A stretch of 64,000 nucleotides of DNA from Sialis fuliginosa (Eukaryota > Arthropoda > Insecta > Megaloptera > Sialidae), in the NCBI GenBank assembly GCA_961205875.1, contig OY540809.1, positions 33,678,267 to 33,742,266 on the forward strand, read 5' to 3'. The notes beneath the pieces were generated by a model, which searched no databases, had not been told where the DNA came from, and worked only from the letters and a program-made list of their open reading frames with translations. Below are positions 1-64,000 of this stretch, piece by piece. The translations under genes and the position numbers were made by a program. How positions within the stretch are numbered: position 1 is the stretch's first letter; every line of letters begins with the position of its first letter.

Positions 1-535
1 GTTATGGCCGCTATAAGAGAAAGGTTTACTGTTTTTGTGATTGACGGGCTTCTTTTTTGTAATTCTCATGAACTCATGTTACTAATTAAAACAAGTTAAT
101 TTAATCAATATAATTACCAATGTCCGCAAATATAGTAGTTTTTTAAATTAAAGCCTTTTATTTTGTTTATGTTTTTTCTCCAGTAATGGGTAAAGCAAAA
201 CCAGTAATGAGCACGCAGTGATGAAACACTGAATGATAAGTACTGCAATACAAAATGTATAAAAGAAAGAATTGTCAAATTAAAAATAATGTAAATCAGT
301 TTCTATGATAATATAAGAATGAATTAATAAATTATACTAATAATTAGTTTAAATGTCCACCATTTTGACACCTATTGACTGATTGTCATCAAATCAAGTT
401 GTAAGACAGTTAAATGTACTTACATTAATAATCAGAAATGGTAGTAATCAAATATCAACAAATATTTATAATTCAGTACATTTAATTTAAAAATAGCCAT
501 TACTGGGGTCATATCCAAGACTGGTGCCAGTACCT
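1..535 (-). mobile_element. TA-flanked MITE, AGGTAGTGG family, copy 1 (cut by window edge)
   Basis: Reverse-oriented copy of the family seen at 1839, 38641 and 47250. The in-window end reads ACTGGTGCCAGTACCT followed by TA, the complement of the family's left end. The other end is lost beyond base 1: only the subterminal GTTATGGCCGCTATAAGAG remains. Internal blocks around CAGTAATGG and GAGCACGCAGTGATG match the other copies. No coding capacity. Confidence 0.8.
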
Positions 536-1076
536 TACTTCATTAGTTAATTTAAGTAATAAATAACGCATTTAATATCTATGTTCCGTGAAGGGCCTTT
601 ATTGTAAATATTTATTTGTCTATATTTATAGTTTGGTTGTATTTTTTTAGAATAATAGTTAACAAATACTGAAAACATTTATAAAGCATTTTGTAATGTC
701 TTAATTCTTTACAAGTACATATATGTACTTAGATGTTGGTTTAAAAGATTTAGAAGAATGATTGCGGCCTCGAATAGAAGATTGGAGTTGAATGAATGGT
801 TTTGCTCAACGATTTTAACCCAATTCTTCGTTTCTAACAATTAAGGATTAAACTTGAAACAATTTATCAAAATGTGAAGATTTATAATGAGTAATGGGAA
901 ATACTTACCTTTAGAAATACAATGAAATTCTTAAACAATAAATAAATATTTGAATAATTATATAACAACAATTATATAACAATATAATAATTTCTAAAGA
1001 TAATTTTTGTTGAGTATCAAAAAAATATAATAAATTCATTATTTATTTTAATATCATCGAATTTTCTTTAATTATA
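536..1076. other. AT-rich spacer, nothing recognised
   Basis: A/T-rich sequence between two MITEs with no open frame above about 60 codons, no inverted repeat and no recognisable repeat end. Confidence 0.5.
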
Positions 1077-1688
1077 CAGGTTGTCCAAGATAAGCGTGAA
1101 ATGCCTAAGGATTTCCTAAACGGTAAGATACACATTCGGTTAAATGAGATTATTATTTGTAAGGAAGGAGTGCGTATTACTACATAAAAAAATATTAATA
1201 ATTTTATGTGGTTTAGGCCAAGCTTGTCCAGCCCGCGGGCCACATGCGGCCCTCGAGGACCCTCGGTGTAATAAAATATTTTATTAATATCACTGGTATT
1301 TAGTACTTCGGCTTATTTTTGAAAATAAATATGACAAATAACATACTGTTGTAAAGTAGATTAAAACATACGTTCAAATATGCTATAGTCAACTTATTGG
1401 CCCATAAGAAAAACTAAAGTTTGAACTTGTAACTCGGTAACTAAAAGTGAAATAAAAATTCAAAATACAACAATCAATTCTACACAAAAAGTGCTTTAAG
1501 AAACGCAAACAAAAAATTCCTATCTACTTTGACAAAAAAGTTATAGCTATTTGAAGAATTTTCATATTTTTGAGTATACCGCCTAACCACATAGAATTAT
1601 TAACAAATAATTAATCTCATTTAACCGAATATGTATCTCTTACGTTTAGGAAATCCCCTTGCATTTCAAGCTTATTTTGGGTACCTTC
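1077..1688. mobile_element. Foldback MITE with TA target duplication
   Basis: Inverted arms of about 110 bases. The left arm (from CAGGTTGTCCAAGATAAGC) is matched by the complement of about 1581-1688. Both contain GATTTCCTAAACG and ATTCGGTTAAATGAGATTA. TA flanks both ends (1075-1076, 1689-1690), as in mariner-type elements. The left arm is interrupted at about 1215 by a hAT-like end. The 66-codon minus ORF over the left arm is incidental. Confidence 0.75.
1214..1275 (+). mobile_element. hAT-like terminal fragment
   Basis: CAAGCTTGTCCAGCCCGCGG followed by GCCACATGCGGCCC resembles the CpG-rich termini of hAT elements, including the complete one at 26625. It is out of place in the surrounding AT-rich DNA and interrupts the arm of the foldback at 1077. 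No matching right end or target duplication was found, so this is a fragment. Confidence 0.55.
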
Positions 1689-1838
1689 TATATCCACAAA
1701 ATTTATATATTCTAAGCTTATGTATTTTCATAAAAAAGCATTACATACATTTTTTGTTGCATCATACAAAATCTGTAAATTAACCGATTTTAATTAATGT
1801 ACATATTTATTCATTATCTGTTACTAGTAAATAAGGTA

Positions 1839-2394
1839 AGGTAGTGGCACTAGTCTTGGTAAGGACCTCAGTAATGGCTATTTTTTTAAATTAAATGTAC
1901 TGAATTAAAAATATTTTTTTAATATTTGATTACTACTACGATTTCTGAATATTATATTTAACTGTCTTACAGCGTGATTTGATGACAATCGGCCAATAGG
2001 TGTCAAAATAGTGGATATTTAAACTAATTATTAGTATAATTTATTTATTAATTATTATATTATCATAGAAACTGCTTTACATTGTTTCAAATTTGACGAT
2101 TTTTATCTTTTGTGTCGTAGTACTTATCATTTTGTAATCATTAGCAAGTGTCCATCACTGCGTGCTCATTACTGGTTTTACTTTATCCATTACTGGAGAA
2201 AAAACATAAACAAAATAAAAGGCTATCATTTAAAAAACAAACTATATTTGCGGACTTCGGTAATAAAATTAATTAAATAAAAAGTTACTTGTTTTATTAA
2301 TAAAAGTTCATGAGAATTACAAAAAACTAGTCCATTAATCCAAAAAAAAACCGTAAACTTGCTCTTATAACGGCCATAACTGGTGCCTTTACCT
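1839..2394 (+). mobile_element. TA-flanked MITE, AGGTAGTGG family, copy 2
   Basis: 556 bp bounded by TA (1837-1838, 2395-2396). The left end AGGTAGTGGCACTAGT and the complement of the right end AGGTAAAGGCACCAGT form terminal inverted repeats of about 16 bases. Internal blocks GTGCTCATTACTGGTTTTAC and CCATTACTGGAGAAAAAAC recur in all copies. TA duplication suggests mobilisation by a Tc1/mariner-type transposase. No coding capacity. Confidence 0.85.
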
Positions 2395-3018
2395 TAATAT
2401 TTGTATAAATATTTGTGATTATTGGAAACTAACTAAAATCGAGATACAGTGCAATGTGTTGTTGCTTTCTGTATCTCTATATTACATAGATGGCTGGGTA
2501 TCAGCGATCGTTAATTGTTTCTATTAAAAGATCGTCCACACATGTGTGTTCTAATTGATATTAGTAATATTTTATTTGATTTGCTGGCCTACTTAGAAGA
2601 GGAATGTATATTTTTATTAAATAGATAGACACTGGAAAGATATTCAGAAATATTAATATCAAATAAATTACCCTTCCTCGTTCCAGAATGATTCTTGGTT
2701 TGATTGTTTATTATTTTCTCTTTATTGGTTAAATTATAAAATAATAAAATCATTTTACAAAGTACGGACAGTAGATTTGACGACTTTGTCGTTGTAAAAT
2801 ATTTTCGAACCAACGTTACATAGGATATTGATTTAAAAAAATTAAACTTCGATAAAAATTTGTTTCTTGTAATAAAAAAAAGTTTACATTTTTTTATGGT
2901 TATCGTATATACTGTCGTAATAACTGCTGTAAAGTGAAAAGTTTTCATTAGAGCTTAAATAACTTTTATCTGATTATTAAACTGGTTCCTGCCAGAATCG
3001 CCAGGTTTAAGGGGGTGT
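2395..3018. other. AT-rich spacer with a small hairpin
   Basis: No gene seen. A short hairpin lies at about 2440-2478 (GAGATACAG against CTGTATCTC). The 119-codon minus ORF here (2589-2948) is rich in K, N, I and F, as chance frames in AT-rich DNA are, and was not accepted. Confidence 0.5.
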
Positions 3019-3265
3019 CAAAAAAACATGTTTTCGTTATATTTCAAAAACGGTAATGCAACCTTCAAAATGTGTAATGACAAAAGTATAGATAACAAAA
3101 TTTTACACTTTTTTTGTTTGAAATAATTTTTTTGTTTATTAACAAACACAAAAAAATATTTTTTATACAAAAAAAGTATAGAATTTTGTTATCTATACTT
3201 TTGTCATTACACATTTTGAAGGTTGCATTACGGTTTTTGAAATATAACGAAAAAATGTTTTTTTG
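3019..3265. repeat. Near-perfect hairpin, ~105-bp arms
   Basis: Left arm 3019 to about 3126 and right arm about 3158 to 3265 are near-identical inverted copies sharing TTTCGTTATATTTCAAAAAC, AATGCAACCTTCAAAATG and TAATGACAAAAGTATAGATA, with a ~30-base loop. Probably a small foldback MITE. The overlapping ORFs on both strands are mirror shadows of the palindrome. Confidence 0.8.
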
Positions 3266-3775
3266 CAATGTTTCGCGGGCTATAACTAGCAAACTATGAG
3301 TTTTGTAAAATGATGGCTGTAAGAAAAAATATTGCAAATTGATAGTTCTAAAAGATTGCCATTAAAGTTTTTTCAATATAATCGCTTTTTTATGAAATAA
3401 ATGCAAAAAATCGTTTTTTGTTAACTATCTTGCAATATATCTCGGTACCAATTGATGGTAGAGAATTAGACCTGTGAACAAATTTGTAGATTCAAGTCTT
3501 TTGAACAAAAAAGGTGGTAATAAATTTTATCGTAGAATGAACGATTTACGAGATAATTACGTTTAAAGTTTTCGTAGCGGACAACGCTTAAGGTCATAGA
3601 CTCAGAACACACCCCCCAACAATAAAAAAAAGACTGTAGAACAATGCAGAACAAAAATACAATTTGATTTGGCTCTCAGGGGATATTTACAATAAATCCA
3701 ATTTAATGTTACTATATTTTTATATAGATTCTTATACGTATAATAAAGTAAAAATATTGATTTTCTATTGGTACG
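3266..3775. other. AT-rich spacer
   Basis: No gene or clear repeat end. A 62-codon minus ORF at 3466-3654 has no recognisable motif. Confidence 0.45.
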
Positions 3776-4441
3776 ATTATAACTAAACTTGTGTAGTTCA
3801 CGAACGAACTAGTTCAAAAGAACGCTCCCACACGAGAACTAGAGGAAGTAGTTCGTATGCGCTCCGCTCTTTTAGTTCTATAGTTCCCGATACACTTCAA
3901 ATACACTGTTCTAAAAATGAGATTGTACGATTTTTATGTTTAATAATTTACGTTTTTAATACTTTATTACTAATTTGGATTTATTTTACTAAAGATATAT
4001 TATATTGAATTTTTTTAGTTCACATGAATGCAATATGTCTTTCAAAAGGACGTGATTTTTATATTTTATGACAATCAACAAAAAGGAATGTCACAGATTT
4101 TAATGAAAAAATATATTGCTTATATTACTCTACAGTAAATAATGTTTCAAAATATTCAAATATATCGAGGGTTCGATTTAAAAAAAAGAAGATAATTGCA
4201 AATATATACATTTAAAAATATCGATCTTGTCTATAAATTAATAACGAATACAAAATTGCAGCAGTTTGCATTTCTATCCAATCCAATATATCTAAATCAA
4301 TAAATTTTGTCTTCGTAAAGTTCGGAAAAAATTCTATGAACTAAAAGAACTAGAAGAACGAACTAGTTCATTAAAGACTACTGAACTATAGGGAGCACTC
4401 TCTGTCATGAACTAAAATGCCTAACTCTAATTATAACTAAA
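3776..4441. mobile_element. Element with GTAGTTCACGAAC / GAACTAAAA ends
   Basis: A 12-base direct repeat ATTATAACTAAA (3776-3787 and 4430-4441) flanks a segment beginning CTTGTGTAGTTCACGAACGA and ending with GAACTAGTTC- and TCATGAACTAAAATGCC-type motifs. Subterminal AACTAGTTC and TAGTTC motifs occur at both ends in inverted orientation. A shorter relative lies at 34994. No coding capacity; the exact boundary within the direct repeat is uncertain. Confidence 0.6.
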
Positions 4442-5130
4442 AATTTTATATGTGTATAGTTATTATTTTAATGTACAAAAAACTTAACAAATATTTAAAT
4501 ACCTCTGGTTTAGATACATGTGTATTAAAGAGAAATGATTATGCAGCTATTTTTAATTCTGCATATGCTATACAAGAGGTTCTATTCCATACACTTTAAT
4601 CTCGTTCGATTAATTAAAATGCGTGTGTGTTTTTATATAATAACAGCCTCGAGTAGGTATATTATTCATTAATTAATAACACCAAATTAACAATGTTTTT
4701 GTTTATATTGTTGTTTATTTATTTGTTTTTCTGTTAAATTATTTACAAGTACTGACTTTTTGGCTAAAATGTCAAATTTTACTAGTCGCTAATCAGAACG
4801 AATTAACTTTAATTTAACAGCATTAATTAGATAAATGATAATTTGTCAATTACCACTAATATGTGGATTGATGTAGTTTTATTCAAAATGTAGGTATCAA
4901 TCGTTATTTAATTTTGATTGGGTTTTGTTTACCGATGGCATGATTTAAAGTTTAATTTTTAAAATTTTGAGTAGGTATATTTGATTTTAAATTAACGACT
5001 AAAGTTAGTTTCTGTACAAAAAAAGACTGGGTTAACTGCTTTATGCAATCCACGATCAATATTCTAAAACGTAGTTATATTGTACGTAGTAAAAAAAAAT
5101 GTAATACAATTTTCGTTGGAATTCAATAAT
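4442..5130. other. AT-rich spacer
   Basis: No ORF of note, no repeat end and no hairpin recognised. Confidence 0.45.
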
Positions 5131-5478
5131 GTCCGGTATTATAAATAATTTGCTTGAGTGCAAAAGCAAATTAGCTTCCAGATAACGCTATCTGCTAGGT
5201 ATTAAATATAAATGACAACACACTCACAGATGTAGCGAATGAAATCGTACATATTATAACCTTGACGTATGCGCGATAAGTACAATCAGCGACTTGAAAT
5301 AAGTGCTGCCAACTGCCAAGTGTACCACATAAAATGCATAACATTTACATTATTATATATTTATTACCACTACTTTAAAATATCGAGCAGTTTCATAACA
5401 ATTTGACACCTAGCAGATAGCGTTAGCTGGAAGCTAATTTGCATTTGCACTCAAATAAATTCTTTATAATACCGGGTA
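5131..5478. mobile_element. MITE with ~70-bp inverted arms (GTCCGGTATTATAAA ends)
   Basis: The left arm from GTCCGGTATTATAAATAATT and the complement of the right arm (CCGGTATTATAAAGAATT) match for about 70 bases, through GCAAATTAGCTTCCAG and AACGCTATCTGCTAGGT. The same terminal motif ends the element at 11182, so they form a family with divergent interiors. Confidence 0.75.
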
Positions 5479-6400
5479 TAAGAGACTTAACTAACTGTAT
5501 ATTTATAAATTTTGTTATTAGTGTGTGGATATACGGTATAAGCGATTTTTTTCACTGATTCAGATCAAAAAAGTACCCAATTAGTTTGAACTTTTAGTAC
5601 TTCTTTGATATTGGAAATCTGATGTTTAAAAAATTTGAAACGCAGCTATTTTTATACAATACAGCAGGGATATTTTCGTTTAAGTCTTTGCTGCGAATGT
5701 AAAACCTGACATGTTGATATACGTTTCAATTCTTCTTGAATAAATTTATTCCATCTCCCAGAGTTGAGTGTTGAGAAAATACACAGCGATCGCGCGTTTA
5801 AAAAATCTAAAACGTACTACATTTGAATTTCATATCAACTGTATATACAAGTTTTTAGTTTTTTTTTACACTTTAGTTCTTACACATTTTTTTGAGAATC
5901 CAAAATAACTAACTCCGTAGAAATTGTTTTATATACCTATGGATTAATAGGAAATACGGAGGAAATATGTGGTTTGTTGCTTTGACGTATGAATTATTTA
6001 TATTTTATATATTATGTAGAGCCGCATGCAGAAGTGGTCTTCCAGTTTTCATTCATATTCGCATATCACAAACTTAGTAGACTCCTCCCATTTGATTATT
6101 ATAATATTTAAATCATTGTACCATCAAATTATGTACCAATCAAAGACAGATATTTTGAAATTCATTTGCTAGATAAAGAAGTTTTTTTCGTTTATACTAC
6201 TCATATACATATATTTGTGCGATTAAATTATGTAATCTACAGAAAATTTATACGTAAATTTTGTGGCAATCAATATTTGATATTCCGAATTTTAATATTT
6301 AAATATGTTAAACATGATATAAAATTAATTAATGTAATATAACTATATAAGCTCAGCCATAGAAAATTTTTATTTTTTTTGGCATTTATTTTCAAATACA
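5479..6400. other. AT-rich spacer
   Basis: No gene or repeat boundary recognised, apart from short CG-containing motifs near 5780-5800. Confidence 0.4.
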
Positions 6401-6409
6401 ACCAGTTAT

Positions 6410-6690
6410 TAACGTCACTATGCCACTACCAGACATGGACGACTGGAGGGATCGGGAAGTGTCCTGGGGCAATCAGGGCAGGAAACAGTCACGAAGCCCA
6501 CTTCATCCACGGGTAACGTCCTAGGAATAGACAATAGGTTCTTCTTTCTATTTTAGCCTATACAGTCGTTGTCGAATTGCTCCCACACAGCCCCGTATGC
6601 CTCTGATTCTCCAGCTGCCACGGAGGTGCACTAACGCTATTCTCAATGACTGTATTACAAAATTAACCATTCTGGCTGTTACAATTGTAT
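6410..6690 (-). mobile_element. Probable 3' part of the LINE relic
   Basis: A moderately GC-rich block directly downstream, in minus orientation, of the LINE coding relic at 6732-7165. It holds blocks such as CCTCCGTGGCAGCTGGAGAA and GATTGCCCCAGGACACTTCC on the minus strand. Its composition differs from its surroundings. I infer it is LINE 3' sequence from position only. Confidence 0.35.
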
Positions 6691-6731
6691 TTTTGAATTA
6701 ACTATAAAGTTGTAAATTATTTTATATATGT

Positions 6732-7165
6732 CTATAATATAGACACAATAGATATAGACTCTATATTTATTGTGCTCATCAGAGAGCTTATGTTGTACGG
6801 TGGGAGTAATTTTTGGGTCATTAACTCTTTCCAGAGTTGGCATCGTTCTTTATCATAGTTTTTGCATGCAAATATTAGTGATTCAAATCTCCTTCTGTAT
6901 TGTTATCACATGGGCATGTGGGAGTGGGTTGTTTTCCTATTTTATGCAAATATTTGGGGTATAGGCCATGGTTGAATTTTATTCTTGCAATGGTCGTTAC
7001 CATTAGTCTTGATACGAATGTTTTGTCAAACCATGTTTCGTTATAGAAAAAGTTAACCGATGAAATTTGTCTTTTTATTTTTGAATCTGTTGTAAGCGAT
7101 TTTACGGTGGCAGACGACTTCTGAAGGCGATAGTATATAGAACTCAAACAAAAACATATTTGAAT
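6732..7165 (-). pseudogene. Non-LTR retrotransposon (LINE) ORF2 C-terminal relic
   Basis: Read on the minus strand, the frame contains WFDK, then TTIARIKFNHGLYPKYLHKI and CPCDNNTEGDLNH. This is the pattern of the region downstream of reverse transcriptase/RNase H in LINE ORF2 proteins: R-[IL]-[RK]-x-[GN]-H, then P-x-[YH]-L-x-x-I-G, then C-x-C, then D-L-N-H. The frame stops just after DLNH near 6893. Shifting one base continues with LIFACKNYDKERCQLWKEL and PPYNISSLM to a stop at 6732. A single lost base would explain the break. The reverse transcriptase and endonuclease parts are absent, so this is a dead 5'-truncated copy. The clade (jockey-, I- or RTE-like) cannot be fixed from this piece. 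Confidence 0.75.
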
Positions 7166-7205
7166 AAACATAGGTTTGTGTAATATTTAATGTATGCATA
7201 TTGTA

Positions 7206-7716
7206 CAGGGTATCCAACGAGACGGTGTTGAAACTAATCAGCTGTCATTTTCAAATGGATGCAGTTATTGAAAAAAATAAAAATTGCGTTGAAAAGGGGA
7301 GAGTCTGCAATTTTATTCGGACTATTACTGACTTTTACTCTCGAAAAGTGCTTCTTTTCGAGAGTAAAAGTGTATGGCAGTTCTTATAGGGGATTTCGTA
7401 TTAAATACGGAAAACATAAAGTTAAGAGTGAAACCACACTAAAAAGTTTATAACTCATTATTTATTTAACCTGATGCGTTACGTCACTTCATTTTTGGGC
7501 AATGAATCTTTTTTTATTATTGATTATTAATTATCGATAATTTTAGCATATCAATAAAATAAATTGATGTACGAATATTTTATTAAATTTTTTTATACTC
7601 ATTAAAAACTGCTGACTTTCTTCTTTTCAACGCTATTTTATTTTTTTTTTCAATAACAGTATCCGTTAGAAAATGACAGCTGGTTAATTTCAACACCTGT
7701 CCTGTGGGACACTCTG
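7206..7716. mobile_element. Foldback MITE, CAGGG-type ends, TA duplication
   Basis: TA at 7204-7205 and 7717-7718 bounds inverted arms of about 130 bases. The left arm starts CAGGGTATCCAACGAGACGG. The right-arm complement starts CAGAGTGTCCCACAGGAC. Both contain GGTGTTGAAA and CAGCTGTCATTTTC. Two 60-codon ORFs over the left arm are shadows. Confidence 0.8.
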
Positions 7717-7718
7717 TA

Positions 7719-8925
7719 CATGTATTAATACCCAAGACTGATGAAAAAGCAGTAATTCACACAATACAGATCAAACAGATAATTTCAATGGGATAAAATC
7801 AATCATTTATGAAGTATTGTTCAATTTTGATGTCGACTAATAATGAATATATTAAAGCAGGGTACGAAATTAACAAGATAGTTATGATTTTTCGATAATT
7901 GTTTAATAGTTATCAGATAATAAGTGTGGGTCTGATTCAGGGAAGTAAGTACTTATCTTATTTTTTGTTTTAATACAAATAAAAATTGACCGCACATAAG
8001 GATTATTCTTCCACAGCATATTAAGAAAAAAGTTGTGTGTTTCATAGTCTCATCCAGATAAGCGCACGGTTGAAGTCAAACGTCTTTTATTTTATTAACC
8101 TTTAGAGGACGGAGATTTTTACGTTGAAATCGACCTTTTTATTTATACAAAATTTGTACATAAAATCAATTAATTTCTCACGTGACGTGCCCGATCAAGT
8201 TGCCGATCGATATATCGACCAGTCCTGTCCGTAACGGAAAGTCCACTATAAAAAATTCAGTTTGACGATTTGAAGGGAGTTTTCCTCGTATTTCACATTA
8301 TGATTGTATACACTACCCAAGACAAGAGTGACCTGATTACTAAACCGTCATAAACAAAACTGAAAAAGGCTATTCCTCGCAAGTGTCAAACATAGATGAT
8401 CAGGAAAATCCCATAATAGTTGAGTAAGGCCCTCCGCACATGGTGCGACTGTTTTGCAACGAGAATCGCAAAACGGTTGCTCCGTGTTTTTTTTCTAATT
8501 AATTATTTTAAAATACATTAATTACAACGCGTCGATTGTTGATACCTATTGCCTTTTCATATAGTATATTAAATCAATTAAAAAATATCTGTCAAGTAAT
8601 TGCATAGTGCTTCTTCCTGCTTTTATCAAAAGGACTTAATTGTCGAACAATTTTAATAAATACCTATCAAGTTTTCTAATAAACTATCATAACCTTTTCA
8701 TTTTAAACTATTTTATTTTAAATTTTTCTTAATACACGCCTGATTATTATTTTCTAAAACTAATTTGTTACTGCTATACATACATACGTCAAAAATTAAA
8801 TATTAACAGAAAAAAACGTGTATCGAAACAATTGACAATGGGAAGATTTTGTATATTATGTAATGACCTTTCATGAGACTTGGTTATTACAATCAATCAG
8901 AAATCAAGCCAGGCTGGCAGAATTC
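7719..8925. other. AT-rich spacer with two TE-like fragments
   Basis: No gene. At 8097, TTAACCTTTAGAGGACGG looks like a piggyBac-type end, but no partner end was found. At about 8426-8486 there is a short imperfect GC-rich inverted repeat (GCACATGGTGCGACTGTTTTGC against GCAAAACGGTTGCTCCGTG). The remainder is AT-rich and unremarkable. Confidence 0.4.
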
Positions 8926-8928
8926 TTA

Positions 8929-9026
8929 AGGCCTATACACCACCCAATCTGCAGGGCCGATTTGCAGTACCCACACTCTACAACCCGACAAATCGGTCCT
9001 GCAGATTGGGTGGTGTATAGAGGCCT
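8929..9026. mobile_element. 98-bp hairpin MITE, possible TTA duplication
   Basis: Inverted arms begin AGGCCTATACACCACCCAAT (left) and, complemented, AGGCCTCTATACACCACCCA (right), and run to CGATTTG around a ~20-base loop. TTA at 8926-8928 and 9027-9029 could be a three-base target duplication, as in PIF/Harbinger MITEs, but a three-base match may be chance. Confidence 0.7.
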
Positions 9027-9956
9027 TTATGAATGAGTACTCTAGCCAGACCCAATCAACAACAATTTTTCACTAATTGCGGTTCAGTGATTCATAAGTT
9101 ACGCGTTTGACAATGTTTCGGGGACAGATAGACAAGGAAAAAAAACCGATTGTCTTGAATTGAAACTTGATCAAGTGGAAATTTTGAAATCGGAGATATT
9201 TTTTATTCAGAAAATATAACTTACTAAATAAAATTTAAAACTAATTGTAAGTTAATTTGTAAAAAATAGTTTATGGACACTGGTATGCGGTCGATAGAAC
9301 ATTAATAAAGTAGCAGGTTTGAAGCAAAATCACTTACACTTTAACAACGCTAAACTAATTGGCTAGTTTGTTTATATTGGGGAGATGCGGTCCTGTAATA
9401 GCCATACACGAGCCAAGTTGTGTTAGGCCGGTGTACAGATTTGACCGCTGGATCGGCTAATCCGATTGTAATTTGGTGATAACACCCTGTGGGTAAACGC
9501 TTATACAGGTCCGTCAAGCCGGCTATGTTCGAATAAGCTCTGCAAGCGCAAAAACTCGTCTGTTGTTGAAACTGTTTTTAACAGTAATCGAACGTTAGTA
9601 TATTTTGGAGTTTAATTTACAAATATCGGAATGTGATACAGGAACTGTCTAAAAATTATAACACTGTATTTTTTTAAAATATTATATATAATTGATAGCG
9701 AAATATAGTAAAACCTCGAAATAATAGTAATTCGGGTGTATGATGCGTCCTTAAGTACTATGGGCTTCAGAAGTCGTCTGCTACCCTAAAGGTCAGAATC
9801 GCTTTCAACAGATTCAAAAATATTTAGACAAACATCATTGGTTATCTTTTTCTAGGGCGGAGCTTTTAAATTCGGAATATCAAATATTTATTGCCACAAA
9901 ATTTACTTCTACAATTTTTAATTGATTACATTATAATTGAATCGTACAAATATACC
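9027..9956. other. Spacer, nothing firmly recognised
   Basis: AT-rich. A more GC-rich stretch lies at 9420-9560 (TTAGGCCGGTGTACAGATTT and GTCCGTCAAGCCGGC) without clear inverted symmetry. No gene. Confidence 0.4.
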
Positions 9957-10470
9957 GGGTGTTTCAGTCTACTTTGTTTTACGCACAAACTATTGAAGAT
10001 AGAGTTTTATGATAAAAAATTTACGATATATGTATATCGACCCTAAAGAATTTCAGGAAAATATTTTCAACCCCCCTAAAACTCTCCCTTGTGGGGTAGT
10101 TTGAGAGTAACATGCCCGTTTCTCAGCAAAGTCAAATGGAATGGTATATCTAAGAGTAGATCATTTTAAAGATCATAAAAAAGTAAGAAACTTTTGTTAA
10201 AAATTTTTTCATACATTCAATTGTTTAGAAAATATGGCGCCTTGTTTCCAAATTTTAGGGTTTTACTAAAATTGCTCTAGTTTCGTTAAATATTAATGAA
10301 ATTTTATTTTTAATTTTTTTTTTGAAAGTAGAAATAATGAACTTTCTAATGATGTATGATTATTTGAGATTTGGATAATTTAAAGTGTCACACGCGACAT
10401 ATCAAAAATGCAAAACTTCAATTGGGGATAATTCAAAAATTTTAAATGGAATGATATATCAATTAGTACT
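9957..10470 (+). mobile_element. TE fragment with CCGGGTGTTTCAG end
   Basis: TA followed by CCGGGTGTTTCAGTCTAC resembles the TA-CCGG ends of the MITEs at 44502 and 54754. A motif AAATGGAATGRTATATC occurs twice inside (about 10134 and 10443). No opposite end was found, so this is a truncated copy and the right limit is arbitrary. Confidence 0.45.
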
Positions 10471-11181
10471 GTATCTTAAAAAATATTTATATTTATATTA
10501 ATATTTTAATCTAATATCTGATAAATAATTTATTATATCTATTGATAGGTTTCGTTAGATTTTTACACGTAACTGATAGCGATAACAAATGATTCTTGTG
10601 ACACGTTTTAAATATAATATCACGATTCTGACAATCGGTCAATAATAAATAGCATTCAGCATATTGTGCAGGGGGGAGATATTCATATCCATTAGTGGAG
10701 GTGTTTTCACAAATATGATAGACGCGTGTACAGGGTTGCATCAAGGGCTTTCTGTACCATACCATATTTATTTATTTAAATATAAAAGGTTATTATTTTG
10801 TAAATTTAAAAATAAAACTAAAATATATCTGAAAACATTTTGAAACCAATATCAATAATATTATCAAGAAATTATTGATCTTGTAAATAAATAAATAAAT
10901 CTAAATATGAGTGTTCAGAAAAATACTATTTTATTTGTTTAGTTTGAGAACAGCTATTTTAATATAATGATTTGTGTACATAAGAAAAATTAGCATTTTG
11001 CGTTTTCACTATTTATAACATTTTAAAAAAAAATTAACAATTATTTTAAATATCACATTTTTATGTTAAATATTATGTAGGTACATTCAAAATGAAATTT
11101 AAATTAAAAAATTGCAAGTAGGTATGATTTTACATATAATTTTCTTTTTTCTACGACCATACAAAAATCCAAAAATAAGTT
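10471..11181. other. AT-rich spacer with an unassigned 84-codon minus ORF
   Basis: The minus ORF 10511-10765 has six cysteines and a less AT-biased N-terminal half (MQPCTRVYHICENTSTNG). I recognise no family and see no splice or promoter context, so it is not called as a gene. The rest shows nothing. Confidence 0.3.
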
Positions 11182-11512
11182 ATGTCCAGTATTATAAAGT
11201 AGCTCGCAAAATTTGCTAGCTTACAAGCACTCTCAAATGGGGTATTAATTCTGTACTAGTATCTATGGATTAGCTATGGAATTTAGAGCAGTGACACTTC
11301 AACTAATTGTAACACAGTTGGCATCTTGGACCATACAAAATAATTTTCATAATATCACCACTGTTTTAATACCGTTAGTGTTTACCTACAACGCGTGCGC
11401 GAAACTTGTCAAAGTCTTCAACAAACTCCAAAAGAGCTGTCATATAAGATATATCATTTGAAAGTGCTTGCAAGCTAGTAAATTTGCGAGCTCCTTTATA
11501 ATACCGGACATG
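11182..11512. mobile_element. MITE with ~60-bp inverted arms (ATGTCCGGTATTATAAAG ends)
   Basis: The left end ATGTCCAGTATTATAAAG and the complement of the right end ATGTCCGGTATTATAAAG extend into matching GCTCGCAAA and GCTAGCTTACAAGCACTCTC-like blocks. Relative of the element at 5131. It lies 5 bases before the target duplication of the large foldback. The 61-codon ORF inside is incidental. Confidence 0.75.
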
Positions 11513-11532
11513 AGACTTTCTAATGGGTTCCG

Positions 11533-11893
11533 GTCAATTTATCGTAAACAGTTTATCGTAAACAGTTTATCGTACAACAGTTTATCGTAAAACAATTTAC
11601 CGAACGAACAATTTATCGTATGAACAATTTACCGTAAGAACAATTTATCGTAAAACAATTTATCGTAAGAACAATTTATCGTATGGACAATTTACCGTAA
11701 GAACAATTTATCGTAAAACAATTTATCGTAAGAACAATTTATCGTATGGACAATTTACCGTATGAACAATTTATCGTAAAACAATTTATCGTAAAACAAT
11801 TTATCGTAGAACAATTTATCGTAAAACAATTTATCGTAGAGCAATTTATCGTAAAACAATTTATCGTAAAACAATTTATCGTAAAACAATTTA
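11533..11893 (+). repeat. Minisatellite, left arm of the foldback
   Basis: Over 20 tandem copies of a 15-17 bp unit, consensus near AACAATTTATCGTAA, with variants CAGTTTATCGTAA, CAATTTACCGTA and ATGGACAATTT. Spacer length between CGTA and CAATTT varies by 1-3 bases. Units of 15 bases keep one frame open (repeated QFIVK), which is a by-product and not a gene. Confidence 0.9.
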
Positions 11894-12509
11894 TGTATTA
11901 TTACTGTAACAGACTCCACTGGACTTTCTTATACGTATTAAGGTCAAATCAATTATGAAAATATTATATAATATATTATTATATAGAAACCTTGTTTTCT
12001 AATTTTATCAATTAAAAAAAATGTACAGATGCGTATTAAGTTAGATTTTAGGCCCAAATTATTAAAATAATAAATACACATTACATATAAATAATATATA
12101 TAAACCTTATTTATTATTTAATCAATTAAAAAAAAAATGTACAGAAGCGTATTGAGTAATTATTGAGACCCGTGTATTAAACTAATTAATAAACTCACAA
12201 CTCGCCCCCTGTCACAGATGGAGGGTTGTAACTGGTCTCATTGGATCCGGCGGGAAAAATACTATAGGATTCTAGGGGGATGGGGGGCAAAACAACCCTC
12301 TATCTAGCACAGGAGTCGAGATATTTACGATTTTCTGTAATGAATACCATAAGTAGCGAAACAGAAAAATTCAATATTTACAATAAATACTGCATATAAA
12401 CATAAGATATTATTATTTAATTTAATAGAATGAAATAAAAAGTTCAGGCATGTATTAAGTGATATTTTAGGCCCGTATTGTTAAAACAACAAATACACAT
12501 ATATTAAAT

Positions 12510-13534
12510 AGCTGCTACCCGCGGCTTCGCTCGCGTAAATTTTGTAACCCCCATCTTAATGATATTTTATTTTGGTCGCCGGATCGAGTGAAGCTAATTA
12601 CATTCAACCACTCGTATGTAAGAGTGTGAAATATAAATTTTTTCTATATTTTAGTTTTCATTCATTATGCAAAATCGCAAATATCTCGACTGCTATGAGA
12701 GATAGATTTTTTCTTCTTCTATATATCCCATGTATAAATACCCGACCCCTGTGGTATTTTTACCGCCGGATCTAATAAAACTAATTACAACCCTTCATAT
12801 GTAACAGGGGGTGAAATGTTTATTACTAAAAAAAAATTTCTCATACAAATTTTTCAACCCTTTTGCAATCCCTTAAGGTTTTAATTTTCGGGATACAAAG
12901 TAGCCTATGTTCTTCCTCGGGATGCAAGATATCTCACTACCAAATTTCATCAAGATCGGTTTAGCCGTGAACAGGTAAAAAATAGACAGACTGAGAGATA
13001 CACTTTTGCATTTATATTATAAGTCTTGACTTCTATGTAAGATAAGGGGTTGTTTTGTCCCCCTAATAACCCCTCTGCCGTAGTATTTTTCTCGCCAGAT
13101 CAAATGTAATCAATTACAACCCTTCATATGTGACAGGGGGTGAAATATTAAATTTTTCTTATTTTTTGTTTTCTTCCATTATACAAAATCGTAAATATCT
13201 TGGTTTCTATGCGAGATTGAGGGTTGTTTTCCCCCTGAAACCTCCATCCCCGTGGTATTTTTCCCGCCGGATCGAATAAAATCAATTACAACCCTTCATA
13301 TGTAATGGGGGGTAAAATATTAATTACTAAAAAAAATCAAAATTATTCCACCCCCTTGCAATTTCTTAGGGGTTGCATTTTCAAGATACGAAGTAGCCTA
13401 TGTCCATCCTCGAGATGCAAGCTATCTTACTGCCAAATTTCATCAAGATCGGTTCAGCGGTTTAGTCGTGAAAAGGTAACAGACAGACAGAGAGACAGAC
13501 AAACACGCTTTCGAATTTATAATATTAGTATGGA
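12510..13534 (-). mobile_element. Helitron-like element, two-unit copy, nested in foldback
   Basis: On the minus strand it begins TCCATACTAATATTATAAAT (complement of 13515-13534) after an A, and ends with the CG-rich hairpin CGCGAGCGAAGCCGCG, GGTAGCAG and CTAT near 12510. A Helitron end should be CTAG or CTAA, so the last base is altered. The body consists of two related ~510-bp units joined near 13027, each with CAAATTTCATCAAGATCGGT and ATATTTACGATTTTG. It interrupts the left arm of the foldback at 12509. No Rep/helicase coding sequence. Confidence 0.7.
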
Positions 13535-13659
13535 TTTATTAATATTATATATGTACCTACCTACATTTTGTATTAAAATTGATGAACCTTTTTTAAATCA
13601 AATATAGTTGTAAATTGAATTAACTTTGTCACTTTTAGATGCACGATGCTCAGATCACA

Positions 13660-14562
13660 GAGACAGATGTACAAATTCATACAACAATTAAACAAAATAT
13701 CATTTAAAATTACGACAATGTTAATTAATAATTAAATAAATTCTTCTAATATTTATACAATTAATACAATAAAATACCTATGTAGGTAAAAATATTGATA
13801 TATCATTAACTTTAAATTTTAAATTTTAATGTATTACCTATGTTATGCCGAATATTAGTCATTCGAATGCTGTGATTGTTTGTCTTCAATTTTTTTGACA
13901 AATTTATGTACGAAAATTTTAATTATTTATTACTTTAGAGTTGTGCATAATTTTCATTCGTTATGTTCTTTATATTTCTTTTTTGTCATATTTTATTCTT
14001 CATATTAAACACATTTACTTTAAAATTTTAAATGGCCACTGACATTTAAAAATAATAAATAAAATATAATGTATCCATAGTTACGATATTTGCAATTAAT
14101 TTAGTAGATGCTTAAAGCGCATTATATGTAAACGTATTTTGTTTATTTTCTCCTCTTTAACATATTTTTTTCAAAAATCAGACACGGGTTCATGGTTGTC
14201 AATTAACCAAAGTATTTGAAAAAAATTAAAAAAATCTAATATCGGTTTTCGTTTTGATACTTTTTTACATCAAAACTTTTTTTTTCCTTTTTTTTTCATT
14301 TTTTTTAAATCTGAAATTTGAACCTTACATTATATCGCCCAAGGAATATAAAAAAAATAATAAAAAAATTCTAACTTTTTTTTTGAAAAATTGGGGGCCC
14401 CTTGTTACCCCATTTATAAACTTTTTCAAAAAAGGCCCACTAGTTGTTATTTTTTACCCCCAAGGAATGTATATACCAAATTTTAAGTTTCTCCGATGAG
14501 TGGAAATGGTCAAAAAAATGATTGTGAGTCAGTCAGTCAGGGCACTTCGTTATATATAGTAG
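13660..14562 (+). repeat. ~900-bp dispersed repeat, copy A
   Basis: Matches the complement of 18738-19680 almost throughout, including TCAGACACGGGTTCATGGTT, AAATTGGGGGCCCCTTGT and the end GGGCACTTCGTTATATATAG. The 81-codon ORF (14254-14499) recurs in copy B with few changes but is K/F/N-rich and sits in homopolymer runs, so I do not call a gene. It is inserted in the interrupted left arm of the foldback. Confidence 0.75.
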
Positions 14563-14689
14563 ATAGAAACCTTGTTTATAATTTAGTCAATTAAAAATAA
14601 TTGTACAGAACCATATTGAGTGATTTTTGAGGCCCGTGTATTAAACTAATTAATAAACTCGCCTCTGTCACATGATGAAAGAATGTAAT

Positions 14690-14980
14690 ATAACATTGTT
14701 TTACATTGAACTGTTTACCATAAATTGAACGCAAATCGATTAAATATTATTCAATGTTTCTAAATAGTAGGTATACGTGAATTTGTTATTTTAAGAATAC
14801 AGGCCTATATTATCACTTGATATACATCTGTACATTTTTAAAATTTATTTAATTTAGTAATAATATCTAAGGTATATTATTATTGTGTAGGAGGTGGATA
14901 TTGATTTTGTTTCTTTTTCACTATTTATTCATTATAGAAAATCGTAATTAACACGTCACCTATACGAGTAAGGGGGTTGT
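14690..14980. other. Centre of the foldback, with a relic terminal sequence
   Basis: Mostly unique AT-rich sequence. CTGTTTACCATAAATTGAAC followed by GCAAATCG (about 14708-14734) matches the right end of the element (CTGTTTACGATAAATTGACC, GCAAATCC) with two changes. This looks like an old second element end inside the present one. Confidence 0.55.
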
Positions 14981-14984
14981 TTTT

Positions 14985-15793
14985 AATTAGTTTAATACAC
15001 GGGACTCAAAAATCACTCAATACGCTTCTGTACAATTATTTTTAATTGACTAAATTATAAACAAGGTTTCTATATATGTATGTTTGTTATTTTAACAATA
15101 CAGACCTAAAATATCACTTAATACATGCCTGAACTTTTTTTTCATTCTATTAAATTAAATAATAATATCTTATGTTTCTATGCAATATTTATTGTAAATA
15201 TTGAATTTTTCTGTTTCGCTACTTATGGTATTCATTACAGAAAATCGTAAATATCTCGACTCCTGTGCTAGATAGAGGGTTGTTTTGCCCCCCATTCCCC
15301 TAGAATCCTATAGTATTTTTCCCGCCGGATCCAATGAAACCAGTTACAATCCTCCATCTGTGACAGGGGGCGATTTGTGAGTTTTTTAATTAGTTTAATA
15401 CACGGGCCTCAAAAATCACTCAATACGCTTCTGTACAATTATTTTTAACTGACTAAATTATAAACAAGGTTTCTATATACATATGTGTATTTGTTGTTTT
15501 AACAATACGGGCCTAAAATATCACTTAATACATGCCTGAACTTTTTTTTTCATTCTATTAAATTAAATAATAATATCTTATGTTTATATGCAGTATTTAT
15601 TGTAAATATTGAATTTTTCTGTTTCGCTACTTATGGTATTCATTACAGAAAATCGTAAATATCTCGACTCCTGTGCTAGATAGAGGGTTGTTTTGCCCCC
15701 CATCCCCCTAGAATCCTATAGTATTTTTCCCGCCGGATCCAATGAAACCAGTTACAACCCTCCATCTGTGACAGGGGGCGAGTTGTGAGTTTA
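14985..15793 (-). repeat. Two tandem ~405-bp units in the right arm
   Basis: The block from TAGTTTAATACACGGG through ACAAGGTTTCTATATA, CTATAGTATTTTTCCCGCCG and CCATCTGTGACAGGGGG recurs with spacings of 403 and 408 bases (starts near 14988, 15391, 15799). The left arm contains the same units inverted. Blocks such as GGGTTGTTTTGCCCCCCAT are shared with the Helitron-like elements, so this unit is probably Helitron-derived. Confidence 0.7.
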
Positions 15794-16090
15794 TTAATTA
15801 GTTTAATACACGGGTCTCAATAATTACTCAATACGCTTCTGTACATTTTTTTTTTAATTGATTAAATAATAAATAAGGTTTATATATATTATTTATATGT
15901 AATGTGTATTTATTATTTTAATAATTTGGGCCTAAAATCTAACTTAATACGCATCTGTACATTTTTTTTAATTGATAAAATTAGAAAACAAGGTTTCTAT
16001 ATAATAATATATTATATAATATTTTCATAATTGATTTGACCTTAATACGTATAAGAAAGTCCAGTGGAGTCTGTGACAATAATAATACAT

Positions 16091-16447
16091 AAATTGTTTT
16101 ACGATAAATTGTTTTACGATAAATTGTTTTACGATAAATTGTTTTACGATAAATTGCTTTACGATAAATTGCTTTACGATAAATTGTTTTACGATAAATT
16201 GTTCTACGATAAATTGTTCATACGGTAAATTGTCCATACGATAAATTGTTCTTACGATAAATTGTTTTACGATAAATTGTTCTTACGGTAAATTGTCCAT
16301 ACGATAAATTGTTCTTACGATAAATTGTTTTACGATAAATTGTTCTTACGGTAAATTGTTCATACGATAAATTGTTCGTTCGGTAAATTGTTTTACGATG
16401 AACTGTTTACGATAAACTGTTTTACGATAAACTGTTTACGATAAATT
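16091..16447 (-). repeat. Minisatellite, right arm of the foldback
   Basis: Inverted counterpart of 11533-11893: repeated TTTTACGATAAATTG units of 15-17 bases, with the same mix of variant units in nearly the same mirrored order. Confidence 0.9.
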
Positions 16448-16511
16448 GACCGCAAATCCTTTCTAATAGCTTCTCGGAATGAATTCACGCTCTTAATGTA
16501 TTTATGTAGGA

Positions 16512-17610
16512 CTAGCTGTTACCTGCGACTTCGTTCAGGAGGAATTTAAGTTAGGTAGGAGCTGTCAGAAAGGGAGAAAATCCACTCGACATAAAACCCA
16601 TGAAAAAGAAAAGAAGGTTAGATAATACAGATTTATATTATGATAATAACAGGTTGCGCGTAAATATGTCACTCACCAATTTTTTTATCTAATAAATTTT
16701 TCGGGATACAAAGTAGCCTATATCTTTCCTCATACCTGCCAAATTTCATTAAGATCGGTTCTGCGGTTTAGCCGTTAGTCCATATTTGAATGATGAGTTC
16801 ACTGCAAGACATTTCACAATTTTTTTTTTGAATTTTCGATTTCGTTAAGAGTATGTTTATTGTATAGAAAACGACGTGAAAAGTTGAAATTTTCAAACCG
16901 CAGGTCTATATCTCAAACCGTTTTTGAAATATAGCCTCTCAAAGTTTCAGTTTTTTCAAAAATTTTAAGAAAAATGGCCCTAACTTTTGAAAGGATGATC
17001 GGAATTGATTTTAATTGAGGGATTTGGAATCAGCGTGTCAAAATCTATATAATGACATGTACATATAATACCTTAAAACTCGAAAATATTCAATTCAAAA
17101 TGTCGATTTTTGGCCAAAATTTTTTGTCGGATTTTAAAGTATTATACACGTCATTATATAGATACGCTGATTTCAAATCCTTCAACTAAAATCAATTCCG
17201 ACCACCCGTTCAAAAGTTATGGACTTTTTTCCCCAAAAATTTGAAAAAACTAAAACTTTGAGAGGCTATATCTCGCGAACGGTTTGAGATACAGACCTGC
17301 GGATTGAAAATGTCAACTTTTCACGTCATTTTCTATACAATAAACATATTTATAACGAAATCAAAAATTCAAAAAATGTTAGTGAAATTTCCTGCAGTGA
17401 ACTTAAACTCGTCATACAAACATCGACTAAAATACATGAAAATAAGACGTAGATTCATTTAGTTACTATATAAATATATAAGAATTTATTTAAAAAAGTA
17501 AAAGCTTGAACTTCATAACTAGTTTTTTTTTGTTAATAGGAGGAGGAGGATTGACAAAATATGCTTCCCTTTTAAAAATTTCACGCCTCGTCACTGAATA
17601 TTAGTATGGA
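16512..17610 (-). mobile_element. Helitron-like element disrupted by a hAT copy
   Basis: The minus-strand 3' end is at 16512: hairpin-like GAACGAAGTCGCAGG, TAACAG and CTAG, then T. The 5' end TCCATACTAATATT lies at 17597-17610, directly abutting the hAT end at 17596. In between, TTTCATTAAGATCGGTTCTG (about 16743-16762) is the usual Helitron body. About 800 bp of hAT foldback separates the two parts and some Helitron sequence is missing. Confidence 0.7.
16782..17596 (-). mobile_element. Truncated hAT foldback, nested in Helitron
   Basis: Minus-oriented relative of the complete element at 53531. The terminal CAGTGACGAGGCGTGAAATT sits at the 17596 end. The interior palindrome (arms meeting near 17090) shares ACGTGAAAAGTTGAAATTTT, TATAGCCTCTCAAAGTTT and AATCAGCGTGTCAAAATCTA. 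The distal ~270 bp with the second terminus is missing. Confidence 0.8.
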
Positions 17611-17779
17611 TGTCTGGGTTAACAAATTTAAATAAACCAACAAAATAGTTTACTTATTGGTGTAGGTATGTATATAAATAATTTATTTAGGTTATGCATG
17701 TTTATATATTATGTACAAAAAAATATAAACGAATATGCATCCAGTACGTGTGTAAACAACGAGAACGCATGTGCGTGAA
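17611..17779. other. AT-rich spacer
   Basis: No feature recognised. Confidence 0.4.
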
Positions 17780-18051
17780 GGACGGACATAACAAAAACAA
17801 AAAGGGAAACATATAGTGATACCGTCAAGTTTCTAACGTGTCATCGAAAAAAAAAACCAGCAATTCGTGTGAATTATTTTTTTATATTTCTGATATTGAA
17901 GAGTGTCTCTCCAGGCTATCGTTTCAGTCGCCCCAAAACCGTTGCCGGTAATTCAGTTATCGACAAATTCAAATGTGACGTAGACGATGAAATTATCGAA
18001 AAAGTACACCGTGTTTTGTTTTATAGTTTTTTCTATTTAAATATTTTATGA
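17780..18051 (+). CDS. Unrecognised 90-codon open frame, possible exon
   Basis: The frame is open from about 17780 to a TGA at 18049. An ATG occurs only part-way, at 17869. The central part (about 17905-18010) is unlike the surroundings: mixed G/C third positions and a balanced composition (YRFSRPKTVAGNSVIDKFK, then CDVDDEIIEK). A splice-acceptor-like CTCTCCAG precedes GCTATCG at about 17912. If that is an exon start, the exon would be ~100 bases with no clear donor (AAAAGTACAC at best). No family recognised. It could be a single exon of a split gene, a relic, or chance. Confidence 0.3.
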
Positions 18052-18469
18052 GATGAATTGGAAGCTATTTGTTGGATATTTTAAGGTTTTTGCTGTGAAT
18101 TTATGTTTATCTCGTTTATTTAAGTAAGTTTTTTTTGTTACTACGATGCTAATGTTAAACTATTCTAAAATTGTAGTTAATAAATAAACATAAAAACTTA
18201 AAAAATGACTTCCAAAAAAAGCCTAAAATCACTGAAGAGTACATAATAATTAAATTTAATAGGTTTTCTTTTTTTTTCTTTCTTAAAAAGTTTTTTTATT
18301 GTCTTGTTACCTAAGGTAAGGTGGTCTATAATCGAAAAAAAATTAGGTTAAAGTCTATATACTCATCAATATAAAACTAATCGATGTATTTTGAAGATTT
18401 TTCTTTAATGGCAATTGAAATTTGATTTTTTTAAGCATGTTGCAAAAAGAAAATATTTTAATAAAATTT
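18052..18469. other. AT-rich spacer
   Basis: No gene or repeat end recognised. Confidence 0.4.
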
Positions 18470-18640
18470 TGAAATCGGAGAACATTTTTTTTGTCTCAAT
18501 CTGAAACGATCACAAAATCACAATGCTTCTCGTATCTTCGATATTGCGAGGAATTAACATTTTTTAAAAACATTCTTCAAAAAACAATAGTTTCAAAAGT
18601 CTAAAGGGTGTGCTTTTTATGGCCAAGCCATGCTATTTTA
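18470..18640 (+). repeat. Dispersed repeat segments
   Basis: 18470-18557 (AATCGGAGAACATTTTTTTT, then GCTTCTCGTATCTTCGATAT, TGCGAGGAA) has relatives at 41166-41255 (inverted) and 47873-47941. 18559-18640 (AAACATTCTTCAAAAAACAA, then GGTGTGCTTTTTATGGCCAA) is almost identical to 23349-23430. Together they suggest fragments of one larger unidentified element. Confidence 0.65.
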
Positions 18641-18737
18641 ATTTTCTGTCATAAAAATATAAACACAGAATATAAACAAAGTTCAATTTGACGTTCTAGA
18701 CCCGTTTTTACACCACGGCAACAAACTGTAGCTCGCA

Positions 18738-19680
18738 ATCTACTATATATAATGAAGTGCCCTGACTCACTGATAATCATTTTTTTGACCATTTCCACTC
18801 ATCGGAGAACCTTGAAATTTGGTATATATATTCCTTGGGGGTAAAAAATAACAACTAGTGGGCCTTTTTTGAAAAAGTTCATAAATGGGGTGACAAGGGG
18901 CCCCCAATTTTTCAAAAAAAAAGTTAGAATTTTTTTATAATTTTTTCTATATTCCTTGGGTGATATAATGTAAGGTTCAAATTTCAGATTTAAAAAAAAT
19001 GAAAAAAAAAGGAAAAAAAAAGTTTTGATGTAAAAAAGTATCAAAACGAAAACCGATATTAGATTTTTTTAATTTTTTTTAAATACTTTGGTTAATTGGC
19101 AACCATGAACCCGTGTCTGATTTTTGAAAAAAATATGTTAAAGAGGAGAAAATAAATAAAATACGTTTACATATAATGCGCTTTAAGCATTTACTAAATT
19201 AATTGCAAATGTCGTAACTATGGATACATTATATTTTATTGATTATTTTTAAAAATTTTAAATGTCAGTGGCCATTTAAAATTTTGAAGTGAACAATAAA
19301 ATATAACAAAAAAGAAATATAAAGAGCATAACGAACGAAAAAATATGCACAACTCTAATGTAATAAATAATTTAAATTTTCATAAATAAATTTGACAAAA
19401 AAATTGAAGACAAACAATTACAGCATTCGGACACAATTCGACCAACATTCGGCGATAGATATGTGTTCCCGGTACAAATAAAAATTAAGTAGGTATATAA
19501 TGACATTTTTTAAATCTTAAGTCATTGAATTATCAATATTTTTACTTTCATAGGTATAGGTATTTTATTATATTTATTTGTAATCATAAATATCAGAAGA
19601 ATTTATATAATTTCAAATTAACATTGTAATTTTAAATGATATTATTTTAATTGTTGTTTGAAACTGTATATCTGTCATCT
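18738..19680 (-). repeat. ~900-bp dispersed repeat, copy B
   Basis: Inverted sister of 13660-14562. It begins CTACTATATATAATGAAGTG and ends near 19680. Near-identical in the central 500 bases, with more divergence outward. The terminal CTACTATATATA is common to both, but I could not define a target duplication. Confidence 0.75.
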
Positions 19681-19690
19681 TTACCCAATG

Positions 19691-20091
19691 TACTAACCTA
19701 AAATGTACATTTACAAAATTAAAACAAGATGTTGATTTATTGCAAATTGTTACGAAAGCTTCATTCAATTGACAAGACCTATATTTGATTGTAATTAATT
19801 AATTAATTGTACAAAGGGTGTACGAGTATCTACAAGAGCTAATAATGTATTTATATAGACACATTGATGAATTTTTGAAAGACACGAGCAGAAAAACCAA
19901 AAATGAAATTATTTTTAATATTCATAAAATGTTCAAATCATGTAAGTACATGATGTAATACAATACATGTACCAGAAGTCATAAAATAATTTTTTGTCGT
20001 TGTCATATCAGAAACAAATGTCATAATATGTATTTAGTATGCAATATATTTTCATACGACAAGAGTTGAAAACGCATCGTAAACAAATATA
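19691..20091. other. AT-rich spacer
   Basis: No feature recognised. Confidence 0.4.
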
Positions 20092-20378
20092 CAGGTAATC
20101 CTTGACTTATAATTGTCTTTGTCTCTTTCTTACATGCACATATTACATAAATGAAACAAACAGTTCCGGGAATTTCCCAAAAATGTAATATATTATTATT
20201 TATGTAGATATTTTTGGGAACCCGCAACTGTTTGATGTATAGAAAATGCGATTCGCTTCACATCAAGGAAAACGTCAAAAGCAAAAATATGTACATATCG
20301 TACGTGTTAACTTACAACTTATTCTATTTACGAGCGATGTCTAGGAACCTATCTCGGTTGTAAGTCGAGGAATACCTG
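20092..20378. mobile_element. 287-bp TA-flanked MITE, CAGGTATTCCTCGACTTA ends
   Basis: TA flanks both ends. The left end CAGGTAATCCTTGACTTATA and the complement of the right end CAGGTATTCCTCGACTTACA are inverted repeats. The interior contains a second hairpin (AACAGTTCCGGGAATTTCCC against GGGAACCCGCAACTGTT, about 20160-20236). The minus ORF 20021-20227 is a shadow. Confidence 0.75.
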
Positions 20379-21360
20379 TACTACGATATATAACGTATGT
20401 CTTATCAGTTTAAGCGTAAAACAAATATTCAATGTTTTTAAATGCTGCGAGAAGTTCAAACATGCTTGACTGATTTAAATTTACTTTTTTCATTATTTTA
20501 TATATTACTTACAAAATAACCAAGACGTTCCATTAAAATTTCAGGATTTGTGAAGTGTTCTGTCGTAGGAAAAGTTTAGGAAGCACTGTTCTACATCATA
20601 CTTCAATATCAACCAAATTGAGTTATTGAGGGTAAAAAATATATTGAAAAAACCTCATAGAGAAACCATATTTAGTTTGTGCAATAAAGTTTTAACAGGT
20701 ACGATTTTTCTAAAATATCTTAAAATTAATAAAATTAAAATTGATAAAAGCCCAGCTCTAATGAATAAATAAGAAAGCACTCCGTCACAGCACTATATTA
20801 TTCCGTCGCGGGAAAGTACCTACCATATAGGCCAGTCAGGATCCACTCAGGGCTAGCTACGTCACTGGTTACGATACTATATTATTGTTGGTTACGATAT
20901 TTCATAAAACAGATATCGGTGCTTAGAATACATTGTCTGGAGGAATACGATAGTAAAAGTTTTAACAGATTTTTTAGCGGAAAAGAGAATTTTGTCGCTT
21001 ATATATGAGATTTTTAGAATCGATAACTCAATTTCGCAAAAAGTGTATCTTACGATACTTTGCTTTGGAGGGGACGATATAGAAATAATTTAACCAGGTA
21101 TGTTATAATTTAGGTATATAAAAACATAGTACCTAGCCATGGAATACGGAATTTTATAATTTACGGTTTCAATATTTTATTTTATTAATTTAGGTTACTA
21201 TGATTATGTCTCTTTAAAATATTTTGTCGAACAATTAAATGATTTTTGACACATATTAACAATTAAATATTTTGAAATGCCTATATTGATTGAAAATTTA
21301 AATATGAAGAAACATTTCACTTCTATGAAAGGTAAAATATCGAAATTAATTATTAGGTTT
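20379..21360. other. AT-rich spacer
   Basis: No gene. A few CG-containing motifs near 20790-20870; no repeat boundary identified. Confidence 0.4.
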
Positions 21361-21445
21361 GGTGTAAATTTTTCGAAACACAATTTTTCGAATCACAATT
21401 TTTTGAATCAAAATTCTTCGAATGAACAATTTTTCGAAAAATTTA
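21361..21445 (+). repeat. Short minisatellite, CAATTTTTCGAA unit
   Basis: About five 15-16 bp units of the type ACAATTTTTCGAATC. The unit resembles the foldback minisatellite (CAATTTATCGTAA) in length and layout, so the two arrays may be related. Confidence 0.65.
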
Positions 21446-21515
21446 AGTTTTATTGTTCAAATTTTAATTAGTTAATAAAATATTAAGTAAAGTAATATTT
21501 GGACATTTTACGATA

Positions 21516-22469
21516 TCCATACTAATATTATAAATGCGAAAGTGTGTTTGTCTGGCTGTTTTCTGTTTGTTACCTTTTCACGGCTAAACCGCTTTACCGA
21601 TTTTGATGAAATTTGGCAGTGAGATAGCTTGCATCCCGAGGACGGACATAGGCTATTTCGTATCTTAAAAATTCAACCCCTAAGAAATTGCAAGGGGGTG
21701 GAAATTTTTTATTTTTTTTTAGTAATTATTATTTTACCCCCCGATACATATGAAGGGTTGTAAGTGGTTTTATTCGATCCGGCGGGAAAAATACCACGGG
21801 GGCGTAGGTTTTAGGGGGCAAAACAACCCTCTATCTCGCATAGGAGCCGAGATATTTACGATTTTGTATAATGAAAGAAAACTAAAAATAAGAAAAATTT
21901 TATATTTTACCCCCTGTCACATATGAAGAGTTGTAATTGATTACATTCGATCTGGCGGGCAAAAATACTACGGAAGAGGGATTATTAGGGGGACAAAACA
22001 ACCCCTTATCTTACATAGGAGTCGCGACTTATATTATAAATGCGAAAGTGTATCTCTCAGTCTGTCTATTTGTTACCTGTTCACGACTAAACTGCTTTAC
22101 CGATTTTGATGAAATTTGGCAGTGAGATAGCTTACATCCCGAGGACGGATTAAGGCTATTTCGTATCTCGAAAATTCAACCTTTAAGGAATTGCAAGGGA
22201 GAGGAAAATTTTTAATTTTTTTTAGTAATTAATATTTTACCCGTTACATATGAAGGGTTGTAAGTGGTTTTATTCGATCCAGCGGGAAAAATACCACGGG
22301 GGCGGGGGTTTTAGGGCGGAAAAACCCCTCTATCTCGCATAGGAGCCGACACATTTACGATTTTGTATAATTAAAGAAAACTAAAAATAAGATAAATTTA
22401 ATATTTTACCCCCTGTCACATATGAAGGGTTTCGAAATCCACGCGAGCGAAGTCGCGGGTAGCAGCTAG
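21516..22469 (+). mobile_element. Helitron-like element, two-unit copy, A^T insertion
   Basis: Begins TCCATACTAATATTATAAAT after A (21515). Ends CGCGAGCGAAGTCGCG hairpin, GGTAGCAG, CTAG, followed by T (22470). These are hallmarks of Helitrons: 5' TC, 3' hairpin plus CTRR, insertion between A and T without duplication. The body is two related units joined near 22027, each with GATTTTGATGAAATTTGGCA and ATCCGGCGGGAAAAATACCAC-like blocks. Non-autonomous, no Rep/Hel frame. Same arrangement as 12510-13534. Confidence 0.85.
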
Positions 22470-23348
22470 TACGTAATAAATTAACATCAAACCTTTTGAA
22501 TTCACTTAATCTATTTGCAGAATAGAACCCTATTAAAACTCAGCCAAATCGGATAACTAGAAGTAAGGAAATTTGCAGTTTCTTTAAATATTTTTTCATA
22601 TTTTAACGAAAATTTTCAAAGCAAATATAGGTAGTGGATCGGGGTAGTTCGATAAATATCCACAGCGAGCGCCACAATAGTTACTCAAATTTATTTTATT
22701 TTATATTATAATAATTTATATATAGCTACGTCGATATTTTAATTATTTTATTCAAAGTCAATCAATGACTTTTTAAACAAGATAAAATTAGGTAAGTTCA
22801 TTTTTAAAACAAAAATATACTTAATATCATATATCATATAATAATATAACTTATAAACATTATTTTTCTTTTAGATCAATGTAAGTTTTTAGGTTAATAT
22901 ATGTAGTTGTTATCGTTGTATTTAAAAATATGTGGATGTATTTTTTTATTTTTTTTAATTATTATGTTGGTATCCATTTTATATCTGTCATTTAAATTTT
23001 GTATTGTTTTAAATTATGTTATTTTCACTTATTGTTTGATACGTTTTTCTATGAAAATATACGACGGTAATGAACATTTGGATATTGTTCTGTGTTCTGA
23101 ATTTCATACTTTTCATTGTTGGTATGGTATGTTTTTTTTTTAATTTTGGATTGTGTTTGTTGAAAAATGTGGAATGTGATTTTCAGGTTCTGTATTTATT
23201 TATTCTTTTGTGACAAATTGTTTTAAGAAAATATACTACTTGAAAGTGAGGTAATGTATTTTATTTATTGTTTTGAAATGAACTTAATAAACCACTATTA
23301 TTACAATTAATTTTTACAAGAAATGAGAGTAAAGATAAGAAAATTACC
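22470..23348. other. AT-rich spacer
   Basis: The 78-codon ORF at 22907-23143 is hydrophobic (F/L/I/Y-rich), typical of T-rich DNA, with no supporting context. Nothing else recognised. Confidence 0.4.
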
Positions 23349-23430
23349 ATTTTTTAAAAACATTCTTCAAAAAACGATAGTTTCAAAAGTCTAAGGGTGT
23401 GCTTTTTATGGCCAAGCCATGCTATTTTAT
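23349..23430 (+). repeat. Dispersed repeat, partner of 18559-18640
   Basis: 82 bases nearly identical to 18559-18640, including TTTTTAAAAACATTCTTCAA and TTTTATGGCCAAGCCATGCT. Confidence 0.75.
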
Positions 23431-24001
23431 TTTGTGGACTTAGTTGCCTTGTCATGATATTTGCATTGAATATGTTTTAGTTTATAATTTTTTATTCGTA
23501 AACACATCACGGAAGTAGGATATTTGTTTTATGATACTGTAATACCGATAACTCATATGCAACCGATATTTTTTTTCCTCCTGCCTCGCATTTTGACGTT
23601 ATTCCTGTGGGAAAAAAACAGTCTGAAAACACGGTATTGCTGTCTAGGGCGCGCAATATCATTTACAGATATTTTTATACACACCTGATGAAAAACTGAT
23701 AAAAACTGTGAATGTGTGTCAAAGGTCACAATGGATAAACTGTTATAGTATTGGTTCTATGTGGAGGCAACAGTACAGCACATGTGGTGGCCATCGTTAT
23801 GCAGTGGTGTCAGATATGTGGGGCAAATTGTGTTAGTTTAATGTATTTTTCGTTTGTTTTGAAATAAATAATAAGAATTAAAATCTATTTTAATGGTGTA
23901 ACTAAATTAAGTTTTTTAAATATTTTAAAGTAACCTAGTAAAATTTGATATACATATATACGTTTTTCTACAAAATTTTATTTAAATTTTATTAATATAA
24001 T
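23431..24001. other. AT-rich spacer
   Basis: No gene. A slightly GC-richer patch near 23580-23850 has no identifiable structure. Confidence 0.4.
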
Positions 24002-24301
24002 CCATACTAATATTATAAAAATGTGAAAGTGTCTCTGTTTGTCTGTCTGTCTGTTACCTTTTCACGGCTAAACCGCTGAACCAACCTTGATAAAATTTGG
24101 CAGGAGGAAGGACATAAGTTACTTTGTATCCCAAAAATTTTATTTGATAAAAAATGGGTGTGACATTTGTACGTATTACAGGTTATAATTGGCGTAGATA
24201 TCTAGCGTGCAAATGTGAAATTAAAAACCTGTTTTATCGATTTTTATCATTATAACAGAAATCTTTATTACCACGCGCACGAAGTCGCGGGTAACAGCTA
24301 A
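24002..24301 (+). mobile_element. Short Helitron-like element
   Basis: 300 bp, starting TCCATACTAATATTATAAAA after A and ending CGCGCACGAAGTCGCG hairpin, GGTAACAG, CTAA, followed by T (24302). Contains the GTCTGTCTGTCTGTTACC and ACGGCTAAACCGCTGAACC blocks of the longer copies, but only a short middle. Confidence 0.85.
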
Positions 24302-25227
24302 TAAAAAATAAATAGATAAAATTTCTACCTAGAGAAGAATGTATTATAAATATAATGTATTATAAATATGAAATTCGAAGTGGATGGATATGAAATGAAG
24401 TTTTACTAACAAAAATATTCTATTAATTTAATGAATATACCTACTTCAGATTTCTTATTCACGTGGTCAAGAAGGCAGACAAAAAATACAAATACATTTT
24501 TTTTCAGTTTCTTAAGAGGGTGGTCTATACGTTTTCAGCAAATCTCATCATTTAATCTTTCTGTAGGAGTTGACGATTTAACCGATCATTAACTTCAAGT
24601 ACATATTCACATAAGCTAAAGAGAGAAAGAGAGAGTAGTCTTGTTGAGAGAATTATTTTATATACGATATAACAGGGGTGGACTGGCGTAGATTATTGAA
24701 GAGCGGTACTAACTGTACCAACAATATTGATTTATTATTGCTCTCGAATGTAGAACCTTCGTCGTTCTTTAGATTGTATACAGTCTGACTATTAAGTAAG
24801 TGCCAATAACATATTGTATTAACTTTATATAAAATATGAAGTCAACCTAGTTTTTAAAATATCAACCTGTATTTTATGTAGAATTTATGAAAATGACCAT
24901 TTTTAATGAATTTTTATTTTTAATTTAGAGGTTTTAGGTCATCCTGTATTTTTATTAGTTAGTTTTTTTATTTTCTCTACATCCATGTAAAAATATCGTA
25001 CGGGTTCACTGTAAAATTTCTAGCATTATTCAATATTTTTCAAGAAAGTAAATCATAATGATAAAAATCCAATGTTTAATTAAATTTTACAGTGCGAGTG
25101 TATGATATTTGACAATTTGATGGTAGGTATAATAACAAAATACAATAAAATACAAGTTACTCTATGATGTCGTATCTCATTGTAATTATGAATTATAAGT
25201 ACTTAATGATTTTTTTTGTAATTAAAC
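24302..25227. other. AT-rich spacer
   Basis: Contains a short GAGAGA run near 24620-24640. No gene or repeat end recognised. Confidence 0.4.
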
Positions 25228-25230
25228 AAT

Positions 25231-25791
25231 GAGTACGTTTACACAGCGCCGTTATTCCTGTTTTATTATAACCGATGTAGTTAAACCGTTTCAAGTGGTG
25301 CTGTTTACAAATACGAGAATAAGTGACGTCTGCTGGAATTATAATTCCGATTTGAAATACGCTAGGTTCGATGGTGTACCAACAAGAAATCTCAAAAATA
25401 TTTCGTATCTTTTATGTCTCACGAATCACGTTTCTTTTGTTTTCCATCTCTTCGTCTCAGGTGTTTTAAACATATTTTAACGGACTACGCTTTTTTAAAT
25501 GTTAATGCGAAGTGCATTACGATGAAATCCCTATACTCTGTATATACTTATATTTTTTGAGGTTGGCTAAATAGGTATAACGGGTATAACTATGTCCATG
25601 TAGTTTACACGCATTTCTATTCCTGCTCTATTCCGGTTTACTTATGCTATTCCCGTAGACCAAGAGGAATAGCATAACTAAACCCGATTAGTTATGTCGG
25701 GTGTAAAGTGCCGTTTACATGGACTTTTACACCCGGTTTTATTACATCGGTTATAGTTAAACTGGAATAAAAGCGCTGTATAAACGTACTC
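25231..25791. mobile_element. 561-bp MITE, GAGTACGTTTA ends, possible AAT duplication
   Basis: The left end GAGTACGTTTACACAGCGCC and the complement of the right end GAGTACGTTTATACAGCGCT extend into TTATTCC and TATAACCGATGTA blocks. AAT flanks both sides. The interior holds a second inverted repeat, TTATGCTATTCCC against GGAATAGCATAAC (about 25645-25680). The 83-codon ORF starting at 25229 is a shadow. Confidence 0.75.
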
Positions 25792-26616
25792 AATGATTTA
25801 TTTCAGATTTCAGACTTCTATTGTTAAGGATGAATTTTTATTTATTTTCTTTTGGAAATTTAAAAATTCAAATAATTATTATAAAATTTTAATATTTATA
25901 GTAAATGGCTAGACTGAAATAATATAATATAATAATGATTTTCTCTGTGCCGAAAAACTGTTAGTCCAACCCTGTAACTCCCTTGGTTCGAATTCTTAAA
26001 TCTTTATTTTCATACGATCTTTCAGTGGGACCTCCCATTAAGCGTGCCACGTTCTGAATACAAAATGCCGGAAGCGTGTTGTTTTTTTAATATTTAATAC
26101 CCCCCCTAAATATGACATCTGGTACCGCCCCGGAACAACGGGGGTGGATGCGGTGCGATTGTTATTGGTCGTGTTACTTTGTACACGAACAGTTTGGTTG
26201 TGGTAAATGTTTAATTGAGGCTTTCGACGTTATTGTTGGACTTATTTTTTGTTTCTTTTTGATGTCGATGCAGTCGCTTTATTTTGGTAACTTTTTGTTT
26301 TATAGTTTGCTAATATTATTAATATTTTAATTCAACTGCTCAATGTAAACAAGTTAATGTGTGTATGTTGCACCATGTTAGAGACTAAACGGTTGAACTG
26401 ATTTTCATGAAACAAATATCAAACGATTTCTTTTTAATTCCGGGAGTGCTATATAGGGTTTATAAAAACCTGGAAAACAAAAAGGGTGGACTGTGGCCAC
26501 TATGGACGCATGATAATATAATTTTTCAATACTGAATTAATTTATAGTTAAGGAAATTATTTTTAATAATAATTGTTAAATTCAAGGTGTAAATTATTCT
26601 TACACATTATTATAAA
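25792..26616. other. Spacer with a weak duplicated motif
   Basis: GTGCGATTGTTATTGGTCGTG (26153-26173) resembles TTGCGATTGTTATTGGTGATG near 28129, hinting at two old copies of one repeat. The 72-codon ORF 26112-26330 spans the first; no family is recognised. Confidence 0.35.
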
Positions 26617-26940
26617 CTGTAAGCCAGACCTGGCCAACCGAAATTGCACCGCGGGTCGCATTGACTACCTAAAAGTCCGACGGCCGCACATAAATAAGAA
26701 ATTTTGTAAAAAACATAATTAATTTTCCAGTTTTGAATTTTTTTCTAATCAATTTCTTTTTTTGAAGTAGAACTACGTCTCTCCCGGCAATATTAGGGAA
26801 TAAACTCGGAAACACGAATGTAACGAAAATATGTCACACTTTGAAAGCTTATATATCTCCGGAACTAATAATCATAGAGCAATAAATGAAAAGCCAATAG
26901 ATAGCTTATGTAATAAATTTTATAATATAATGACTTTTAA

Positions 26941-26956
26941 CCCCCCCCCCCCCCCC
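26941..26956. repeat. Poly-C tract
   Basis: Run of about 16 C, inside the hAT element. A similar run lies at about 46110-46125. Confidence 0.85.
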
Positions 26957-27088
26957 ATCCCTAAACTCTTAAATGTATTAGCATAAAAAATGTAAAGCTA
27001 ATTTTCACAGATGAAAGGTTGTAATTGATCTTATTCGATCTGGTGCAGGTGGGAAAAAACCTACATAAGTGTAGGAGTTTTAAGCTGG

Positions 27089-27237
27089 GGCACTTAACAA
27101 AACGCGGCCGCGTCAGCGCTCGACCTTGCAATGTAATTCAAATACAAGTTTCATTTCACCCGCGCACGGGTGAAATGAAACTTGTATTTGCATTTTGGAA
27201 GGTCGTAGCGCTACGCGGCCGCGTTTTGTAAAGTGCC
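27089..27237. mobile_element. 149-bp GC-rich palindrome, likely MITE nested in hAT
   Basis: The left arm GGCACTTAACAAAACGCGGC and the complement of the right arm GGCACTTTACAAAACGCGGC match for about 70 bases. Both include GCGGCCGCG, AGCGCT and ATACAAGTTTCATTTCACCC, around a loop of a few bases. No target duplication identified. The 68-codon ORF across it is a shadow. Confidence 0.75.
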
Positions 27238-27722
27238 AAAGCATTAGAGATAAAATTACCTACCTCGCATAGAAACCGAGATATTTACGATTTTGTATAA
27301 TTAATAAATAACGAAAAAATCTCAATATTTTGCCCCGTCACATAAAAAAGGGTTGTAATTTGTCTCATTCGATCCAAGGGAAAACAAACAAGCAAGTGTT
27401 CAATCATAGTAAATTTAAAAAAATATTTAATCAACAACAAAAGTATTTAAAATATCAACAAATAATGGTTTTATTTATTCACAAAAATATTTCAAATTCT
27501 AATTTTGTATTATATTATAAAACAAAATTATCAATTAAAATGAGTTTACGTCACATAAAATAACAATATTTTAAAGAAAACAACGAGAAATTAAAACCAA
27601 CCTCAGTCATTGTGAAACACCTGATAATTAAAATAAACATAAAAACATAATTTGTTCATATGTGGCTGCGGGCCGCACATAAGAACGTCGCGGGCCGCGG
27701 GTTAGCCAGCCCTGCTGTAAGC

Positions 27723-28919
27723 TATGAAAAATACTCATGTAAAAATTGACCCAGGAAATGTAAAAATGCGACTAAAATTTTTTCAATAAAATTGTAGAGT
27801 AGAAGTTTTAAAATTTTTTATACTCACTGTATCGATATTTTTTATTTATTTTTGTAGTTTATGCTTATTGGCAAATTCATATATCTCTATTAAAAAGTAT
27901 GTACCTATCTATGAATACAATTTAATTTAAATTGTTTCTCCTTTTTATGTACACAGTTAATTTTCCATTTCCCGTTTTACATAACAAATTTTATACATTC
28001 TATCTTCATGTAAAACACTATAAAACAATGCCATATGACAAAATAATCCAAATATTTAATAATAATATTTCCCCTAAATGCGACACCCAACTCCGTCCCT
28101 CTGGATGTATTGTTTAGGGGTGGGCATTTGCGATTGTTATTGGTGATGTTGGTGTTTTTGTCACCGTTATGTTGGTATACTTGTTTGCTGAACCTACCAG
28201 CGTGTCATACATGCAGGCTTGTTAATGTAGATGCGCGTATATACATATATACATAATACATATAATATATGTGTGTGGGTGGGTTTGAATGTATGGTAGT
28301 CGTACCAACGAGCAAACATTGCCCCGTTTCGGTACCGTGGTAATTAGGTGCATTATTTGATCAGTGTTTTTCATTTTTTTTCCATTAGAATTATTTTATT
28401 TGCTTGTCTCTTTTATCAAACAGGTATCTGTACGGGTTATGTGTGTAAGTATTGATGTTGGCAATAATTTTTACTTAAATTTAAAAATGAACTAGACTGT
28501 TCAAGGAGGTATCGGAAGACCACCTCACCTAAGATAGCCAAACATTACATTATTATATTATATTATTACATTACCTTGTTATAGTTGGTCGCCAACATTT
28601 TATATAGAAACGTATGCAGCGAGTTATTTATTAAAGATATTGTAAGCTGTCGCGGACTTTTATGTATAAGAACCAATGGAATCTTACATAACACCTAGAA
28701 GCTTTTAATATCTACTGTAGTTTAGTCAGACGTACGAAATTAATAGTCGATCATTTTTTCTATTTGCACAAAATTTTTGTTTACAACATGATTATACATA
28801 GCCTGTGCCACTTCCCGGATTTCAAAATTCCGGTGATAGTTTATCCAAAATCAGTTCAGTGCATCTATAATATTGAATTTATAGATAATCAAGTAGAAAT
28901 CAATAATTAATTATTCCCA
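27723..28919. other. AT-rich spacer
   Basis: AC/AT microsatellite-like stretch at about 28235-28285. No gene accepted. Confidence 0.4.
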
Positions 28920-29040
28920 ACAAAAAAAATGGGTGTGTGTACTTATCTACGCGCGTTGGAAGTTATACTTATTTGGCATAGTGACAGTTAGCATGCAAAT
29001 GCAAAACTAAAAACCTGTTTTACCGACTATCATATAAATA
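28920..29040 (+). repeat. TE-tail fragment related to Helitron body
   Basis: ATGGGTGTGTGTACTTATCT, TACGCGCGTTGGAAGTTATA and GCATGCAAATGCAAAAC, then TAAAAACCTGTTTTACCGA, parallel 24155-24245 inside the short Helitron. No ends present. Confidence 0.5.
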
Positions 29041-30249
29041 ATACATTTTTTTAGAAAATACCGGAAGTTGTCCCTTTGCCCATTGTATATTATATTATAA
29101 AACATAATTACATTTTTCCAGTACTGATCTGTATAAATTCTTCTTTTTTTCAGTCGTATAATACAAACACATATTTACTGTATCTATTATCGATAATTCG
29201 TTAACCGCACTCGACGCTGCGGGTTTGTTATTAATGGAGCGAATAAATACGCTGATATTTACATTCAACAATTTGTCTATAGCATCTAATAATAATAGAC
29301 GACTGAATTTGTTATAAACAAATAAATATGGTGTATTTCTGTCACCAAAACACTAGTAAGATTTCTATCAGACGCAGACAAAGTTTTTGAGCTGTTTAAC
29401 AAAACTTTTTGTCGATTTGTTTATTTTTACGTTCATTTTTGATGGATTAATGTATTGAATATATTTAAAAAAAATATTTATGTTATAATTTTGTTTTATT
29501 TCTTGGCATAGGTACTTGTTGTTTTTACAAATTCAAACATTCTCGATCTTGCTTGCATTTTAAGTTCTTCTGATTGATTTGATAGAATGGTGTACCTATC
29601 TACTATGTTACGACCAGAGAAACAATAATAGGAAGAGAAGTTGCCTCTGTGCCTGTTAGGTTAGGGGTGTGGGATAGGTGTAATACAATAGGGATACATA
29701 TAGTTTTTTATTACTTATTTTAGTTTTTTTATTTTATTATAGCTTCATAAATTATTTTTGATTGATAATATTGTGTTGATACCTGTGGGCAGTTGTATGT
29801 CGTTCATGTTATGTAATTGATAAAGAAAATTGATTCAATAAGATACTGACATCATATTTAAACTCAAATGTAAAACAAAATTTATTTGTAGGGCACGTTC
29901 TATATAAATTTAACTTATAATAAATAAATATAATAAAATTACTTAATATTATACGTGATAAAATTTAAATTAAAAAAAATATATCATAATATTTTTGTTA
30001 TGTGTTTATTACAAACAATTGGAACGATAATTTAGTTACTTAAATATTTATTACAATAAGAAATAATTTGCAAATAAGCAAACAAAACATTACAAGAATT
30101 TCCTTTTACTAGTTTCAAAGAAAAACAAACTCGAATATTCAACATTCAAGTTTCAAATGTAAATAAAAGCAGTACCTACTACTAAAATTATTATTCTAAT
30201 TAAATAAATACCATTCCATATTTGAGTTAAATAATTGGCACAGTGCAAA
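29041..30249. other. AT-rich spacer
   Basis: GAAGTTGCCTCTGTGCCTGT (29638) recurs at about 56502, a short shared repeat piece. No gene. Confidence 0.4.
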
Positions 30250-30520
30250 TGCAGTTAAAGTCCGAGCACTGTTGTTACAACATGGAGTAGCGCTAGTGCG
30301 GTCAGCTCCTATGTGTGTACGCGCACGGTGTGTTTGTGAGACGACTCCAGCATCCAGCAGCAGCGCCGCCGTGATCATCATCTCCAGACGTCGTCGGCAG
30401 TCGTGTGCGCGTATCCCGACAGAGCGCACCACTACGCAAATTAGCGCGGGACGATTTAAACTTCGCGCGGTCCTATTGTTGCATCGAATTATTTTAATTG
30501 TTGTGGAAACTTCGCGGGAT
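30250..30520 (+). promoter_or_regulatory. CpG-rich island, possible promoter / 5' UTR exon
   Basis: About 270 bases far richer in G+C and CpG than the flanks (CGCGCACGG, GCGCCGCCG, CGTCGTCGGCAG, GTGCGCGTATCCCGAC, TTAGCGCGGGACG, CTTCGCGCGG). Open frames exist on both strands (108 codons plus, 78 codons minus), which is common in CpG islands; neither looks like a known protein. I infer a promoter or first exon. Plus orientation is chosen only because the nearest real gene, at 49530, is plus-stranded; strand and link are unproven. Confidence 0.4.
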
Positions 30521-30599
30521 GTTTTAAATACTGTTTATTTAAATTGTTATCTATTATTATTTTCTTATCGACTGGTTGTTGATATGTACTTGATATAGT

Positions 30600-31675
30600 T
30601 TTGTTGTTACCATTAATTAGTTATCAGTTTATTTTGAAAGTGCGAGGATGTTGTGAAATATTCGATGTGTTTTTTTTTTAGTGATTTGGTTGAAAATATA
30701 GTTTATAATATGTGGTTTTAAGTTTATTATGTTTAAAGTTAAATTTGGTGATATTGGTAAATTTATTATATTTTTTATGTTGCGTATTTCTTAATAAATA
30801 ATTCAGAACGATCCGATACAAGAAATAATTTGAAACAGTTATTATTTAACAATGGGTTTAAAATAATAACTATACTCATTTTTACTGGTTATTATTTACC
30901 CTCTTTTATTAATAAAATTTTCATTACATTACAAATATTAAAAAAAATTATATACTTGATTATTTGGGAATTATGAAAGTCAAAATTATCATTTTAATAA
31001 TTAGGAGCTTACAAAAAACGCATTTAATTTAAGTTCATATATACATGTATAAAAGTATATATAAAACTTTTTGCTGGCAGAAAATCTTGTAATTAAATGT
31101 AGCATTTATTTGTTAAAAAGTTTTTAATTAAAAACTTTATTTCATAAACATTATTTTTTTAATCGATTTGGTTGTTTTGAAGTTTCTTATAGCTATATTA
31201 ATGTTAACATTTAAACTGTTCAGATACTTTATTTATGTTGTCATGTATAAATAGAAATTTTGAAAGCATCGAGTACATAATTGAAATTACAATTGTATTG
31301 TTTTTTTTTTTTTATATTTGTTTCATTTTGTATTAATTCTTTGACAGGTATAAATGTAATATTGAGTAATTTTTGTAAATATTAAATTTTTTCAGGAATA
31401 ATATGCAGAGTTTATATAGTATTATAATTTATAATTGTTATGTTGTATAAAAGAGCTAAGAAATTTCTAACAACTAAATTTCATAGGTACCGAGAACATT
31501 CTTTTCGAAATGAAATTAATTAATCAAGTAGGTATTGGGTTATAATTTATTTATTTGACTGCATCTTAAATATTTTATTTTTTAATACAAATATTTAATT
31601 TAAGGTAGGTAATGTTATAAAAAAGATACACATTGAAAATAAACATTTTAATAATAATTTCTATAAAACTATTTG
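30600..31675. other. AT-rich spacer
   Basis: Very T-rich with no gene or repeat end. It could be intron if the CpG island at 30250 is a first exon. Confidence 0.4.
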
Positions 31676-32180
31676 TCTGTACGTTGTGGTAAAAAAAAAA
31701 TATCTGCCTTGTGAACCACGGGACTTTCTTATACGTAATCCTAACAGTGAATAGTATACGTTATTCTTATTTTATTAAATCATTTCTGACAAACTAACAA
31801 GATAGAATAAAATGAATAATATAGGTAATATTATTCTCTCCATTTATAACAAATGATTTTTTTTAACGTAATAACTGAAAACGGATGTTTAGTCTTGTAA
31901 ATTTTGGAATTTTCGAATTATTTTTGAAATAATAAAAAAATGTTTTAGATAAAAAATGTCGAGTATGTTATTATCTATAATTTATTCCCCATACATTTTT
32001 CCCAACATTTATGATTTAGCCAGAAAGAATTTTTTTATATAATTATTTAGATTCATCTACACTGTTCACTCTCAGTATTACATATAAGAAAGTCCCATGG
32101 TACCTATGGCAAACACATACACTGTTCAATCTCTGTAATACGTAGAAGAAAGTTCCATGACACTCATGGCAGATATTTCT
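31676..32180. repeat. Repeat pieces sharing the AAGAAAGTCCCATGG motif
   Basis: Two direct copies of ACACTGTTCAMTCTCWGTAA followed by AGAAAGTYCCATG (32061-32105, 32119-32163), and an inverted copy at about 31706-31760 (GGGACTTTCTTATACGTAAT). Related motifs occur at 11916, 16050 and 45020. Probably a dispersed retroelement tail. Confidence 0.5.
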
Positions 32181-32474
32181 CCTCTGTTATGAACCATTTG
32201 AATTATAATAAATTTTTTTTCTTTCAAAAATTCGTTTTTACGAAAAAATAAATAGAACATAAAATATAGATAATGATATTACCTACAATTTTTAACTTGA
32301 CCATTTTTCTCTATTTCGCATTGTTTCAGAGTAATTCGAAAAATTCAAAAATCGACGTAAGTAAACATCCATATCCGGTTGAAAAATCGTTTTCAAAAAT
32401 AGGACGTTTTCTTCCCAGACAAAAATTAATCTTAAATATAAAATTTCATCCTTCTACGATTTGTCGTATTTGAG

Positions 32475-32580
32475 TTAAAGCGCTTACAGACAGACACACA
32501 TACATCATGGCAAAAATAGTCAGAATGGATTCAGGGAAGGTCAAAATGGATAATTCCATCAAAATCTGGATTTCGAAAAA
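32475..32580 (+). repeat. TE-tail fragment (ATCATGGCAAAAATAGTCAG)
   Basis: The motif ACATACATCATGGCAAAAAT followed by AGTCAGAATGGATTC also appears inverted near 61985-62020. Following GACAGACACACA and GGTCAAAATGGA blocks are typical of dispersed retroelement tails. No coding part present. Confidence 0.45.
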
Positions 32581-32870
32581 AATCGGATTCACTATACTTA
32601 TACTATAAATGTATATTTCATATACATGGTATAAGAAAGTAAAAAAAAAATCAAGAGATTGTTTGTGTTTGTGGGAATTTTTAGAAGCTCTAAGATGCTC
32701 AAACGACGTACGCTGAGGAATCGGGACAAGTAAATTAAATTCTAGCTATGTTATGTAAAGGAATGTTCGGACTGCAGCCGCAGGAATGGTTAAATTTGTT
32801 TTTTGTAATTATGCGGGTTCCACATACTTCAGTTTTAGCTTTTAACTAACAAATGACAATTACAAAATTT

Positions 32871-33474
32871 TATGTACACTGTTAGAAATTTCCATTGTAA
32901 TTTTACACAACATGTTGTGGAAGCTAATATGCATAACATTTAGTCAAAATTCAAATCGAGTATTGTAATTTTACAAAACTTTTATCTTTGCATTTGTTTT
33001 GGAATATTACAAACTAATATAGTAATATTACCAAACATTTTTTGCATTAGTTTACTAATTTTACATTACAAGTACTGTGATTTTACAATACAATTCATAT
33101 TTAATAAGTTCTGTAATATAAGAAAAAAGTATTGTAATTTTACAAAACACATAAGGTTCCATTAGTTTAATAATTTTGTAAAACGGTTTTGTAATTTCAC
33201 AATTAATTTCAGATCAGTTTAGTTTGTAAAATTACAATACTTTTTTCTTATATTAAAGAACTTATTAAATATGAATTGTATTGTAAAATCACAATACTTG
33301 TAATGTAAAATTAGTAAACGAATGCAACAAAATGTTTGGTAATATTACTATAATTACTTTGTAATATTCTAAAACAAATGTAAAAATAAAAGTTTTGTAA
33401 AATTACTAAATGTTATACATATTAGCTTCCACAACATGTTTTCTAAAATTACAATGGAAATTTCAAACCAGTAT
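32871..33474. mobile_element. ~600-bp palindromic element, TTGTAATTTTACAAAAC-rich
   Basis: Left and right halves are inverted copies of about 290 bases. Shared blocks in order: GAAATTTCCATTGTAATTTT, ACATGTTGTGGAAGCTAATA, GTATTGTAATTTTACAAAAC-type units, CAATACAATTCATATTTAAT. Short internal units TGTAATTTTACA recur many times on both strands. Start near ACACTGTTAGAAATTTCC; exact ends uncertain. Confidence 0.75.
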
Positions 33475-33929
33475 GATTCAATAACTGTAAAAAATATAGA
33501 TAAATCAGTAAAATTCAAAATTTAAAGAACAAAAACGGTCGTTGTTTTTGTATAGTATATTATACATATATTTTATATATTATACATATATTGATACATA
33601 TATTAACATTTGCAATGTTTTGAAGGATGCATGTGCATGTGCAATATGACATGTAGGTCATATTTTCAGAGTGCATGATACAAAAATACGAAAGAGATGT
33701 AAACATTGTAAAAATCAAATAATTTTTATGACCAAAAAATGTAATATACACCTGCATCCTGAATATTTTGAAAATTTACACACTAAATAAATAATAAATG
33801 TAATATAAATAAATTATTAATTATAATTAAATAATATGTGTTGGTGTTTACATTAGTTTTTACATTTTTATTTTTTTATTTTTATTTATACTATCAAACG
33901 AGTCAACGCAACATTAAAAATTAAGGAAC
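33475..33929. other. AT-rich spacer with a duplicated motif
   Basis: The minus-strand motif CAGGATGCAGGTGTATATTA (about 33760) recurs as CAGGATGCGGTGTATATTAC at the end of the downstream pseudogene exon (about 33967). The minus ORF 33560-33757 begins in the first copy and has no recognisable domain. Confidence 0.45.
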
Positions 33930-34655
33930 TTGGGTCCCACAAAAAATGTAATATACACCGCATCCTGTCTAAATCCTTTATATGGCGTGTTGGCGTACTT
34001 TATTGGCTAGATTGGTTAGTTGATGTACTTGGTTGAACAGCAAACGTACTTAGTTGGCTAGGCTGGTTAGTTAATTAACTTGGTTGAACAGCTAAAACAC
34101 TTTCTGCAATCAATACAATTAACAATTCTATAAAAATAATGAAATACAATTTTTTTGTGATAATGTGAAAATAGTCGAGTATCAGTTAGTAGATTAAATT
34201 TTAGATTAAACAGTAGTAATAACGAAATCAATGATTATTTGTATAACAATTTTATGTCACAACTTTTAAATATTGATTGCCAATGTTTATCCGAAATTTG
34301 TAGAATAATGATGAAAACTTTTACCTGTTAATCCAGTACTAGTACTTTGTGTAGAAACATGACTGGTCCATGGAATTCCATCTTAGACCATTGTTCACAA
34401 CAAATGATCTTTACTGTTTTCAACTAAATCTGTTAATATATCGTCATCATCAATTTCACAGTAATCCTCTGTAAATATCTGTTAAAAAAATATATTATTA
34501 AAAAAAAGTAGACAACGCAATAATTATGAAGAGAAAAAAATCTAAATACCTTGTAATTTTCTTCTGTCAATACCTACTAGTTTTAATTTTGCAGCACGAA
34601 GCAGCTCATCCATTGTAGTGGCTTTTACCAATTTCTTTTCTGACAATTTGTGCAT
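33930..34655 (-). pseudogene. Three-exon gene relic, product unrecognised
   Basis: Exon 1 (34550-34655) starts with ATG, encodes MHKLSEKKLVKATTMDELLR and more (35 codons), and ends AAG|GTATTT. Exon 2 starts after TTTACAG at 34468 and the split codon joins in phase to EDYCEIDDDDILTDLVENSK. It ends ACAG|GTAAAAG at 34325. Exon 3 starts after ATTGCAG at 34103, again in phase, and encodes a 17-residue repeat of the type FAVQPSTSTNQSSQ-ST. In-frame stops interrupt it (TGA 34395-34397 and TAA soon after in exon 2; two TAA in exon 3). Reading only to the first stop gives a 59-residue two-exon product, so a short functional form is possible. Acidic and Ser/Thr/Gln-rich parts suggest a disordered protein; it may be transposon-derived. 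Confidence 0.55.
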
Positions 34656-34993
34656 CAATTAATCTTATTCTTAAGAGCACATTTACATTGATACTTTTTT
34701 TGTTTCAATATTTTTAATTATCGAAATACATATTTACTTTAAAGAATTTAGGAATCAATTCAACAATATGATTAAACAATGCGATATACATATGACTGAT
34801 TGTGAGAATAAAGATTTAACCTTATCATCAACTTACCTCTATTAACAACACTTCCTTTTTATACTTTTTATTTTTAATTAACACAAGTTTTTTTATTACT
34901 AGATGTTGCGTTAAATCGGTCACAACACGGCCGAACTAAACTTAAACTGACGATGAGTCGAATGGATATTTACTGAAAATTAATAACAAAGTA
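34656..34993. other. AT-rich spacer upstream of the relic gene
   Basis: A second minus frame over exon 1 (RIRLIDAQIVRKEIGKSHYN, then stop) is also open, so the exon-1 frame is not unique. No promoter motif recognised. Confidence 0.4.
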
Positions 34994-35244
34994 GGACTTG
35001 TGTAGTTCACGAACGACCTATTTCAAAAGAGCGGCTCCCACTCGTTTCTAAAAATGAGATTGTACGATTTTTATTTTTAATAAGTACGTTTACAATACAT
35101 TACATTTGTTTCACTATTGATTTCTTTTTTGGTATTGTATATAAATAATAGTATTGTAATTAGTATTGTATATAAAAGTATCGGGAACTATTGAACTAAA
35201 AGAGTCGAAGCCGCTCTTTTGAAGAGGTGAACTATGCACAAGTC
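34994..35244. mobile_element. ~250-bp MITE, ACTTGTGTAGTTCAC ends
   Basis: The left end ACTTGTGTAGTTCACGAACG and the complement of the right end ACTTGTGCATAGTTCACCTC are inverted repeats, followed by TTTCAAAAGAGCGGCT on both sides. Blocks such as TAAAAATGAGATTGTACGAT match the longer element at 3776. No clear target duplication. Confidence 0.7.
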
Positions 35245-35725
35245 TACACTTTAGAGCGATGCAGGCGGTGAGGGGAATGTGCCGTTTTGTTATAAACGTA
35301 CATTTTCTGTTTCTTTCTTACTCACACTCATTTGTGAATATGTTATTATTGCCATAGTCACGGCGCACTGTTAATTATTGGCACATTTTATATTTGAAAA
35401 CGCGGTTCCTAATCCTTCTGAAAATTTACAGATATCTTTATGAATTAATGAAGAATATAATAATACGTTTAAATTTTCATTAAATCACTTACATTTCATC
35501 ATCACTTCACTTTAAAAAGATTATGAAACCATAAGAATGCATGTTAATTTGTTCATTTAATATCTCATAAACTATTCTCCTAATGATCTTGAAATTTTAC
35601 CTAGATTTTTTAAGTATAAATGTTTTTTTGTTTATAAAGTTTCATCAAAATCTGTATTATTATTCTATGGTGTCAAGTATCAACCTCCTTAAATTTATTT
35701 AACGTACCTAATATTAACATTAGGG
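35245..35725. other. AT-rich spacer
   Basis: No feature recognised. Confidence 0.4.
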
Positions 35726-35955
35726 GGCATCCATTAATTACGTGAGATCAAATTGGGGAAGGGGGGGGGTCCAGCAAAATCTCACCAAATCTCATTTAAA
35801 TGAAGGGGGGGGGGGCATTGAAAATCTCACGTCAACTTTTTAATTCAAAGAATATACATTATTATTACAGATAATAATAAAACTAATCTCATTTGAGGGA
35901 GGGGGGGGTCCTACCACATCTCACCAAATCTCATCAAGGGAGAGGGGGGTCCAAA
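35726..35955 (+). repeat. G-rich TE fragment (GGGGGCATCCATTAATTACG)
   Basis: Begins GGGGGCATCCATTAATTACG, TGAGAT and carries three related blocks with long G runs plus CTCACCAAATCTCAT. A complement of the start was not found, so this is one end of an element or an internal array. Confidence 0.5.
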
Positions 35956-36109
35956 TTCAAAGAAATGTAAATGTAAAAATTCTTATGTAAATATGAAATA
36001 TTAATAATAAAACTTTTTATAAAAAAGGTTTAGTTTTTGATTAACAAAATAATAAAAAATGTTTTTTTATAATTATAAAAATTATCAATATAGATAAAAA
36101 TTAAACAAT

Positions 36110-36537
36110 AATAAGTTCAGTAAAATTACAATTTGCGTAGGATAAATAAAAAATTTTGGTAACATTACAATGCACTATGTAATTTGACAATCAAAATTGT
36201 AAAGATAATAAAAAGCTTTTTAAATTTTTAATGAGTTTATTGTAATATAAATTACAATATTTGTTTGTGATTTTACATAAAATTATAGCGAATCAAATCA
36301 CAAACAATGTTTGTGATTTGATTGTAAATTGACGAATGGTTCTGTAAAATCACAATGTGTTTAAGGTTTATACATAAAGATTGTAAAATTACAACTCATC
36401 TTAGTAGGTTTACTCACATGCCTTGGAAAATTACTCAAATTGTATTATAATTTCGTATTACCATACACTGATTTGTAATTTTACTCATTTTTGTTTTGTA
36501 ATATAATTGTAATTTTACAAAACTTTTTAACAGTGTA
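36110..36537. repeat. GTAAAATTACAA-rich element, related to 32871
   Basis: Repeated GTAAAATTACAA / TTGTAATTTTAC on both strands; the right end TTTACAAAACTTTTTAACAG followed by TGTACAC is the complement of the start motif at 32874. An inner hairpin (CACAAACAATGTTTGTG, 36299-36315) is present. The left end is not resolved. Confidence 0.6.
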
Positions 36538-36645
36538 CACAAATGCGATTTTCTGTTAATAAATAAACAATAACGATTTGTTTCAATATTCCTATTCGTT
36601 ATCGATAATCTATGGTGGTATTTATGTTTCTATTGGGCTTTTATT

Positions 36646-37075
36646 CAGTGGCGTTACTACAAATTTACGGCTCCTGGCCAATTTTTAAGATGGGGCCCTC
36701 TAAAAAAAGAGCGAAAAATTGTTTTTACGCAAATAACTTCAAAATTGCAACTGCACTCATTGGTTTCCTAAAGTGTAGGTACCAATTTTCGTTGATACGG
36801 AATTTTTGTGTTCGAAAAATCTATTTTTATTGTACTAATTATACATTTATAACATTTGAATATATCCCTATGGTGACGTATGTAATTCCCGCGCAAACGC
36901 TGATTGGTCAAGGAGCTATTGAGACTACCTTGTCTTTATATACCTTGGGTACGTATGTCAATAGTTATCTATATAGTTCATCAATCGGTATCAAGGCTCC
37001 CGCCCATACCGTGTCCCGCCCTCGGCGTACTGCATCACAAATAGTTAAAAAAAAAAATTAAAAAATAATAGATTG
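36646..37075 (+). mobile_element. hAT-like left end with 149-codon ORF, unresolved
   Basis: CAGTGGCGTTACTACAAATT resembles hAT termini (compare CAGTGGCG at 53531). The plus ORF 36612-37061 runs through it without similarity that I recognise; its C-terminal part is basic (TVSRPRRTASQIVKKKN). A CCAAT-like GATTGGTC lies at about 36901. No right end or duplicated CTTTTATT was found downstream. The ORF is more likely incidental than a gene, but its 3' half is less AT-biased than the surroundings. Confidence 0.35.
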
Positions 37076-37353
37076 TTAACGACGTAGTAAAATTGGTTGA
37101 AAATTGGCTTGAAGCGAAATTTCGCGCAAAAAAGTGTGATTTAGACCCACTGTGCGTCGGTGACGCGATTTATTCAAAAATTCATTTTCATATTATTTTT
37201 AGCAAGCATAAAAAATTAAATTAAAATTGAACATAACAATGTTAAAATATTAAGTATATTCAATTATATTGATTGATCAAATCAGAAAATACGGTTGTGG
37301 GTGAGACGAGTTATCAGAACTTTTACTATGAGTATCTCTAGATATAAGCATTA

Positions 37354-37965
37354 AGGTGTTTTTTATTATTATTTTTCGGTCCCACTGGCCTATCTTTTAG
37401 CTTTGGATCAAAAGTTAACTGTCACAAAATTTCAGACTCATAGTTCAACCTTGTGAATGGCGCAAACCTAGTATTTTTCCCAATTTGATTAACATGAGAA
37501 AAATTATATTGTCACTTATGCGTGAATAGCTTGTTGAAAAATTTATTTATTTTAATTTCCTACAGCAGCATATTATAGAGCATTAAATTTCTTACAAAAA
37601 AGATCCCAAGTTCTCAATTTATAGATCCAGTATTTTGAAATATATGTTCGTTTAAACATTATTATAAAAAGTAAAATCCAATTTTTATGATAATTTTTAA
37701 ACAAACATATCTTAAATTTTACTGTATTTATGAATTGCGCACTTAAAAAATATTACTCTGAGAAATTTTCAAAAAATTTTTTTCAACGAGCTAATCACGC
37801 GAAAGCAAAAAAGTAATTTTTAAATGGGAAAAAGACTTGGTTTGCGCCGTTCACGGATTTGATCTACGAGTTTGAAATTTTGGGACAATTAAATTTTGAT
37901 CCCAAGCTAAAACATAGGCCAATGCGACCGAAAAAATAAAAATTAAAACAATTATAAATACACCC
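37354..37965. mobile_element. 612-bp palindromic MITE, TA duplication
   Basis: TA at 37352-37353 and 37966-37967. Left AGGTGTTTTTTATTATTATT and right complement GGGTGTATTTATAATTG; arms share TTTTTCGGTC, TGGCCTAT, TTTTAGCTT, GGATCAAAA and AAAATTTCA for nearly 300 bases each. No coding capacity. Confidence 0.8.
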
Positions 37966-37967
37966 TA

Positions 37968-38638
37968 ATAAACACACATCAAATTTAAAGAAAGGGTAAA
38001 ATAATTTGGGTATAGATTATATTTGAATCTATTTTGACTAATTATTATTTTTTTAGATTTGTGTGTACAAACAGTTTTTTGAAAATTATCTTTAAATATC
38101 AATCAATATTTTCGATTTAACTGTATTATAGATTCCATAGATGAAGCAATATCAGTGTCAACTACGTATCTATATTATTAAAATTTCGATTATTTTTCGT
38201 TTACCAAGAGAATTATTTCTACACATAGTTATTACGAATATATACTGTATACATAAATAATGATTGACTGGTACTGCAGCATATTGTATTGATGATTAGT
38301 GATTAGTGATTAGTATAGAGCTTTGTTATTCACTTCACGAAATATTACCTATTACAATTGCTATTGAACTATTACCATAAGCAAATTGTATCTACATTAT
38401 TTTACATACATACATAGACTATAGACGCATGCATACTGATGACAACTTGAACATGTATGACTAATACAGGAGTTCTTAACAGGTTGGAAACTGGGACCAT
38501 ATTTTACAATGGGGTTAAATTATTTGTTTTTATAATTGTTCATAAATGTGATAATCTGTATGAAGGGATGAAAGAAATAAAATAAATATTTGGGTAGCTA
38601 TGATTTTGTTTGTTTTGTTATTATGTCCTATTTTAGAT
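37968..38638. other. AT-rich spacer
   Basis: A short GATTAGT tandem near 38290-38313. Nothing else recognised. Confidence 0.4.
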
Positions 38639-38640
38639 TA

Positions 38641-39153
38641 AGGTAGTGGCACCAGTCTTGACAAAGACTCCAGTAATGGCAAATTTAATGTACTGAATTA
38701 GAAATATGTGTTGATATTTGATTACTACCATTTCTGAATACTTAATCTATCGGCCAATAGGTGTCAAAATGGTCGACATTTAAACTAATTATTAGTATAA
38801 TTTATTTATTAATTATTATATAATCATAGCAACTACTTTACATTGTTTCAAATTTGACAATTCTTTCTTTTATATCTTTTGTGCCCTAGTACTTATCATT
38901 TAGCAAGTGTCCATCACTGCGTGCTCAATACTGGTTTTACCTTTGCCATTACTGGAGAAAAAACGTGAACAAAACACAAGGTTATAATTTAAAAAACAAA
39001 CTGTATTTGCGGACTTTAGTAATTAAATTGATTAAATAAAAAGTTACTTGTTTTATTAGTAGTATGAGTTCATGATAATTCAAAAAACAAGCCCATTATC
39101 AAAAAAAAAAAAAAAAAATTTTCTAATAGCGGCCATAACTGGTGCCTTTACCT
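38641..39153 (+). mobile_element. TA-flanked MITE, AGGTAGTGG family, copy 3
   Basis: 513 bp between TA dinucleotides. Ends AGGTAGTGGCACCAGT and, complemented, AGGTAAAGGCACCAGT. Internal GTGCTCAATACTGGTTTTAC and GCCATTACTGGAGAAAAAAC as in copies 2 and 4. Confidence 0.85.
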
Positions 39154-39155
39154 TA

Positions 39156-40435
39156 TTTTGCTTGATATAAATTTTCATAAAATTTGGTTATACCTTGATT
39201 TTGAACTTCACTCTCGAAATAGACTATTTACTTCTAGTCTAGGATGCATTACATAATATCAGATATAAGAAAAAACTAATTTTTGATCGTTTTACATGGC
39301 ATTATCTAATTTTACTTCAATATACCGTGGACGTATTTTCGTAAAAACGAAAATAAATCACTGTTTAATCTGAAACAAGATAGAAAAGGATACAAACAAA
39401 CAGATGAGAGCGTGATTTTTAATCCAGGCTGCTTGATAAACTAGACGCCAAATCGGATTTCTTAAAACCGGACGTTGGTTTTTGCGGTCTCTTTTGGGAT
39501 TGGCTTATAATTTTATACTCACATGTATGAATGAATAGATTATATGTAATATATTAAATATTAGTATATAAACTATATGATACGATGTGCATATCTGAAT
39601 ATTATGATGATTTTAAAAAAACTAACATTTTTTATTTACGTTTTTTTAATAAAAAAAAAAATTATATAAATATTAAATATAGAATAAAACACATTTTCTA
39701 AAGCTTTATGATTTTTAAAATACTAAAATTCTGTATGCAAGTTTTATAAAATGTCTACTTACAACAATACTTCTGACATTAAAACAGTTTCTATTATATT
39801 TTCCATTGAGATATGTTGCAGCTTTTAAAAAACGAGTAATGTATACAATTATTTTTAAACAGTTTCCGAAAATGTATGTTATAACCGTAAACAAAGTGAA
39901 AAATACTCATGAATGCATTTAAATATTTTTCTTTTAAGTATATTGTTACTTATCAGCTTGATTTTTGTAACAATTTCTGTACACATTCTTTAGAATTGTT
40001 GCTACTGCAAGAGTTTATTAAATCCGAATGATTTACATTATTTAAAAACTTTGCGCTGCCGTTAGATTTTCATTATGACTTTGCTTTTCCTGCGGAAGTC
40101 ATAGCAAGATTGGATCCAATAGTTTTGAGTAAAATCTTTAGAAATGTAACAGCGTATTGACAAAACTTTTGCGTTATTTCAGAGATGTAACAACAAAACT
40201 TTTCCCTCTCTCTTTATCTAACGCTTTATACTTTGCTTAACAAAAGTCTGGATGCGCAAATAATAAAAAATGACAGAGTTAACTTGGATGTTTACTGTTT
40301 AGTTAGTTTTAATATTATGACAAAGGTGAGTTGAGTTTTGTGGGTTTTTTTTTCAGGTTGATATTGATTTTTACGTAAATAACGTCAATTGTTTTAGTCC
40401 AGATACTGAGTGGGCATTTCAGAGACTTGATGCTT
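39156..40435. other. AT-rich spacer
   Basis: No gene or repeat end identified. Confidence 0.4.
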
Positions 40436-41260
40436 GATGTAACGCGCTGAGAGCAGTTTGCGCGCTAGCGAAAATTTATAATCAGTATACCTCGACACCC
40501 AGAGCAGTTACCACGCAGGTTTTGCTCTTAAATTGTAGATCTAAATTAAATCTACGTGATACAAGTACAAATCAAAACATTTAACCAGTTTTAATAAGTG
40601 AAAAACTTCATACTGTAAAAAAACAAAAAAAGTAATTAAATTTCGCATTTCCACGATTTTGCTTGTAAATATTATTTAATTGAATTGAAACAAGAAAAAA
40701 CAGTATATAAGAATATATTCTCTAAGCGGTAACATTTTTAATTTTTTGATTAAAGTCTTTTAAATTGAATAAAAAAATAAAAAGTAAATTTCGTATTTCC
40801 ACGATTTCGCATGTACATTTTAACTAATTGTTTTTATGTTCGTAAAAATCATAAGAAATAACCATATTATACAATCCAGTCGGAGTTTATTTAACCCCAC
40901 TAATACGTATTCACGTCAATTCCTCGACTGTGCATCCCGACACAGTCACATACATTTTTTGTGTGTAGATTCTATTTACATATTATCGAAAGCAACGTAT
41001 TTGATGGCGTTTTCAAAATTGAATAATGCAGTAATGTATTTAGGTACATTACGTGATCCACTGAAATTAGCGGTAATAGTGACTTTTTGTGATTGTTTAC
41101 TTGAACAGTTTTTTTCATACTGGTTATATAACTGTTAAATATATATTCAACATATTCTAACCTTACTAGTAATATTGCTTCCTCGCAATATCGAAAATAC
41201 GAGAAGCTTTGTGATCGTTTTAGAATGTTCTCCGATTACAAAATTTTAATTTGATCTTAT
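40436..41260. repeat. Unresolved repeat-like region
   Basis: TTTCGCATTTCCACGATTTT (40649) is repeated as TTTCGTATTTCCACGATTTC (40788), about 140 bases apart. 41166-41255 is an inverted relative of 18470-18557. A GC-richer block lies at 40440-40530. A 100-codon plus ORF (40836-41138) fills the middle with no recognised family; its less biased composition keeps it a weak candidate exon. Confidence 0.4.
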
Positions 41261-42790
41261 CGTTTCACGTCAGAAACAATGATGAGTATTGACTGTCGCA
41301 AAGTTGCATACAAACTAGGCGAAACTAATAAAATTAGAAATATCTGCATTATGATTATCTGGAGGTCAATGGATTAAAATCTTAAATTTATTCGGTGTTT
41401 TCAGAAATACTAACAAAACAATTTTCGAGAAACTTCAAGGTTTAAATATGTATATTGTTTACCTTAAAAGTTTCTTAGTGACGATACATTTTTTCTGGAA
41501 TATTTAAAACATTTCAAGTAACCTCAAAGTTATATAAAAATATTTATTTATAATGATGATAAATATACCTATAACACAAAAACGTTTTTCTTGTACTAAT
41601 GCTTCTGATTCGAATTAACTCACTGGAAGCGCGAAAAAAACTTTTTATGACTTTTATGTACGGGGTTATGAAATATGGTAGAGATTTTGTTTTGTTTAAG
41701 AGAATATTATAAGCCTTTCATTATTATCATAATTTGTATTTGTTTTTTTCTTTATTAATTTAATTCGTTCAAATATTGAAATATAGAGATTGTTTACTAT
41801 GAAACTCACGATATCCATGGTAGAAACAAAAATTGAGTTACGTACAGTCTGAGTCAAATATAATGTAAATCTAGATGCAATGAACGATCAAAATCAAATT
41901 ATGAATTATTCACTTTAAATGTTTATAAGAAAGTCAAATTGGTTTATACACTACATAAACTATCAAAATACTTTTGTTTAAAATCATATTTTCCATTATT
42001 AACTGTTATTTTAGAATTTTAGCCAAAGAATTAATATAACAATATAATAATATTATAATAATAATACAATTAATATAACAAACAAATGTAATGAAAATAA
42101 TAATATTAGTACTTCATAATAATATGTACTATACAAATATGAAAAAATATGTATTAAAAACAAATCATTACATTTCTGTATGCCATTTTTTTCAATATTT
42201 TTCAGCAATAATTATTTTTTTCTCACAATTTAGTTCTGTATATGTATAATTTTTTTTATGAAACTTGTTGCTAAATATGTAAGTGACGTGTGAAAATTTC
42301 AGATTTTTCTCGATGATTGAACCATGTGTTTTATTGGACTTTAACCGTCAATACACCATTGTGCCATAAGAGCCTGTCTTAATTTAAAAAAATAGTAACT
42401 TTCAAACTATGTTTTAAAATTTGGTATACGGACGATAACCCAAAAACAGAAATGATATTTTGAAAAAAAAAATTTTTTTTTGGACCCCCTTCCAATTTGA
42501 TTTGAGTTTTACCCTTCAGTCACGATATATTTGCTTTTCAATGTCATTATCAGAAAAAAAATCTGAGTAATTTCAGAATGTAGTTTTTAATTAGTTCTTT
42601 CAATGAAAATTTTAACGAACATTATAACAAAAATAGTTAATAAAATATTTTGGAATAACTCTTTTTTATAAATCGCATTTGGCCGTTTTATATGTACTTA
42701 GTCTGGCGCCCTGGGCAATTTTTTTTTCAAAATGCTTTATTTTCAAAACTTTTTTTTATCTGCTACGTCTTGGAAAACTTCAATAAAAAC
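41261..42790. other. AT-rich spacer
   Basis: No gene, no hairpin and no repeat end recognised. Confidence 0.4.
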
Positions 42791-42794
42791 CGAA

Positions 42795-43125
42795 TTAAAA
42801 CTCCATAATCATATATCCCATCAACCCCATAACCTTAAAACTCCATAATCCCAAACCTCACAACCTCAAAACCCCCATAACTCTATTAATGGAGTTATAG
42901 GATTTTTAAGGTTATGAGGTTTAAGATTATGGAGTTTTTAAGGTTATGCGGTTTAGGATTATGGGGTTTTAAGGTTACGTGGTTGAGGGGTTAAAGGGCA
43001 TAGCTGTTTCAAACATATTGATTTTCATTGCTTGAACGTACATAAGTATCTTTTTAACTGGGTTATGGGGTTTTAAGGTTATGGGGTTGATGAGATATAT
43101 GATTATGGGGTTTTGTTTGGGTTAT
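42795..43125. repeat. Inverted G/C-skewed minisatellite, AACCCCATAACC unit
   Basis: From 42795 to about 42890 the plus strand carries units such as AACTCCATAATC, AACCCCATAACCTTAAAA and CCTCACAACC. From about 42893 to 43000 and 43062-43120 it carries the complement: GGTTATGAGGTTTAAGATTA, TGGGGTTTTAAGGTTA. The two halves form a large imperfect hairpin. The unit is not the insect telomere repeat TTAGG. Confidence 0.75.
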
Positions 43126-44501
43126 TATTGAAATTTATTACTTTTATTTTTTTTGAGGTTAGGAAAAAAACCTGACGTGATCGGGTTATTTGGACTTCGG
43201 ATTCGGTTTCAGCATGTTCGATTACATATAGTACGGTGGGTCAGATTTCCGCAAACAAAAGTTTTTTTTTGTGGAGCTGTGTTATATATTTAAACTTTTT
43301 AAATAAGCTCATCTTTGTTCTCACACGTTCATGAAATATTGCAGTATAACTTGTCAGAACTTTTTCTAAAATAAATTAAAAGTATCCTTACAATCACCTA
43401 TTTCCAGCATTTCTATTTATATTTGCTATCTTCTTTAATATTTATGTATGCGCGCCTAATAACGTGCATTCTTTTTACACGATTTTCATAACACGACACA
43501 GGAAAGTTATTTCGTTTATGCATTTGACAAGTATGAACGCCGTTTGTCAAACAAACACGATTATATAACACCCGAATCATCCACATGACTTGTACGAACA
43601 TTGTAACCCATTTGTATTACATTATCGCTATTCGGTTTTTTATTTGTCATTAGTTCATTGAAAATCAGGATTAAACAAAACTTATTAAACCACTAATCAC
43701 ATATAATATATGTAGATAATAAAACTACCATAGTATTATACACTCCCTAGTTCGAACATAGGTAAGGGGGTCAAAATACGACAGGAGGGGTGAAAAGGTT
43801 TGTTATGCGTGTTGCCTACTATGCATAATATCAGTATGTACTTATTTCTAATTTCAAACAGAAAGGTAAAAACAATACAAAGCCATTTCATTTTAACAAA
43901 GTTATCGATTTATTTATATAATTATGCATTAATTCAAATTTTACAATAATATAATATTTTTTATCCATAACGTGCCAATGCTGCTAAACTCTCACCAATA
44001 AACCACGTTATTTCTTCGTTGTAGATGATTTTTTTTTTATAGAACTATTAGCAAATAAAAATGACATACCAATCTAGAACAAAATATGTGATTATGAATT
44101 GTAATGAATAATAAAAAGTCCAATCTTAAATTTGGTGGGCCTTATTATCCGTAAGATACTACGGTATACTTTTTTTATAAAGCAAAAACTTAAAAACAAT
44201 AGAAATAAAATTTTTACCATAAACTTTAAGGATCGAACTATTATCTGAACAAATAAGAAACATATAATAGGTACATAAAAATTTTAACAAAAATTGAGAG
44301 TATTTGTTGGTTGTTTTTATAAAATTGAGCATTCGTCACCATTTCTCGCAACAAACTCAGAGGTACCGAAAAGTTAGCGCGGCGAGAGACTAGTCGGTGT
44401 GTAGTTAGCTTTGTATAAGTACCTTCTATGTGTATATAAAAATCCAAACCGATCCAATTTTAGATTTCCGCTTATATGGTTATTTTTTTTTAACTATTAT
44501 A
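43126..44501. other. AT-rich spacer
   Basis: Two 60-68 codon minus ORFs (43413-43601, 44241-44447) without recognised motifs. No repeats seen. Confidence 0.4.
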
Positions 44502-44699
44502 CCGGATTATCTATTTAAATTGAGACAAGCAAATATCTAGAAAACTAATGATTTTCGTTGAAAATGTTTGGTATAAAAAATAAAAAAATATAGTTTTCCA
44601 TTTGTAAACCTAATTCTGAAACTTTTGTACCAAACATTTTCTGTGAAAATCGTTAGTTTTCGAAATATTTGCTTGTCTCGATTTAAATATACTACTCGG
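44502..44699. mobile_element. 198-bp hairpin MITE, TA-CCGG ends
   Basis: TA at 44500-44501 and 44700-44701. Arms share ATTTAAATTGAGACAAGCAA, ATAT, AAAACTAA and GATTTTCGTTGAAAATGTTTGGT with only a few mismatches. The 68-codon minus ORF over it is a shadow. Confidence 0.8.
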
Positions 44700-44701
44700 T
44701 A

Positions 44702-45060
44702 TATTATATATAAAAATATATATAATTTTTGACAAATGTCCACGCATTATGAACGTAGAAAACTAAATTGATGATATTTTTCTTGTCTATATGTATGTGA
44801 ATGGGTGTTAACACGATAAATGCAATAAAAAACCTGCAACGCAGTTTTTTCTAAAGTTTAAAAATCGTCTTTTCTTACTTCGTAGATGTTGAAAATAGAT
44901 TTTATATATAAAATTATATTTGGAAAACGATTCCATTGGGAGAGATATATAATATATGATGTGTTTGTTGTAATTCAGTCGGTTGAAAAATGTTTAAAAA
45001 AGCTGCTATGAGTGCCACATGACTTTATTATACGCAATACTGAGTGTATTTTATGTAAAA
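44702..45060. other. AT-rich spacer
   Basis: The motif CATGACTTTATTATACGC at 45018-45035 is a weak relative of the repeats at 31720 and 32085. No gene. Confidence 0.4.
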
Positions 45061-45786
45061 CTAGCTGGGCCTGCGCGGCTTCGCCCGCTTGGACTACGGA
45101 ATTATTGTTTAGGATTTTTGAAAAATTTAGTTGAATTAAGTACAAACACGATTAATTATTGTCGTAATAATAACTAATCAAAACCTAACGTACCTAAAAA
45201 AAAACAAAAAACAAATCAGAACAAAAATTACAAATAATTTTTGTTCTGTTTAAATTTAAATGTTAATAATTGAAAACAAAATAAACAACTGCCGGCCTAC
45301 ACTTCCTCATAGTTCGCGCGAATTGCCGCGAATAATATGTTTATTGTACCTATGTATATCTATTTCACGTTATTTCCTAAACCAAAAGACCAAATTGAAT
45401 TCTGTAAAGGGCAAATTAGTCCACGTAACCCAAATATTTTAAATTTTCTTTGTAAATAAAAGCAGTCATTGTGGATTAAATATAAAAGTTAGACATATGG
45501 TGTCGCTGACTTTATTGTAGATCTTTTGATTCTACACAATTCTTTAATACATTATTTTGTTCAATATTGTACGGTTTAGGCAGCGTATTGCAAAATAGCG
45601 CGCCGACGGTAAAATTTTTTCCGACTTGATTTACTATTATCGTCACTGCATAGTTGTTATGTTACCTAACGTAACAATTAAAAAAGAAACCACGTACCTA
45701 AATCGGATAAATGGTTCTCGAGTGATAAGCGCACTAACGGACAGACAGACAGACAGAGAGATGTTTAGCATTATACATATTAAGGA
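45061..45786 (-). mobile_element. Helitron-like element, second family
   Basis: On the minus strand it starts TCCTTAATATGTATAATGCT after an A and ends with the hairpin GCGGGCGAAGCCGCGC, then AGGCCCAG, CTAG and T. A short GTCTGTCTGTCTGTCCG run lies near its 5' end. The ends differ from the TCCATACTAATATT copies, so this is a distinct subfamily. The 60-codon ORF inside is not credible as Rep/helicase. Confidence 0.75.
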
Positions 45787-47249
45787 TTATTTTTAAGCGT
45801 TTGACAACTGACATCTATGGATATAAATTATTGCAAACATTTTTTGTTTCACTCTATTATAAATAAATTCGCACAGCTGTATGAACCTCAACATCGAAGG
45901 GTCAAAACCAATATTGTATAGTTTGATATATATTGGATGATTAAAAAGTTAATGTATAGTAATTATTTCCCCGTGCGGCTGTATAATGTGTGTACATATG
46001 ACGTTTACGATGGTTACATTAAACTGGTGTTATCCGCAAGGTGTATCGGTTTAGACCGCGTTAAAATCAATATATTGGTCGTAAACTATGATAACCGAAT
46101 CCCTCATGACCCCCCCCCCCCCCCCAAGCCCATTGCAGACCACGTGATGGTGTGAACAGATAATGTTTGGTGGTATTATGGAAATATAGATGAATTTTAA
46201 TTAATGCACTGGTTAGATCTGTGTGTTCTCCCAGTGACGAGGAAACTTTTTAGACGCAGGTTAAAAATATCTCTTGATTATTTTACGTATTTTAATTCTG
46301 TACATTAAATAAATAGAACACAGAAATAATAATCTATCTATTTTTATAATTGATATAGTTTTTATACGTATTTTACATTGCTATTTTAACTGTAGTTCCA
46401 AAATTTAATCATATACATTTTAAAACAATAGGTTTTTGAGTTGAGATGTTTAATATATTTTTGTAATCAATATTAATATAAATGTAAATCTGTAAGCTCT
46501 GTCTGTAAAATGTAAATTTTTTTGGAGTCTCTATTTACATTTAAAATATTTTGTATACGACTTTATAAAATGATATATATTTATAGTATTATTATCCTAT
46601 TTTGTTAGTTTAAATTAATATAACGCTGTTTTATATGGTATTTCTTTAAGAAAATACATTAAATTATAAAAATTGTGTTTTCTACATATTTTGCAATTTT
46701 TACAGCTTTGTTAAATTATTTGTATAGCATACGTTCTTTTCGATCGAATGAAATTACATTTATAGTGTCAATAATAATATAATATAAAAATAATAATAAT
46801 ATAATAGTAAAGACGTTAAAATATTCACTTTAAATCTACATCGTGAGTTCCGGCCGGAATTCCGGTACACCTCTAATGAATATCATACAAGTTAATTTAT
46901 AATATATTATAATATAACATTTTTATTATGACTGTTATAAACTTCCAAATTTAAAATCAAGTTAAAAAGTGTCACAAACTTGAACAAAGTGCTGTTTTTT
47001 GATACCGCGTTTTATGGATGCTATAATTTGTCATATTGTAAAATAAGAATAATAGTGGAAACGTTTAAATGGTAATGTTATATGTGCTTATAACAGACGT
47101 TCTGCAATTTTGTGTAGCTGTCGGAAAATTGGGGAAGAATAAGATATATCATCTGCGTATTGATCTTATCTAAATGTGTACATAATTTATACAGTCGCTT
47201 CTGCAATATTTTCTAAGATTCGTTTGCGAGGTACGCATTTTACTGTATA
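45787..47249. other. AT-rich spacer with poly-C tract
   Basis: Poly-C at about 46110-46125 gives the proline run of a 72-codon ORF that I reject. AGCTCTGTCTGTAAAATG (46495) resembles AGGCTCTGTCTCTACAATG near 56191. Otherwise nothing. Confidence 0.4.
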
Positions 47250-47780
47250 AGGTAGTGACACCAGTCTTGGCAAGGACCCCAGTAATGGCAAATTTTTAAT
47301 TAAATGTACTGAATTAGAAATATGTGTTGATATTTGGTTACTGCCAATTCTGAATATTAAATTATATACATTTAACTGTCGTACAGTGTGATTTGATGAC
47401 AATCGGCCAGTAGGTGTCAAAACGGTGGACATTTAAATTAATTATTAGTATAATTTATTTATTATTATTACATTAGGTATCATAGCAACTGATTTACATT
47501 GTTTCAAATTTGACGATTCTTTCTTTTATATCTTTTCTATCGTAGTTATAATACTTATCATTTTGTAATCATTAGCAAGTGTCCATCGCTACGTGCTCAT
47601 TACTGGTTTTACCTTTGCCATTACTGGAGAAAAAACATGAACACAATAAAAGGCTATAATTAAAAAAAAAAAACTATATTTGCGGACTTTGGTAATTAAA
47701 TTGATTAAATAAAGAGTTACCTATTAATCCAAAAAAACGAAAACTTGCTCATATAGCGGCCATAACTGGTGCCTTTACCT
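47250..47780 (+). mobile_element. TA-flanked MITE, AGGTAGTGG family, copy 4
   Basis: 531 bp between TA (47248-47249, 47781-47782). Ends AGGTAGTGACACCAGT and, complemented, AGGTAAAGGCACCAGT. The minus ORF overlapping it is a shadow. Confidence 0.85.
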
Positions 47781-47782
47781 TA

Positions 47783-49529
47783 TAGCTTGATACTTAGAAC
47801 TACAGTTGTGGTTATCGTATACTATCTAAATTTCCAAAGTTTATATGTGCTTATTTCGTTTTGTTAGATTTTCGGAAAACATTTTTTTTCTTTTTAAAAC
47901 GATCACAAAGCTTCTCGTATCTTGGGTATCGCGAGGAAACAATTTATGGTGGGTCACGTTTATCTTGAATTTAAATATTGTTTGTGAACCGACAATTAAC
48001 TAACCGCTAAGCTAAAACTGCTATAATTTGTTTAATTATGGAGAAATAATAAACATGGCTATTGCAATAAATCGACAACATACAAGTCACAGAACTCATC
48101 AAAAACTAAAAACAGATACGTGTGGCGAAACACGCATAAAATCTCGTACCTAATTTTAACCGAAAACATTTGAAATTCATTAAACGTATTGAACGAAATG
48201 TATATAAGTTGAAAAGAAGACCGATCTTGTTTAATTTATTCAAACATTGATGCAAATATTAATTCTGCTCTGGAGATGTGCCAAAAGCTTGTCGTATAAA
48301 TACGTCATCGGTCCAATATTGTGTTTGATGTTTGACGTATGTATGAATAATGGGATCGAACAGAGGTCGCCAATAAGTGGATCACATTTTCAGTTATTTA
48401 AACTGTACTTGAGCTTCAGCATTACTCTTTCATTTCATTACAGTATGTATTTATCCAAAAATTTCGTGAATATATTTTCGGACTCTGCCATTTGAGTTTT
48501 AAAGTTTCGAAAAAAATTTGAAATTAAAATATTCGAAGCCTCTGATATTGTCGTATGGAACTGAATGAATTAGATTAAATTCATTCATAGAGTAATTGAC
48601 TTACATGTTCTTTATATTTTCTATACATTATTATTAATTAATGCATAATTTATACATATATTTCATAATAAATAAGTTTGTGAAATGTCCTTAGCTATTA
48701 ATAGAACATTAAATACACATTCTATTTTGGTAGATCCTTTTCTGAATTTTAACATCTGCTATCGATAATTCCAAATGTTCTGTTACAAAAATGAAGTTTA
48801 TATATTTTCTATGAATATATGAGTATTTTTATTATTATTAAATTTAGAAAATATGGAATGGACACTTTAACTAAAATATTCATTCGAATTCTCATTTCAT
48901 CCGTGAAAGTTTTAGACAATTAACTCAACTCAACAAAACATTATTAATATTCCAACGATAATAAAGTTATCACTATTTTTCAAACTAAAAAATAACTCTT
49001 CATTTTGTTTACATTGTAGTTGCAAACTGTATGTATAATAATGTATATATATAGTCAATTTGTTTTGAACAGAATGGTGATCTAATTTTAAAAACGTTTT
49101 TACTATGTACGTTAACATTCACAAAGTTACAGACAAATAGTTTCATTTTTATCTATTTTCTAACGAGTTCAGTATGACGTATAGGTAATACTAAATGCAT
49201 CTTGTTTTTATGTATTATAGTATACACATTTACACATATAACGTTTTGATAGGAAATTGTGTGACAATGTATCGGGAATTTATTACTAGAAATACTAACA
49301 GAAAAACAATTTATTACAGAGTAACGTATAACAATCAAATATTATAATAATACAAGGATTGAATTTTGCTGTGAAACACAATGATCGAAACTAGTAAACT
49401 AATGAAACAATTGTTTAAAAAAATTGTTGTTCAAGTTTGATGAGTTATTGGTTATTGTAAATAAATTATATTAAATTTATTATTGTTACTAATTTTATAA
49501 AATAACAACGAAGTGTATTAATTTGTCAA
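47783..49529. other. AT-rich DNA upstream of the coding exon
   Basis: 47873-47941 is a relative of 18470-18557. The bases before the ATG contain an in-frame TAA at -30, so the ATG at 49530 is the first in frame. An acceptor-like AACGAAG lies at about 49512 but without a pyrimidine tract; whether this is 5' UTR or intron is undecided. No TATA or initiator motif that I would trust. Confidence 0.4.
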
Positions 49530-51011
49530 ATGGGCGACCATTCTCCTGGCCAACGAATACAAAGTGGGGCCTCGAACGGTCCCACTATCGCAAACAAACT
49601 ACAAAATGGACACTGTGGTCAGAACTCGACTGAAAATGTTCATAAACCAAACCAAATCATTACGCAAGTGCAAAACCATAGCGCACCTCAACAGAAAACA
49701 AATCAAAATATCCCACAAATTAATCATAATTATCCGAAAACCGATCAGAAACCAAATTTCAATGCGAATAATTTAAATGAAACAACTCAGCACCAACAGC
49801 AACCAAAAGTTCCGCAGCAGAAACCTACAACTTTGCAAATTGGCCCCCCGATAACAAACCAGAATCATTTTTTTAGAAACACTCCAGCAAGGCATAGTTT
49901 AAACGATCGAAATGTTCGTGCGTCGAGATCTCCGGGCCGGAATTGGAACGGTCCCCAAAACTGGCAAGGTTTTGGACCAAATCTTCCAAACGGAAATCCT
50001 AATATTGCTTCTATACCATCACCTTGGTACGGTGGTCAGTTAAATGGATTGATTCATACACAGGAAAGAAACGAATATTCGCAATGGAACGATGAGTATT
50101 TAAATGACAGGGGTATGCTACCACCTCCTGAACCAGCTCCAGAATGTGGGACTCCTAGTTCTACCGGAAGAATTCCGGGGAGAAGGTCGCATACGAATTC
50201 TATTACGCAGAATGTTTTGGATAGTTCAAATTTTAAATTATATACCCCGCCAACACCACTAAATACTCCGGATATTGAACAACAACAGCAGCAGAGATTT
50301 CAACAACAGCCTATAAGAAGACCGCGAGTTGGGGTTGAACCCGGACCACCACCGTCCTCCCCGGTCAATGTTCTGAGACCTCATAGCGTCGCGACAACAC
50401 CTGTGTCGTATTGGAATGATCAGAATAATGGAGGAGGTCCAAATCAAAGACGTCCTCACAGCATAGCTTCAACTCCAAATGGTCCGTCTACGCCGTTGGT
50501 TCATCCGATCCCTAGAAGACCTCAGAACGGGGTAAACCAATCGAATACATGGGGTTCTAGAAGACCTAACTCAATGCCACCAGGTACATCTCCGTCCGAA
50601 AATTATAGATCATTACCAACATCGGCTAGTGATCACCAAATACGAGCGATGGCTCTTGGCAATGACATAGATCGTAGATCTTCATTGCCTGGCGTGCAAG
50701 GGACTTCAGCCCAGGCGTTGTTGAAGCCTGCAGGCCCGCGTCCTAGTCCTACGTTTCACGGGATGCCGTTTAAACCATTTACATGCGGAGTATCGCCGAA
50801 TGGAACTCCTCTGTTTTTGGGTTGCACGCATGCGATGCATAACTCAAACAGTAGTCCGTCTTTGAGTTCTTCAACTGCTGCTTCGACTCCTTCTTCGGTC
50901 AGTTTGGCTGTGCAACAATTGCTGATGCAACCTAGAAATGGATTTAAAATCCTAGATGATAAAATGGCGTTGTTTATCGATATTCTTGATACACAGGAAC
51001 GATTTGCTCAG
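49530..51011 (+). CDS. First coding exon of a disordered N/Q/P/S-rich protein
   Basis: 494 codons from ATG 49530 to the last full codon (CAG, Gln) before the donor GTAAGT at 51012, so the exon ends in phase 0; the frame reads only 23 codons into the intron before a stop. Residues 1-140 are N/Q-rich. About 190-420 are P/S/R/N-rich with a Q run (about 250-262) and repeated RPHS-type motifs: RPHSVATTP, RRPHSIASTP, RRPNSM, plus TPPTPLNTP. Many SP/TP sites suggest proline-directed phosphorylation. Residues about 421-494 look more ordered: MPFKPFTCGVSPNGTPLFLG, CTHAMH, a Ser-rich run, then an amphipathic helix-like LAVQQLLMQ ... DKMALFIDILDTQERFAQ, perhaps the start of a folded domain continued in the next exon. 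No signal peptide. I do not recognise the family; a nuclear or cytoplasmic regulatory or scaffold protein is only a guess. Codon use is clearly genic, unlike the surroundings. Confidence 0.85.
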
Positions 51012-51785
51012 GTAAGTTTTTTTCCATTTTATTGTACAATAAACATCTCTAAAAATGTTAATTTGAAAGACTTCTTTCTGTAAATCAATTTGGATTGTTT
51101 TCCTTATAAATTCATTGTTTTGCCATTCATTAAAAAAAACGATTAATTTCTGTATGGTTTTAAATTCGCAAATTAAAATCGAAATCGAATTAGCAAATTT
51201 AAAATCACGTTTTATCACAGATTTATTAATATATTTTACTATGGGCTGATAAATTATGATTCATAATTTTTCATATGTAAAATTATTTCCGAATAATTTC
51301 CATTATAAATGTATAACTGATTGAAAATTCTATTCATATCATTAAATACATTAAATTTTTAGAAATTCGGGTATTTCATTTAAATATTACGTTTCCGATT
51401 AACATATTTCATTACAGCGGTGCATTATTAAAATATTTATAAGGAAATTCATAATAAAAGGCAAGCATTTCGAAAAGGTGTATTATAATTAAATTTAAAA
51501 ATTATAGAGGAACATTTCAGAACTTTAATGTTAAATTATATAATTTCATATTTATTAGAAATACCAAAATTTTTTCAAAAGTTCATTTGAAGAATCGATT
51601 TAGATTATTTATTAACTCTTAAATGCATGACTTTTTTTAGTTCAATGTTTTATTTTTGATATTATAATCAATGATAAAAATAGTAAAAAAAATCGTAATT
51701 GACAATAAATATTTTATTAAGGAAAATAGTATGTTGCCAAATGGTTACATTGTATGTTGGAACTCAAACCAAATATAATACAATA
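51012..51785 (+). other. Intron start (donor GTAAGT)
   Basis: CTCAG|GTAAGTTTTTTT is a canonical donor. The downstream sequence is AT-rich with no exon that I can place; the next exon of the gene may lie anywhere to the right, or beyond the window. Confidence 0.7.
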
Positions 51786-52320
51786 GGCATGATGCTTAAT
51801 TTTTAAAAACTATTTTATGATGATCTTATGTGTCTCTTATTTCCAAAAAAACGCTTATTTCTGCAGAAAATAAAGGTTTAATCACAAAAATTGACCCTTT
51901 TAAAACTAATTTTGAATTTGACGCCAAAACGCTCGCAGGTGTCATGGCGCATTTTTGACGTCACGCCTATGTAAACACTCCTTGTCAACTATAATAAATC
52001 CTTATTCCGTCGCTAATGTTTCTCGGTTTTATTTGTGGTAACACAAAACTGAGCAAATTGATAATTTAAAACCACAAAATAATTTATAAACAGTGCAGAT
52101 ATTAATGAAACAAAAATGACGTTTACGTAGCCGTGACGTCACCCACTCTGACGGGTGTTTTATCAAACATGGCGGATTGCTGTATTTTGCGTTTTTATTT
52201 TAACAAAAATCATATTAATCTCGCTTTTAATATAAAAATAAATACATTTTTTAGAATTATTTAACTTAATTCATTATTAAAATCATAATTTCAGTAATAC
52301 TTTGTTACTGGCATCATGCC
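51786..52320. mobile_element. TA-flanked MITE with CRE-like sites
   Basis: TA at 51784-51785 and 52321-52322. Ends GGCATGATGC and, complemented, GGCATGATGCC. Unlike other MITEs here, its interior has GC-rich blocks, including two perfect TGACGTCA palindromes (51956-51963, 52134-52141) and ATGGCG motifs (51944, 52170). No coding capacity. Confidence 0.7.
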
Positions 52321-52322
52321 TA

Positions 52323-52622
52323 TTAATAAATGTGAATATTTTTAAAACAATTGTTTTTATTGCAACAACGTCCAACTCCACATTTCTCACACATAGTACG
52401 TAAAACCCTTACAATTGGGTATTTATACCGCATTTTGTCTTCTTTTATAATAGGCCAATGACCAATTTGATCACGCTTTATGTCTTGAGTAGCCACATTT
52501 TGAGCTGCATTTGTATTAAACTTGTTCAGTATATGTAGCCAATCTACTACACCATATGACATATTAAAAATTTTCTTGACAACTAAAATTTGTATGTTGC
52601 CAAATGGCAACACAATGAATTT
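52323..52622 (-). pseudogene. piggyBac-like transposase C-terminal relic
   Basis: The minus frame ends with RTMCEKCGVGRCCNKNNCFK, then NIHIY and stop. The Cys spacing (C-x2-C-x4-C ... C-F-x3-H) is that of the C-terminal cysteine-rich domain of piggyBac transposases, which binds the terminal repeats. Upstream residues (VDWLHILNKF, then IGHWPI) are compatible. The DDE catalytic core is absent. The frame runs on into the TTAA-flanked MITE at 52625, whose TIR supplies the apparent N-terminus (SETPPGSRKV), so that part is not genuine. The other end stops at the MITE boundary 52320-52322. Both neighbours therefore probably inserted into, or next to, an older piggyBac copy. Confidence 0.55.
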
Positions 52623-52624
52623 AA

Positions 52625-53215
52625 CCTTCCGTGAGCCTGGTGGGGTCTCAGAAGCCCGACTCATTTTCAAAAGTCTATATCTATTGTAATACGTGCATTA
52701 GCAATTTAAAGTTCTTCGTAGCGATTCCCACCTAATTTTTAGCGCGTTGCGTGATTTCTTGCGAATAAGACGTGTATGCGTAAGTGCCGGGCGTCACAGA
52801 TCCCACCAGGCTCGCTGCGTCGTGAAATTGTAAGTAACAAATATTTAGTGAAGAAGATTAATTTTAATGACTCAACGGGTAAAACTTATGTTCATATTAT
52901 GTGCAATTAATGGAAAGCCAAAATAATTATATTGTTATTATATTAAGTTTCGGTATCCAAAGAAAATAAGTTTATATGTTTGTTTAAACAGAAAAAGATT
53001 ATGTTTGTTATTATATGATCGTGTCATTAAATATTTCACGTCAAACAATGATTGTTTTATTTCAATTATGCATTTATAAGTATATTATATATATGTATAT
53101 ACTAATATTACATCCATGTTTTTTAAATAGGCCATAAAATGTAGTATCTTCTTTTGAGGTTTTCAGGACCCCACCAGGCTCACAGCGATATTTTATTCAC
53201 GAGGCTTACGGAAGG
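52625..53215. mobile_element. piggyBac-type MITE, TTAA duplication
   Basis: TTAA at 52621-52624 and 53216-53219. Terminal repeats CCTTCCGTGAGCC and, complemented, CCTTCCGTAAGCC. Subterminal GAGCCTGGTGGGGTC is present at the left end (52633) and inverted near the right end (GACCCCACCAGGCTCAC, 53167), with a third inverted copy at 52800 (GATCCCACCAGGCTCGC). TTAA duplication is diagnostic of the piggyBac superfamily. 591 bp, non-coding. Confidence 0.85.
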
Positions 53216-53219
53216 TTAA

Positions 53220-53522
53220 GGGTTAAATTTTACTTGGGAACATTTTTGATCTTGCCAATAGTAAAACCGGCCCTGTTACATTTGTACACCTATATTAATT
53301 GTATATACAATTCACATTTAAACAAATACCTCGTTGCCGACAGTAAATTTTGAATTGTAATTTCCGTTTTTGTTTTAAACAATTCGCTAAAATTTAATAG
53401 TCACATTCTCATCAGCGCGTTTTGCTTTAGTGTATATATACGGAGTATTTTAATCACACGGAGTTGTATAATCGGCAAATGAAGACTGCCATTGTCTTAC
53501 ATACCATTAATTTCTTGTTGTG
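53220..53522. other. Short spacer
   Basis: A second TTAA-containing motif AAGGGTTAAATTTT follows directly. No gene. Confidence 0.4.
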
Positions 53523-53530
53523 ATTGAACT

Positions 53531-54561
53531 CAGTGGCGAGGCGTGAAATTTTTAATAAGGGAAGCATATTTTGTCAATTCTCCCCCTCCTATTAACAAAA
53601 AAAAACAATGATACACATTAAATTCAAGTTTTTACTTTTTAAAATAAATTCTTATATATTTATATAGTAAATAAATGATTCTACGTCTTATTTTCTTGTA
53701 TTTTAATCGATATTTGTATGACGAGTTGAAGTTCACTGTAGGAAATTTCACTAAAATTTTTCGAATATTCGATTTCGTTAAAAGTATATTTATTGTATAG
53801 AAAATGGCGTGAAAAGTTAAAATTTCCAAACCGTTCTCGAGATATAGCCTCTCAAAGTTTTAGTTTTTTCAAATTTTTAGAGAAAAAAGGCCATAAAATT
53901 TGAACGGGTGGTCGGAATTGATTTTAGTTGACGGATTTGAAATCAGCGTGTCAAAATCTATGTAATGACATGTATAGGTAATACTTTAAAATCCGACAAA
54001 AAATTTTTCGCGAATTTTTGTTTTTCGAGTTTTAAGATATTACCTACATGTAATTATATAGATTTTGACATGCTGATTCCAAATCCGTCAATTCCGACCA
54101 CCCGTTAAAAATTTAGAGCCATTTTGCTTCAAATTTTTGAAAAAAACTGTAACTTCGAGAACGGTTGGAGATACAGAACTGTGGTTTGAAAATTTCAACT
54201 TTTCACGTCGTTTTCTATATAATTAGTATACTTTTAACGAAATCAAAAATTCAAATTTTTTTAGTGAAATTTCCTGCAGTGAACTTTAACTCGTCATACA
54301 AATATCGATTAAAATTCAAGAAAATAGGACTTAGAGTTATATAATTTATAGTATATATAGTTTATAGTATAGTTTTATAATTGAGCGTGTAAATTAATAT
54401 TAAATTTTTTTTTTGATTGAAATGTTTGAGTTACGCATAAAGATAAATATTCTGATTATATTTTTAAATTATTTATTAACTGAAAACACAGATTTGTATT
54501 CATTTACCCATAAAGCAAGGGAAGCACTGCTTCCCTTGCTTCCATGGACGCTTCGCCACTG
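53531..54561 (+). mobile_element. Complete hAT foldback element with 8-bp duplication
   Basis: ATTGAACT at 53523-53530 and 54562-54569 flanks the element exactly. Termini CAGTGGCGAGGCG and, complemented, CAGTGGCGAAGCG differ at one base. The interior is an imperfect palindrome of nearly 300-base arms (about 53720-54320), repeating GTGAAATTTCC, TCACGTCG, CTATACAAT and AATTGATTTTAGTTGA-like blocks. A separate small hairpin GGGAAGCACTGCTTCCC sits near the right end (54520). Non-coding. A truncated relative is at 16782-17596. Confidence 0.9.
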
Positions 54562-54753
54562 ATTGAACTTAATATTGAAATTATGTATCATTAGAGATAG
54601 TTTAAATAATCTAAAAATATGTTATTGTTCTATTTTATTTATTTGAAAAATAGTAACCACAAAATAATTGAGTCTAAATCGAAACACTTATTTTAAATCG
54701 CTGATTTCTATTTAACGCGTATGCGTCAATCTTATTATAGTATATATTATATA

Positions 54754-55590
54754 CCGGTGTTTTTTTAATGACTTTCCAGCGGATTATTTCCAAAATAACG
54801 AATTTTCAGAGAAAATGTTTCATACAAAAGTTTCATTGTTTCGAGGGGGCTCAATACTGACAATATGGGTTGACCTTTAAAAGGTCACCTTAATGGGTTT
54901 TTAAATTTAACTTTTCTTTTTCAATTCTAAACCTATATTTTTTGTTGCAGATTCGTAATTTACGAGGAAAAATAAGCAACTTTTACCTGAAACATTTTTT
55001 ATGATATGGAGCAAAACAATAAGAAGTTTCTGAATATTCAATAATTTTTTACTCGAAAACTATTAATTTTCAAAAATAATCATTAGAGGTAAAAAGTGCT
55101 TAGATTTAGGTAATGATTCACAGAGAATTTTATTTTATTTGTATTTAATTTTTTTCTTAAAAAATTCAAAAAAATTACTTTATTAAAAAGTTACATAAAA
55201 AGTTAATATTAAATTTGAATAAAAAAAATTATTTGAGAATCCTTGCTTATATCTAAGTGCTTTTTTCCTCTTGTGATTTTTCTTAAAAATTTATAGTTTT
55301 TCTTTTTGTTTTGCTCCATATCATAAAAAATGGGCATTTACAGAAAAAATGTTTCAGGTAAAAATTGCTTATTTTTCCTCGTTAATTACGAATCTGCAAC
55401 AAAAAATAAAAGTTTAGATTTGAAAAAAAAAGTTAAACCTGAAAACCCATTCAGGTGACCTTTTCAAGGTCAACCCATATTGTCAATATTGAATCCCCTC
55501 GAAACCATGAAACTTTTGTATGAAACATCTTCTCTGAAAATTCGTTATTTTGGAAATAATCCGCTGGAAAGTCTTTAAAAAAACACCTGG
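54754..55590. mobile_element. 837-bp palindromic MITE, TA-CCGGTG ends
   Basis: TA at 54752-54753 and 55591-55592. The left arm CCGGTGTTTTTTTAATGACT and the complement of the right arm CCAGGTGTTTTTTTAAAGAC continue inverted for ~290 bases through TTTCCAGCGGATTATTTCC, AAAATTCGTTATTTTGG-complement blocks, GTTGACC and TGATATGGAGCAAAAC. Non-coding. Confidence 0.85.
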
Positions 55591-55592
55591 TA

Positions 55593-57520
55593 TATTATAA
55601 ATTTATATTATATATTTAGCGTTTGTACTCGAGAAAATACTTTATAATACCGAACATAAATGTAATAATTACGTATGATATTTATTCATTATCCAATTGT
55701 TATTTATTGATTATAATTTATTTACAATTCTACTTCTTTCAAAAAAATACTTTTCTAAGAAAGAATCTTTCATCATTTCCCAATATCAGTTCCGTGCGTT
55801 TTGCATCCACGCTCAGGGCCGCCTCGAGGTAATCTCCAGTTTGTTCATGAAAAGTTTATATACTTTATGCTGTGGGGGACTTGCCCCATCATTTCCTCCC
55901 TGAACTATCTCGTGCTCTTCATTCCGAGTCGTAATGTAATCAAGACTTTGCTCATTCTTCATGGGACACATACATAGATCTATTATAATTACTTCTTTGA
56001 CATAGTCTAATGGTTTCAAGTCGTATGGTGTCACTAAGGTTTTAAAAGTTAGAGGTGAATCGTATTTTTAGATAAATGTGGATAAGGGCATTCATTCAGA
56101 GTCCTGGAAATACTTGGAACCATTATTTATATACATATAATATAATAATATAATTCTTTATCAGTGTTATCATATAAATAATAAATCTGTAGGCTCTGTC
56201 TCTACAATGAAAATATTTTAGGTTATTTAGTCTATACGTCGATTTTTAGGCAATATAATCCATATGTCTGTCTATCTATTGAACCGATTTTGATGGAATG
56301 AATAAAGACAGGCTCGTATTCAACAAGAACAATTGATGCATTAATGTTATATAGTACAAAACTATTTTTTAATTTAAATTTCTTGGCATTCTTCTTTACA
56401 AAATCAGCCATCTAATTTTCTTTAAATGTTGTATTCTTTCTGATGTGCAAGAAACGCCAACACGTATAACATATAGAAACGAGGACACAAATACGGAATG
56501 GAAGTTGCCTCTGTGCCTGTCAGGGCATGATTCGACATACATAGTACAAAACTATGAAATAAACATGATACTGAATAATTAAGTAAGGCTTATAAAGAAT
56601 TTATGTGTAGTTGATATTTTCTAATAAAATTAAAAATTAAAATGAAAAGGTTAATAAATTATAGTTTTAATATTGATGTAAAATTTTATATTGAATGATT
56701 AGATCAGATACGTATTAGGGAAAATGTAATAGATATTTTCTATTAAATTATATAAAAATGAAAAGGTTTCGATTTTGACCAAAAAACACGATAAAGCTAT
56801 ATAAAATTTCTAATAATATTAATACGAGAGTGGTCCAGCCATAATATATTTTTAATTATTAAAGATTATATTTATTTAAGATGACCCCAAAAATCAACTT
56901 TCATTTTAATTCAAATATGATGTAGATAGTGAAATAAAAATTAAGCTGGCTGGCACTTGTAAGTAGTATTAGGTATAATTTTAAAATGTTGTTATAATTA
57001 TAATACCTACGAACTGTTTAAACTCAAATCTACATTGTACCAGTGTTTCAAGATTCTTCTTTGTGGGGTAAAATATACCAAACATTGTTACAAAGCTAGT
57101 TTTTATTTTTCATGTAGTTTGCTGTATTTGCAAAAATGCCCTAAAATTCCTTTATAGATATTCTTACATATAAAAAAATATATAAAAATATATTTTTATT
57201 TAAATTATCCTATAAAAACACACGCGCGCACTATTCTCGAAGCCGAGTACAATTTACAAGTAATATCTAGTTCAAATTACGCAAATGGCAAGAAGTGATA
57301 CGCTTCTGAACAACAATAGTTGATCCATCTATATGTAGATGGCGTTGTCGATATAGAAATCTATTTTACCATCGGCGGATAATTTATATGCAAAAACACT
57401 TGGCACATACTTGATATTTCATGTGAGCATGCGAGTGCGTCTATAGATGTACAAGTTTTGATTTGATCTGCATCAATTGACGTCTTAAACTGTGTTATAT
57501 ATGCGGTTATTGGATGTCTT
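55593..57520. other. AT-rich probable intron / spacer
   Basis: Holds small TE-tail pieces only: GTCTGTCTATCTATTGAACC with GATTTTGATGGAATG (56266-56298, Helitron/retroelement-like) and GGAAGTTGCCTCTGTGCCTG (56501), shared with 29637. Three overlapping 68-73 codon ORFs at 55623-56034 lie on both strands and have no recognised family. Confidence 0.4.
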
Positions 57521-59549
57521 CATACAGGGTGGAGGATATGCAATTTATGGCCTCTATTATTTACATTATATTTAGGATGCTAGTATAGTAAGAAAACTAT
57601 TTTTTGTGGAAAATCATCAATTGGAAACTTTGTTTACTATAATATACATACTTCAACAAGTACCCAACCCAAGAAAAAATTAAAGAACAAAAAAATACTT
57701 GATAAAAATCGGCGGGCCTACTGGCCCCATACACCCCTGGTCTAAATTATTATTATTTGATAATGGAAATCGATAACACTTATTAATACCAATCTCTGTA
57801 TTAAATTTCATAACTATACCACAATGAGTTCTCTGGATATTAAATAAACACTAATTTTGGGCAAAAGACTGTAGCTCCCTCACGAAGAATTTCCGGACAT
57901 AGGTTCACATAAGGTTTTTTGCTTAAAATTACATGTTACGTTCCTTGAATTCGTTATTTTATTTTTTACTACTTACCGTTTGACCTAGATACCTGAGATT
58001 TGGCATAATTATAGTAAATTGTAGACCAATCAATAGACCAGAGCTATGAAATTTTAAAAATTGTTTTGAGCTTATAATATATATACTAATGATGTCGAGA
58101 TCACAAGAAAATTATTAGCACTTACCGTACTTACATAATGTGTTTAAAAAAAATCATATTTAGAATATATTAAAAATGAAAGATACACTGTACTGCCACC
58201 TTTTCAATAATATATAAATACTAAATTGGTTCTTATCTTTGCTAAAGATTTGAATCAATGGTAAATTTTAATTTGAGGCTCACAAACTATTGTTTCTAAT
58301 AATAATTGTATAATAACTGAAAATGCACTCGTCCTATGTAAGATAATTGAAGTTTATTTCAGTATTAAAAATTTTCCAAATAAGTAATATGGTATGTAAT
58401 AATATACAAGAATGGTTTTATTGATATTTGAAACTTTTTTGTTTCTGAATTTACTATTTAAGATTATACTTGGATACATTTTAAGTTGACAGATGTCTAT
58501 AAAGAACGAATTGATTCTGAAATGACTTTTTTTGTAGTATATAAATTTCAAATTGAAATAAAAATGTTAGATGTGAAAAGTTTTAGATCATGCTGTATTT
58601 GATACAGCAGTTGTTTTTTTCGTCTCATTCATATACATTGAAAAAGTTCTATAATTTATTTTTTGCTTCAAGGAAAGTACGTATGTATATGTATGTGTCG
58701 ATTGATTTTATGATATATCTTGTTATTTTAGTAATTTAGACAATATGTACTTTATCATTCCTTTTTAAAATATATCATTAATGAATTAAATTACAAAGAT
58801 AATATTTATCGTTAGTTAATTTTTTGCAGTTTTCTTGACAAATTATATTTATTTTGGAATAAATTACCAATTGATTGTACAATTTGTATACATAACACAC
58901 AATTTTTTTCAAAAGTAGAGACGTATTTTAGTTTTTTGTTAGTGCTTATTAATGTTAGCTGTAATTATTTATATAAAAAGCTTTCGTTTAAAACTTGCTT
59001 AATGAGAAAGGTTTGGATTAAAAGAACTAAAGAAATACAAACTCCTTTAATGAAAAGTTGAAATAACTTTGATCTTTAAGAAAAATATATGCTGTCGGAT
59101 TTTATTTCAAATCTTTGGATTCATTTTAGGTACGTATTACAAATATTTGCCAGAGATGTAATTAGGGGATGTTACTCTCCCTTCTAAAGTATGTATGTAC
59201 ATTATGTAGAGTTAATGACGATAGCTTTTATATAGATGCTAAGAAAAATTATATCGTTGATAGTATTTTTTTGCATCTATCATTGAATTAAATTAAATTA
59301 TCATAAAATTAAAACTAAGAAGAGTAAATTCATTTTTAGATGTTTAATCTATAAATTAACATCGAAAATTGTCGTACGTTTTCTTAGTATTTATTATAAA
59401 AGGAGGTGAATGAAACTTATATCATTTGAAAGGTACTGTGTTATAGATGTGCACAAAAAAAATCATGTGTGTAATTTGCCGTTAAGGTAGGTAAAATATT
59501 AGTCGAATTTCGACCATAGGCGACATTAGTTTTAATATAAGTATATATA
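57521..59549. other. AT-rich probable intron / spacer
   Basis: ACAGGGTGGAGGATATGCAA at 57526 looks like one end of a TA/CAGGG element, but no partner was found. Otherwise featureless. Confidence 0.4.
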
Positions 59550-60328
59550 CAGGATGGGGCATTTAAAGTGTTACAGATTATTATCTCAGAACCATCGTAT
59601 ATTTGAAAAAAATGTTTATACCAAAAAATGTTTGGTTGTGAGGGGGTAATCGAATAGTAATATTTATTTGTTATTTTAACGTGGCCTTCAAGGATATTTG
59701 AAGGTCAACATCATTTTTTTTAATATTAACCTATGTTTTTTATTTATAAAAATACACGAATCTTTCATTGAATTTTGAACTTTCAAGAATCTTTTACTCA
59801 GAAACCATAAACTTTAGAAAAAAAGTACGAGATACAAAACATGTTTATTTTGGTCTAATGAAGCTTGGAGAATTATTTAAAAAATTTAATAAACTTTTTC
59901 TATTTATTTTATTTTACCAAAAACAAAAAAAATACGAAATATTAAAAAAGTTTCATTAGACCAAAATAAACCTTTTTTTTGTATCTTGTATCTTTTCTCT
60001 AAAGTTGATGATTTCTAAGTAAAAAAATCTTAATCTCCAAATTATATTGTTAGATATCTTATAAAGTTTAGGTCGTTAAAAAAAAGTTTTCAATGAAAGA
60101 TTCGTGTTTTTTCACGAAGAATAAGATTATTAAATAAAAACTACAGGTTTCTACTTAAAAAAATGATGTTGAGCTTCAAATATACTTGAAGGCCACGTTA
60201 AAGTAAGAAATAAATATTACTATTCGATTACCCCCTCACGGCCAAACATTTTTTGGTTTAAACATTTTTTTTCAAATATGTGATGGTTCTGTGATAATAA
60301 TCTGTAACACTTTAAATGCCCCACCCTG
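59550..60328. mobile_element. 779-bp long-palindrome MITE, TA-CAGGRTGGGGC ends
   Basis: TA at 59548-59549 and 60329-60330. Arms of about 380 bases: left CAGGATGGGGCATTTAAAGT and right complement CAGGGTGGGGCATTTAAAGT, then GTTACAGATTATTATC, GGGGGTAATCGAATAGTAAT, AACGTGGCCTTCAA and more. The two halves nearly meet near 59945. The 63-codon ORF inside is a shadow. Confidence 0.9.
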
Positions 60329-60472
60329 TATATGTAGAAAACAGGTCAATTCAATATTTTGTTAAATAAAGCATTTTTTGTTTAGTTGTATTTTAATACC
60401 AATACATCTCCCCCGAGTACAAGCATTCAATGTTTCAAACGCTTCTCTCGACTAATGTAGATTCGCTTTTTA

Positions 60473-60802
60473 ATGGCTCATGTTGGAATTAACAACATGC
60501 CCGTCGATGCTTTTGAACCTCGCAAACGCAGCGAAATGATTTTAAGTCTTGGTCGTACATTTGCCCGTCACGTTTCGCGAATCAAAGAAATAAAAAATCA
60601 GCGCAAGTGGCTGCCGAAAATGAGATATGTGAAGTTGGAATTGATGGGCGTGGATGTTGTGTCTTCGATTACAGTGGTTCTTAAAATCGAAATGTATGGC
60701 CAAAATGTAATTATATATATTTTTTATTTCCCCGTATTTACGTTGTTACGTTGCCAGTCTTCCGTTGATACTTTTCCTTGCGATTTTCCATTTGAGCAAT
60801 AA
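60473..60802 (+). CDS. Unrecognised 109-codon ORF, possible gene or exon
   Basis: The first ATG follows an in-frame TAG 12 bases upstream. Residues 1-78 look coding: MAHVGINNMPVDAFEPRKRS, EMILSLGRTFARHVSRIKEI, then KWLPKMRYVKLELMGVDVVS, with mixed third positions and less A/T than the flanks. The last 30 residues (IYIFYFPVFTLL) look like run-on into T-rich DNA; a donor-like GGCCAAAATGTAATT lies near 60695. No signal peptide, motif or family recognised. It lies 11 kb downstream of the exon at 49530, on the same strand, but its own upstream stop means it cannot be read straight through from an exon ending before 60461. Confidence 0.35.
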   Translation: MAHVGINNMPVDAFEPRKRSEMILSLGRTFARHVSRIKEIKNQRKWLPKMRYVKLELMGVDVVSSITVVLKIEMYGQNVIIYIFYFPVFTLLRCQSSVDTFPCDFPFEQ

Positions 60803-61529
60803 AAAAATGGCGAAATGTAGCAACTGTCACGGCTTTTTGCTCCTAAGTGGGCACAACGTTGTTCCTATGTGACTTGCACTTACATACGTGATTCTTATCT
60901 TGAATGAACATATTTCTTTTCTCGTGTCGCATTTTTATTGTTATATTTTAGGTTTAAATCGACATTTCGCTGCCTTGGTGAATCTTTAACCAACTGTAAT
61001 GTTTGTAATATACAGCGTTATCATCTACCATATTTAGCGTTTACTGAATCGACTTAAAATATGCATATCAATTGTTACTGTTCTGGAAATAAAGATGTTT
61101 AAATAAACAAATAATATGATATGAAACGTTCATCAGAGAACGTTTCAAATCACTTTTTATCTCCTTTTTTGCACCTTCTGTAGTTATGCGTCTAAAGCAC
61201 CTGCTTCAATTACTTTTCGAACGTTACCTTACTGGGTTTGATGGATTTTTTCTATTTGATCTTTAATTGATAAATACTTTTAATATATCAAGAATTTTTT
61301 TTACAAAAATACCGAATCTATATTTGTAATTATTTAAACATATATTATGTAATATGAAGTAGATAAACTTACTTTATACATACTATATAATTTATATTGA
61401 TTTGTGTTTAAATAAAAATGTTATAATTTGTTAAAACTCCTACACTGCATATATTTAAAACTTTATTTTCATATAGGATATTTTAAGCACTTATACATTT
61501 ATAATCCAAGTTTTGGAATGTAACACAGC
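60803..61529. other. Spacer
   Basis: Less AT-biased up to about 60980, then AT-rich. No further ORF or repeat recognised. Confidence 0.4.
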
Positions 61530-61532
61530 GAG

Positions 61533-61658
61533 TACACGCCTAAAACAATATCTCCTAAAGTTTTGCGAGGAGTTTTAAGTAGAGAGCATTCTCGTACAAT
61601 ACAAGCGACGCGAGGTCCCGCTGACGGCTGTGGTCACCGTCTATCACAAGCGCAATTA
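61533..61658. other. GC-rich coding-like block, possible exon
   Basis: Acceptor-like TAACACAG precedes CGAGTACACGCC and donor-like AATTAAC|GTAAGAA follows at 61659. On the plus strand the frame EYTPKTISPKVLRGVLSREH and onward is open across the block. On the minus strand IDGDHSRQRDLASLVLYENA, then LYLKLLAKL and stop, is also open, so the strand is undecided. CpGs are frequent here and in the following 150 bases (GACGACAGACTCTCGGTCCG, CCACGTCGTGAGAGTGCGG). It could be an internal exon, a 5' UTR or a promoter. In plus orientation it needs two bases from the previous exon, which does not match the phase-0 end of the exon at 51011. Confidence 0.3.
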
Positions 61659-61659
61659 A

Positions 61660-62025
61660 CGTAAGAATTTTTCATTCTTTATTAAATAAGAGTGCGTTTT
61701 GACGACAGACTCTCGGTCCGTACATCATCCGGGGTAATTTATAACTCCTCCCCGGTTTTAACTCGAGACTATATTTTTCTCAACGTCCACGTCGTGAGAG
61801 TGCGGTAATTAATTTCATTTAAAATATACGAGTGTATAAAATGCAATTAATATTGAGTACATAGTTTAAAATTTAAATCCATGTGTATCAATTATTTATA
61901 TTTTACTTGATATATAGTATTTTGGACAGTTCAGTAGCTTAAGTGGCTATATTTACAAATTGTGTCGATTTTTCATTTTCTGAATTCAATCTGACTATTT
62001 TTACCATGGTGTATGTGTATTTATT
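61660..62025. other. Spacer, first half CpG-rich
   Basis: 61685-61805 continues the CpG-rich character; the rest is AT-rich. 61985-62020 (TCTGACTATTTTTACCATGG) is an inverted copy of the TE-tail motif at 32505. Confidence 0.4.
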
Positions 62026-62510
62026 AACTTCCTAATAGGAAGTTATTGTAATGGGTCCAAAAAACAAAACCAAAAATAAACATATTTTTATGTTTCAGGT
62101 TCACTATAGTATATTTACACTATTTTTAGAAAGATGTGTGTGTGTGTTTGTGTGCGTGCTATTTTGGCCTGCACGAAAAATAAAAATTGTTATTGACTCC
62201 GTTGGGGTGTCAATCGAAGCGTCTTGACGTGAATACGATCTAAAAAAAAATTTCATTGAATTCGATCCAGCCGTTTTTTGTTAGAATAAAAAGATTGCAA
62301 AAAGTTGATAATTTCTTGAAAAAGATTTTTATCAGATCTAATTTATAATATATAATTTATTTAATAATTATAATTATATAATTTATTTAATCAATTTAAA
62401 AAATAGTCCAGATTCGTATTAAGTGATATTTTAGGCCCCTACTGTTAAAATAACATATTCATATAAACTATATGTAAACCTTGGATATAATTAATTTAAA
62501 AAATATTTTA
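62026..62510 (+). repeat. TE fragments
   Basis: AACTTCCTAATAGGAAGTTA, TTGTAATGGG starts a repeat with a GTGTGTGTGTTTGTGTGCGT run and GATTGACTCCG-like blocks up to about 62290. ATTAAGTGATATTTTAGGCC (62419) is shared with the ~400-bp units of the large foldback (12462, 15514), showing that this unit exists outside that element. Confidence 0.5.
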
Positions 62511-62927
62511 GAAATTAGTTGTGTGGACCTCAAGGATCGCACCCCACCGTTTTTTGTTTTATGTATATTTATGTAGGGTTTATATATTTTTTTAATAACC
62601 CGACAACTGGAAAATGGTGTGGAACTATTCTTGTTGATTTTTCTTAATCAATAAAAAGTAAATAATTTTTGTCTATCTATTTTATATCTCGTTAGTTTTT
62701 TCCAAATTTTCTTATAGGATACAATCGTATATACTTTAATTAATTAATTTTTGTAATAAAAAACGTTAAATGAATCTATAATATTATAAATGTAAAATGG
62801 GCGATGTAGGTACACCAAAAATAAAAGATTTGTAAAAAATATGTTCACTAATCAATATAAAAACCGATTATACGACGACTCACTATCAAAAGTGCGCTAC
62901 AAAAAACGGTACAAATAACTGCAAAAA
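62511..62927. other. AT-rich spacer
   Basis: No feature recognised. Confidence 0.4.
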
Positions 62928-63086
62928 CTAATACCCGCTGTAGAAAATATCAAAGTAAGCTCCCGCTATGGTGTTTCCGAACATCAAGCCGCCAGAAGGA
63001 AATCCGTTTTGAATAACACCTCTTGAACGACTTCCCGTTCCGTTTTTTCGAAACACCGTCTCCGCGATACCTCTTTCTGCATCCAT
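62928..63086 (-). CDS. 52-residue ORF, candidate small protein or terminal exon
   Basis: ATG at 63086, TAG at 62928-62930. Sequence in parts: MDAERGIAETVFRKNGTGSR, SRGVIQNGFPSGGLMFGNTI, AGAYFDIFYSGY. Gly-rich (about one in five residues), with balanced codon use and G+C far above the flanks, which argues for coding. Upstream, TAA then GTAAAAAGAGGTACAG|GAGGG provides a weak acceptor, so it could be the last exon of a minus-strand gene starting beyond the window. No transmembrane segment or signal peptide is clear, and no family is recognised. A plus-strand frame also exists over part of the block but is shorter. Confidence 0.4.
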   Translation of the reverse strand: MDAERGIAETVFRKNGTGSRSRGVIQNGFPSGGLMFGNTIAGAYFDIFYSGY

Positions 63087-63284
63087 CCCTCCTGTACCTC
63101 TTTTTACCAGTTACTTACGTTAATTTTTATTTTTTACTTTGATACTTGGCATGTGAAAGTTATTAGATTTTCGTTTCTGTGTAAAGGTTTATAGTGTTTT
63201 TTTTTTTTTTTTAATTTTATTTAAAACTTACGGTGTCGTGTTCAAATTTCGAAAATAGATAAAAATTGTAGTCACATTTGACTG

Positions 63285-63654
63285 CAGGGCTTCGAACCGG
63301 AACTGAACCGAAAACCGGAAAAATCGTTTTTTTGCTGGAACGAAAACCGGAACAAAACCGAAATAAAAATATCGGTTTTTTCGGTTCAGTATATGTTAAA
63401 ATACGCGCGTTAACATGATCTTATTTCCCACTTCAATTGTCGTTCGGACTATCATACAAGTACCATAAAATATTTTAAATTATGGTAGAAATTTTTTTTT
63501 AATACTAATATTTTTGTTTAATTAATCACTGAACCGAAAAAAACGGAAAAACCGTTATTTTTTGCGAAACGAAAACCGGAACCGAACCGAAATATATTTT
63601 TTTACTCGAACCGGAACGAAAACCGAAATGAAAAAAAAACTGTTCGAAACCCTG
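63285..63654. mobile_element. 370-bp CAGGG-ended MITE, ACCGGAAC-rich (hAT-like)
   Basis: Ends CAGGGCTTCGAACCGGAACT and, complemented, CAGGGTTTCGAACAGTTTTT. The interior contains many AACCGGAAC / AACCGAAA units on one strand and AAAACCG near both ends. CATTTGA occurs on both sides (63276-63282, 63655-63661), a possible imperfect target duplication. Confidence 0.65.
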
Positions 63655-63699
63655 CATTTGAGTCGTACTGAAGTCAAAATTCAAAATTACTAAACAGTG

Positions 63700-63920
63700 A
63701 TGGACTTACGAATATAAGCTTATTTTACATATAGACCCCATAAACCGGAGCGAAATAATCGCTGCGGCTGCGAATAATTCGCGCCGCAGAAATGATGTAA
63801 ATGGCGGCTTATGTACATACGTGCTCAGACCGGCGCGGCGGTTAATCGCCGAGGGTGCGGAAATTAAAACGTGTTCGACAGCGTTTTAACCGCTGCCGCG
63901 CTTGTTTGAAGACAAAAAAA
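63700..63920. repeat. GC-rich block with GCGGC / GCCGC symmetry
   Basis: About 63730-63905 is strongly CpG-rich: GAATAATTCGCGCCGCAG, ATGGCGGCTTATGTACATAC, GGCGCGGCGGTTAATCGCCG, AACCGCTGCCGCGC. Imperfect inverted segments suggest a MITE, but ends were not found; a CpG-rich promoter is the alternative. The window ends in a TTA microsatellite (about 63937-63963). Confidence 0.4.
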
Positions 63921-64000
63921 AGAATATTAATTAATTATTATTTATTATTATTATTATTATTAATTAAGATATTATTTTATAAATTTAATTTATTCAGTGG

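Follow-up and report, generated by a model that had tools for sequence, protein, structure and literature searches.

The window, a stretch of 64,000 nucleotides of the Sialis fuliginosa genome, carries a foldback transposon of 4,934 bp at positions 11525-16458 (Table 1). Its inverted arms (11528-12502 and 15481-16455) are 98.6% identical over 976 aligned columns, and each opens with about 360 bp of minisatellite that has a period of 15 and 23.5 copies. These findings, together with the many copies that lie between different flanks elsewhere in the genome, bear out the long matching arms and the minisatellite opening both of them that a sequence-only reading of this DNA had described. With up to two mismatches allowed, the window holds 61 instances of the motif CAATTTATCGTA; shuffled sequences hold 20.6 on average (sd 4.2), and none of 100 shuffles reached 61. 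The differences between the arms are unevenly placed: 13 of the 973 columns that they share differ, 11 of these in the outer, minisatellite-bearing part and 2 in the approximately 594 columns further in.

The exact 8-base duplication of the sequence-only reading proved to be one base short. The target site duplication (TSD) in the window is the 9-bp sequence CTTTCTAAT, which leaves unlike hexamer tips, GGGTTC on the left and GATTTG on the right, outside the identical CGGTCAATTT that follows on both sides. The interior had been called heavily disrupted. The disruption consists of a nested insertion of 2,051 bp with ATAG on both flanks; copies L013, L025 and L017 carry the uninterrupted sequence at this site.

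Table 1. Features of the foldback element and its flanks, in window coordinates.
Feature	Position	Strand	Remark
TSD CTTTCTAAT, left copy	11516..11524	.	
Left tip GGGTTC, outside the shared arm	11525..11530	+	at one end in 22/22 complete copies
Left inverted arm, outer part, starting with CGGTCAATTT	11531..12502	+	
Left-arm minisatellite, 15-16-bp units, consensus CAATTTATCGTA plus 3-4 bases	11535..11894	+	
Nested insertion (dispersed repeats) in the left arm	12512..14562	.	ATAG at 12508-12511 and 14563-14566
Left arm, inner part, resumes	14567..14659	+	
Family-wide centre, about 320 nt	14660..14980	+	inverted against the tips at 3/20 informative sites
Vestigial internal GATTTG-type terminus within the centre	14697..14737	-	
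Right-arm tandem units of ~408 bp, 2.3 copies	14980..15898	.	
Right inverted arm, outer part	15481..16452	-	
Right-arm minisatellite, 15-16-bp units	16089..16448	-	
Right tip, GATTTG reading inward	16453..16458	-	
TSD CTTTCTAAT, right copy	16459..16467	.	

Complete copies, 22 in number, were taken from 20 genome stretches and the window. They occupy 21 distinct sites (L022 and L023 have common flanks) and were chosen by similarity to the left end of the window element; the sample is biased to young copies. All of them bear one GGGTTC and one GATTTG tip, and the TSD lies flush to these tips, with a length of 9 bp in 19 copies and 8 bp in the other three. Arms reach about 1.5 kb and consist of the minisatellite, for which 12-24 units per arm were counted, followed by ~408-bp units in varying number.

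A genome-wide search for exact ends returned 79 of the GGGTTC type and 77 of the GATTTG type, and none with the reversed-pattern controls. Unlike ends in inverted orientation and not more than 20 kb apart formed 66 pairs, with a median distance of 3.3 kb. Among the exact ends genome-wide, no two like ends formed a true pair within 12 kb: the sole candidate comprised the outer ends of two neighbouring complete elements. Independent occurrence of the two arms, which the sequence-only reading had held to speak against a transposon, thus does not apply to most ends, 66 of the 79 GGGTTC-type ends having an exact partner within 20 kb. For at least 3 of the 13 others the exact partner is missing because it has changed a base. 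The three longest end pairs span 9.8, 12.0 and 15.2 kb. When 3 kb was sampled from their middles, two showed other open frames, of 966 aa and 237 aa, which we take to belong to a BEL-type and a mariner-type element, and the third held another copy's end.

Arm divergence could be compared in 16 of 20 elements, L012, L021, L022 and L029 being dropped. It averaged 0.97% within elements versus 1.34% between elements, and none of 5,000 re-pairings gave a value as low. An arm's own partner was its nearest neighbour in just 8 of 32 cases; arm conversion is therefore modest. Three of the 20 informative sites, L012, L015 and L026, have the centre turned round against the tips. These inverted centres, and the somewhat closer likeness of arms from one copy than of arms from different copies, point to an arm-to-arm exchange that spares the tips. 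No description of centres inverted against tips was found in the literature searched, including the available portions of the papers on Galileo and Tm1, although such an absence does not prove novelty. The sequence-only reading had offered recent transposition or arm conversion as explanations of the near-identical arms. Homogenisation of the arms was indeed seen, while recency is suggested by low divergence in a sample that favours young copies.

The family itself seems to have no coding capacity. No open frame longer than 122 aa was present in the 22 complete copies; the longest measured 67-109 aa in 21 of them and 122 aa in the window copy, where it falls inside the nested insertion. The same genome contains a sister element (C7:18227490-18236441) with a 9-bp TSD TATTTTATT, tips GGGTTGAG, a 15-bp minisatellite ACAACTCATACCAAG, and arms that are 97.3% identical over 1,523 columns. 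Its 482-aa open frame has FLYWCH (E=9.9e-13) and MULE (E=2.1e-11) domains, and 134-bp units begin about 30 bp past the stop. Compared with the arms of copy L013, those of this sister match at 69-78% (non-coding arms only; best E=1.4e-63), and the reversed-sequence control of this comparison gave no match at 1e-5. The sister also has the TSD length, the GGGTT start, the 15-bp period and the order of modules in common with the window family. Its two tips are identical, so tip asymmetry is not general. In addition, an end of a third family, with unit ACAATTTTTCGAA, adjoins a MULE frame, and this array matches the window-family minisatellite at 76% (E=4e-13).

An autonomous copy with a MULE transposase between the same ends, as envisaged by the sequence-only reading, did not emerge. 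A search for MULE domains and a search with the C7 protein gave 10 matches each. The flanks of the MULE matches were inspected widely for C5, C7, C8 and C11 (2.2 Mb) and over about 1.5 kb per side for the others. Seven MULE matches lie at least 56 kb from the nearest exact end, two are on a contig without an exact end, and the one of C8 is 2 kb outside a family element. The C8 copy, 1.4 kb outside that element, is degraded and belongs to the sister. In C11 (2206415-2223491) the copy is broken, with no arms in 9.4 kb, and the C5 copy has the other minisatellite, on one side only, within 10.8 kb. The family's own transposase was thus not found in the 22 copies or, between exact ends, among the 10 MULE matches, and the family is therefore assigned by its arm homology, duplication length and architecture.

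Because the C7 sister combines this plan with homologous arm repeats, a TSD of 9 bp and a FLYWCH-MULE frame, the window family is most likely a non-autonomous Phantom-type MULE. Judging from these sequence comparisons, we consider with a probability of about 85% that the element belongs to a young family of non-autonomous foldback DNA transposons, most likely Mutator-superfamily elements of the Phantom type. The duplications lie within the 8-10 bp of Phantom-type elements, and homology to an element encoding FLYWCH and MULE exists through the non-coding arms. Two traits of Tm1-like elements are present as well: terminal motifs that differ from each other and lie beyond the inverted repeat, and short tandem units in the arms (~14 bp in Tm1, a period of 15 here). 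The 7-bp duplication of Galileo and the P superfamily was not observed, and the 8-bp duplication of hAT elements was seen in only 3 of the 22 copies.

Alternatively, the family could be an independent lineage, moved by another enzyme, whose inner arm repeats recur in the Phantom sister only because arm sequence was captured or exchanged. Its terminal minisatellite, CAATTTATCGTAAAA, differs from the ACAACTCATACCAAG of the sister though inner repeats are common to both, and the missing transposase would also fit such an origin, but the resemblance extends to TSD length, GGGTT start, 15-bp period and module order, and we regard this origin as improbable. Even less probable is a Galileo-like foldback of the P superfamily, mobilized by a P-type transposase. 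Galileo too has long, internally repeated arms that undergo exchange, but in the available text its flanking sequences are 7 bp long (PMC3573991), against the 8 or 9 bp found here, and the arms of the window family are homologous to those of the FLYWCH- and MULE-bearing sister. Finally, a satellite or segmental duplication of palindromic form, with repeats on its flanks by coincidence, would suit arms in which tandem repeats vary in number (one arm of L017 has ten ~408-bp units) and the ability of foldback arms to become satellites, as stated for Tetris in the accessible part of its paper (PMC4079207), but it is refuted by duplications of 8-9 bp flush to the same tips in 22 of 22 copies with 21 distinct flanks, and its probability is negligible.

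For the Phantom-type family, the most interesting point is the occurrence of one tip of each kind. On the main reading, a FLYWCH-MULE transposase supplied in trans would bind the terminal minisatellite, bring together an end of the GGGTTC type and an end of the GATTTG type, and insert the element with a 9-bp stagger. The long arms would recombine and convert each other, by which the centre would flip and the arms would be homogenised, and copies losing tip polarity would fail to spread. It is possible, albeit doubtful, that the family's transposase needs the unlike 6-nt tips GGGTTC and GATTTG as left and right ends, given that the 66 exact pairs include no mobile copy with two like tips in spite of recombination between arms of about 1.5 kb. 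If true, six bases would hold a strict code for left and right ends in a Mutator-type element of eukaryotes, and its copies would naturally record exchanges between arms. The ratio of 66 unlike to 0 like pairings makes this polarity rule directly testable, and the open FLYWCH-MULE frame of the C7 sister provides a candidate enzyme from the same genome. A single chromosome-scale assembly offers dozens of copies that resemble each other closely and are palindromic but for their polar tips, so that each copy can reveal arm conversion and centre flips.

A two-unit pattern of the minisatellite had no matches in viral_contigs and genome_contigs, which may leave out records of the Sialis genome, and the string CAATTTATCGTA was not found in the literature searched. 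One viral contig (L001) matched an 18-base terminal pattern and none of the arms, and was judged a chance match. According to the available text, animal Phantom MULEs have 8-10 bp duplications, a FLYWCH finger and TIRs of 18-613 bp (PMC6446971); the window family differs in coding for nothing and in its arms of up to about 1.5 kb. The TIRs of a Myzus persicae MULE are given as 109 bp in the part available. Among the animal Phantom MULEs, those of aphids are listed with a mini-satellite after the transposase ORF (PMC6446971, Table 1), as is the case in the C7 sister, and the word foldback is absent from the text of that paper. Galileo of Drosophila resembles the window family in its long, internally repetitive arms, in exchange between arms and copies, in arm extension and in chimeric copies, and differs in its P-superfamily transposase and its 7-bp flanking sequences, as far as the accessible text goes (PMC3573991). 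Tetris of Drosophila virilis is likewise a non-autonomous foldback element, with tandem ~220 bp repeats in its arms; these repeats are different, and its abstract mentions no 15-bp terminal minisatellite (PMC4079207).

The closest known system is Tm1, a Mutator/Foldback family of the root-knot nematodes Meloidogyne (PMC3169594). The sequence-only reading had named the element the best candidate in the window for an undescribed mobile system; the kind is in fact a described one, as the available portions of the literature show the same plan in Mutator/Foldback (Phantom-type) elements, Tm1 among them. In the accessible part of its description, Tm1 has duplications of 9 bp, two unlike motifs of 7 bp that lie beyond the inverted repeat, and arms with 1-9 tandem units of ~14 bp; its copies are mostly non-autonomous, and the autonomous member encodes a Phantom-type FLYWCH-MULE transposase (PMC3169594). 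In two species, 24 of 39 elements and 20 of 22 elements had one motif of each kind, and a single element with two like tips lacked a duplication (PMC3169594). The window family shares with Tm1 the 9-bp TSD, the unlike tips, the tandem short units in the arms and the non-autonomous copies. It differs from the printed Tm1 motifs in tips of 6 nt with other letters, in its arm unit (CAATTTATCGTA plus 3-4 bases instead of CGATTCAGTATCGC) and in the 12-24 units per arm. Unlike Tm1 as described in the text available, it also has a second tier of ~408-bp units, a vestigial terminus in the centre, and inverted centres. The copies examined are about 99% alike in the arms, whereas Tm1 is termed senescent in the same source (PMC3169594). 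The window family is a new family of a known kind.

The inverted arms and terminal minisatellites that the sequence-only reading had described are real, and so is the flanking repeat, except that its length is 9 bp rather than 8, since alignment of both ends shifts the boundary by one base. Outside the inverted repeat, the window element carries unlike hexamers, GGGTTC (left) and GATTTG (right), each next to an identical CGGTCAATTTATCG. The shared arm shows 13 differences in 973 columns: 11 fall in the outer part with the minisatellite and two in the ~594 inner columns. The disruption of the interior corresponds to a nested insertion (12512-14562) with ATAG on both sides, and the uninterrupted sequence at the insertion point is visible in three other genomic copies (L013, L025 and L017). 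This insertion is made of two dispersed repeats, of which other-strand copies, 84-86% identical, lie at 18738-19676 and 21515-22468. Past it, the left arm continues and is followed by a centre of ~320 nt (14660-14980) that contains a vestigial GATTTG-type terminus. From about its nucleotide 74-78 onward, the centre shares ~70% identity with the ~408-bp arm unit, a likeness that makes it look like the remnant of an older arm.

Coordinates of the transposons and of the target-site duplication (window positions unless a contig is named)
Feature	Position	Remarks
Target-site duplication CTTTCTAAT	11516-11524 and 16459-16467	9 bp
Window element	11525-16458	both ends aligned
C7 sister element	C7:18227490-18236441	8,952 bp

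When the flanks of the window element are joined (11373-11524 and 16468-16509), a short open frame can be read by eye through the duplication, as would be seen after insertion into an exon. A Pfam search with the joined flanks yielded nothing above cut-off, and a segment of the left flank recurs at 11182-11239.

The genome (392 Mb, 20 contigs) was searched with 200 bases from the left end; 40 of the 195 candidates were scored, and the best match at each of those 40 places was 98-100% identical. In twenty stretches of 10 kb, 21 complete elements were identified, making 22 with the window copy, a sample selected for similarity to the left end of the window copy and thus biased toward young copies. 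As flanks are common to L022 and L023, the number of distinct sites is 21. In these two copies a single insertion with one 9-mer, ATACCTCAC, appears twice on C14 (1059055 and 325629, respectively), which reflects either segmental duplication or duplication within the assembly. All 22 elements have one GGGTTC and one GATTTG end, and their duplication measures 9 bp in 19 cases and 8 bp in three. The ~1.5-kb arms align at 95.5-99.1% in nine of the 21 elements compared; in the others, unequal unit numbers or missing parts restrict the alignment to a shorter stretch of outer arm. How many ~408-bp units an arm contains varies, with a maximum of ten in one arm of L017, a 6.6-kb copy (C8:169406-175970) in which satellite-like growth has taken place within a foldback arm. 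A fragment at window 62341-62508, 73-76% identical to the arm units, represents a more ancient remnant of this lineage.

Exact 20-mer ends numbered 79 for the GGGTTC type and 77 for the GATTTG type genome-wide, against none for the reversed-pattern control. They formed 66 unlike inverted pairs no more than 20 kb apart (median 3,302 bp), leaving 13 GGGTTC-type and 11 GATTTG-type ends unpaired; those in L012, L022 and L023 are unpaired because the partner end has a changed base. No true like-like pair of exact ends was found within 12 kb anywhere in the genome, the only one listed being the outer ends of two adjacent elements, each with its own duplication. Free exchange of tips would make about half of the pairs like-like. 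A strict left/right code carried in six bases, with unlike tips being needed, is conceivable, at roughly one chance in three. The ends are unevenly distributed, with a density of 0.65 per Mb on C14 and 0.03 on C6; 36 of the 79 are located in the terminal 3 Mb of contigs, a zone that makes up about 30.6% of the genome (p=0.007, C4 length assumed to be 36 Mb), often at one end of the contig.

Relative to the tips, the centre is forward in 17 and inverted in three (L012, L015 and L026) of the 20 distinct sites that have one; it is absent from the first copy in L021. Compared with the forward centre of L013, and with gaps ignored, the inverted centres are 99.7% (L026, one gap column), 99.3% (L015, 40 gap columns) and 94.6% (L012, 17 gap columns) identical. 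Among the 16 of 20 elements with both arms alignable, arm divergence is 0.97% within elements versus 1.34% between them, and none of 5000 re-pairings was as low. The effect is modest, since the nearest neighbour is the arm's own partner in only 8 of 32 cases. Arm-to-arm recombination and conversion explain both the inverted centres and the lower within-element divergence; such exchange would either end before the tips or give like-tip products that are immobile.

No autonomous copy of the family was found among the 22 copies read and the 10 MULE (Mutator-type transposase) matches examined. In 21 copies the longest open frame spans 67-109 aa; the window copy reaches 122 aa, with a frame that lies within the nested insertion. 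None of the 10 matches is enclosed by exact ends: for seven the nearest one is 56 kb or more away, two are on C13, which has no exact end, and that on C8 lies 2 kb beyond a complete element. A broken MULE copy on C11 was rejected as an autonomous member, being over 200 kb away from any exact end with no arms seen in the 9.4 kb read.

The C7 sister has a 9-bp duplication and arms of 15-bp minisatellite and 107-bp repeats, and encodes FLYWCH and MULE domains in a 482-aa frame, the only stop-free frame within complete arms among those related to the C7 protein. About 30 bp after its stop lies a 134-bp tandem array, a feature also listed for aphid Phantom elements in Table 1 of PMC6446971. Together with the AT-richness of the sequence and its dispersed repeats, this feature may point to a hemipteran insect as host. 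Both of its tips are GGGTTGAG, and therefore a six-base left/right code is not general. The arms of L013 and of the window copy match those of the C7 sister (E down to 1.4e-63 and 2.1e-63, respectively), while the reversed-sequence control with L013 gave no match at 1e-5. A third family, with unit ACAATTTTTCGAA, adjoins a MULE frame on C5 (copy L030) that shares 35% identity with the C7 protein over 223 positions. Given these links, the window family most likely belongs with the Phantom-type MULEs, a placement made through its relatives and not its own enzyme. At window 21367-21441, about five 15-bp AATTTTTCGAAACAC-type units form a degraded array of the C5 type, the decayed end of a sister minisatellite-armed family.

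The window family is a new family of the kind of Tm1, the Mutator/Foldback family of Meloidogyne. As far as the account in PMC3169594 goes, Tm1 has 9-bp duplications, tandem units of ~14 bp, unlike motifs of 7 bp lying beyond the inverted repeat, and an autonomous form with a Phantom-type transposase. The single Tm1 element with two like tips lacks a duplication (PMC3169594), which fits the absence of like-like pairs here. Compared with that account, the anatomy is the same, Tm1 being the miniature version, and the window family has in addition another tier of arm units, a terminus buried within the centre, and copies whose centre is inverted.
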